A program made the translations under genes and the position numbers. This document shows positions 1 to 35,236 of a stretch of DNA of 35,236 nt, piece by piece (the first letter of the stretch is position 1; each line of letters begins with the position of its first letter). A model generated the notes under the pieces. It worked only from the letters and a program-made list of their open reading frames with translations. It was not told the DNA's origin and did not search any database. Source of the DNA: a virus; IMG/VR virus record IMGVR_UViG_3300028840_004195, positions 1-35,236 of that record, one strand, 5' to 3'.

Positions 1-1
1 T

Positions 2-61
2 GAATACGAATGTATTTCAGGTCGTAAAAACACAACAGTTGCTGAATTATCAGGACCTTAA
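2..61 (+). CDS. possible 3' end of a gene cut by the window edge
   Basis: One + strand frame is open from the left edge to a TAA at 59-61 and would give the last 19 residues of a protein ending in AELSGP. A second + frame stays open to about position 87, so the assignment is weak. Nothing identifies a function. It is listed because the first 60 bases lack the repeats that fill the following 250 bases and could be coding. Confidence 0.22.
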   Translation, partial: EYECISGRKNTTVAELSGP

Positions 62-349
62 ACAGCCTGCTTCCCTAGGGGGCTGAGTGTCAAGCCGCTT
101 TACATTGCGATTTACAAGGTGGCTTTACATGTAACTTATTCAAATAAAGTTTAGGCGAACACTTTTGGTGAACATATGTGGAAAATGTGGAAAACTCTGT
201 TCATAACTTTGGTGAACATGTGGTGAACGGCAGGCTTTACAGATGTCAATCCGCTTTACATTGTGTAAACCCAATGAGACACAAGACGATTTGTGTACGG
301 TGAATGTTGATTTATGAGACACAACCTTATGACCAGAAAAGCCTATGTT
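62..349. other. gene-free, repeat-rich region; candidate origin or control region
   Basis: No convincing gene lies here. Several short repeat families are seen: an 18-mer at 90-107 and 246-263 differing at one base, with core CCGCTTTACATTG; further GGCTTTACA copies at 121-129 and 233-241; TTTGGTGAACAT at 164-175 and 208-219 plus GGTGAAC at 222-228; a TGTTCA at 199-204 in inverted orientation to TGAACA at 213-218; ATGAGACACAA at 274-284 and 314-324; and two tandem TGTGGAAAA 9-mers at 177-194. Clustered iteron-like repeats with DnaA-box-like sites are typical of replication origins or multi-operator regions. No gene product can be linked to the sites from sequence alone. Confidence 0.45.
177..194 (-). 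other. two tandem DnaA-box-like 9-mers
   Basis: TGTGGAAAA occurs twice head-to-tail with no spacer (177-185 and 186-194). Its complement TTTTCCACA fits the relaxed DnaA-box consensus TTWTNCACA and differs from the strict TTATCCACA at one base. Exact tandem spacing and the surrounding repeats make chance less likely, but DnaA binding is inferred. Confidence 0.4.
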
Positions 350-652
350 TTAGGCATGAGAACTTGTCATGCACACGATATCGACATTTCCTATGCACGT
401 TGTATCCACCCAAGGAATTTGACACAGAGGATTCTCGCAGGAACATTTATCCCCGTTAGCCACATGCTTTACAGGATTATCCTTAACTCTGACGTAATAG
501 GAGAACGGATTGCCTTCTAGATATACGATTTCAATATCGTCCCTTTCGAGATCGGGGTGGTCTTTCCAGAACTGCTCAATAGCCCAACTCTGAGCCTCAG
601 ATAACTGTCTTGTGATTCGATTTATTTCTTGCTCGATTAGATTTAATGTCAT
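350..652 (-). CDS. hypothetical small phage protein, 100 aa
   Basis: The family is not recognised. The N-terminal half is predicted helical and rich in E, R and W. The middle contains a segment beginning IVYLEGNPFSYYV that looks like a beta-hairpin. The C-terminal third has five cysteines (C74, C78, C86, C92 and one near the end), so metal binding is possible but the spacing fits no standard zinc finger. The start is well placed: GGAG lies seven bases upstream, and the ATG overlaps the TGA of the preceding gene (ATGAGATGA), so translation is probably coupled. It is the last gene of the left minus-strand operon, with no clear terminator after it. Confidence 0.6.
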   Translation of the reverse strand: MTLNLIEQEINRITRQLSEAQSWAIEQFWKDHPDLERDDIEIVYLEGNPFSYYVRVKDNPVKHVANGDKCSCENPLCQIPWVDTTCIGNVDIVCMTSSHA

Positions 653-849
653 CTCATAGCTCCTAAAGGAATTTCATAAACCTTTTTTCTACCTTGGAGA
701 ACCCAAATTCTACTAATCGATCCGTAGTACATCGACGCATAGTCGTTAGCCGTCTTGATTGCATCTTTTAGATTTTCCCTAGTTGACAAACAGTATTTAC
801 CACCCTTCAGCACAGGCTCTGGATTGTAGTATATTTTATACTCACTCAT
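649..849 (-). CDS. hypothetical small phage protein, 66 aa
   Basis: The protein begins MSEYKIYYNPEPVLKG and ends IPLGAMR. Alternating hydrophobic residues suggest a small alpha/beta protein with strands near residues 3-8 and 46-60 and a helix around 25-40. An upstream in-frame extension to 909 exists, but the ATG at 849 is preferred because it sits in an eight-base overlap (ATGAGTGA) with the stop of the preceding gene, as elsewhere in this operon. No function can be assigned. It lies between a DUF551-like gene and the last gene of the operon. Confidence 0.55.
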   Translation of the reverse strand: MSEYKIYYNPEPVLKGGKYCLSTRENLKDAIKTANDYASMYYGSISRIWVLQGRKKVYEIPLGAMR

Positions 850-1114
850 TAGGCGGCTTCGGTAAAGGCATCCATGCTTCGAAATCGTACATACCGCATG
901 TATCTCCATGCGCTGAACAACCCCAACCTAACATCTTTCCTTGCCACGAAACACAGCACATATAACCTTCTTTCGCGACTAAAATGTCGGTTCCATCTTT
1001 TGGTGCCGACTCTAGTGACCGCCAGTTACTGTCTTCTACAGTCCTGATATGATTACCTTTTTTTGTTATGTATTCTATAAATTCTTGGTTTGCTTCGAAG
1101 TTTGCGTCAGGCAT
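842..1114 (-). CDS. DUF551-like small phage protein (copy 1)
   Basis: A 90-aa protein whose C-terminal two thirds follow the DUF551 layout: W-x-S-L/I near residue 31, a D-I-L-V strand near 43-46, a V-S-W strand near 54-56, and the terminal W-M-P-L-P-K-P-P motif. DUF551 proteins are common in phages and prophages of Gram-negative bacteria; their function is unknown. About 25 residues precede the domain. Its 3' end shares near-identical DNA with a fragment at 2620-2660, pointing to duplication or recombination among DUF551 genes here. Two further copies lie at 1744-1956 and 2338-2622. Confidence 0.7.
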   Translation of the reverse strand: MPDANFEANQEFIEYITKKGNHIRTVEDSNWRSLESAPKDGTDILVAKEGYMCCVSWQGKMLGWGCSAHGDTCGMYDFEAWMPLPKPPNE

Positions 1115-1124
1115 TTGGTTGTAC

Positions 1125-1196
1125 CTATTCGTTAGATATTGGTAATTGATTGGTAGTAACGAGCTGCTCTAGCTCTTCGAGTCTCCAGTAAATCAT
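1125..1196 (-). CDS. tiny ORF coupled to the toxin-like gene, 23 aa
   Basis: A 23-codon ORF starting MIYWRLEELEQLV begins in an ATGA overlap with the stop of the RelE/ParE-like gene and ends in TAG. It fills the gap between two otherwise tightly packed genes and is predicted to be one amphipathic helix. The coupling geometry matches the rest of the operon, which is the only support. It is far shorter than known antitoxins. It could be a real small peptide or a remnant. Confidence 0.3.
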   Translation of the reverse strand: MIYWRLEELEQLVTTNQLPISNE

Positions 1197-1447
1197 AGCC
1201 TACTGCTATTGCAATGCTCACTTTCATGGACAACTCTTAGGATGGAAATCTGTTTGAGAGGAACTCGGTGGTATATGAATCGCACCTGTCCCTTTCTAAA
1301 GACCCAGATATTTCTTTCGTGGTCTAAAGGTTTTCCCAGTTGTCCAACGCTTTGCATGAGGTCAAGGGTGCTTGTTATATCTCGCTTATGATCACAGGAT
1401 AGAGCTAGGATATCTTTTTGAGCTGTGCTAGCCAGTAGTATCTTCAC
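1193..1447 (-). CDS. RelE/ParE-superfamily toxin-like protein
   Basis: About 84 aa with the order expected of the RelE/ParE fold: an N-terminal strand KILLAST, two helices (residues 10-35), then the strand block N-I-W-V-F-R-K-G-Q-V-R-F-I-Y (46-59) and I-S-I-L-R-V-V-H (67-74). Basic and aromatic residues R51, R56 and Y59 lie where RelE-type ribonucleases or ParE-type gyrase inhibitors keep key residues. The GTG at 1447 is preferred because GAGGGG lies seven bases upstream; a TTG at 1453 is too close to it. No antitoxin of usual size adjoins it. It may be a solitary host-takeover factor or a degenerate toxin. The fold is fairly well supported and the activity is inferred. Confidence 0.55.
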   Translation of the reverse strand: MKILLASTAQKDILALSCDHKRDITSTLDLMQSVGQLGKPLDHERNIWVFRKGQVRFIYHRVPLKQISILRVVHESEHCNSSRL

Positions 1448-1751
1448 AGACAATCCCCTCGCTCTTTTTGATTCTCTCTACCCATTTCAAATGACCAGTT
1501 TCTGCTTCTTCAAGAGTTCTGTATCGTTGTCCATCTGTCTCTATGAAGGAATCCTCTTCAGAAAATACCAATGTCTCAAAATAATATATTAGTCCCAGCT
1601 CACCTAGGTGTGGAATCCCAAGGAATATAGTACTTATTCTTTTGTCTCCGACAATATCCAGCCCAACCCTGCAATAGCCCCTGTCCTCGTTGAGTTTTGC
1701 CCATTCGTCCAGCGTTACGGGGTTTCCCTGCTTGTCTCTGTATTCAATCAT
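1428..1751 (-). CDS. conserved phage hypothetical protein, 107 aa
   Basis: The sequence has a recurrent phage pattern: an N-terminal Y-R-D-K-Q-G-N-P segment, E-W-A-K-L, the strand R-V-G-L-D-I-V-G, then Y-F-E-T-L-V-F and a C-terminal helix with R-Y-x-T-L-E-E-A-E-T-G-H. Similar ETMVF/EEA-x-x-GH proteins are frequent in phages and have no known role. The ATG at 1751 overlaps the stop of the DUF551 gene upstream (ATGATTGA), and the 3' end overlaps the toxin-like gene by about 20 bases. A cytosolic alpha/beta protein is likely; function unknown. Confidence 0.65.
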   Translation of the reverse strand: MIEYRDKQGNPVTLDEWAKLNEDRGYCRVGLDIVGDKRISTIFLGIPHLGELGLIYYFETLVFSEEDSFIETDGQRYRTLEEAETGHLKWVERIKKSEGIVCEDTTG

Positions 1752-1956
1752 TCTTCACCTTCGGGAACGGCAACCAGTGTGTTACAGGTCTTTCGGGTGG
1801 TTTTGTCTCGTAACCATCTGCTCCCTCTACGCTTATGTAAAAAATGTTCTCTCTCCAATCAAACAAAACATTTTGCGACACTTTCACACCGTCCCATGTA
1901 GCAAGGTAATCTTTTTCTCCAGGCAAAGAGTCTTTTACGCTAATCCATTCACTCAT
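1744..1956 (-). CDS. DUF551 protein (copy 2)
   Basis: A 70-aa protein that is almost only the DUF551 domain: it starts M-S-E-W-I-S-V-K-D-S-L-P, has a central aromatic strand region (Y-L-A-T-W, F-D-W) and ends V-T-H-W-L-P-F-P. This is the most canonical of the three copies in the operon. The start overlaps the stop of the Acb2/Tad1-like gene upstream and AGGTGAAG precedes the ATG. DUF551 has no established function. Its repeated presence near anti-defence candidates may mean diversification under selection, but that is inference. Confidence 0.75.
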   Translation of the reverse strand: MSEWISVKDSLPGEKDYLATWDGVKVSQNVLFDWRENIFYISVEGADGYETKPPERPVTHWLPFPKVKND

Positions 1957-2186
1957 TCTTCACCTAAGAGGCACAAGGTCTTAATAGCGTACATCAACGA
2001 CGTTTCGAGATGAGTGCGTGCTAATGCTGCACATCTCGCTGAGCCTTCTTTTTCGTCCATTATGTCTAAAAAATCCCGGATTCTTGCGTCTAACATCTCA
2101 TATTGCATGCGTATCTCCGTCATACAATCCACAGACGTGTCATTAAATTTACTAATGTAATCTAATCTATTGTTTTTTGTTTTCAT
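1953..2186 (-). CDS. Acb2/Tad1-like small anti-defence protein (candidate)
   Basis: A 77-aa all-helical protein. Residues 54-69 read A-L-A-R-T-H-L-E-T-S-L-M-Y-A-I-K, closely resembling the conserved helix of the Acb2/Tad1 hairpin family (pattern A-x-T-x-L-x-x-x-x-M-x-A-x-x-A). A longer helix with I-R-x-Q-Y and I-R-D-F-L at 25-41 precedes it. Known members are small oligomeric phage proteins that bind cyclic nucleotides made by CBASS, or glycocyclic ADP-ribose made by Thoeris, and so block the defence effector. AAGGAG lies five bases before the ATG at 2186; the adjacent ATG at 2189 overlaps the upstream stop (ATGA) and is possible. Helical resemblance alone could mislead, and ligand specificity is unknown. 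Confidence 0.6.
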   Translation of the reverse strand: MKTKNNRLDYISKFNDTSVDCMTEIRMQYEMLDARIRDFLDIMDEKEGSARCAALARTHLETSLMYAIKTLCLLGEE

Positions 2187-2341
2187 CATTGCTCCTTTTG
2201 ATTCTCTCCCATCATCTCTTGTCGCACACGAACTAGCCTCGCGTAGCGTCTCGCCCACACACTAAATCCCAGCCAATACCCCAGTGCTACACCGAACCCG
2301 AACATACAGCCGACTGTCAGAAACCAAACCTTTTCGCTCAT
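2186..2341 (-). CDS. small single-span membrane protein, 51 aa
   Basis: The protein starts MSEKVWFLTVGCMFGFGVAL and has one hydrophobic, glycine-containing stretch at residues 6-27, followed by a basic C-terminus (A-R-R-Y-A-R-L-V-R-V-R). An N-out or N-in single-span anchor is likely. The ATG at 2341 lies in the end of the DUF551-like gene upstream and the stop overlaps the next gene by four bases. Small phage membrane proteins of this kind include holin-like, superinfection-exclusion and host-modulating peptides. Its place among early-type genes rather than next to a lysin argues against a holin. Confidence 0.55.
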   Translation of the reverse strand: MSEKVWFLTVGCMFGFGVALGYWLGFSVWARRYARLVRVRQEMMGENQKEQ

Positions 2342-2622
2342 GATTCCTCGGGGGGTGCAGGTAAAGGCATCCAATGGCTAGGAGCAAACGCAAATGGCCC
2401 ATCTGTATAATTGTGCCATCTCGGACTATGCTCGTCGCAACTTTGTCCGTACCAAGCAGAAGTTAAATATTCTGCATGTGATGGTGGGCCACTTCTCCAA
2501 ACCAATACTTTTGTATTGTGCGGAACTGTCTCGATCGGCTGCCAAGGGCTCGGCATCGGTTTCCGAACCAGCTTGCCTTTTTTATTAAAAAATAGATCAC
2601 CGCCTTTTTCAAAATCAAACAT
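2338..2622 (-). CDS. DUF551-like protein with N-terminal extension (copy 3)
   Basis: 94 aa from the ATG at 2622. After an N-terminal segment M-F-D-F-E-K-G-G-D-L-F-F come the DUF551 landmarks W-Q-P-I-E-T, K-V-L-V-W, S-A-W-Y-G, and the C-terminal H-W-M-P-L-P-A-P-P motif. The start overlaps the TAA of a DUF551 C-terminal fragment (TAATG), and GGAG is about ten bases upstream. Twenty bases at 2354-2373, encoding the terminal motif, are repeated at 2638-2657 with one mismatch. Function unknown. It is the longest of the three DUF551-like proteins here. Confidence 0.65.
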   Translation of the reverse strand: MFDFEKGGDLFFNKKGKLVRKPMPSPWQPIETVPHNTKVLVWRSGPPSHAEYLTSAWYGQSCDEHSPRWHNYTDGPFAFAPSHWMPLPAPPEES

Positions 2623-2693
2623 TAGGCGGCTCCGGGAGGTGCAGGTAACGGCATCCATGCAGATAATTCTTTCACCGCCTTCTTATGATACAT
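2622..2693 (-). pseudogene. remnant of a fourth DUF551-like gene (C-terminal tail only)
   Basis: Read on the minus strand, this short frame encodes 23 residues ending A-W-M-P-L-P-A-P-P-G-A-A, the exact C-terminal signature of the DUF551-like genes nearby, but nothing of the domain upstream. The ATG at 2693 overlaps the end of the preceding gene. The DNA is nearly identical to the 3' ends of the copies at 842-877 and 2354-2373. It is best explained as the stub of a deleted or recombined DUF551 gene, although translation of a tiny peptide cannot be excluded. Confidence 0.5.
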
Positions 2694-2919
2694 AATCAAG
2701 GGCGTGCCTCCTCTTAAATTTTGTCCACTCAACTAGCTTATCAACCGGAATCTCTAGCGACTTTACGTTTATTGCATCCCGCTCTGCATTGCAGTAATTA
2801 CGAACCAAAGACGTTAGGGCTTTTCTGGTCGTTAGCTCCTTGAGTCGAATGATGTTCTTGAATGCTTGGTGTTCTTCTTTATCTAAGTGAAACCCTACGA
2901 GTTGAATTGGCTTATTCAT
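2683..2919 (-). CDS. ribbon-helix-helix-like protein (candidate regulator)
   Basis: 78 aa. Residues 4-12 (P-I-Q-L-V-G-F-H-L) form a possible beta strand, followed by a helix (D-K-E-E-H-Q-A-F-K-N-I-I), a turn, and a second helix (R-K-A-L-T-S-L-V-R-N-Y-C). This is the order of Arc/MetJ/CopG-type ribbon-helix-helix DNA-binding proteins. The C-terminal 35 residues are charged and unassigned. If correct it would be a dimeric operator-binding protein, perhaps acting on the operon promoter near 3516-3544. Only the pattern supports this. Confidence 0.45.
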   Translation of the reverse strand: MNKPIQLVGFHLDKEEHQAFKNIIRLKELTTRKALTSLVRNYCNAERDAINVKSLEIPVDKLVEWTKFKRRHALDYVS

Positions 2920-3193
2920 GATATTTTCTCAATTTTGTATCGACCCATTCTTCAGCTTCATCAAATGTCTTGTCCGTTGTTGCCATGATGTAATTGAACA
3001 TAACCTCCTTTGTGGTCGTATCACCTTGGACTCGTCCAACAAATGATACATTAAGTAATTCCACAGCTATTGCATCCAAGATCCATTCGTTTCGGCAGCA
3101 CTCAAAAACCCCAAGGATTTTACGAAGCTCTTCAATATCAATGGAACCTTTTAGAACGAAGTGGTCTGGGAATTTGTGAAGCGTCCACGTCAT
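2912..3193 (-). CDS. hypothetical protein, 93 aa
   Basis: No family recognised. The protein begins M-T-W-T-L-H-K-F-P-D-H-F and has alternating short strands and helices. Near residue 32 is a pair of cysteines (E-C-C-R-N-E-W), and the C-terminal helix contains F-D-E-A-E-E-W-V-D. The ATG overlaps the stop of the upstream gene (ATGA type), and the stop overlaps the next start by eight bases, so it belongs to the coupled operon. It is likely a soluble cytosolic protein. Confidence 0.55.
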   Translation of the reverse strand: MTWTLHKFPDHFVLKGSIDIEELRKILGVFECCRNEWILDAIAVELLNVSFVGRVQGDTTTKEVMFNYIMATTDKTFDEAEEWVDTKLRKYHE

Positions 3194-3477
3194 TTATTTT
3201 TCTCATTCTTTGGCTTGATAGGTTCTATTTTTCCTGTGAAGTCAGGTGGGATATATGCTTCATGATAGCCTTTTGTTCTTTCGTCGTATATTTTCCATGT
3301 TCGGAATCCTTCGTGACATGCGCAAAGCTGATGTTTTTTTAATGTCTTTGCTAGTCGAGTGTGGATCTTATGTTTTTCATTTTTTGTGATGAGTGAATGA
3401 CAGTCTAATTTCTCTATGGACATCATTAAATCTTCCCAAAACTCTATTTGCTTCTTCCTATCTTCATTATCAGTCAT
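3190..3477 (-). CDS. hypothetical protein, first gene of the left minus-strand operon, 95 aa
   Basis: The N-terminal 55 residues are charged and helical (M-T-D-N-E-D-R-K-K-Q-I-E). The middle contains C-A-C-H, and the C-terminus is proline/lysine-rich (P-P-D-F-T-G-K-I-E-P-I-K-P-K). No family is recognised. It is promoter-proximal behind the TATAAT at 3516-3521, and AGGGA precedes the ATG. First genes of phage early operons often encode host-takeover or anti-defence functions, but nothing in the residues shows that. Confidence 0.55.
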   Translation of the reverse strand: MTDNEDRKKQIEFWEDLMMSIEKLDCHSLITKNEKHKIHTRLAKTLKKHQLCACHEGFRTWKIYDERTKGYHEAYIPPDFTGKIEPIKPKNEKNK

Positions 3478-3515
3478 TTTAAATTTCCCTTAAAATCTTT
3501 TAAATCGAGATAAGG

Positions 3516-3544
3516 ATTATACCTTACCAGGAGGTTATTATGAA
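3516..3544 (-). promoter_or_regulatory. sigma70-type promoter for the left operon
   Basis: On the minus strand a perfect TATAAT (complement of 3516-3521) lies 17 bases from TTCATA (complement of 3539-3544, 4 of 6 matches to TTGACA). The expected start point is near 3509, giving a short leader before the ATG at 3477. The -35 box overlaps the first codons of the divergent + strand gene, so the two directions may interfere. Confidence 0.5.
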
Positions 3545-3713
3545 AGGATACGGCATGCGGGGAGAGATGAACCCCCAGAAAGAGCAGAAAGCCAAGATGT
3601 CAAACGACAAAGGCAAGTCAGCCAAGAAAGATTCTAAAAAAGGTCACGACATGAGTCCTGCTTGTAAAGAAGCAAAGGGCGAAGCTGTCTGGCAAAACAT
3701 GCGAAACAAGTAA
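3540..3713 (+). CDS. small lysine-rich protein, 57 aa
   Basis: This short gene starts M-K-G-Y-G-M-R-G-E-M and is rich in K, S and G with no hydrophobic core; it ends W-Q-N-M-R-N-K. AGGAGG at 3529-3534 is five bases before the ATG, an excellent ribosome site. A second AGGAGG for the next gene directly follows its TAA, so the two are co-transcribed. It is probably disordered and positively charged, compatible with nucleic-acid binding or a minor virion component. It precedes two structural-type genes. Function unknown. Confidence 0.6.
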   Translation: MKGYGMRGEMNPQKEQKAKMSNDKGKSAKKDSKKGHDMSPACKEAKGEAVWQNMRNK

Positions 3714-3725
3714 AGGAGGTTCATT

Positions 3726-4481
3726 ATGCCTACCCCAGCAAACATTGCTAAGTATCAATACAAAGATTCAATTAATCGTCGCTACTGGGACGAAAAGTTC
3801 ATCTACGAGAACTTCAAAGAAAACCCTGTGTCGGCAGCCGTTGGTGGTGGAGCTGCTACAGGAACGGCTGGTGACGAAAACGTCCTTATGTTCCCAGCAA
3901 CTGGCTTTGAATATCACATCCTAGGCACTCAAACAATTCTAGCTCCGAAGATTACAGCGGAAGGTCTAGACCTAGGTTCTATGGACGCTACAGCCGATGA
4001 CGGTTTGGAGCTAAACCATGGTATTCTAAGTTCTCAGATTCCTAGCTTTACAGTCGGAACAGACGCTGCATTCTACTTGCGTGCTCGCTTCTCTATTGCT
4101 GATGTTTCAGGAACAGATGATTGTGTTGTTGGCTTCCGAAAAGTAGAGGCTAACCAGGCTAACGTCGACGACTATGCAGACATGGCAGCTCTTAATGTCA
4201 TTTCTGGAGATATCAATATCGAAACGATTGTCGGTGGAGCAGCTACTGTAACAACAGATACAACAGATAATTGGGCTGATACAGAAACTCATGAACTAAG
4301 AATTTTAGTAAGCGCAGCAGGCGTTGTTACCTATCAAATTGATGGTGCAGCTCCAACAACAACAGCGGCATATACATTTACAGATGGCTTGAATGTAATG
4401 CCGTTCTTCTACTTACTGAACGATACAGACTTACACGGTTCTGTTCCTCTTATGGAATGGGAATGTGGATATCAGGCATAA
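3726..4481 (+). CDS. virion structural/surface protein, beta-sandwich type, 251 aa
   Basis: The first 35 residues are helical and charged (K-Y-Q-Y-K-D-S-I-N-R-R-Y-W). The remainder is alanine/threonine/glycine-rich with many alternating strands, including F-Y-L-R-A-R-F-S-I-A and H-E-L-R-I-L-V-S-A, and a V-T-Y-Q-I-D-G-A segment. This resembles concanavalin/LamG-like beta-sandwich domains of phage decoration or adhesin proteins. AAAGGAGG precedes the ATG. It is followed by a strong terminator at 4497-4534 and then another surface protein. A virion role is inferred from composition and neighbour type. Confidence 0.5.
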   Translation: MPTPANIAKYQYKDSINRRYWDEKFIYENFKENPVSAAVGGGAATGTAGDENVLMFPATGFEYHILGTQTILAPKITAEGLDLGSMDATADDGLELNHGILSSQIPSFTVGTDAAFYLRARFSIADVSGTDDCVVGFRKVEANQANVDDYADMAALNVISGDINIETIVGGAATVTTDTTDNWADTETHELRILVSAAGVVTYQIDGAAPTTTAAYTFTDGLNVMPFFYLLNDTDLHGSVPLMEWECGYQA

Positions 4482-4496
4482 CCTTGCATTCTTTCT

Positions 4497-4534
4497 GCGA
4501 GGGGAAGGCTCTCCCCTTCCCTTCGCTTCTTTTA
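4497..4534 (+). terminator. rho-independent terminator
   Basis: A 12-bp stem (4497-4508 with 4515-4526, one G-T wobble) encloses a six-base loop and is followed by TTCTTTT. It lies 16 bases after the preceding stop codon and 24 bases before the next start, so it may be a partial terminator lowering expression of the following adhesin-like gene. Confidence 0.8.
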
Positions 4535-4549
4535 AAACATAGGTGAAAT

Positions 4550-5791
4550 ATGGGCAGTATTGGTTCGATTGGAAGCGCAACTTCCGATGCAATCTTAGAA
4601 GATATCAGGACTGGTGTTGCTCCAGGACTTGACTTGGAGAGTGACGCTGGACAAGCTGGAAATGTCTCCGCATTTGGAGAGACACTAGTGGCTCCTTTAG
4701 AGCCTAGATTCTTGGCTCATTTCCCTTACAACGCGAACACGAATCTTGTGACTGATGCAAGCACAGGCAGCGGATCTATTTCTCATAGCGGTCAGTTTAT
4801 TTCATCCAATAGTGGAGCTGCGACTTCATCTAGTGGTGTCATGAGAAGTACAGGGGTTGTTGAGTACTTCCCAGGAATGGGAGGATTAGTCCGCTTTACT
4901 TGCATCTTCGACACAGGAGTTGCTGGGAACGATCAAGTCATAGGGATAGGGAACGATTCGGATGGTTTTTTCTTCGGGTATAATGGAACTTCCTTCGGGG
5001 TCATGAGAAGGTCTGGAGGTTCCGATACCTGGATTCCTCAGTCTTCCTGGTCAGAAGATACAATGGATGGGACTGGGCCTTCTGGTCTTACCTTTGATCC
5101 CTCTAAAGGGAATGTCTTTCAGATTAAGTACCAATGGCTTGGATTTGGTGCGATACGATTCTATATGGAAAATCAAACAACTGGTGCATTCCAGCTTGTC
5201 CATGTGATTAGTTACGCGAACCAAAACACCGTAACGACCATTGAAAACCCGACTCTTCCATTCTGTATGTCTTCAACGAACACAACCAACAACACCGACA
5301 TCAGCTTAAAGACTGCCAGTATTGGGATGTATAACGAGGGAGCTACTGACTATGACCAATTCCCAAGATACAGTGTTTCAAATACCAAGACTCTCACAAC
5401 ACTCTTAAACATATTAACCATTCAAAATAAATCCACCTATGCGTCTATAACCAACCAAGTCAGAATTCAGCCAGACTTCCTGTCCATGGCTACAGATGGC
5501 ACTAAAAATGTAGAAATTCAGGTGTATCTAAACCCTACGGTTGGTGGGACTCCAAGCTTTACAGACATTGACACTACAAATAGCGTGATGGCTTATGATG
5601 TTGCAGGAACAACCATTTCAGGCGGGAGAGTATTAGGCTCGTTCTACTTGGCGAAGAATGATTCTCTTTTCATTCCTCTAAATGAATACAACTGGCTTCT
5701 TGCACCAGGCAATGAGCTTGTTTTTGCCGCTGTCAGCTCTGCCTCTTCTGATGTAAGCGTTTCGATTGGATGGAAAGAGCGGTTTGCTTAA
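4550..5791 (+). CDS. large virion surface / adhesin-like protein, 413 aa
   Basis: It starts with a small-residue repeat (M-G-S-I-G-S-I-G-S-A). Residues about 70-270 form a beta-rich domain with G-F-F-F-G-Y-N-G-T-S-F-G-V and W-L-G-F-G-A-I-R-F-Y-M-E, a pattern I associate with beta-sandwich structural or adhesin domains of large viruses and phages. The C-terminal 130 residues (L-L-N-I-L-T-I-Q-N-K to G-W-K-E-R-F-A) look like a second beta domain. There are no coiled coils or transmembrane segments. It is likely exposed on the virion for attachment. It ends in a four-base tail-to-tail overlap with the minus-strand block. Confidence 0.5.
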   Translation: MGSIGSIGSATSDAILEDIRTGVAPGLDLESDAGQAGNVSAFGETLVAPLEPRFLAHFPYNANTNLVTDASTGSGSISHSGQFISSNSGAATSSSGVMRSTGVVEYFPGMGGLVRFTCIFDTGVAGNDQVIGIGNDSDGFFFGYNGTSFGVMRRSGGSDTWIPQSSWSEDTMDGTGPSGLTFDPSKGNVFQIKYQWLGFGAIRFYMENQTTGAFQLVHVISYANQNTVTTIENPTLPFCMSSTNTTNNTDISLKTASIGMYNEGATDYDQFPRYSVSNTKTLTTLLNILTIQNKSTYASITNQVRIQPDFLSMATDGTKNVEIQVYLNPTVGGTPSFTDIDTTNSVMAYDVAGTTISGGRVLGSFYLAKNDSLFIPLNEYNWLLAPGNELVFAAVSSASSDVSVSIGWKERFA

Positions 5792-5973
5792 GACTTGCTA
5801 ACGGGGTCAGCTATCACTTCCTTAAAGCTACCCTTTGACGTTGTCTTCGTTGTGAACTTGCCTATCTTCAGTTTGTTCTCGGACACTTGCTGAATGATCC
5901 ACCGATCCATCGCGAATTCCGAATCGAAGCTTTTGATTTCCGTTCCTTGAGAATCTATGACGTGAAATTTCAT
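5788..5973 (-). CDS. hypothetical protein, 61 aa
   Basis: The protein begins M-K-F-H-V-I-D-S-Q-G-T-E and reads as a small alpha/beta fold: strands at 2-6 and 38-44, a helix at 22-33 (A-M-D-R-W-I-I-Q-Q-V), then a T/K-rich hairpin. The ATG at 5973 is chosen because AGGGG lies seven bases upstream; an in-frame GTG at 5979 is too close to it. It overlaps most of the frame at 5828-6082, so one of the two is probably not fully translated, or an ancestral gene is frameshifted. It meets the adhesin-like gene tail to tail. Confidence 0.45.
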   Translation of the reverse strand: MKFHVIDSQGTEIKSFDSEFAMDRWIIQQVSENKLKIGKFTTKTTSKGSFKEVIADPVSKS

Positions 5974-6082
5974 CGACACGCCCCTGGTTGGTTGGGAAGT
6001 GACAGTCTACGTCTTCAGCTACTTTCTTTTCTTGCTCTATGATTTTCTGAATAGGCTTATTGATTGGTCGCATTGTGGTCAT
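5828..6082 (-). CDS. overlapping ORF, 84 aa, uncertain
   Basis: It begins M-T-T-M-R-P-I-N-K-P-I-Q-K-I-I-E with GAGG six bases before the ATG at 6082, inside the end of the preceding gene, so initiation is credible. After about residue 34 the sequence becomes R/N/S/H-rich and unstructured, and there it overlaps the frame of the 5788-5973 gene by 146 bases. Either the true protein is short and its tail is incidental, or it and the next gene were once one reading frame. No function assigned. Confidence 0.35.
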   Translation of the reverse strand: MTTMRPINKPIQKIIEQEKKVAEDVDCHFPTNQGRVDEISRHRFSRNGNQKLRFGIRDGSVDHSASVREQTEDRQVHNEDNVKG

Positions 6083-6314
6083 TTGCTTCCTCTGTCTCTT
6101 TTGAGAAAACCACTTCCTTTACATGAATTGAGCATATTTCGCTGATGTCTAATAGGATGGCTCCATCGGATGTATCCAACAAAACACCCTTGTCCTTTGA
6201 GTTTACAACTCCTACCAGTGAAGAGAGATAATCTTTTGAGTCAGACTCTGAATCTATGATTGAGAATCTATTCTTTTCGCCATTTTTAAAAATAACATCA
6301 ACTACTAGGTTCAT
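6057..6314 (-). CDS. hypothetical protein, 85 aa
   Basis: It begins M-N-L-V-V-D-V-I-F-K-N-G-E-K and has strands rich in V, I and L with acidic turns, including G-A-I-L-L-D-I-S-E-I and I-H-V-K-E-V-V. It is a compact beta-rich soluble protein. A short Sm-like or SH3-like barrel is conceivable, but no diagnostic motif is seen. GGGAG precedes the ATG by four bases and the start lies within the previous gene, so translation is coupled. Confidence 0.5.
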   Translation of the reverse strand: MNLVVDVIFKNGEKNRFSIIDSESDSKDYLSSLVGVVNSKDKGVLLDTSDGAILLDISEICSIHVKEVVFSKETEEANDHNATNQ

Positions 6315-6633
6315 CTTTCTCCCAGGGGTCTTTTAATTTTTTCTCAGAAAAATACTTCTGTAAAGCCAGCTTTACATGGTCTTGGAATGGCTGGGAAAAC
6401 TTCTCACCGAACCACCACATGTTTGCATACTTGGTTTGACCAGTCTTCTTGCATATGTATCGCTCTGCCGGAGGAGCAACGTATAACCCACCATCTTTCT
6501 TCCTGATGAGCTTAGCTTTACTCAAAAAAAGATCTAAAGAGGTTACATGGATCCCCATTGTTCCAAGGATAGAGTTATCCTGGTCTAGATTTTGATTATA
6601 GAATGTTATTTTGACAGATGCAGAGTCTTCCAC
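6298..6633 (-). CDS. SpoVG-like or small DNA-binding protein (tentative), 111 aa
   Basis: A first strand V-K-I-T-F-Y-N is followed by a helix (S-L-D-L-F-L-S-K), then K-L-I-R-K-K-D-G-G-L-Y-V-A-P-P, and a C-terminal helix F-Q-D-H-V-K-L-A-L-Q-K-Y-F. This order, with the G-L-Y/F-V-A-x-P signature, resembles the SpoVG family of small nucleic-acid-binding regulators, but R-Y-I-C-K-K and the M-W-W-F segment are extra. The GTG at 6633 is preceded by AAGGGG. It is the first gene of this minus-strand block. The assignment rests on pattern only. Confidence 0.35.
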   Translation of the reverse strand: MEDSASVKITFYNQNLDQDNSILGTMGIHVTSLDLFLSKAKLIRKKDGGLYVAPPAERYICKKTGQTKYANMWWFGEKFSQPFQDHVKLALQKYFSEKKLKDPWEKDEPSS

Positions 6634-6749
6634 CTTTTTCCCCTTATACTGATTGTTTCACGGGACACTATATCACATAGATGACATGAGATCGATAAAA
6701 AAACCACGCCCGAAAGCGTGGCACCTCTCTTTGCAGGAAGCTGTCAATC
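6634..6749. other. intergenic start of the long gene-poor leader
   Basis: No gene is seen here. On the minus strand TATAAG near 6645 precedes the GTG at 6633 but has no clear -35. A minus-strand terminator occupies 6697-6721. No convincing + strand promoter was found, so the start point of any leader transcript for the replication genes is unknown. Confidence 0.4.
6697..6721 (-). terminator. rho-independent terminator on the minus strand
   Basis: CCACGC (6704-6709) pairs with GCGTGG (6716-6721) around a six-base loop. On the minus strand the stem is followed at once by seven T residues (complement of 6697-6703). It would stop antisense transcripts arriving from the right, such as read-through from the minus-strand terminase, before they enter the 6633-5788 block. 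Confidence 0.75.
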
Positions 6750-6968
6750 ATGAAGGAGGAAGAGATCATCACATCCCAACAAAGGAGGCTAGCACAGGAA
6801 GTTGGTAGAAGAGATCACCCTATCACGACAATGAAAACGGGTCAATCTAAACAGAAGATAATAACAAGAGTTTTCGCAACAGAGTTTCCCCTGGGAGGTT
6901 TCCAAAAGATCACTAGCCCAAAACTGGGCGAGTCAACTAAGGTAGTAATTTGCAATAAAAGAGGTTGA
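6750..6968 (+). CDS. doubtful ORF in the leader region, 72 aa
   Basis: This frame starts M-K-E-E-E-I-I-T-S-Q-Q-R-R and ends C-N-K-R-G. AGGAAG lies nine bases upstream, so translation is possible. The composition is basic and shows no domain. It contains the hairpin at 6912-6933, and its stop lies in the closing stem of a larger RNA structure. It may be a leader peptide, a real small gene or a chance frame over a structured RNA. I favour the last. Confidence 0.25.
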   Translation: MKEEEIITSQQRRLAQEVGRRDHPITTMKTGQSKQKIITRVFATEFPLGGFQKITSPKLGESTKVVICNKRG

Positions 6969-7143
6969 GAGACCCCCATAAAGGGGGCCGATCTCTTTGG
7001 TGCATTTGAAGGGCTGGAACCCTTTAAGTGCCTAAGTAAATCAGAGAAAGAGACTCTGAATTACCGTCTAAGATATCCACAAGATATCATCCAACGGCTT
7101 AATTCTCAACGTTTCTCTCTCCTAGCTTCAACAGGAGAAGTGA
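6911..7143 (+). ncRNA. structured 5' leader / candidate cis-regulatory RNA
   Basis: Stems found by eye: 6916-6920 with 6925-6929, plus ACT/AGT flanks; a closing stem GTTGAGA 6964-6970 with TCTCAAC 7104-7110; inside it CCCCC 6973-6977 with GGGGG 6983-6987, a 12-bp stem 7002-7013 with 7020-7031 (two G-T wobbles, loop CTGGAA), TCAGAG 7041-7046 with CTCTGA 7054-7059, and GATATC 7072-7077 with 7083-7088 nested in CCGT 7064-7067 with ACGG 7094-7097. A last hairpin, TCTCCT 7118-7123 with AGGAGA 7133-7138, buries the ribosome site of the initiator gene. Several helices in one junction suggest a folded regulatory RNA. No known riboswitch class is recognised. Confidence 0.45.
7118..7138 (+). promoter_or_regulatory. 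hairpin masking the ribosome binding site of the initiator gene
   Basis: AGGAG (7133-7137), six bases before the ATG at 7144, is fully paired with CTCCT (7119-7123) in a six-pair stem with a nine-base loop. The pyrimidine arm could instead pair with GAGAGA at 6967-6972, giving two exclusive states. This is a plausible translational switch controlling the replication gene. Confidence 0.5.
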
Positions 7144-7956
7144 ATGTCTATACTTAATCTATTAAATTCAAACGACTATCAAATTTATAATCGTACCGTT
7201 TCCAGGGAGCTGGATAGCATCTATGCGGCAATCATGCTATCGGAATTAATAAACAGACGTGAATACCACATTGAGAAAGGCCATGAACATTTGGAGCATG
7301 AAGGTAAGAGGTGGTTCTACTACACGGTAGATAAATGCAAGGAACGTACTGATTTTGGTGTGAAAATGCAGTCCACTGCCATTAAAAAATTGAAAGCAAG
7401 GGGATTAATAAAGGTCTGCCAGAAGGGATTGCCAGCCAAGAGGTATTTTTGGCTTGATGAAGAAAAAATATTGGAGCTTTTTTTGGATTCAAAAAGTAAA
7501 TCTAGATCGGTCCAAAGGGCAGAACAAGAACCCGACTCGGAGACCGATCTAGAGAGTGCGCGGAGGCCGACCTCTCATATATATAAGAACCCTAGTAAAG
7601 AACCTAAAGAAAGAGAGAAAGAAAGAAACAAAGAAAGAGAAAAAGGGGGCAAGCCCCCTAACCCCCCGCGCGCCCCTCATGTTTTTTCTTCTGATGATGA
7701 ACATAGAAAACTTGCTGAAGAATACGGAGAGGAGCTGAGAGACCAGGCTTACCAAGTACTCAGCGACTGGAAAGAAGACACACCCAAGAGCAAATGGAAA
7801 AAATCTGACTATCGGAGCATACGACGATGGGTAATCGACTCGATCAAGGAAAAGAAACCAAGTCATAGGTCACCACCTACCAACAGAAATCAAACCTGTT
7901 GGGGGGATGCAGCCGATTCGCAATACCATAATCGACCAGACAATATCGACATTTAG
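7144..7956 (+). CDS. phage replication initiator with winged helix-turn-helix
   Basis: 270 aa. Residues about 24-105 form a winged helix-turn-helix as in phage O-type or replisome-organiser proteins: a first helix S-I-Y-A-A-I-M-L-S-E-L, the W-F-Y-Y-T motif, a helix after K-E-R-T-D-F-G, the recognition helix T-A-I-K-K-L-K-A-R-G-L-I, and a wing with K-G-L-P-A-K-R-Y-F. A long charged linker (about 115-180, very rich in K and E) leads to a C-terminal helical domain (186-245, with Y-R-S-I-R-R-W-V-I-D). The family binds repeats in the origin, often within its own gene, and recruits a helicase loader. The next gene encodes that loader. The ribosome site is buried in a hairpin. Confidence 0.75.
   Translation: MSILNLLNSNDYQIYNRTVSRELDSIYAAIMLSELINRREYHIEKGHEHLEHEGKRWFYYTVDKCKERTDFGVKMQSTAIKKLKARGLIKVCQKGLPAKRYFWLDEEKILELFLDSKSKSRSVQRAEQEPDSETDLESARRPTSHIYKNPSKEPKEREKERNKEREKGGKPPNPPRAPHVFSSDDEHRKLAEEYGEELRDQAYQVLSDWKEDTPKSKWKKSDYRSIRRWVIDSIKEKKPSHRSPPTNRNQTCWGDAADSQYHNRPDNIDI
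7501..7667. other. candidate replication origin inside the initiator gene
   Basis: A perfect 12-bp inverted repeat (7501-7512 and 7542-7553, arm TCTAGATCGGTC, 29-base spacer) is followed by an AT-rich CATATATATAAG (7576-7587), a purine tract of about 55 bases, and a GGGGGC/GCCCCC dyad at 7645-7658. Lambdoid phages have origins in the linker-coding part of the initiator gene with just this order of binding repeats and an unwinding region. The encoded residues are the low-complexity linker, which tolerates such a constraint. Confidence 0.4.
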
Positions 7957-7965
7957 GAGGCGGAT

Positions 7966-8853
7966 ATGAGATTGCACAAAGACCCCGAGAGCTTTCATAA
8001 CGCTGTAAAGATGGCCGAGGAATATGTGAAAGGTATGGCTCCAAACCCAAGACCTGGGCAGCTATTTACAGCGGTATGGGCAGGACCAGCTAGAGTGAAT
8101 CTACTGGATAAGCCGACCAATAGAAACGAACTATCATGCCCTCGATGCGCAGGAACAAGAGGTTACACCGTTCGTGGAGGAATTCCCAAAGAGCTGGTAG
8201 ACAAACTAGGCTTTGGGACAGTTCTTTCAGACAAAGAAGTTGCCTGGGCCTGCAATAGCTCAGAGTGCTTGGATTCATTTTTGGCGAGACCCATGAGAAG
8301 TCAACAAACCGCTTCAACAGGAATCAATGAGAGATTACAATCTATGGGATTCCCAAAAGCGTACTTGAGTGTCTTGGAAAAAGAATGGAATCAGAGGGAT
8401 GAAGTTGTTAGGTTTGGAGCTAAATACGCAAGAATGCCAGACAAGCCACTTATGATCACAGGACCTAACGGAACAGGTAAAACGTTCACCGCTTGCAGAA
8501 TAGGCGCACTCTTCGTGAAAAATAGTGGTTCTGTCGCGAGATTCTGGAATACAAGCTCTCTGTCCGTGAAGTGGAGAGAGCTGTCAACGGAACCGCGAAG
8601 CTTAATGCACTTTACTATATCATTGTCTGAGTCACCAATTCTAATTTTAGATGATTTGGGAATTAGATGTCCCACAGATGCTTTCATGGATTTTTTGTAT
8701 CAAATTATAAACAACCGCGATGAAGCTATGTTACCAACGATCGTCACCACTAATCTTGATGACAGAAAGCTATCGGAGCAGTTTGGAAACGCAATTTCTA
8801 GCAGAATTGGAGCTGGATTTAGAATTACGTTAGATGGAAAGGATCGTCGATAG
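7966..8853 (+). CDS. DnaC-like AAA+ helicase loader
   Basis: 295 aa. The N-terminal part carries a four-cysteine zinc site (C58, C61, C96, C101). The ATPase domain has Walker A GPNGTGKT at 166-173, Walker B I-L-I-L-D-D at 225-230, sensor-1 T-T-N at 261-263 and an arginine-finger candidate in S-S-R-I-G (R280). This matches phage DnaC/DnaI-like loaders that place the host replicative helicase on the origin. GGAGG lies five bases before the ATG, and the start is nine bases after the initiator gene, so the two form a replication pair. The zinc site may mediate contact with the helicase or initiator. No helicase gene is seen in the window. Confidence 0.85.
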   Translation: MRLHKDPESFHNAVKMAEEYVKGMAPNPRPGQLFTAVWAGPARVNLLDKPTNRNELSCPRCAGTRGYTVRGGIPKELVDKLGFGTVLSDKEVAWACNSSECLDSFLARPMRSQQTASTGINERLQSMGFPKAYLSVLEKEWNQRDEVVRFGAKYARMPDKPLMITGPNGTGKTFTACRIGALFVKNSGSVARFWNTSSLSVKWRELSTEPRSLMHFTISLSESPILILDDLGIRCPTDAFMDFLYQIINNRDEAMLPTIVTTNLDDRKLSEQFGNAISSRIGAGFRITLDGKDRR

Positions 8854-9041
8854 CCATAGGGCTTGCAGAAACATAGGTAGATTTGCGCAACGCGCAAAAA
8901 ACGTAGAATCACACACAGAAAAACCAATCTCTCAACCTACCCCCTTTAAAACGCGAAAACGAAAGCCTGTAATTTATTGACATTAAATCAAGATCGTGAC
9001 ACAGTGTTTTAATGTAAAGACACAAAAAGGCGACGAGTGAA
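8854..9041. promoter_or_regulatory. intergenic region with two dyads
   Basis: No gene is seen. TTGCGC (8883-8888) and GCGCAA (8892-8897) form a tight hairpin without a T-run, so it is not a standard terminator. ACATTAAA (8980-8987) and TTTAATGT (9008-9015) form a perfect 8-bp inverted repeat with a 20-base spacer. A consensus TTGACA at 8977-8982 overlaps its left arm, but no good -10 box is seen 16-18 bases on. It may be an operator or RNA stem ahead of the next gene. Confidence 0.35.
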
Positions 9042-9476
9042 ATGGATGGAAAGCTAAGATTCCCGCAACCGCCACCAGCTTCTTCGAAACAAGAGAGGTT
9101 GTATTTAGAAAAAATACGTGCTCTTGAATTTAAGATTGAATCACAGAGCATATACATAGAAAAGCTCTTAGAATCTCTAAAAAAAATGCGCTTGGAATTA
9201 GTAAGGCAACCTAGGAATTTAGCGGCTCTAGAATACAGAGACTTGGGGCCCCCGTTTGTCTCAAAGTTCGCATGTTTGACGCATGAAATACGAATAGCAC
9301 CCCACATGGATCAACTGTCAGTCCTCGCAATCGAAAACATACCAAAGCCAGATGGATCTAAATACCCAGTTAGAGCTGCAATGTACATCGATCCTGAAGT
9401 GTTACTCACTAAAAAAGATTCGGAAAAAATTTTAACCGAGCTAATAAAACGTCTAGTCTATGAGTTAAATGAGTAA
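9042..9476 (+). CDS. hypothetical protein with N-terminal coiled coil, 144 aa
   Basis: The N-terminus is proline-rich (F-P-Q-P-P-P-A-S-S), then residues 16-55 form a strong amphipathic helix or coiled coil with heptad-like leucines and isoleucines (Y-I-E-K-L-L-E-S-L-K-K-M). The C-terminal 75 residues read as an alpha/beta domain with R-A-A-M-Y-I-D-P-E-V. No family is recognised. A small terminase subunit or a replication accessory protein are guesses only. The end overlaps the next gene by eight bases. Confidence 0.5.
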   Translation: MDGKLRFPQPPPASSKQERLYLEKIRALEFKIESQSIYIEKLLESLKKMRLELVRQPRNLAALEYRDLGPPFVSKFACLTHEIRIAPHMDQLSVLAIENIPKPDGSKYPVRAAMYIDPEVLLTKKDSEKILTELIKRLVYELNE

Positions 9477-9726
9477 AGATGTATCCCCCTGCAAGGTCGA
9501 AAACAGACACCTCAAACCGTGTTGGATACTAAAGGAACGCTTAGGTGATTCCTCTGGAATTGTGATCATGCCGATCATCAGCATCACGACTTTAGGGACA
9601 ACCAGAACGTTGCTTGTACACAAGAAAAATGCACGAGACAAAGGGCTTTGCATAAACTTCTGCCCTTTTTGCGGAGAGAATTTAGGTGGTTTAACAGAGA
9701 CAAAATTCGGCAGGTTACCGGAATAA
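9469..9726 (+). CDS. small zinc-ribbon protein, 85 aa
   Basis: Cysteines occur at C8 and C18, and in C-I-N-F-C-P-F-C-G near residues 61-68. The C-P-F-C-G knuckle is typical of zinc ribbons; the first pair of ligands would be the widely spaced N-terminal cysteines. Between them is a hydrophobic strand region (G-I-V-I-M-P-I-I-S-I). It starts inside the end of the previous gene (ATGAGTAA). It could bind nucleic acid or protein. Small phage zinc-ribbon proteins of this kind are common and mostly uncharacterised. Confidence 0.5.
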   Translation: MSKDVSPCKVENRHLKPCWILKERLGDSSGIVIMPIISITTLGTTRTLLVHKKNARDKGLCINFCPFCGENLGGLTETKFGRLPE

Positions 9727-9745
9727 AAATAGAGGTATTTTGCAG

Positions 9746-10036
9746 ATGACAACACTTATTGGATATACACTTTGTCGCTCCCCTGCAATGGAAAATTTGT
9801 CTATAGTGCACTTACAGCAACAAAAGGCAAATTTTATGACGACTCCCATACCCCCGTTGCAACTCGATACGCATAGGGAGAAATCCTCTTCAATTTGCCA
9901 GTGTATTGTTAAATCTACGTGCTGTAGTACAACAGCAGATGATGATGAAAATCAAACAGCAAACATCGTGGTAGACGTGGATGCAACGGATGAAAAAACG
10001 TGTTGCATAGCCAAACGATGTTGCGTGATTCAGTAG
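9746..10036 (+). CDS. cysteine-rich protein ending in a CaaX-like box, 96 aa
   Basis: Nine cysteines, mostly in pairs or close sets (C-Q-C, two T-C-C or K-C-C type pairs), an acidic T/D stretch, and the C-terminus A-K-R-C-C-V-I-Q. The last four residues C-V-I-Q fit the eukaryotic prenylation motif C-a-a-X, and basic residues precede it. The ATG at 9746 is ten bases after GAGG; a TTG at 9740 is also in frame. No family is recognised, and the coding status is less sure than for its neighbours because no fold is evident. Confidence 0.4.
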   Translation: MTTLIGYTLCRSPAMENLSIVHLQQQKANFMTTPIPPLQLDTHREKSSSICQCIVKSTCCSTTADDDENQTANIVVDVDATDEKTCCIAKRCCVIQ

Positions 10037-10046
10037 GAATGCAAAC

Positions 10047-10421
10047 ATGAATGGATACGAGATTCTCCAAAGAATAGACGCAATTCAAGATGATTTAGAC
10101 GCTGTTTATGAGTGTTTGGAGCATATTGACAATGCGAAGGATGAACTGGAAAACGTCCTGAAAGAAAAGAATGAAGAGATTGAAGAGTTGAGAGAGATTG
10201 TTTCAGAGCAATTGATCTCAGGAGACTTCCGAGATGGGTACATCAATGAAGCTCCATGTGCTAAGCCAATTCAGAGTATGTATATCCCACTGTACAACAA
10301 AGAAATCCACGGGAAGAGAGTGGAGTTCAATCCAAACACAGGGGATGGATTTCTCATTTCATTTGATGGAGACAAGGTGGTCTCTCGAACTCAAATCTCC
10401 CAGAGGTTCAATCCCAATTGA
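10047..10421 (+). CDS. hypothetical coiled-coil protein, 124 aa
   Basis: Residues 1-60 form an uninterrupted acidic coiled coil (E-I-L-Q-R-I-D-A-I-Q-D-D-L-D, then L-K-E-K-N-E-E-I-E-E-L-R-E-I). The C-terminal half appears as a small beta domain (Y-I-P-L-Y-N-K-E, G-F-L-I-S-F-D-G-D-K-V-V). It overlaps the 3' end of the minus-strand terminase by 14 bases, tail to tail. A small terminase role is conceivable from its position, but no helix-turn-helix is visible and the family is unknown. Confidence 0.5.
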   Translation: MNGYEILQRIDAIQDDLDAVYECLEHIDNAKDELENVLKEKNEEIEELREIVSEQLISGDFRDGYINEAPCAKPIQSMYIPLYNKEIHGKRVEFNPNTGDGFLISFDGDKVVSRTQISQRFNPN

Positions 10422-11886
10422 TGCTCATAATGTGTTTGTTTTTGGTCTTCTTGGGGTAACAGACAATTCCAGCTTCTCTTAAAGGAGCTAGTTCGTCCCA
10501 TCGCTTTTTTTCTTCCGGCTGTTGGTAGACGGCTTGGTAATATTCGTTTGCGAGCATTGCCATATTGCAAACAGTGGTGGATTCCATGATATTGTCTTCT
10601 TTTAGAAGATTTTGTGACTCAACGCCGAACTGGTCGCACTTGGTAGAGAATTCAATGTTCTTAGTGAGAATCATTTCCTTCAAAAGAGGAATCCCACGTT
10701 TTTTCCATTTGATATCAGTTCGGCACTTTCGAATTTCCGTGACAATATCTGCAAAACTTTCGGTTTCATCTGAAAGGACCATGTGCCATTTTTGAGTAAA
10801 CACACGGGAGTATCCCTCCATCTTTTCACGCATTTTATCGTAGAGACCGGAGATTGTTGTGTCCCAGAGGCGAGAGGTGACTTCCATCTCCAATATCTTG
10901 ATCGTTGTTCCGAATTCGCGCCTTTGAAGCATAACTCCATAGGACGCACAAAGGGTTTGCTCTGTCATTACAACGGATAGGATTGGAACGAACGCTGTAG
11001 GATCAACAGATTTGAGATTTCGAAGCATCTCGTCATAGTCAACAAGGCTAACGTCTGGCAAAACACGCTCGTCACTACTGAAGCAATCTTCTGCTAGATA
11101 CTCTCTAATCCACTGGTCTTCTTTTCCAGCATCAACAAGTTCTTTGTGTTTTTTGTCTAACCATGGTGCTAGGTGAGGGAGACAGGTGTTGATATAGCTG
11201 GAATAATGAAAACAAATCCCTTCATCGTTGTTGCGAATCCTATCTTCCCAAGTGTGATAGTGATTCAGCTTTTTAGGAGGCGTTCCGCTCATGATGCAAC
11301 GAGCGTCTTCCTTCGCTGCAAGGTTTGGCTCCATGCCATCGAGATAATCAGCGTTACAGTCTTGAACTTCGTCAACAATAAGCAGGTTAGGTTGTGTTCC
11401 CCTGCCTCTTGCCTCAGACCATGTTCCTAAGAGTTTGATCGAACTGTCATTCACAAACGTCAAAATATGCTTACTTTTGTCTGTCTGCTTTACAAACATA
11501 TCGAACAGATCGGGATCAGGAAGGTCGCACCACTGAAGCCTGTTTTCATCCCAGTAAACTTCAATAGCTTGTGTGATTGTTGGGAGAGTAACGAAACAGG
11601 TGCTTCGTGGATTCAAAAGGCAGTATCCCCATGCAGCCACGATGTTAGCGGCAGTTTTGGCTCCCTTTCTTCCCATTCTGAAGAATAAGTACTTCATCTT
11701 CTTTTCGAAGAATGCGTCGAAAATCTCCTCTTGTCCTTCATGGAAAGTCCTACGTTTTCGCAACTCTTTCCAGAACACATCATACAAGTCACTTCGTGAC
11801 CCCTCGACGTTTTCTTTGTTCGTTTTGTATGACGATTTTTTATTGAAACTTTTGCCCTCTCCGGCACTCGTTTTCTTGAATGGCAT
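10408..11886 (-). CDS. terL: terminase large subunit (packaging ATPase/nuclease)
   Basis: 492 aa from the ATG at 11886 (AGGA upstream; a TTG at 11898 is less likely). The ATPase half shows an arginine-type Walker A R-M-G-R-K-G-A-K-T (70-78), Walker B L-L-I-V-D-E (168-173) and a coupling motif S-G-T-P-P (200-204). TerL docks on the portal and pumps DNA into the prohead. The C-terminal half has the strand order of the RNase-H-like nuclease, but its first strand (P-I-L-S-V-V-M, 301-307) lacks the usual metal-binding aspartate, so the nuclease site looks altered. It lies on the minus strand, diverging from the portal gene 354 bases away, with a small membrane-protein gene between them. No small subunit is identified. 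Confidence 0.85.
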   Translation of the reverse strand: MPFKKTSAGEGKSFNKKSSYKTNKENVEGSRSDLYDVFWKELRKRRTFHEGQEEIFDAFFEKKMKYLFFRMGRKGAKTAANIVAAWGYCLLNPRSTCFVTLPTITQAIEVYWDENRLQWCDLPDPDLFDMFVKQTDKSKHILTFVNDSSIKLLGTWSEARGRGTQPNLLIVDEVQDCNADYLDGMEPNLAAKEDARCIMSGTPPKKLNHYHTWEDRIRNNDEGICFHYSSYINTCLPHLAPWLDKKHKELVDAGKEDQWIREYLAEDCFSSDERVLPDVSLVDYDEMLRNLKSVDPTAFVPILSVVMTEQTLCASYGVMLQRREFGTTIKILEMEVTSRLWDTTISGLYDKMREKMEGYSRVFTQKWHMVLSDETESFADIVTEIRKCRTDIKWKKRGIPLLKEMILTKNIEFSTKCDQFGVESQNLLKEDNIMESTTVCNMAMLANEYYQAVYQQPEEKKRWDELAPLREAGIVCYPKKTKNKHIMSINWD

Positions 11887-11945
11887 AATTCCTTGCAAAT
11901 CAGTGGCTGAAACGATAGATTAAACAAAAAAAGTGGCAGAAAGAA

Positions 11946-12239
11946 ATGTTTTTTTTCGTTTTAGCAGGGTTTACGTTTCTGTTTATGTACCAGTTCGTGA
12001 CAAAAAAACAGCTCGAAGATGAGCTGCGCCGTGTCGATCGCTCTCTATTAAAGACCTCTATAAAGACTGGAGAGAATGGGGAAATCGCAAGAAAACTGGA
12101 AGAATCTTTTCATGAACTCGATGAAATGGCGAAAAACAACAAGATTAAAACGGACGATCTGTATAAAAAATATTACAACGACGAACCAAACAAGTGGGAC
12201 GCTTTGACCCGAGCGTTTGGTGGAAAGGAGAGAAATTAG
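11946..12239 (+). CDS. small N-terminally anchored membrane protein, 97 aa
   Basis: Residues 1-17 (M-F-F-F-V-L-A-G-F-T-F-L-F-M) are a hydrophobic anchor, followed by a charged helical region with K-K-Q-L-E-D-E-L-R-R-V-D and E-L-D-E-M-A-K-N. It is the first gene of the morphogenesis block, and its TAG directly abuts the portal start. The 59-base divergent gap to terL may hold promoters for both directions, but no strong consensus is seen. Function unknown; a head-assembly accessory or a small host-membrane protein are both possible. Confidence 0.5.
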   Translation: MFFFVLAGFTFLFMYQFVTKKQLEDELRRVDRSLLKTSIKTGENGEIARKLEESFHELDEMAKNNKIKTDDLYKKYYNDEPNKWDALTRAFGGKERN

Positions 12240-14414
12240 ATGGCCGTTACAGATCTAGAGAGCTTTTTCTTAAATCAGAACATTCCTTACATCAAACCTT
12301 TCTACAGCGTTGAGTACGAAGACAATGATGATGTCCTAGACTGGATAAAAGATGCGGACGTTGGGCTAAGCTCATATTATCAGCCGTTATTCAAAGAGCA
12401 GAGAAACAACCTGAAGATCTTTCTGGCTTCGGGGGTTAATCCTAATTTTGCATCTCCTGTGACCGCTGCTTATCTGCAACAAGGGATTGTCGAGAATTCG
12501 ATGGGAGATCTTTCCATCAATGAAATGTATCTCTTGGTTCAAGAGCAGGTTAGCACAATTGTCTCGAATGAGCTTACGGCTCAAGTTCTGCCAAACAATG
12601 ACGACTACCAAGATAAGATCGCTGCAAAATTCGTAAAGATGTGGCTGGACTCGATTAGCTACGATCTTGGTATTGATATGCTTCGTGTTCGATGGGAGAC
12701 TCAGAAGAAGATCTTTGGAGAGTCTTTTGTCATACCAAGATGGAATCCTGATAAAGGCGAGCTTCATCCTGATGCTAAGATCTTAGAGGAAGGTGAAAAC
12801 GAAACGGAAATGCGCGATGAGGATGGAAATCTTGTTCGCGATGAAGATGGAAATATCAGAACGATTTCTAAGTGGCAGCGAGTCGGAGATATTGAGCTTG
12901 TAAATCCGTTGCCGTTCCAGGTTGTCATAGATCCGAAGGATCAGTTCGATCAAGCGGATTGGTTCTACTACATGGAATATGAAGATGTAGAATTGCTGAA
13001 GCGAGAATACCCAGATAAAGAATGGAAGGTAGACGACAAGGGGACGAAGTTTGACCCGTTTTCTACCAATGAAAAGGGAATCAGTAATTACGTAGAGGTG
13101 TACTACTTCTACCACCGAGCACACAAATTCGTTCCTGAAGGACGTTACATTGTAGCGACAAAGGACCATGTTCTTAAGAATGAAACACTTGGAAATCTTC
13201 CGACTCTTGTTGATTCAGCACAACTCCCGTTAGTTCGATTTGTAGATGTAGATGTTGGCACTGGCGTTCGTGGAGTGCCAATTTTGTTCCGAAATGGACA
13301 GCCTTTGGTCGATGGATACAACACTGTCACAAACCAAATGTACCGGAATTTAGAGGCTGAATCTCCCATCGTGATGCTCCATGAAAATACGGGGATGGAT
13401 GCTAAAGAAATGCCAAACGGCATTAAGGTTTTCGAGTGGCGAGGAAACGTCAAGCCTACGGTCGAAACCCCATCAACGAATACCAGCTCGATCTTCAAGT
13501 TCCGTGAGGACCTCAAACGGAACATCATCGAGGCCGGACAGCAAACTCCGATGCAGCGCGGAGACACGCCTAATGCCCAGCTCGACAGCTTTATTGCATT
13601 GCAGCACTTCGAGGACTTGCGAGTCCAGCAGGCAGCTCCAGATATCAAAGGTCATATCCGATCGATGGAGCATTTGTATCGACTAATGATCTCAATTGCC
13701 AACGATCACTATGACGAGACAGACAATCGCCTCATAAAAATTATCGGACGAAATAATGCTGTAAATCTACGGCATTTCGAGCCGGAAAACCTGAGCAAGA
13801 TCTATGACGTGAAGATCTCAACAACGGGTAACTTGGCTAACTCTAAAGCAGCACGTACACAGTTGATGCTAACGATCAAGCGAGAATTCCCAGCGATGAT
13901 TAGCGACGAGGTGTTCGTTGATATGCTTGGTTTAAGCTCTAGCGAGAAGTTCCAGAATGCGATCACTGTAGCAGTGAATAGTGCTGAATCCGAAAACGAA
14001 GATATGCTCAATGGTGTTGAAGTTCTTCCACCTGAGCGTTACGAAGACTTGATTACACACTGGGATACGCACAGAATCCCGCTTCAATCTCTCGAATACA
14101 AATTAGCTCCTCCAGAGGTCAAAGAGCTTCTTGAGTTGCATGTGACAGCAACAGAGAAACTTATGTTCGAGCAGATGGTGGAAGATCCTCTCTTCCGTTC
14201 TCGTGTTCAGGGGCTACGGCAATTCCCTCTATTATATTCACCCGAACCTCTAAACGACATTATGCCAGGACAGGAAGAGGAGGCTATGCAACAGCAAGCT
14301 CCTTTACCACCTGAGGAGATGATGGCCGCGCAAAACGCGCCTTTGCCTGAAACCCTACCGATACAAGATCTTGAGGAGAGTCAATCTATACCCGAGCCAG
14401 TAGGAGCTATTTAG
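12240..14414 (+). CDS. portal protein
   Basis: 724 aa, the size of P22-type podovirus portals. The sequence has the mixed helical/beta plan of portals: an N-terminal helical region, a wing with Y-V-E-V-Y-Y-F-Y-H-R, a long central stretch with Q-M-Y-R-N-L-E-A-E-S-P, and a C-terminal helical, glutamine/proline-rich tail (E-E-E-A-M-Q-Q-Q-A-P-L-P-P-E-E). The portal forms the dodecameric ring at one capsid vertex through which DNA passes. It is followed directly by the scaffold and capsid genes, as in P22-like phages. A short tandem duplication at 12815-12856 gives two D-E-D-G-N units. GGAG precedes the ATG. Confidence 0.85.
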   Translation: MAVTDLESFFLNQNIPYIKPFYSVEYEDNDDVLDWIKDADVGLSSYYQPLFKEQRNNLKIFLASGVNPNFASPVTAAYLQQGIVENSMGDLSINEMYLLVQEQVSTIVSNELTAQVLPNNDDYQDKIAAKFVKMWLDSISYDLGIDMLRVRWETQKKIFGESFVIPRWNPDKGELHPDAKILEEGENETEMRDEDGNLVRDEDGNIRTISKWQRVGDIELVNPLPFQVVIDPKDQFDQADWFYYMEYEDVELLKREYPDKEWKVDDKGTKFDPFSTNEKGISNYVEVYYFYHRAHKFVPEGRYIVATKDHVLKNETLGNLPTLVDSAQLPLVRFVDVDVGTGVRGVPILFRNGQPLVDGYNTVTNQMYRNLEAESPIVMLHENTGMDAKEMPNGIKVFEWRGNVKPTVETPSTNTSSIFKFREDLKRNIIEAGQQTPMQRGDTPNAQLDSFIALQHFEDLRVQQAAPDIKGHIRSMEHLYRLMISIANDHYDETDNRLIKIIGRNNAVNLRHFEPENLSKIYDVKISTTGNLANSKAARTQLMLTIKREFPAMISDEVFVDMLGLSSSEKFQNAITVAVNSAESENEDMLNGVEVLPPERYEDLITHWDTHRIPLQSLEYKLAPPEVKELLELHVTATEKLMFEQMVEDPLFRSRVQGLRQFPLLYSPEPLNDIMPGQEEEAMQQQAPLPPEEMMAAQNAPLPETLPIQDLEESQSIPEPVGAI

Positions 14415-14415
14415 A

Positions 14416-15555
14416 ATGAATGCAATGACACAAGAAACGGAATATGAAACGCCTGGTGAATCTCAAGCCCTTCAGAGTAGCGAAGAAATTAAAGAATCTT
14501 TAATAGAGCAACTGACTGAGAGGAGAGAGGGACATACTGAAGATGCCGGACAGGAAGAGACCAAACAAAATTCAAGCCAAGGAGATGTTGGCGAAGAGGA
14601 TTTTGGAGAAGGCCACGAAGAGCAAGAAGCCACCCATCAGAACGAAGAAGAAGGGAAGAAATTCACGTTCTCATTAGGTGAAAACGAAGTGGACGTGGAT
14701 GAAAACGCAGAACTAGAGTTTAAGGCCGATGGTAAAACGGTTCGGATGTCTCTAAAGCAAATGCGTGATTCTGCCGCTGGCGGTGTAGCTGTTAGAAACC
14801 GAATGCGCCAACTAGCAGAAGAGAAGAAAAAGGTCTTTACCCCCTTTCAAGATTTTAGTAAGTTATCAAGTAAAGATCCGCTCACTGCTTTGAAGAAAGT
14901 ATTTAAAGCGATTGAATCAGTCGATGAGAATGCAGATTTTGATAAGTTTTTAGTCGGATTAGGTAAGCAAGCGCAAAGTCTAACTCAGATGAGCGACTCA
15001 GAGCGTAAGGCTTATGAATTAGAAAGAGAACTCGATGAAACGCGAGAAACTCTGTCAGAGACAGACAGACTAGCGAAGATTCGTGGATTACAGCAGGAGT
15101 TAGTCACAGAAAGGAACATGACCGAAGACCAGATCTATCGGTTCTCTAATTCCATTCTGGAAAACCCAGCTTTAGCAAAGGATATTAAAAGTGAAGAAGA
15201 CCTCTTTGATCGGGTCGGAGATTTAGCAGACGAAGTTGAACGGCAACAAGCTGTAAAAGAAGCCTTGCATAAGTTCGACAAACGTATCGCAAATGACGAC
15301 CCCCTAGTCTTTGAGTTGTCTCGAATTCTTTCTAATAACCCAGACTTCACAGAAACAGACTTGGAAGAAATAGCCGAGGGTGTTTTGAGTGGAGTTAAGA
15401 AGTCGAAGGCTTCAATGAACCTTTCTAGGAAGCAGCGAAGGAGTAATGCGGTGAAGGGAAAAAGTAACCGCAATATAGACCCTAGCAGACTCCCTCCAAA
15501 GGATTCACTGAAGGCTCAAATTTTAGAGAAGAAGAAAAGCCAACAGAAATACTAG
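14416..15555 (+). CDS. head scaffolding protein
   Basis: 379 aa, very acidic and almost wholly helical, lying between portal and capsid genes. The N-terminal 85 residues are E/Q-rich and disordered. A small beta segment F-S-L-G-E-N-E-V-D-V follows, then long helices (for example E-L-E-R-E-L-D-E-T-R-E-T-L). The C-terminus is strongly basic (S-R-K-Q-R-R-S-N, then L-E-K-K-K-S-Q-Q-K-Y), as in scaffolds that bind the capsid lattice through a basic helix-turn-helix. It starts two bases after the portal stop. Scaffolds guide prohead assembly and leave before packaging. Confidence 0.75.
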   Translation: MNAMTQETEYETPGESQALQSSEEIKESLIEQLTERREGHTEDAGQEETKQNSSQGDVGEEDFGEGHEEQEATHQNEEEGKKFTFSLGENEVDVDENAELEFKADGKTVRMSLKQMRDSAAGGVAVRNRMRQLAEEKKKVFTPFQDFSKLSSKDPLTALKKVFKAIESVDENADFDKFLVGLGKQAQSLTQMSDSERKAYELERELDETRETLSETDRLAKIRGLQQELVTERNMTEDQIYRFSNSILENPALAKDIKSEEDLFDRVGDLADEVERQQAVKEALHKFDKRIANDDPLVFELSRILSNNPDFTETDLEEIAEGVLSGVKKSKASMNLSRKQRRSNAVKGKSNRNIDPSRLPPKDSLKAQILEKKKSQQKY

Positions 15556-15564
15556 AGGTACAAG

Positions 15565-16812
15565 ATGTCAACTGTAGTAAAGCAGATGAGTCTCACCGAT
15601 CTTTCTGAGTTGTATCAGATTGCTTACGGTGGGTTTGAAGTAGATGCAGCGGGTTGGGACAACCGACAGCTAATCGGAACAATCCAAAAGAACCAGAAGT
15701 TCAACGGTTCAGAACTTAAGATGGACCAAATGCTAGACTACGGAGGTGGCCAATCTTCTGGTGGACTTCCTTCATCTAGCACAGCTTATATCGTTCAGCC
15801 AACTGTACAAGCTAAGTCCGTTTACTCCACTTCCGTGATTGATAACCAATCCATGAAGGCTGCACGACGAGCTGGTAACAACCTTGGTGCTTTCGAGGAT
15901 GCGACTAAGCTTTCAATGGAGATCCTAAAGCAGAGCTTTAAAGAGCAGATCGCTCGCCAGTTCTTCGGAGATGGTACAGGAGAGCTTGGAGAAATCTCTA
16001 CTGTAACAACAAACTCCCCAGGTGACTACACACTACGTATCACTGATGGTTCTTGGATTGAAGCTCATTGGATTCGTAATGACTTGCTAAACGTTGCTAG
16101 CTCCACGGATCTATTCCTTGTGACAAGCATTGATCTTACCAATAAAGACATTCGCATTGTTCGCCAAGCTGGTACACATGTTCCTCTTGCAGGCGAAAAA
16201 GTTTACAAGCAGAAGTCTAAAGATAACGAGATGCTTGGACTAAAAGGCGTTTGTGATACAGCAGCAGGAAGTCCGCTTTATGGCGTAGACGTTGGATATC
16301 GCTACCAAGCGACTGTAAAGCAAGCGGCTGGTTCCGCTCCTAGCGTGAAGCTATTCCGTGAACTTGAGCAGGATATGCGCTTTCGTTCGCGTGGTGTAAT
16401 GCCTACCGATTATATCTTCTCACACACAGCTCTTCGCTTGTTCGAAGACGGTGAAGATGCTAAGTCTATCATTTACGTTGATCCTGCAATTGCTCCAGAT
16501 CGTGAAGCAGGTGGCCAGGTTGCCGCTCTTAAGCTTAACGGTCGTACTGTACGTATCCAATGGTCTCCATACTGCCCAGAGGATCGTATCTATGCAATCA
16601 ACCGTCATAAAGTTAGCCTAGAGCTACGTCCCGACACTGTAGGTAAAGGAGAAGAATGCGGAGGCTTCATCGAAAATGGTGATAGTTTATTTTTTCCTTT
16701 ACACGTCTCTGGCACACCTCTGGATAGCTTCGCGTTGTTCTATGCAACCTATGGAAACTTCTTCATCAATCCAACTTTCGCTGGTTGCATTGATGGCCTA
16801 GCAACTTCATAG
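15565..16812 (+). CDS. major capsid protein (HK97-type fold expected)
   Basis: 415 aa. The N-terminal region has G-G-G-Q-S-S-G-G-L-P, then a long spine-helix candidate (F-E-D-A-T-K-L-S-M-E-I-L-K-Q-S-F-K-E-Q) and the R-Q-F-F-G-D-G-T-G motif common in podovirus capsid proteins. A peripheral domain follows with Y-I-F-S-H-T-A-L-R-L-F, V-R-I-Q-W-S-P-Y and a C-terminal F-F-I-N-P motif. Codon use is more regular than in neighbours, as expected for the most expressed gene. Position after the scaffold and length support the assignment. AGAGGTACAAG precedes the ATG. Confidence 0.85.
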   Translation: MSTVVKQMSLTDLSELYQIAYGGFEVDAAGWDNRQLIGTIQKNQKFNGSELKMDQMLDYGGGQSSGGLPSSSTAYIVQPTVQAKSVYSTSVIDNQSMKAARRAGNNLGAFEDATKLSMEILKQSFKEQIARQFFGDGTGELGEISTVTTNSPGDYTLRITDGSWIEAHWIRNDLLNVASSTDLFLVTSIDLTNKDIRIVRQAGTHVPLAGEKVYKQKSKDNEMLGLKGVCDTAAGSPLYGVDVGYRYQATVKQAAGSAPSVKLFRELEQDMRFRSRGVMPTDYIFSHTALRLFEDGEDAKSIIYVDPAIAPDREAGGQVAALKLNGRTVRIQWSPYCPEDRIYAINRHKVSLELRPDTVGKGEECGGFIENGDSLFFPLHVSGTPLDSFALFYATYGNFFINPTFAGCIDGLATS

Positions 16813-16822
16813 GAGGTGTAAC

Positions 16823-17188
16823 ATGGCAGAATCAGGATACCCTGTATTCGGTGGGCAACCAGGACCACGCTTATATGCGTTTTCTATTGATGGATCTGAA
16901 GTGACAACTTCATCGTCTGCGACTGGCCTAGATGGTCGCGGTCAAGCGATTGCTGATATCGCTGATGATGGAGCAAACGTTCAGACGATTACTTGGAAGC
17001 GTGCATTTGAGGAAGCTCCTTACGTGTATATCCAAGCAAAGACTGCAAACGGAGCGGCTAACATTTCAAATGATGGCACGACACTAGTATTGACAGGCGT
17101 TGAACGCGATGACAATACAGCGACTCTTGCAGACCAGGATTTTGATGTATTTGTGTATGCTCACGACTACACGCAATACGTTCTATAG
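16823..17188 (+). CDS. small head decoration / structural protein, 121 aa
   Basis: AGGAGG lies six bases before the ATG, ten bases after the capsid stop. The protein is beta-rich, with strands R-L-Y-A-F-S-I-D-G, Q-T-I-T-W-K-R-A, Y-V-Y-I-Q-A-K and F-D-V-F-V-Y-A-H-D-Y. Position directly after the capsid gene, size and composition fit a decoration protein or head-completion factor. No family is firmly recognised. A GC-rich hairpin follows, which would make this the last gene at capsid-level expression. Confidence 0.5.
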   Translation: MAESGYPVFGGQPGPRLYAFSIDGSEVTTSSSATGLDGRGQAIADIADDGANVQTITWKRAFEEAPYVYIQAKTANGAANISNDGTTLVLTGVERDDNTATLADQDFDVFVYAHDYTQYVL

Positions 17189-17204
17189 ATTTGTGGAAAA
17201 TCCT

Positions 17205-17225
17205 CCCCCCTTCGAGGGGGGGGGG
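17205..17225 (+). terminator. GC-rich hairpin, weak terminator or attenuator
   Basis: CCCCCCT (17205-17211) pairs with AGGGGGG (17215-17221) around a three-base loop, with the G run continuing to 17225. Only TGCTTTAA follows, so the T-tract is poor. It may lower transcription into downstream structural genes after the capsid genes. Confidence 0.5.
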
Positions 17226-17245
17226 TGCTTTAATGGAGTAATTAC

Positions 17246-17566
17246 ATGAGCAATTCTGGGCAAAGAGTAAAAGACGATGCAGTTCGCGAAGTCGCTTTTG
17301 GTTCAATTACAGCTTCCTATGCAAACTTGGGTGCAGCACTTTCTAATGATGCGTTTGCAATCACCCTTCACAATAATACGGATGTTGATCTGTATTTTTC
17401 TTGGGATGGAACAGACGACCATTATAAGTTTCCACCTACAACAGCTCGTTCAAAAGATTGGAAAACCAACGACATGATTCGTAAGGCTGGAGATCGCCTA
17501 AAGATAAAGCATGCTGGATCGGCTCCGTCTTCAGGATGGGCAAGTCTAGAGGTTGAATACGTATGA
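17246..17566 (+). CDS. small virion structural protein, 106 aa
   Basis: A beta-rich protein. The start region is helical (D-D-A-V-R-E-V-A-F-G-S-I), then strands F-A-I-T-L-H-N-N, D-L-Y-F-S-W-D-G, D-R-L-K-I-K-H-A-G and a terminal W-A-S-L-E-V-E-Y-V. This pattern is seen in small jelly-roll head or baseplate proteins that carry surface proteins. Its stop overlaps the next ATG (ATGA), indicating coupling. It is the first gene after the post-capsid hairpin. The structural role comes from context. Confidence 0.5.
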   Translation: MSNSGQRVKDDAVREVAFGSITASYANLGAALSNDAFAITLHNNTDVDLYFSWDGTDDHYKFPPTTARSKDWKTNDMIRKAGDRLKIKHAGSAPSSGWASLEVEYV

Positions 17567-18111
17567 GCAATGTTAAAAACCTTTTCGGTGCGACTCAAGT
17601 TCAGGAAACGGTAGATGCTAGCATTCCTGATAGGGATCAGTTCTTTGATGCTGCTTCTTTTCAGGCAACAGAAGCGAACGTACCTGAGCTTAATTTGGTT
17701 ACAGGGACAAACCTTAACTTCCTATGCAAGCTCTACAGCGTCAATGATGAGTCTACTTTCAAAGCGTTCGTTCCTAGCAAAGTAGAGAGTGGGTCTACTC
17801 TTTCACTTCGGATTGCGTTTTCGGCAGTGACAGCAGCAGCAAGTAAGAATGTCCAATTTCGGTTTGGGTACTATGTTGCAGCCGATGATGATACATGGGA
17901 TGCAGCGTATACAAATATCGATAGCTCCGATATTGCAGTGAATTCCGTACAGGATGATTTGCAGATTGCAACATGGACAGCTACTCTTCCAGCAGCTTTT
18001 GCAGAGGGAGCTTTAGCTTTTTACAGCCTAAGTCGCATTGCAGCTTCTGCAAACGAGCTTGTTGGTGCTGTAAGGGTTCTTGCTTTCCAACCTGAAATTG
18101 CGAGGGCGTAA
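17563..18111 (+). CDS. virion structural protein, 182 aa
   Basis: No family recognised. After a 35-residue N-terminal segment the sequence is beta-rich with F-L-C-K-L-Y-S-V-N, S-L-R-I-A-F-S-A-V and V-Q-F-R-F-G-Y-Y-V. The layout suggests one beta-sandwich domain of the kind found in fibre or head-surface proteins. Its TAA overlaps the next ATG (TAATG). It lies in a run of four coupled genes (17246-19600) that probably make a surface or fibre complex. Confidence 0.5.
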   Translation: MSNVKNLFGATQVQETVDASIPDRDQFFDAASFQATEANVPELNLVTGTNLNFLCKLYSVNDESTFKAFVPSKVESGSTLSLRIAFSAVTAAASKNVQFRFGYYVAADDDTWDAAYTNIDSSDIAVNSVQDDLQIATWTATLPAAFAEGALAFYSLSRIAASANELVGAVRVLAFQPEIARA

Positions 18112-18803
18112 TGGCTCAAGGAGGAAGCACTAGTTTTGCCGGAGCAGATCTTATTGATATCGGCACTACTAATCCGATTAACGGAGTAAGTGCGTTTGCT
18201 TTCAATCTTTGGATGAAGTGCTCAGACATTACGGCAAAGCAGTATTGGCTGGGTCAAGATTACGACACTGGACTTACCGTTGGATTTGACGGCACTTCCA
18301 CGAATATCAATTTCGAGGTTCAAGTCACAGGAACTGGTGGACACTTCATTCGACAGTCAACAGCTTTACTGAATACATTCGCAAGCAATGACACCTGGGT
18401 CAATTTAGGATTCTCCTATGATTACAATGGTGGATCTCCTACATTCGGCATGTATGCGGATGGTGTATCAGTTGCGAGTCAATTCAGATCATGGACGGAT
18501 GCTGTTAGTGCAGTCGGAGCGGGAACAGGTACGTTTGGTATCGGAGACACTCCCCTTGCAGCGGGTTTTGATTTTGCTGGCAACATTGCATGGCTTACGA
18601 TTTGGAATGAAGCAAAGACAGCGGATCAAATGGCTGAAGTCCTTTACAACCCTATGGCAGTCCCAGCCAATGCAGCAGCTCAGTGGGATTGCCTAACTAC
18701 GGCTCCAGTTGATCTATCAGGTAACGGTTTCGACGGAACAAATAGCGGTGCATCTCAGTCTTCAGATGCTCCACCAGTACATTTATTTAGTGGAGGTATG
18801 TAG
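18111..18803 (+). CDS. LamG/concanavalin-like surface protein, 230 aa
   Basis: The sequence follows a laminin-G-like lectin plan: an A-F-N-L-W-M-K strand, K-Q-Y-W-L-G-Q-D, W-V-N-L-G-F-S-Y-D-Y, F-G-M-Y-A-D-G-V-S-V and a late N-I-A-W-L-T-I-W-N-E-A-K-T-A-D-Q-M, which is the usual end of this fold. The last 40 residues (W-D-C-L-T-T-A-P-V-D-L-S-G-N-G) also match the tail often seen after phage LamG domains. It likely binds surface glycans on the host or decorates the virion. It is coupled to its neighbours by TAATG and a near overlap. Confidence 0.65.
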   Translation: MAQGGSTSFAGADLIDIGTTNPINGVSAFAFNLWMKCSDITAKQYWLGQDYDTGLTVGFDGTSTNINFEVQVTGTGGHFIRQSTALLNTFASNDTWVNLGFSYDYNGGSPTFGMYADGVSVASQFRSWTDAVSAVGAGTGTFGIGDTPLAAGFDFAGNIAWLTIWNEAKTADQMAEVLYNPMAVPANAAAQWDCLTTAPVDLSGNGFDGTNSGASQSSDAPPVHLFSGGM

Positions 18804-19600
18804 TGCCAGGTTTCGAGAATGGAGTAATTGCAGGCAATAGCAAGCTGTCCAGGACTGCAAGTGGAGTATGGGTCGAGTGTAATGACGGAACCGATAACTT
18901 CGGAATGTATAATCACGCAGGCGATCCAAACAGTAATGTAGCAGCAGACACTGGTTCATACTGCTTAGACACATCGAGCGGCGGTGGAATGTGGGTGAAA
19001 ACGACCGACACTGTAAATACAGGATGGGTCCAATTGCTAGATTCTTCTAGTGGGTCTGGTATGTGGGTGTGGGAAAGCACTACGACTGTTTCGAATGATG
19101 CAACTATAGATTTTACAGGTCTCACTGGCAGTGGGGTGAAATTCGCATTTTACAACCTTTTGCCTGCAACAGATAACGTTGAGTTGCAGATGGTTGTTTC
19201 GAATGATAACGGGAGCACATGGGAAAGCACAGATTCACAGTGGAACTGGCTGGGTAGCCACTCGAACGGAAGTACGGTATCTGATGGCAATCGGAGTGGT
19301 ACATATTGGGGTTTGGCCACTGGATCAGGAACCGTTGGAAATGCAGCCGGAGAATATGGTTGTGCGGGGTGGATCGAAGTGTATGGACTGAATGATGCCT
19401 CTAACCCAGCATATGCAGTTTATCGGACCACTGGCCATAGAGCGACAGACGGGGCGTGTTTTAATATTGTTGGATCAGCAACCTCGACAGAGTACTCAAA
19501 TGGCGGTGCACACCTAGATATCGACGCATTGCGATTCCTCTTTTCAGCAGGTAACGCGACCAGTGGAACAATCGCTAAATACACACTAACAACTTCATAG
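18803..19600 (+). CDS. fibre-like virion surface protein, 265 aa
   Basis: The GTG at 18803 is six bases after GGAGG and overlaps the previous TAG region. The N-terminal 85 residues are glycine/serine/tryptophan-rich with repeated G-M-W-V units (G-G-G-M-W-V-K and G-S-G-M-W-V-W). The rest is a beta-sandwich with F-A-F-Y-N-L-L-P and G-W-I-E-V-Y-G-L. The repeated short motif suggests a fibre-shaft or linker. It probably acts with the LamG-like protein in attachment. No enzyme motif is visible. Confidence 0.55.
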   Translation: MPGFENGVIAGNSKLSRTASGVWVECNDGTDNFGMYNHAGDPNSNVAADTGSYCLDTSSGGGMWVKTTDTVNTGWVQLLDSSSGSGMWVWESTTTVSNDATIDFTGLTGSGVKFAFYNLLPATDNVELQMVVSNDNGSTWESTDSQWNWLGSHSNGSTVSDGNRSGTYWGLATGSGTVGNAAGEYGCAGWIEVYGLNDASNPAYAVYRTTGHRATDGACFNIVGSATSTEYSNGGAHLDIDALRFLFSAGNATSGTIAKYTLTTS

Positions 19601-19608
19601 GTGGAGCA

Positions 19609-19809
19609 ATGGCATTAACCAAACAAGTGAACGGTGTGAAAGTGGAAATGTCTCCAGAAGAGGAGGCGCAGATTCGCGGTCGATGGAAAAAACATAGTGA
19701 ACGGATAGAATCCAAACAATCAGAAGAAGCTCTAGAAGAAAGGAAGAGGCAGGAACTTCTTTCTAAAATGGGAATAACAGAAGAAGAAGCAAGGCTTCTG
19801 GCAAAGTGA
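19609..19809 (+). CDS. conserved small phage protein, 66 aa
   Basis: The protein has the pattern V-N-G-V-K-V-E-M-S-P-E-E-E-A-Q-I-R, a charged helix, and a C-terminal L-S-K-M-G-I-T-E-E-E-A-R-L-L. Small proteins with this two-part layout, a short hairpin followed by a helix ending in G-I-T-E-E-E, recur near tail-fibre genes of many phages and are sometimes annotated as assembly or chaperone-like factors. Function unproven. It follows the fibre-like gene by eight bases with GGAG upstream. Confidence 0.5.
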   Translation: MALTKQVNGVKVEMSPEEEAQIRGRWKKHSERIESKQSEEALEERKRQELLSKMGITEEEARLLAK

Positions 19810-19839
19810 AATGTCGTTCTTTGTTTTGTGGAAAGAGGA

Positions 19840-20025
19840 ATGTTTTTCGTGGTAAGTAGACTTTATGATTTTGGATTTGTCCTCTTCTTAGCTGTAGCAG
19901 TTGGTATCACCCTTGGAGCGTATCTTGCGGAATCCAATAAGAAAAACGAGGATCTGAAACAAGAACTAGAGGATTGTCGTGAACGAGCTAATCATGCAAA
20001 TGTCTTGGAAGGAAATTATGCTTAG
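19840..20025 (+). CDS. small inner-membrane protein, possible i-spanin
   Basis: The protein starts near M-F-F-V-V-S-R-L-Y-D-F-G, with a hydrophobic segment to about residue 28 and then a short coiled coil (N-K-K-N-E-D-L-K-Q-E-L-E-D-C). A membrane anchor plus a periplasmic helix, directly overlapped by a lipoprotein gene, is the plan of Rz-type inner spanins, although about 60 residues is short. The start is uncertain: GAGG is too close to the ATG at 19840; GTG codons at 19828 and about 19856 are alternatives. Other small membrane proteins are possible. Confidence 0.45.
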   Translation: MFFVVSRLYDFGFVLFLAVAVGITLGAYLAESNKKNEDLKQELEDCRERANHANVLEGNYA

Positions 20026-20281
20026 AATGTCCGTAGCAATGCTTGCAATTCTTTTCGCTTCAAACAGTTGTTCGCACATAAACAAAAGACTTGGCCTCAA
20101 GGACGATAATTCCATTGAGACTAGGATCGAGGAAATGATAGAATCTCAAACGGGATTAGATATTGACTTAACCCCAAACAATCCCGATGAAGATGAATAC
20201 AGAACTGAAAGCCGGAAAAAAAATCAATCATTGGACTCTTGTACACCCAGAAGGAAAAAGAAGCTGGATATGCATATGTAA
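20018..20281 (+). CDS. small lipoprotein (possible o-spanin) with 3' end altered by HNH insertion
   Basis: AAGGA lies about five bases before the ATG at 20018, which overlaps the previous stop. A signal peptide (M-L-R-M-S-V-A-M-L-A-I-L-F) leads to a lipobox-like A-S-N-S-C with Cys18 as the lipidation site. The mature part has G-L-K-D-D-N, E-E-M-I and T-G-L-D-I-D-L-T-P-N-N-P-D-E, a pattern I associate with short phage lipoproteins that normally end at about this point. Instead the frame runs on for about 30 basic residues encoded by the 5' end of the HNH gene, so the original stop seems to have been lost. An outer-membrane spanin role is inferred from the overlap with the upstream membrane protein. 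Confidence 0.55.
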   Translation: MLRMSVAMLAILFASNSCSHINKRLGLKDDNSIETRIEEMIESQTGLDIDLTPNNPDEDEYRTESRKKNQSLDSCTPRRKKKLDMHM

Positions 20282-21194
20282 ATGTGGGAATAGAAAAAAA
20301 GTAGACAAATACTCCTTACTAAAAGGTTCATCTAAGAAATGTCGAAAGTGTGCTTCTAAAAACATGGATCGCGAACTATGGGCGAAAGATCTTTCGGGTG
20401 AAAGATTTGGAAATTGGATTGTTATCTCAAGGGATCAAGAAGAGAAAAGCCAGCCATACTGGAATTGTCAATGCAAATGCGGAAATTATAAAAAGGTAAG
20501 CGGTGGATCATTAAGAAAAGGAAAGTCAAAACAGTGTAAGTCATGCGCGACAAAAAATGCACCAAGACCAGATGGATTAAAGGGGATTAATAATCTATTA
20601 GGAAAATCATTTGGTAAATGGACAGTAATTGCACAATCTGAAAGTCGATATGGTGGACGTGCATATTGGAACTGTAAATGTGAGTGTGGAATTGAGAAAG
20701 AGGTTAGCGGACAATCGCTTATCGACGGAAGATCAACCCAGTGTACGAAATGTTCTCCTCGTGATGGAGGGTTAAAACATGGAGGGTGCTCAGGAGGAAA
20801 AATTCCTGAATATCATATTTGGAATAGCATGAAAAATAGATGTCATAATTTGAACGACAAAGGATATCCGAATTATGGTGGAAGAGGAATTACAGTATGT
20901 AAAAAATGGATTGAATCATTTGAGGAATTTTACTCATACATAGGTCAACAACCTTTTCCAGGTGCATCCATAGACAGAATAGATAATAACGGGAACTATG
21001 AACCAGGAAATGTACGATGGGCAACACGCAAACAGCAGGCAGCTAATACTAGAAGACAAAAACATGGAGTGTGTGTGTCTCAGTGGTCGAAAGAAAAAAA
21101 TTTAGACAGGTTTCATGTGGCAAAAGCTTTAAAAAACGGATTGACATTGGAGCAGGTTGAAAAAAAAGTTCTTAAAGAGTTTGTTGAATATTAG
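20187..21194 (+). CDS. HNH homing endonuclease with three zinc-finger modules
   Basis: 335 aa. Three repeated modules carry C-x-C-x-C-G and C-x-x-C: C29/C31/C33 with C52/C55, C94/C96/C98 with C117/C120, and C163/C165/C167 with C186/C189. Each is preceded by a W-T/I-V strand. The C-terminal HNH domain (205-290) has the phage pattern Y-G-G-R-G-I-T-V-C, S-I-D-R-I-D-N-N-G-N-Y, and N-V-R-W-A-T. Such enzymes nick or cut an allele lacking the gene and spread by repair. The coding DNA is visibly more A-rich than its neighbours. Its start lies inside the lipoprotein gene and has no clear ribosome site. It is free-standing, with no intron seen. Confidence 0.85.
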   Translation: MKMNTELKAGKKINHWTLVHPEGKRSWICICKCGNRKKVDKYSLLKGSSKKCRKCASKNMDRELWAKDLSGERFGNWIVISRDQEEKSQPYWNCQCKCGNYKKVSGGSLRKGKSKQCKSCATKNAPRPDGLKGINNLLGKSFGKWTVIAQSESRYGGRAYWNCKCECGIEKEVSGQSLIDGRSTQCTKCSPRDGGLKHGGCSGGKIPEYHIWNSMKNRCHNLNDKGYPNYGGRGITVCKKWIESFEEFYSYIGQQPFPGASIDRIDNNGNYEPGNVRWATRKQQAANTRRQKHGVCVSQWSKEKNLDRFHVAKALKNGLTLEQVEKKVLKEFVEY

Positions 21195-21221
21195 AATTAT
21201 TTTCTCAAAGGAGAAATAGAT

Positions 21222-21491
21222 ATGGACCCAGCAACAATGATGGCAATGGCGGGGCTTTCAGGAGCAGCAAGCGGTGCCACAAGCTATTTCGATTCTAAAT
21301 CCAAAAAGAAAATGGCAGAAAAAGACGCTCAAGAAAAGCGAAGGCGTACATTTGCAGAACTTTTGAATCAAGCCCTAGAAAGGAGCTTCAAGGCTTCAGA
21401 GGGAACACGAGAAAGAGGTGTAGACCTGTCTAAAGCACGAGCAGCCGCTTTGCAAAATGTCGCTAGTCAATACGTTCAAACTTTTAGGTAA
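21222..21491 (+). CDS. small phage structural protein, 89 aa
   Basis: AAAGGAG precedes the ATG. The N-terminus is small-residue and methionine-rich (M-M-A-M-A-G-L-S-G-A-A-S-G), possibly membrane-active. It is followed by a basic segment and a helix with L-L-N-Q-A-L-E-R-S-F and a C-terminal S-K-A-R-A-A-A-L-Q-N-V-A-S-Q-Y. Similar small proteins occur next to tail genes of podoviruses and may be virion or ejection components. The identity is tentative. It is the first gene after the HNH insertion. Confidence 0.5.
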   Translation: MDPATMMAMAGLSGAASGATSYFDSKSKKKMAEKDAQEKRRRTFAELLNQALERSFKASEGTRERGVDLSKARAAALQNVASQYVQTFR

Positions 21492-21497
21492 CATCAG

Positions 21498-21782
21498 ATG
21501 AAAGAAGTAATGAAAGAGAAAAAAGTCCACGATGAGCTACTTAAGCTTCTGAAAAAGCATTTCCGAGAAGATGAAGAGGAAATGATGGAGGACGGATATG
21601 AAGATGGCTACGAAGAAGAAGAGGATATGCCTGAAGACTATGGAGATCTGTCTGAAGATGAGGATGCTGAAGTTGAAGAAGATGAAGACGAAGATGAAGA
21701 CGAGGAATCAGAGGGACTTTCAAAAGATAAACGTAAGGACCTTGCAATCGTCGTCTTAACAAAAAAAGCAGCAAAGCGATAA
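21498..21782 (+). CDS. extremely acidic protein, 94 aa
   Basis: After a basic 20-residue helix (K-E-V-M-K-E-K-K-V-H), residues 24-73 are mostly D and E, with the tandem units D-G-Y-E-D-G-Y-E-E-E and a run of alternating E-D pairs. A basic helix ends the protein (K-D-K-R-K-D-L-A-I-V-V-L). The charge layout is that of a DNA mimic or a protein that binds basic partners, but low complexity alone does not prove function. Its position between structural genes favours a virion-assembly or internal virion role. Confidence 0.5.
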   Translation: MKEVMKEKKVHDELLKLLKKHFREDEEEMMEDGYEDGYEEEEDMPEDYGDLSEDEDAEVEEDEDEDEDEESEGLSKDKRKDLAIVVLTKKAAKR

Positions 21783-21797
21783 TCCTAGGATTGGGTG

Positions 21798-22805
21798 ATG
21801 GGAACTAGACGACTTGAGGAAATGATCGCTGATGCGCGATCACAGGCATATAGCGAGGACTACAGTTCCACGGAGGGGTGGGATGATAATGTCGTATCCC
21901 GATTATTCAACCAGGGATTGAATCTTCTCTATCATCGTGTCACAGAAATAGACAACCCAGCGAATATAGAAGAAGTGTCTATTGACTCTGTAGCGAATCA
22001 ACAAGCTTACGATATCCCTATTGATGTGCAGATGGCTATCAGGATTATGGATGTTCGATTCCAGTGGGGAGGGCAAGCTTACGAGTTTGTAACCCTCAGA
22101 CAGGGAACGATTTCAGAGAGATTCGATTATCCAATCAATATACCGGATTCGTATTGCATTAGAGACGGGAAGATACTCTTAAGCCCAACACCGGACAGTT
22201 CTAGGTCTGGAGCCATCATAATCAACTATCAGAAGCGGATGCGCTCACTTGATGTTAGGAGAGGACAGCTTTCCTCCAAGACTGATACCCCCGTTACAGT
22301 GACCCTCACATTCCCATCTAATAGTCAGAAATACGCCAACATGCAGACGAACGCGAATGACGTTCTAGATAAGCGCGATTATGTGTGTTTGGTTGACAGG
22401 AGTGGAGATCCAATTGTTTCTCAATTACCAGTGGGTAGCTATAACACAACGACACAGGTAATTACGGCAGAGGCAGACTATAGCTTCCCGACAGACGAGT
22501 TAGCGGCCTTAGACGCAGCCATTGCAGCCAGTACACCGATGTATGCAGTGTCCGGTCAGTATGCTAGCAGTCACTCCGAATTGGATTCTCAATGCGAAGA
22601 TTATCTGATTGATTATGTGATTACTCAACTCCTACGACTACAGTCTAATATCGGAGAGATGCAAGAGCTTAGGATTAGAGAGGCTGAAATTCTAGATGCT
22701 CTTGTTGCAGCCTATCGTAGATATCGGCCCTCTGTTTATCCTGTTCGTTTCACAAAATCATTTTCTCGTAATGGCTATCCGTGGGGACGCAGGGGAGCGT
22801 ATTAA
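21798..22805 (+). CDS. head-tail adaptor (P22 gp4 / T7 gp11 type)
   Basis: About 335 aa from the ATG at 21798. The N-terminal helical part (R-R-L-E-E-M-I-A-D-A-R-S-Q-A) and a central beta insertion are followed by a long C-terminal helix (M-Q-E-L-R-I-R-E-A-E-I-L-D-A-L) and a basic end (S-F-S-R-N-G-Y-P-W-G-R-R). This is the plan of podovirus adaptor or tail-tube-A proteins that bind below the portal. The gene lies just before the nozzle gene, which fits. An in-frame GTG one codon upstream is a less likely start. Confidence 0.65.
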   Translation: MGTRRLEEMIADARSQAYSEDYSSTEGWDDNVVSRLFNQGLNLLYHRVTEIDNPANIEEVSIDSVANQQAYDIPIDVQMAIRIMDVRFQWGGQAYEFVTLRQGTISERFDYPINIPDSYCIRDGKILLSPTPDSSRSGAIIINYQKRMRSLDVRRGQLSSKTDTPVTVTLTFPSNSQKYANMQTNANDVLDKRDYVCLVDRSGDPIVSQLPVGSYNTTTQVITAEADYSFPTDELAALDAAIAASTPMYAVSGQYASSHSELDSQCEDYLIDYVITQLLRLQSNIGEMQELRIREAEILDALVAAYRRYRPSVYPVRFTKSFSRNGYPWGRRGAY

Positions 22806-22806
22806 A

Positions 22807-25800
22807 ATGGCGAAGGTGCTTACAAATACGTACAACTCTTTGCGAGGGTTTAGCACAGCGAGCGCGTTTGTCAGAAAGGCGAACATTGCTAGTAAGGCGA
22901 TCAACCTCTATCGACGAGCTGATGGGACAATCTCCCCGAGAAGAGGATACCAGGTACAAGCAGATGATATTGGAGGGCTTGGACTTGCTACTTATGAGAA
23001 CTCCCTAACCGGAGCACGTCAGCCGATTTGCATTCATAGAGACGGGAATCTCTACTTACAACAGACAGGTACTCTCACCATTGCCTTTTCGGATCCCAAC
23101 TCTATCCCAGAGAGCTATGTCAATTATGAGATCTATGTAGATCCTGATAATGTTTCTGATAACCAGGAGTGTGATTTCGATCCGTACCTAGTAATGGATG
23201 ATCGTGCTCTTGTCAGCGATCGGATTAAATTCCGAATGAAACAGCAGATAGGAGTTGATGGGGAGTCAATCGGTACAGGATCCGCCACTTATAGCGGTTC
23301 TCTTGCTACAACCCCTATATCTCCTGCTAGTATCGTTATGACCGATGGAACGTTGGTTATCTATGATGATGGGTTAGGCTCATTTACTGGAGACACTGGA
23401 GTAGGCACAAACACCATCGATTATACGACTGGTGCATACACGGTTACATTGAGCGGTGCAACCGGAGCTTTAACAGCAGATTATCGGACTACGTTTGCAG
23501 AGCAGTTTGACTTGAACCTTGGGAAGGGTTTCAACGAAGTCACAACCGTAAATGTATCAGACTTAATCACTTCCCTGAATGCAGTTACAGGGATAACAGC
23601 TACAGGCTCAGGGGACACGTCAAAACCAGCAGCATTCTTAGAGGTTACCGAAGCGACAAACATCTTCCACGGTCAAACAGTCACCCTAAACTGGTACTAC
23701 TGGGAACTAGCCAACCGAACAGTTTCAAACACGTTCTCAGGTCTGCAAGCAAAGATCAGTGATGACGATTTCAGGATTGCTTCCTTCGCTGCATATGATG
23801 AGGCGATCTATATCGCGACTCGTTACGACGAAATACAAAAGTATGATGGGCAAACAATTTTTCGGGCTGGAATGCCACAGGCTCCTAGAATTGGAGCTTT
23901 TCTAACTGGCGCGGGAACGCCCATCATGGGTGCTGATACCTTCAAGTATGTGATGACCTATGAGCAGGTTGATAATAACGGAAGGCTTGTAGAAGGGCGA
24001 AGATCTGAAGAGACTGAGATTACCACTACAGCTAGCGACACGTATATTCAAGCTTCAACCCTGTTCTTGCTTCAAGGAAGTGGGTGGAACACAAATTGCG
24101 CTATGTCAAGCTCTGCACAAACAGGTGTTAGCACTATAGCAGTTGATGATGGAACCGGAGCGCCTCATTCGATTCGTCCTGGTGATACTGTCTATTTCGA
24201 AGAGGACCCAGCAGCTATTGCAGATGGAGCACAAGCACCAGTCACAGTTACTAATGATCTGAACGTAATGGATGTGGATGTTGGCCACACAGTTTACGAG
24301 GGAAACGAGATTCGTTTTGAGGATAGCACAACCGGAGAGACTCATATCCGAACTGTTATCAGTACAACCGCAACCACTATTACATTTGGAGGTGCAAGCG
24401 TTGATATCGCTGATAATGCGGAATTATCAGTCTATAGAACGAGAAAGGTTGCTTCTGTTACAGACCTAACGATTACCCTAGATACTCCAGATGATGCCAA
24501 TGAGAGCACGACTGTAAGCGTCAAAGACAATGCGGCCTTCTCAAACAATCTAAAGGTTAACATCTATCGTACAGAGGGAAGCGGGACCACGTTCTATCTG
24601 ATAGCAACAGTGCCGAACAACTCTTACCTCACTTCCATCAACTATGATGACAAGGTTACCGATACGACTCTAGCACTTCAAAGACGATACGCTGTTCCTG
24701 TTAGAGAGCCAGATCCACCACCTAAGACAGGGGTGGTAATTTCGTATCAAAACCAGCTTGTGTTTGGTCAAGACGACGAAAACGATGACACTGTTTGGTT
24801 TTCGGAACCATCTCAACCTGAGTATGTATCGCAAGCGTTTAACAACTTCCTAGTCCCAAGCAACTCTGATGACGTTGTTGGTTTAGGTGTGTCTGGATCT
24901 ACTCTTGTGGTGTTCAAGGACAAGTCGATCTATGCTGTGAATGGTAGTCTAGCTACCAGTCAATTCCTTGTGCAGCCAGTTGCTTCGGGTAGTAATATCG
25001 GGTGCGTCTCCCATCATTCCATCTCTCCCGTTGGTGGGCTTCTCTACTTCCTACATAACAACGGTGTCTATGCGCTAGATGAGACCGAGCTATTCCCGAC
25101 AGATGAAACCGGAAGCCCTATTCCTATTTCGATTCCGATAGACCAGATCTTCAGAGAGGATAAGATTCTTGAAGATCGAGGATTCACATTTAAGCGATCT
25201 GTGGCAATCAACTACAGCAAAGACAACATGTATTTGTTGTTTGTTCCAGCAGAGAATTTTGGGTCAGGACCAAAAGCAGCAAACAACTACTCAAGGGTAT
25301 TTGCATATGATTACATGGGAAAAAACTGGTTTGAGTGGACTCGTGTAAATGCGGCAGGTGGCTGGTATGTGTTTGATAACAATCTCTTTTGGCAAGAGCG
25401 GATTCTTAAGAGATCCTCGATTACATCTAAGAAGTACAAGCAACACCGAAAGTATCGACTGATTGACCAGGTAGATCACGTTACTCCAATTCGCGTCACC
25501 TGGGAGTCTTCATGGGAAGACCTTAACCAGCCAAGGGTTAGAAAGAAGTTTGTAAGAACGGCTTTGTTGTTCGACGAAATATCCGCATTGTTTCAAGAAA
25601 ACGTTCCAACTTTGTGTTTTTACAGTTATAAAGATTGGGTAGACGGCAGGGTTAGCACGCGCTCCGATCTAATGCAAAAAGTCCAGTCTAGCTCTTGGAG
25701 CACCGACCAATGGAATTGGATTGAGTGGTCAGGGTATCAGGACTCTTTCATTACAGTGCCACTTAGGGGTGGTACAGTAGCGAAGGCGTTGAAGATAGGA

Positions 25801-25890
25801 TTGCAGCTCAACACGATAAACACCTCATTCAAATTACAGGGATTCCAAAACGAGGTTGGAGCCGAATTTAGGAAAACGATTGTACGATGA
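22807..25890 (+). CDS. tail nozzle protein (P22 gp10 / T7 gp12 type)
   Basis: 1027 aa from the ATG at 22807, which follows AGGGGAG. The N-terminus reads M-A-K-V-L-T-N-T-Y-N-S-L-R-G-F. Most of the protein is beta-rich with inserted immunoglobulin-like stretches (roughly residues 160-300 and 400-560). The C-terminal half has the nozzle signature: L-V-V-F-K-D-K-S-I-Y-A-V-N-G, then C-V-S-H-H-S-I-S-P-V-G-G and F-L-H-N-N-G-V-Y-A-L-D. These proteins form the hexameric tube below the adaptor. It is longer than T7 gp12 (about 800 aa), as expected from the insertions. A 37-residue upstream extension is open but lies within the adaptor gene. Confidence 0.75.
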   Translation: MAKVLTNTYNSLRGFSTASAFVRKANIASKAINLYRRADGTISPRRGYQVQADDIGGLGLATYENSLTGARQPICIHRDGNLYLQQTGTLTIAFSDPNSIPESYVNYEIYVDPDNVSDNQECDFDPYLVMDDRALVSDRIKFRMKQQIGVDGESIGTGSATYSGSLATTPISPASIVMTDGTLVIYDDGLGSFTGDTGVGTNTIDYTTGAYTVTLSGATGALTADYRTTFAEQFDLNLGKGFNEVTTVNVSDLITSLNAVTGITATGSGDTSKPAAFLEVTEATNIFHGQTVTLNWYYWELANRTVSNTFSGLQAKISDDDFRIASFAAYDEAIYIATRYDEIQKYDGQTIFRAGMPQAPRIGAFLTGAGTPIMGADTFKYVMTYEQVDNNGRLVEGRRSEETEITTTASDTYIQASTLFLLQGSGWNTNCAMSSSAQTGVSTIAVDDGTGAPHSIRPGDTVYFEEDPAAIADGAQAPVTVTNDLNVMDVDVGHTVYEGNEIRFEDSTTGETHIRTVISTTATTITFGGASVDIADNAELSVYRTRKVASVTDLTITLDTPDDANESTTVSVKDNAAFSNNLKVNIYRTEGSGTTFYLIATVPNNSYLTSINYDDKVTDTTLALQRRYAVPVREPDPPPKTGVVISYQNQLVFGQDDENDDTVWFSEPSQPEYVSQAFNNFLVPSNSDDVVGLGVSGSTLVVFKDKSIYAVNGSLATSQFLVQPVASGSNIGCVSHHSISPVGGLLYFLHNNGVYALDETELFPTDETGSPIPISIPIDQIFREDKILEDRGFTFKRSVAINYSKDNMYLLFVPAENFGSGPKAANNYSRVFAYDYMGKNWFEWTRVNAAGGWYVFDNNLFWQERILKRSSITSKKYKQHRKYRLIDQVDHVTPIRVTWESSWEDLNQPRVRKKFVRTALLFDEISALFQENVPTLCFYSYKDWVDGRVSTRSDLMQKVQSSSWSTDQWNWIEWSGYQDSFITVPLRGGTVAKALKIGLQLNTINTSFKLQGFQNEVGAEFRKTIVR

Positions 25891-26246
25891 TTGTAAGACA
25901 CCCTCCTAAAATCAATTCTCCAAAAGGCTTGGCTAGATATGTCCAAGTTGACTTGTTCACATGGTTGAAAAACTTTGCAGTGGGAATGAATGGGAATGTG
26001 GATTTCGACAGCAACTTCAATAGCTTCTTAGCGAAAGATATTGTGATTGCAGCAGGTGCAACAGCGTTAGTCACAAACGAATTATCAGTTATCCCCACCG
26101 AACGTTATATCGTGAGACAAACCGGAGACGGGGTTATAACAGACGGAGCTTGGACAGCGAACACATTGGAGTTGGTTAATCAAGGCTCGGGATCAGTAAC
26201 AATCAGCGTGCGGTTTTTTGCCGTATTTAGTCCGTTGGAAAGATAG
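25887..26246 (+). CDS. small tail-associated protein, 119 aa
   Basis: The ATG overlaps the nozzle stop (ATGA). The protein is beta-rich: Y-V-Q-V-D-L-F-T-W-L-K-N-F, an alanine-rich I-V-I-A-A-G-A-T-A-L-V strand and a terminal T-I-S-V-R-F-F-A-V-F-S. The length and position suggest a tail-tip or fibre-attachment protein. Small single-domain proteins after the nozzle occur in several podoviruses, but the family is not identified. Confidence 0.5.
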   Translation: MIVRHPPKINSPKGLARYVQVDLFTWLKNFAVGMNGNVDFDSNFNSFLAKDIVIAAGATALVTNELSVIPTERYIVRQTGDGVITDGAWTANTLELVNQGSGSVTISVRFFAVFSPLER

Positions 26247-26255
26247 GAGTACAGA

Positions 26256-26861
26256 ATGGCATTCGGAAGAATCGCTCGCAAACGAGAAAAAGAACGACAA
26301 AAGCAAGAAGCCCAGCTTCAACAAGACTTGTCGAAAGTAGACGATCCAACGCAATACGCAGGTGAATACGGAGATCTACAGAGAGCTGCATATGAACAGC
26401 AACAGCAGCAATCTCCATATCAAGAAGCTAGTCGTGAAAGACACCAAACGATGGCTAGAGAAGACGCAACAGAAGAACTACCAGGACTCAGTGAGGAAGC
26501 TAAGAGAGCTTCTAGAGAGTCAGCACAGGCACAAATCGATTCTCAGGTAGCAAATCAACAGAGACAGCTAGCAAGCGTTTCAGGGCGTGCTGGAATGCGT
26601 GGTGGTGCAGCTTCAGCACTACAGTCCTCAGCAGCTCAACAAGGGCTTGATGCTATGAATCAATTCCAAAGGGATCTTGTAGAGAGAGACTCTGAAGTTG
26701 CGTTACAGAGACTTGCAGCTTACATGGCCTCACTACAGGGATACACAGCGGATGATCTACTAGAGAGACAGGCCATTATGGATTATATGTCAGGACGAAG
26801 ATCAGAAGGGCGTGAAGACGCTTATGCTCGTTCGTTTGGACACGATTATAGGAGGGCGTAA
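26256..26861 (+). CDS. internal virion / ejection protein A, 201 aa
   Basis: A highly helical, Q/A/R-rich protein: a basic N-terminus (R-K-R-E-K-E-R-Q-K-Q), then long amphipathic helices (for example A-A-Q-Q-G-L-D-A-M-N-Q-F-Q-R). A central A-S-V-S-G-R-A-G-M-R-G-G-A-A motif is common in T7 gp14-like and P22 gp7-like proteins. Such proteins are stored in the head and ejected to form the channel through the envelope. It precedes two larger proteins of the same kind, joined by TAATG. Confidence 0.6.
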   Translation: MAFGRIARKREKERQKQEAQLQQDLSKVDDPTQYAGEYGDLQRAAYEQQQQQSPYQEASRERHQTMAREDATEELPGLSEEAKRASRESAQAQIDSQVANQQRQLASVSGRAGMRGGAASALQSSAAQQGLDAMNQFQRDLVERDSEVALQRLAAYMASLQGYTADDLLERQAIMDYMSGRRSEGREDAYARSFGHDYRRA

Positions 26862-28720
26862 TGGCTCGAAGAAGAGTAAAATCAGATGCGCTTAATCCTA
26901 GTGGAATATTCTCCGGTGATCCGAATGAGAGATTTAATCCCAGAGATCTATTTGCTGATGAAGATCAGTACAACGAGGTGCTTAATAGCCTACGACAGGT
27001 TGCGGGATTTGTTGACACTCCACAAGACGTAGACGACTACAAAGTACCACCACTGCCTCAAGAACCAGAACAGAGACTTCCACAGGGTATCGAGCTACTA
27101 GCAGATTATGCCGATACAGAAGCTAGAGAAGACGGTTTGGATGCAGTTGCAGAAACAGATCCATATTCCTTTCAGGCACAGCCTATCCCACTGGGCGGGG
27201 AACCTGCTTATTCCATGGGCGGTTCCCCCGTTTCTCCTCCTCAAGGACTTGAAATGGTCGGGGACTTAGCGGAGATAGAAGCGGAAGAAGATGCTTTAGA
27301 TTCGATTTCTGAAACAGAACCCCCTATCGAAGGTATACCTCCGGCTCCAGAAGAGGAGCTTGGCGGGTTGCCTCCTGCTATTGTGGAAGCAGCTAATCGA
27401 GGACCTCTAGAAGAAGTCACAGAACAAGATATGCCCAACGAGGGACTAGAAGCTGTTCCTGGAGCTGTAGCTGCATCAAAAGACGATCCAAGGGTGATAA
27501 ACACAGTCAACAACCTTTTACGCACTCAAGGTGTTGATGTAGATCCGATGATGATGCAATGGGCAGAGACGGCTGAAGGTGCAATCACAAAGCAGCTAGA
27601 AGATCTTAACCAAGAAGAGCAAGCGTTCCGACAGAAACTAGAAACTAAAAGCTTGGATAAGAATGATAAAGTTGCTCTAGGTATCGCCTTAGCCATCCCT
27701 GTGATCATGGCTCTATTTATGGGACCAGGTGTTCTTGTAGGAGCCTTGGGGGGACTGGGTAAAGGGTATTTGGAGTCTGTCCAACAGCAGGGAAAAGAAC
27801 GCGAGGCAGCCCAAAAAGGAATCGGGGAAATTGAAAAGAAACGAGCAGGTCTGGATGAAAAGCGCCTAAGTATAGCTAAAGACCTCCTAGCATCAGAAAG
27901 AAATCCTGAACTTCGCAAGTTCTATAGCCAGTACGACATTATTAGGGGCTTCACAGAAGATGGACAAGTGATTGTCGGAGATGATGCGCGAGTCTTTGGA
28001 GACGGTAGTAAGCAGAAGGTTGGAGTCCGTGGCGAGGATGAAGAAGGCGTTCTATGGTACGACACAAATCGACTTAAGAGAGACAAAGACCGCGAGACAT
28101 TCGACGAGAAAGTAGAAGATGGTCGAGAGGTCATAAGAAAGCTCTCAGAGACTCAAGAGAACGTAGATGACATCTCCAATATCATGGAAGCAATGAAAGA
28201 GCAAAATCCTGGATTGTATGAAGCTGCTAGATCAAAAATAGCACAAGCACTACCAGATCAAAACTTGGTGGACCTTCTTGGAAAAGAACAAAGCAGAATA
28301 AAGATTACGCTCCAGAATGACGATGGAACAGTGACAGAAGTGGACGCGATTCCGATGCTAAGCCAAAAAATCGGAATGCTAATGGATACTTACAGAACTG
28401 GATTCTTGACTGGAACTCGATACAGCGGACCATTTGAACAACATTGGAAGTCTGTATTCTCAGATCCATCAGATGTGAAAGAATGGTTATCTCAAGACCT
28501 GGAAACAATGCAGGCTAAGGCTAAGTCATTTGAAGCTTCCTTAATGGATAGGATGATTGGAACTCTAGTAAAAGATGGATTCATTCGTGAGCCTCTAGAA
28601 GAGAGATTCAAGCCAGTTCGTTCAGAGCCTCTTTCACAGGCTCAACCTAGGGCTAAAGCTAGACGGGATATCTTACAAGACACGGAACGCATGAAGTCGT
28701 TCATCACCCCAGAGGCATAA
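26861..28720 (+). CDS. internal virion / ejection protein B, 619 aa
   Basis: The N-terminal 200 residues are acidic and proline-rich with an internal duplication: residues 75-101 and 128-154 are related (both with D/E-A-R/E-E-D-G/A-L-D and A-E-T-D/S-E-T-E). A hydrophobic, glycine-rich segment at 271-300 (L-G-I-A-L-A-I-P-V-I-M-A-L-F) could insert in a membrane. Long charged helices follow to the end. One membrane-active segment within a helical protein is typical of podovirus ejection proteins. The exact counterpart is not identified. Confidence 0.6.
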   Translation: MARRRVKSDALNPSGIFSGDPNERFNPRDLFADEDQYNEVLNSLRQVAGFVDTPQDVDDYKVPPLPQEPEQRLPQGIELLADYADTEAREDGLDAVAETDPYSFQAQPIPLGGEPAYSMGGSPVSPPQGLEMVGDLAEIEAEEDALDSISETEPPIEGIPPAPEEELGGLPPAIVEAANRGPLEEVTEQDMPNEGLEAVPGAVAASKDDPRVINTVNNLLRTQGVDVDPMMMQWAETAEGAITKQLEDLNQEEQAFRQKLETKSLDKNDKVALGIALAIPVIMALFMGPGVLVGALGGLGKGYLESVQQQGKEREAAQKGIGEIEKKRAGLDEKRLSIAKDLLASERNPELRKFYSQYDIIRGFTEDGQVIVGDDARVFGDGSKQKVGVRGEDEEGVLWYDTNRLKRDKDRETFDEKVEDGREVIRKLSETQENVDDISNIMEAMKEQNPGLYEAARSKIAQALPDQNLVDLLGKEQSRIKITLQNDDGTVTEVDAIPMLSQKIGMLMDTYRTGFLTGTRYSGPFEQHWKSVFSDPSDVKEWLSQDLETMQAKAKSFEASLMDRMIGTLVKDGFIREPLEERFKPVRSEPLSQAQPRAKARRDILQDTERMKSFITPEA

Positions 28721-31017
28721 TGGCGTTTATTACAGAAGACCCAGTTAAGTCTATTGATCTCAATAGTCGAGAAATCACCTTTGAAAGCGGTGGAAAATCT
28801 CCTCTTAGTGATGAAGAATATTTTGCTCTTACAGCGACCCCTTCAATGCGTAGTATTCAAGAACAGACGAAAGAGGATGTTCGAGGGCAAGAGAAGCTAA
28901 GGACTGGGACGTTTAGCATGCCTGAAGCGGTGAATACGTTTATCGATTCATGGGATCGTGAAAGCATGTTCACAAAAGGGGCTAGAAACATAAAAGACCT
29001 TGGTGGTGCAGCTTTTGAAGGGTTGCGTACAAGAGAGGGACAGGAAAATCTAGGATATTTTGGTCGAGCAGCAGAATACTATCAAGCGTCTAGACAGGGT
29101 AGGCGAGAAGCTTTAGATGAACAGTTCGCCAGATCTCCAAAGGCGGCTATGGGTGGAACGATTGCAGGTCTTGCGACAGATGTAGTTGCAGGTGTTCCAG
29201 GTGTAAAAAGCCCAACCGCAATGGGTGCTATTTATGGCGCAATGGCTCCAGAAAAATCAGTACTGGAAGATCCCGGTGCAGTTTTGAAGGAAGGGGCTAT
29301 CGGAGCAGGTCTTGGCTTCGGATTGGGTGTAGCTGGTGAGAAAATTGGAAGAATGGCTTCCGAGAGAAAAGCCCTTCAAACATTTGCAAAAACGGAAAAA
29401 GCGGCTGAAAGAAATTACAAAGCAGCTCTTGAAGATTGGCAGGTTGCTAAGGGAGAAGCTGAAGAGGCTTACAAGCTAGCAAAACGAGATGCAGGAAGGG
29501 TTGACGCTCAATCGCAACAGAGATACCAGGAAAACCTCCTGAAATTCCAGCAAGCAGAATCTGAAGCACAACAGGCGTATCAAGAAGCCAGTGCTCACCA
29601 TCAGAACGTTATGGGTCAAAAGCTTGAGGCCATGAATAAGGACTTGGGCGGTTACGGAATCAACAAAGACGCTATTGCAGTTGACGAATTCATTTCTGGC
29701 AATGTGCGCGTGAGTGGTCAGGCAGGATCTAAGGAAGCCAAGCAGATAAGTGGGTTCTTAGCTGAGGTTACCGAAAACCTTCCTCAAAAAATGGAAGGCA
29801 AGGACGTAGCAAGGCTATTTGAGGCTGTAGAGGAAAGATTATCGGCAGCCTCTACCCCGTTTGAAGAGAAGATCCTATCCAACTTTAAGAATCACTTACT
29901 AGAGAGGCTTCCAGAAGGTGCAGCTCAAAATAGGTTGATGCAGCAGGTGGCACCAAGGATTGAAAGGAAAATTGTCCAGATCGTCGATAGTACATTGGAT
30001 AAAATGCCAAGAAACGCAATCAGAGAAGTTGAGAAAACCCTTCTTGGAGAGGGGGGATATACTGTTTGGAGAAACGATATAAAAGAAGCTATCCGACAGA
30101 ATATTCGGAATATGAATCCTGATGAATTGGCTAAGTTGATTTCTAATAGAGACGCAACGCCACTAATTTCTTCTCTCGTTAGCAATCCTGAATATCAACA
30201 AATGATCAGATTGAGCGAGGGATTAGCAGAAAAGCTAAGTGGACCATTAGGAACCGTATCTCCTAAGAGCATAAATGCACCTGGTCTATTTGAAGCAGAA
30301 ACACGCTTCCAGGCTCTTCCGTCAACCATAGCTGAATCTATAAACCCAGCCCTTAGAAATGCCTCTGTAGACGCTCAGATCGCGTATACGCAGGCAAAGG
30401 ATAAGGTAACGAGTCGTATTTCGAATGCTGTGGGCTTAGAAAACCCAAGAACGGGACGAAAACCAACAAATCTACCACCTAGGCAGCCTCAATCCGGTGT
30501 AGCTCCGAGTGAACCAGTTCAAGTTGCTGAATCATTAAGCTCTCCTGTTATACCAGCACAACCGGTTGCACCAACTCCAGGACTACCACCAGAAGTCGGA
30601 TATCTTGCAGAACGCTTTGAATCCACTCCTATGAATATTGGTCAATCAGGTGGGAGAGCGGGTTTGTTATATGGAGCGGGTAAGATGCTTGGTTTTCCCC
30701 AGGCTGGCGCTATTGTTGGGGCTGGAATTGGTGGAAAAGCAGCCATTGAAGGCACTTTAAGGGGAATTACTAGCCCAGGCGCTATTGCGAGTGCTGGCAG
30801 GGACATTGCAGGAAAGTACGGGATTCAAACCGTTGTGAAGCAGATATCCACTGATTATCCGTCATATGAGAACGGAGTGATACAAGATCCGATTGAGCGT
30901 CGAGAAGCGGTTGCAGAAATCGAAAGAGATTCTGTTATCCCTCTTCAAAATAAGGCCATCATGCAGGCGTATATTAACCGTGGGAAATCCCTAGAAAAAC
31001 TTATTAGAGGTAGATAA
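28720..31017 (+). CDS. internal virion / ejection protein C, 765 aa
   Basis: Largest of the three ejection-type proteins. Glycine/alanine-rich membrane-active segments occur near residues 142-210 (G-A-I-G-A-G-L-G-F-G-L-G-V-A-G) and 645-690 (G-A-I-V-G-A-G-I-G-G-K-A-A). Between them is a coiled coil at about 215-310, rich in A, E and Q, and a mainly helical region. The part at 565-620 is proline-rich. P22 gp16 or T7 gp16-like channel proteins share this mix of long helices and membrane segments. No lytic transglycosylase motif is evident. Joined to its neighbours by TAATG. Confidence 0.6.
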   Translation: MAFITEDPVKSIDLNSREITFESGGKSPLSDEEYFALTATPSMRSIQEQTKEDVRGQEKLRTGTFSMPEAVNTFIDSWDRESMFTKGARNIKDLGGAAFEGLRTREGQENLGYFGRAAEYYQASRQGRREALDEQFARSPKAAMGGTIAGLATDVVAGVPGVKSPTAMGAIYGAMAPEKSVLEDPGAVLKEGAIGAGLGFGLGVAGEKIGRMASERKALQTFAKTEKAAERNYKAALEDWQVAKGEAEEAYKLAKRDAGRVDAQSQQRYQENLLKFQQAESEAQQAYQEASAHHQNVMGQKLEAMNKDLGGYGINKDAIAVDEFISGNVRVSGQAGSKEAKQISGFLAEVTENLPQKMEGKDVARLFEAVEERLSAASTPFEEKILSNFKNHLLERLPEGAAQNRLMQQVAPRIERKIVQIVDSTLDKMPRNAIREVEKTLLGEGGYTVWRNDIKEAIRQNIRNMNPDELAKLISNRDATPLISSLVSNPEYQQMIRLSEGLAEKLSGPLGTVSPKSINAPGLFEAETRFQALPSTIAESINPALRNASVDAQIAYTQAKDKVTSRISNAVGLENPRTGRKPTNLPPRQPQSGVAPSEPVQVAESLSSPVIPAQPVAPTPGLPPEVGYLAERFESTPMNIGQSGGRAGLLYGAGKMLGFPQAGAIVGAGIGGKAAIEGTLRGITSPGAIASAGRDIAGKYGIQTVVKQISTDYPSYENGVIQDPIERREAVAEIERDSVIPLQNKAIMQAYINRGKSLEKLIRGR

Positions 31018-31580
31018 TGGCTGTAGGCGACCGCACCCCAAATATGAGTATCTATAAACCGACTAGTGGTGAAGAAGTCTACGGAGCTTCATTCGGTTCG
31101 GGATTAGATAATATTGATAGTCACGATCATACGGGTGGACCGACTAATGGCGTTCAGATTTCCACTGATGCAATCGAAGATGGAGCGGTTACACCTCCTA
31201 AGCTTTCAGAAGAGATATTTCTTGAGGCAACCGGACAAACAACCGATGGCACTACAACCGAAATAGCAAACTACGATGTTGCAGAGGCAGAGGCAGTAAC
31301 TATTGCAGGACGTTGGGTTGGGCTGAAATCAGATACAACTGAGGCGAATGGCGGGAATTTTGTAGCTACATTTAGACGACCTACAGGTGGAAGCATTACG
31401 CAAGTTGGAGTTACAGTTAGAAATTCTAACGACGACAGTTCAGGCACTCCATATTTTGACGTGTCAGCGGATGCAGGAAACGAACGTATTTCACTTGAAA
31501 TGCATGGAGAAGCAGCCAAAACAATCAATTGGCATGTGATTTACAACGTTGTGACCTGGCCAGATATCACCGACACTTAA
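31017..31580 (+). CDS. tail fibre / receptor-binding protein, 187 aa
   Basis: It begins M-A-V-G-D-R-T-P-N-M-S-I-Y-K-P. Its N-terminal module contains the S-H-D-H-T-G-G-P motif followed by G-V-Q-I-S, widespread at the start of phage fibre proteins where it forms a trimeric attachment or shaft-initiating element. A C-terminal beta domain (residues 70-187) with T-F-R-R-P-T-G-G-S-I-T-Q-V-G probably forms the head of a short fibre. It closes the + strand structural block and overlaps the RuvC-like gene by four bases, tail to tail. Confidence 0.6.
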   Translation: MAVGDRTPNMSIYKPTSGEEVYGASFGSGLDNIDSHDHTGGPTNGVQISTDAIEDGAVTPPKLSEEIFLEATGQTTDGTTTEIANYDVAEAEAVTIAGRWVGLKSDTTEANGGNFVATFRRPTGGSITQVGVTVRNSNDDSSGTPYFDVSADAGNERISLEMHGEAAKTINWHVIYNVVTWPDITDT

Positions 31581-32101
31581 TCGAGATATTGCAATCGCAT
31601 ATACCAAAGCGCCATACCCATAGCGTCAATAATGTGTTCCATTTGGGACTTAGCTTTCGGGCAATAGTCATAGTTCCAGGTTTCAGACTCTCCTAGGAAT
31701 CCTTGAACAATTTTGGCTGTTTGCTCTTTCTTCTTTCGAGAGTTCCAGACAGTCGGGTAGACGGGTATGACTTCAGTCTCTGCAAATGACATGAGGGCGA
31801 TTCCTGCAACTACCGAAGGTGGTATCAATCCCCCTGAAGAGAATTTCTTGTTGTAAATCGCGGCTGGAACTTCAACCACGGTTGCATCCACTGTTTTAAG
31901 CTGTTCGGCTTGAGAGACTTCCTGAATCAGGTCGCGCATGTGCATAATTGCGTCTAACCCCTTCAGTACCGTTGATGATTTATTCTTTATCACCCCGCAA
32001 TGTTCAGTCGAGAACTCATTCGTTTCACAATTAAATGTGACAATTCCATATCCACTAAATCGCAAACCAGGATCAAACCCAGCTACTCTAATTATTTCCA
32101 T
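31577..32101 (-). CDS. RuvC-like Holliday-junction resolvase
   Basis: About 174 aa. Catalytic layout of the RuvC/RNase-H fold: D10 in A-G-F-D-P-G-L-R-F-S-G-Y-G, E78 in V-V-E-V-P, and H156/D159 in E-H-I-I-D-A-M-G-M-A-L-W. A W-N-S-R-K-K-K segment lies between, similar to the DNA-binding part of phage and mitochondrial resolvases. The enzyme would cut four-way junctions or branched replication products before packaging. The ATG at 32101 is preferred; a TTG at 32107 is in frame. It overlaps the upstream SSB-like gene by 14 bases. Confidence 0.8.
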   Translation of the reverse strand: MEIIRVAGFDPGLRFSGYGIVTFNCETNEFSTEHCGVIKNKSSTVLKGLDAIMHMRDLIQEVSQAEQLKTVDATVVEVPAAIYNKKFSSGGLIPPSVVAGIALMSFAETEVIPVYPTVWNSRKKKEQTAKIVQGFLGESETWNYDYCPKAKSQMEHIIDAMGMALWYMRLQYLD

Positions 32102-32603
32102 CGTCAATTATTACTTTTGCATCCTTGGGAAGAAAAAAAGTAATGCTTAACGGGTAAAATGTAAATGCTGATTTTCTTGAGGTTCTATCGTGATATTTTT
32201 TTAAGTTAAACTTAACCTTACAATCGTAACCTGATGGAATATCTTGATTTAGAGAAATTGGCGTGTTTTTTCCATCCTTATTCAGTATGATTTCGGGTTG
32301 CTCAAAGCTCCGAAACGTGATGAAGTGAGAATTTCTGTTACTTTTTCGCCCAAAAGTCGGCACGTCATTCGCTTTTGCAAATTCCTCTATCGAATCCCAA
32401 AAATGCTTGTGGGTTTTGATTTCCAAAAAGAACTCGCACACTAGTTTGTATCTTGGTTTCTGATTCCCACTTATGAAAGAGGGATTTATTACTCCACAAT
32501 GCGCGATCGTGCACGTAGGGGTTTCTAGTTCACCAGTAACAAGGCTCACAAATTCGTTTGTGTGATTCTCATTATCAGATATCCAGGATATAGACGGCTT
32601 CAT
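32088..32603 (-). CDS. putative single-stranded DNA-binding protein, 171 aa
   Basis: A strand-rich core could fit an OB fold: T-I-A-H-C-G-V-I-N, K-L-V-C-E-F-F-L-E-I, then Y-D-C-K-V-K-F-N-L-K-K-Y and F-T-F-Y-P-L-S-I-T-F-F. The motif G-x-x-C-x-V-x-F-x-x-K-x-Y followed by a last long strand resembles phage SSB-like proteins. The C-terminus is acidic (I-I-D-D-G-N-N), as in many SSBs. Its coupling to a RuvC-like resolvase supports a DNA-metabolism role. The assignment is by pattern only. Confidence 0.4.
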   Translation of the reverse strand: MKPSISWISDNENHTNEFVSLVTGELETPTCTIAHCGVINPSFISGNQKPRYKLVCEFFLEIKTHKHFWDSIEEFAKANDVPTFGRKSNRNSHFITFRSFEQPEIILNKDGKNTPISLNQDIPSGYDCKVKFNLKKYHDRTSRKSAFTFYPLSITFFLPKDAKVIIDDGNN

Positions 32604-32615
32604 TGTTACCTTTTT

Positions 32616-32822
32616 TTATTCTTCAGTGTTTACTATTTCTTCAGTTTCCACTTTCTTTTTGCGCCCTCTCTTGGGAGGCGTTTCTTTTTTTGGGGCGGGG
32701 GGATTTCTGTATGACTCGATAGCTTTTCCTATCAAACCCGACATGGTTAATCCTTCTTTTAAGCAATGTTCCTCGATCCAAACTTGGTCAGCATGTGAAA
32801 CCTCAATCGCAATCTTTTGCAT
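32616..32822 (-). CDS. ribbon-helix-helix-like protein with basic AT-hook-like tail, 68 aa
   Basis: It has a predicted strand (Q-K-I-A-I-E-V), a first helix (A-D-Q-V-W-I-E-E-H) and a second (M-S-G-L-I-G-K-A-I-E-S-Y), as in MetJ/Arc-type regulators. A P-A-P-K-K-E linker leads to P-K-R-G-R-K-K-K, which resembles an AT-hook DNA-binding tail, then an acidic end. It is probably a small DNA-binding protein; targets are unknown. The ATG lies within the end of the upstream gene with GGAG nine bases before it. Confidence 0.5.
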   Translation of the reverse strand: MQKIAIEVSHADQVWIEEHCLKEGLTMSGLIGKAIESYRNPPAPKKETPPKRGRKKKVETEEIVNTEE

Positions 32823-33021
32823 CTTCTTTAGCTCCTTTGTGTAAATTCCTAACTAAATCAGCAAAGTTTTCAAAATCCATCTTCCTAGTGAAGTGATATA
32901 GCTTGAATTCATGGCCATTTAGAACCAAATAAACAACGTTTCTGCTTGGATAATTCGGATTAGAGCGACTCAAAATTTGCCACTCATTTTTTAATTTATC
33001 AACACCTTTGATATTCAACAC
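32803..33021 (-). CDS. hypothetical protein, 72 aa
   Basis: No family recognised. It starts with GTG (AGGA eight bases upstream), begins M-L-N-I-K-G-V-D-K-L-K, and appears as a small alpha/beta protein with strands V-V-Y-L-V-L-N-G and K-L-Y-H-F and a helix F-E-N-F-A-D-L-V-R-N-L. It overlaps the next gene by 20 bases. A cytosolic location is likely. Confidence 0.5.
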   Translation of the reverse strand: MLNIKGVDKLKNEWQILSRSNPNYPSRNVVYLVLNGHEFKLYHFTRKMDFENFADLVRNLHKGAKEDAKDCD

Positions 33022-33074
33022 TTTGCAAGTCCTTTTGGTATAGCCAGCCTCATAATAGTGAGCATGGCGTTTTA

Positions 33075-33353
33075 TTAATATTCATCGTCACGTTGGCGCG
33101 TGTTCCCGCCCTTATAAATCCACTGATTAACAGCTTCCTCACTCCCCCAACACCCCATAGGAGCATAGTTGTAAATGTATTTGACCCATTCAGTAAGTAG
33201 CGAAGCATTCAGGTCATCAGCTCTACTCACAGCCTCAACAAGATCATTCGAAAGTATCGCTCTTAGGAAACTTCCAGGAATTTCTCCAAATTTGATGTAG
33301 TTGTGTAGTGAGTGCAATAAATGTTCAGGCAATTTGTGGTATTTGTGTGTCAT
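33075..33353 (-). CDS. conserved phage hypothetical protein, 92 aa
   Basis: From the ATG at 33353 (GAGG five bases before). It has a recognisable phage/plasmid pattern: an H-K-L-P-E-H start, Y-I-x-F-G-E-I-P-G-S-F-L, A-I-L-S-N-D-L, A-D-D-L-N, and near the end Y-N-Y-A-P-M-G-C-W-G-S and a terminal W-I helix. The family is widespread in mobile elements and its function is not established. A longer in-frame start at 33380 is open but has no ribosome site. Confidence 0.65.
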   Translation of the reverse strand: MTHKYHKLPEHLLHSLHNYIKFGEIPGSFLRAILSNDLVEAVSRADDLNASLLTEWVKYIYNYAPMGCWGSEEAVNQWIYKGGNTRQRDDEY

Positions 33354-33415
33354 AATATCCTCTTTGTGTCTTTGTGTCACGTATGTTTTTTGTCTTACTC
33401 GATATTTAGGGGATT

Positions 33416-33499
33416 TCAGGCTTCATCAAATATAAATTCAATAAGAGAAAATATAAAGGCTAGGAAAAGCCCTATTCCGGCACAAAAAATTTCATCCAT
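33416..33499 (-). CDS. tiny hydrophobic peptide, 27 aa
   Basis: Starts M-D-E-I-F-C-A-G-I-G-L-F-L and is almost entirely a membrane-spanning helix, ending F-D-E-A. The ATG overlaps the TGA of the upstream small gene (ATGGATGA). The coupled start and a single membrane helix are the support. It could be a small host-modulating membrane peptide or a chance frame. Confidence 0.35.
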   Translation of the reverse strand: MDEIFCAGIGLFLAFIFSLIEFIFDEA

Positions 33500-33644
33500 T
33501 TAATTTATTCCCATGTTTTGTATTTATTGATTTCTTCTTTCTATCTTTCTTAGCTTTGAGGAGTGCCTGAAGAAGGACTTTCAGCTCTTCCTCGTTGTAC
33601 TTATTAATCTTCTCTCTAATTACTTTTCTTAGTTCATCATCCAT
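33492..33644 (-). CDS. small charged helical protein, 50 aa
   Basis: Starts M-D-D-E-L-R-K-V-I-R-E-K. The first 35 residues form one helix rich in E, K and L, and the C-terminus is basic (K-D-R-K-K-K-S). The start overlaps the end of the preceding gene, with AGGA eight bases upstream (AAAGGATCAG). Its position in the coupled operon supports real translation. Function unknown. Confidence 0.45.
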   Translation of the reverse strand: MDDELRKVIREKINKYNEEELKVLLQALLKAKKDRKKKSINTKHGNKLNG

Positions 33645-33972
33645 TTTTCTGATCCTTTGACTTACGTTTTACATAGTCATATATTTTAAGTTTATTTATT
33701 GCATCAAACCTTGTATTGGCTCTTACAAAAGATCTGTATATTGACCCAGCTTTAATATCGTCACACTCTTCATTAAAAACACAATAAAGGTTTAGATAAT
33801 GTCCCCAATAAGCCCCTCCAATATCATACCCACCACTATCTAAATCTACCTTTCTTACACATAATTTAATCCCATTCTCTATTAATTTAAGGAATGATTC
33901 GTTTTGGAATCTACCCATAGGAGCACCGCGCGTGCAATCTACCTTTGGTAAAAGAGTCTTTAAAATATCCAT
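33637..33972 (-). CDS. conserved phage hypothetical protein, 111 aa
   Basis: It belongs to a pattern seen often in phages: V-D-C-T-R-G-A-P-M-G-R near the N-terminus, a strand with K-L-C-V-R-K-V, then D-S-G-G-Y-D-I-G-G-A-Y-W-G, and later F-V-R-A-N-T-R plus a helix. The G-G-Y-D-x-G-G-A-Y-W-G core is highly characteristic, but its biochemical role is unknown. AAAGGAAG lies five bases before the ATG. It may have a host-interaction role, given its place in an accessory operon. Confidence 0.65.
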   Translation of the reverse strand: MDILKTLLPKVDCTRGAPMGRFQNESFLKLIENGIKLCVRKVDLDSGGYDIGGAYWGHYLNLYCVFNEECDDIKAGSIYRSFVRANTRFDAINKLKIYDYVKRKSKDQKNG

Positions 33973-34035
33973 AGCAACTTCCTTTATTGTGCGCCCTCAA
34001 GCGCCTGTTACCCCCTCCCATATCTTCACGTTAGT

Positions 34036-34317
34036 TTAGTCAATGGTTTGCTTGTCATTTATTCCAGAGGCAGAATAAAGCTCCTTTGAGCTATCAGAGT
34101 ATCCAAAAAAATCCACTACTTCCGCTTCAGTCTCACAAACAATCATTGCATTTCCACAACCTAGGTGATTTAAACATATAAATTTTCCGGCTTTTGTTTT
34201 GTAAAGGGTGTACCATAATTCAGGGTATGGGTCCCCCTCTTTTCTAACTTCCCCCAGTAATACTCCATTAAATGAAACATCCGGCTCATTTGGCATATAT
34301 AATGTAATATCTTTCAT
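34036..34317 (-). CDS. hypothetical protein, 93 aa
   Basis: The start at 34317 (AGGA six bases upstream) is preferred over a longer frame to 34365. The protein begins M-K-D-I-T-L-Y-M-P-N and is beta-rich (G-V-L-L-G-E-V-R, W-Y-T-L-Y-K-T), with a pair of cysteines (C-L-N-H-L-G-C-G). No family is recognised. It directly follows ardA in the operon. Genes beside ArdA are often further anti-defence factors, but nothing in this sequence shows that. Confidence 0.5.
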   Translation of the reverse strand: MKDITLYMPNEPDVSFNGVLLGEVRKEGDPYPELWYTLYKTKAGKFICLNHLGCGNAMIVCETEAEVVDFFGYSDSSKELYSASGINDKQTID

Positions 34318-34339
34318 GTTAATTCCTTTGTTTTGTTTA

Positions 34340-34879
34340 TTAGTGAGAGAAAATCCATTCTTCACCTTTGTAATAATGAGACCAAAATTGATCTCTTCCC
34401 CATAATTCCCAGTCGATACAAAATTTTATGCAATCAGGAACGTTATCGAGTAAACCGCAATCAGTTGCGTAATCTTCAAGAATGTTATCCATTCTATCAC
34501 CGCTTCCTATATAATTTTCTTGCGCAAACTCCAAAACTGTATTTGGTCCTAGTTCAAGAACACTTTCACTTGTTGCATCTACATAAGCAGAAAGTAAATC
34601 CCTGTCGTATTCGTCCATTTCTTCAAGCTCCCAGAGATATGATGAAACATCACATTCACTTGCCAAATCAAAAGGAATATTTTGCCAATCCTGAAACATG
34701 TATTCGCAATCTTGCTCATCTTTATGAAGTTCAACGCAAGCCTCAATGAAAGATTCTCTATCAGAATAATCTAAGGGATAGAGCCAATCACCTGAAAGAT
34801 TCCCCTGATTGTATTTTGCATAAGTTCCAACGTAAATTGCTGGATCGTAATCTCTTATAGTTTTTGTTTGTGTACTCAT
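34340..34879 (-). CDS. ardA: ArdA antirestriction protein (DNA mimic)
   Basis: 179 aa from the ATG at 34879. The N-terminal domain has the ArdA pattern I-Y-V-G-T-Y-A-K-Y-N-Q-G (residues 15-26), G-x-W-L near 30-33, a helix with E-A-C-x-E-L-H-K-D-E, then M-F-Q-D-W. The rest is strongly acidic (many D and E), giving the negative surface that mimics bent DNA. ArdA binds type I restriction enzymes as a DNA-like dimer and blocks restriction of incoming DNA. As the first gene behind an extended -10 promoter with an overlapping operator, it would be expressed early and be repressible. This is the clearest anti-defence gene in the window. Confidence 0.85.
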   Translation of the reverse strand: MSTQTKTIRDYDPAIYVGTYAKYNQGNLSGDWLYPLDYSDRESFIEACVELHKDEQDCEYMFQDWQNIPFDLASECDVSSYLWELEEMDEYDRDLLSAYVDATSESVLELGPNTVLEFAQENYIGSGDRMDNILEDYATDCGLLDNVPDCIKFCIDWELWGRDQFWSHYYKGEEWIFSH

Positions 34880-34914
34880 TTTACATCTCAAATTCACTCT
34901 CTTTATTGAGTGTT

Positions 34915-34933
34915 ATTATATCACAATTATGAT
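34915..34933 (-). promoter_or_regulatory. extended -10 promoter with overlapping operator for ardA
   Basis: On the minus strand a perfect TATAAT (complement of 34915-34920) is preceded by TGA, giving an extended -10 TGATATAAT. No good -35 box is seen. The 14-bp dyad ATCACAATTATGAT (34920-34933) lies directly upstream and shares its end with the -10, so a bound protein would block RNA polymerase. The leader to the ATG at 34879 is about 30 bases. Confidence 0.55.
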
Positions 34934-35018
34934 GCAATGAGCAAGCAAACACAACACATAATCACAAATAAACACAGGGTGTTTCGGTGACTTTTTGCTG
35001 TCTTTCATATCACAAACA

Positions 35019-35027
35019 TGATACAAT
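35019..35027 (+). promoter_or_regulatory. rightward extended -10 promoter
   Basis: TGATACAAT gives TACAAT (5 of 6 matches to TATAAT) with an upstream TG, and it shares its first base with the end of operator copy 2, mirroring the ardA promoter. There is no clear -35. It would drive transcription toward the leader frame at 35062 and the right edge of the window. Confidence 0.4.
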
Positions 35028-35061
35028 GAATACAAGAAAGGCAACAAAGGAGTTTAGATTA

Positions 35062-35097
35062 ATGGCGTTGAAATATCACAAATATGATTTCCCTTGA
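35062..35097 (+). CDS. 11-codon leader-like ORF containing an operator
   Basis: ATG at 35062 with AGGAG nine bases upstream (35048-35052) opens a frame M-A-L-K-Y-H-K-Y-D-F-P ending in TGA. Operator copy 3 lies inside it. It may be a leader peptide, or the decayed start of a longer gene whose frame was lost. Confidence 0.3.
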   Translation: MALKYHKYDFP

Positions 35098-35236
35098 CAG
35101 GAAGTGAGTTGACTTGGCGAGAATCTTTTCGTCACAAATATGATAGTACTTGACAGGAAGTAGGCTGGCTCCGGAATAGCAAGGGGGGTGCAGACCAAAA
35201 AGGTTTTTATGTCTTGACACCAATACGTATACAGAC

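Follow-up and report, generated by a model that had tools for sequence, protein, structure and literature searches.

The window analysed here is a virus record of 35,236 bases. A comparison of its region 6001-9000 with 50,697 phage records brought up nothing closely similar. On its + strand, a folded leader is followed by a gene for an O-like replication initiator (7144-7956; phrog_13246, 4e-12, and phrog_678, 1e-9) and then by a gene for a DnaC-like helicase loader (7966-8853; phrog_50, 2e-27, and PF01695 IstB_IS21, 5e-9). An earlier note, made from the sequence without database searches, had placed the leader directly before a replication initiator gene, and the O-like gene indeed starts at 7144. 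Within the initiator gene, a block at 7501-7650 combines a 12-bp inverted repeat (TCTAGATCGGTC/GACCGATCTAGA), an AT palindrome and a purine-rich tract. It looks like a replication origin and is treated below as a putative one. Upstream, a 72-aa ORF on the + strand (6750-6968) ends inside the stem that closes the folded element (left arm at 6964-6970). Its codon score (0.11) is similar to those of other small genes of the window, and it is possibly a small regulator gene. No family matched it, and a fold prediction, run to check for a Cro-like identity, gave no confident fold (pLDDT 48). The ORF also contains an imperfect 24-nt direct repeat (6759-6782 and 6808-6831, 79% identical, spacing 49) that could be an operator pair.

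The structured core of the leader covers about 150 nt (6962-7111), with a folding energy of -55.5 kcal/mol. Against 200 dinucleotide shuffles its z score is -5.9 on the + strand and -4.8 on the - strand, and none of the shuffles folded as well. The full span 6911-7143 gives -4.7 and -3.9, respectively. Of 320 windows, each 150 nt long, that were scanned over the 35 kb, the core ranks first (z -6.25), and the stretches directly upstream of it are ordinary (z 0.93 at 6711 and 0.07 at 6821). The structure is thus more than incidental, as had been proposed, and all the stems named in that proposal are present at their coordinates. The absence of any recognized riboswitch was also borne out, since nothing in the window matched Rfam at the gathering score and the region 6640-7200 returned only sub-threshold chance matches. 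The leader is therefore a real, strongly folded element that does not belong to a known riboswitch family. The earlier note went further and read it as a folded junction RNA. Structure beyond chance stands, but the assignment to a junction RNA within the mRNA does not follow: the two strands fold about equally well, so that energy does not tell which strand is used, and the closing stem of the + strand RNA depends on its context.

This closing stem pairs GTTGAGA (6964-6970) with TCTCAAC (7104-7110). A 7-bp stem is by itself not unusual: by our rough estimate, chance alone would give about 0.7 such stems per 150 nt. In + strand RNA its pairing probability is 0.98 for the core alone, 0.36-0.39 in about 210-230 nt and 0.02 in 500 nt; in - strand RNA it is 0.97 in 233 nt and 0.45 in 500 nt. 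The weakening in longer + strand RNA is partly due to competition from the pairing of AAAGAGGTTG with CGATCTCTTT. Inside the closing stem lie four hairpins. CCCCC-ATAAA-GGGGG (6973-6987) pairs, when the core is taken alone, with a probability of 0.91 on one strand and 1.00 on the other. It is followed by a 12-bp hairpin, GCATTTGAAGGG/CCCTTTAAGTGC (7002-7031), which includes two G.U pairs and is intact only as + strand RNA (pairing probability 0.99-1.00 on the + strand, 0.76 on the - strand). Both this stem and AAAGAGGTTG/CGATCTCTTT use G.U pairs on the + strand that read as mismatches on the - strand. TCAGAG/CTCTGA (7041-7059) was found by folding and by pairing probability. The last hairpin, predicted by folding, is GATATC-CACAA-GATATC inside a CCG/CGG outer pair (7064-7097), and it resembles AGATACCACAAAGATATC of the leader of L022, one of the relatives described below (p = 0.003 for the local similarity, uncorrected for the 28 pairs compared). 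Beyond the core, on the + strand, a TCTCCT/AGGAGA hairpin (7118-7138) covers the likely Shine-Dalgarno sequence, with a pairing probability of 0.81-0.85 in contexts of 210-233 nt and 0.01 in 500 nt. We rejected sequestration of this sequence as a special feature, as the start site, with an opening energy of 6.45 kcal/mol, is no more closed than that of 62% of 69 control genes.

Two features of the region point leftward. On the - strand, a hairpin that together with its T run resembles an intrinsic terminator (6727-6698, -12.9 kcal/mol) separates the upstream genes from the O-type initiator, whose start is 446 nt away. It lies about 235-264 nt to the left of the structured core, beyond the possible ORF at 6750-6968. 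A candidate leftward promoter, TTGAGA-17-TATCTT with an extended -10 (TGATATCTT), is predicted at 7109-7081, within the core, its -10 element covering 7086-7081. No other - strand site in the leader region scores higher; it exceeds 98% of shuffles (p 0.02) and is a weak prediction. A leftward site at the initiator start codon scored p 0.48 by the same comparison.

For comparison we gathered seven relatives. L002, L003, L007 and L008 share 42-47% identity with the initiator over its N-terminal part, and L022 and L025, further initiator relatives, show 47-49% identity. L009, the nearest phage by portal gene, was found through its portal protein (66% identity), but in the corresponding position its initiator is a different one. 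Alignments of the portal, the 6298-6633 gene and the initiator yielded no closer relatives than these loci. Initiator-like ORFs are repeated in two of them: in L008 a second, shorter one (4228-4647) lies downstream of the full one, and in L009 consecutive ones with near-identical stretches, as if duplicated, occupy 6024-7736. No homologue of the leader was found by blastn in the fetched loci, in 11 relative records, or by a covariance model run over 25 sources, a model of short reach as it was built from the window sequence alone. None of the seven relatives has a leader that aligns with that of the window, the best local similarity being the L022 hairpin already mentioned. Two exact matches to an 18-nt pattern, in L012 and L013, were rejected as leader homologues because their contexts are unrelated.

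Folded initiator leaders are nevertheless found on the + strand in six of the seven relatives when compared with shuffles, in sequences unrelated to that of the window. Computed with the terminator hairpin excluded, the z scores on this strand are -9.0 in L022, -6.9 in L008, -6.0 in L003 and -4.1 in L025, and the leaders of L002 (-2.7) and L009 (-2.4) fold more weakly. L007 is the exception: between its terminator and the initiator start lie 57 nt, which fold better than shuffles only when read as leftward RNA (z -3.5 versus +0.9). The leaders of L008 and L025 come first within their own loci, those of L003 and L009 second and that of L002 fifth, taking the best of several windows as the leader value; L007 and L022 were too short to be ranked. 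Folding energy was discarded as a guide to the strand, as it is mixed over the loci: the + strand folds better in L025 and L022 and the - strand in L007, with no preference in the window. A small HTH-like gene lies upstream in most relatives, mostly below Pfam cut-offs; the 72-aa ORF of the window is not recognizable as such a gene.

With a cutoff of -12 kcal/mol, for which the background is 0.31 per strand-kb, a leftward terminator is present upstream of the initiator in the window and in six of the seven relatives, 83-446 nt away and with energies of -12.9 to -25.9 kcal/mol. L022 has none. Rightward terminators at the same place and cutoff are absent from all eight loci, and the difference (7 versus 0) gives a two-sided sign-test p of about 0.016 by our arithmetic. 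Separately, L025 has a rightward, attenuator-like terminator hairpin 49 nt ahead of its initiator (2887-2934). The best leftward promoter reaches p 0.02 against shuffles in the window and in L002 and p < 0.02 in L007; it is not significant in the other five loci.

The folded leaders of the relatives, together with the leftward terminators, suggest that the start of replication is under RNA control. Structure, gene order and the leftward terminator with its recurrence in relatives are direct observations; from these we infer a transcribed leader, an active leftward promoter and a regulatory effect. The reading that we favour, though only tentatively and at somewhat less than even chances, is that the leader of the initiator mRNA is regulated by a leftward antisense transcript. 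The element would be the structured leader of the initiator mRNA in a lambda-like replication module and would set the amount of initiator made. A leftward countertranscript would start in the leader or just to its right, run antisense to it and end at 6727-6698. Initiator output could then be lowered by pairing between the folded RNAs or by convergent transcription running into a collision, as in the pO-oop-tO arrangement of lambda and in plasmid Rep leaders.

Several lines of evidence favour this countertranscript: no other segment of the window is as structured as the core; the leaders of relatives fold as well, near the top of their loci where ranked; leftward terminators occur in seven of eight loci and rightward ones in none; and the promoter scores reach p 0.02 (window and L002) or less (L007), the leader of L007 folding leftward only. 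Lambda provides a precedent, with pO opposing pR and replication suffering when pO is lost. Against it, there is no overall strand preference over the loci, five of the eight lack a significant promoter score, L022 lacks the leftward terminator, and the terminator of the window is some 235-264 nt from the core, past a possible ORF. Our reserve stems from the promoter, which scores above 98% of shuffles in the window, yet p 0.02 is reached in only three of the eight loci.

The resemblance to lambda is one of arrangement. As in pO-oop-tO, a leftward terminator lies upstream of an O-type initiator in the window, and here too an origin-like block, putative in our case, lies within the initiator gene, with the loader gene next. 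The OOP RNA of lambda is short, about 77 nt, whereas the terminator of the window is 446 nt from the initiator start. In lambda, pO lies at the start of O, by the first codon, and is directed against pR, the origin is in the middle of O, and the map marks the terminator tO (PMC3985674). The promoter of the window is, in contrast, predicted inside a core of 150 nt. Loss of pO impairs lambda replication, and oop RNA itself did not alter the stability of the O-P mRNA (PMC3985674), so that lambda does not work through antisense action on its initiator. The arrangement also recalls plasmid Rep leaders controlled by countertranscripts, some of which come with a small HTH repressor gene and, within a leader about 320 nt long, an antisense promoter (PMC5703833). 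Like those of pIP501 (RNAIII/RepR with CopR), pT181 (RNAI) and pSK41, the leader of the window is long and folded and has an antisense promoter predicted inside it, and a small HTH-like gene lies nearby in most relatives. Unlike leaders of the attenuation type, it has no + strand attenuator terminator (L025 has one); its initiator is O-like, unlike those of the plasmids, and its antisense transcript is a prediction.

The strongest competitor, possible and nearly as likely as the countertranscript, is a leader of the initiator mRNA that acts in cis without any antisense RNA, the fold of the + transcript controlling translation, processing or stability, perhaps with the initiator or a host protein bound to it. 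Situated between the possible ORF and the initiator gene, the element very probably belongs to the initiator mRNA; the G.U pairs in the 12-bp stem and in AAAGAGGTTG/CGATCTCTTT exist in + RNA only, the z score of the core is lower on the + strand, and the likely Shine-Dalgarno sequence pairs with TCTCCT. Such control in cis fits less well with the ordinary opening energy of the start region (6.45 kcal/mol, with 62% of the 69 controls at least as closed), and it leaves the recurrent leftward terminators unexplained. Those same G.U pairs would be mismatches in DNA, which argues against the unlikely alternative that the inverted repeats act as DNA, for instance as part of a replication origin or as a single-strand initiation site. 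Equal folding of the two strands is what one would expect of DNA, and the repeats adjoin the initiator and the origin-like block, but the origin-like features themselves sit inside the initiator gene, at 7501-7650.

We consider it very improbable that the element is a put-like RNA, which, as in phage HK022, would modify the transcribing RNA polymerase and allow terminators of the early operon to be read through. In both cases a multi-hairpin RNA would lie in an early rightward operon, putR about 270 nt downstream of PR (PMC9378689) and the element of the window at the same distance, about 270 nt, beyond a plausible rightward start region, which we place tentatively near 6690. However, put RNAs are about 70 nt long, with two stem-loops, and occur as two similar copies, one in each early operon (PMC9378689), whereas the core is about twice as long (150 nt) and has four hairpins, and blastn found no second copy in the window. 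There is also a small chance that nothing is regulated here, several hairpins having simply built up between genes, with leftward terminators that do no more than shield the leftward operon from stray transcription. Structure does vary among loci, and the leaders share no clear sequence, the best of 28 pairs reaching p 0.003 before correction; a core that ranks first of 320 windows and structured leaders that are repeated in relatives speak against such an ordinary origin.

If the countertranscript is real, the window might exemplify a previously undescribed class of structured leaders before O-like phage initiators. Folded leader and leftward countertranscript would jointly set the supply of initiator, and distant relatives would have kept position and architecture but not sequence. 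We regard this generalization as rather doubtful at present. Were it to hold, phages with O-like initiators would widely meter their replication by RNA at the initiator leader, the long-debated pO/oop of lambda would be linked to the copy-number control of plasmids, and a leftward terminator combined with a folded leader would provide a positional signature for searching other phages.

Two further ORFs deserve mention. In the window, the ORF at 34340-34897 on the - strand matches the Pfam ArdA antirestriction protein (E 6.5e-19). In L002, a 600-aa ORF on the - strand (455-2257) encodes, as judged by eye from its translation, a recombinase-like protein with an intein-like middle part.
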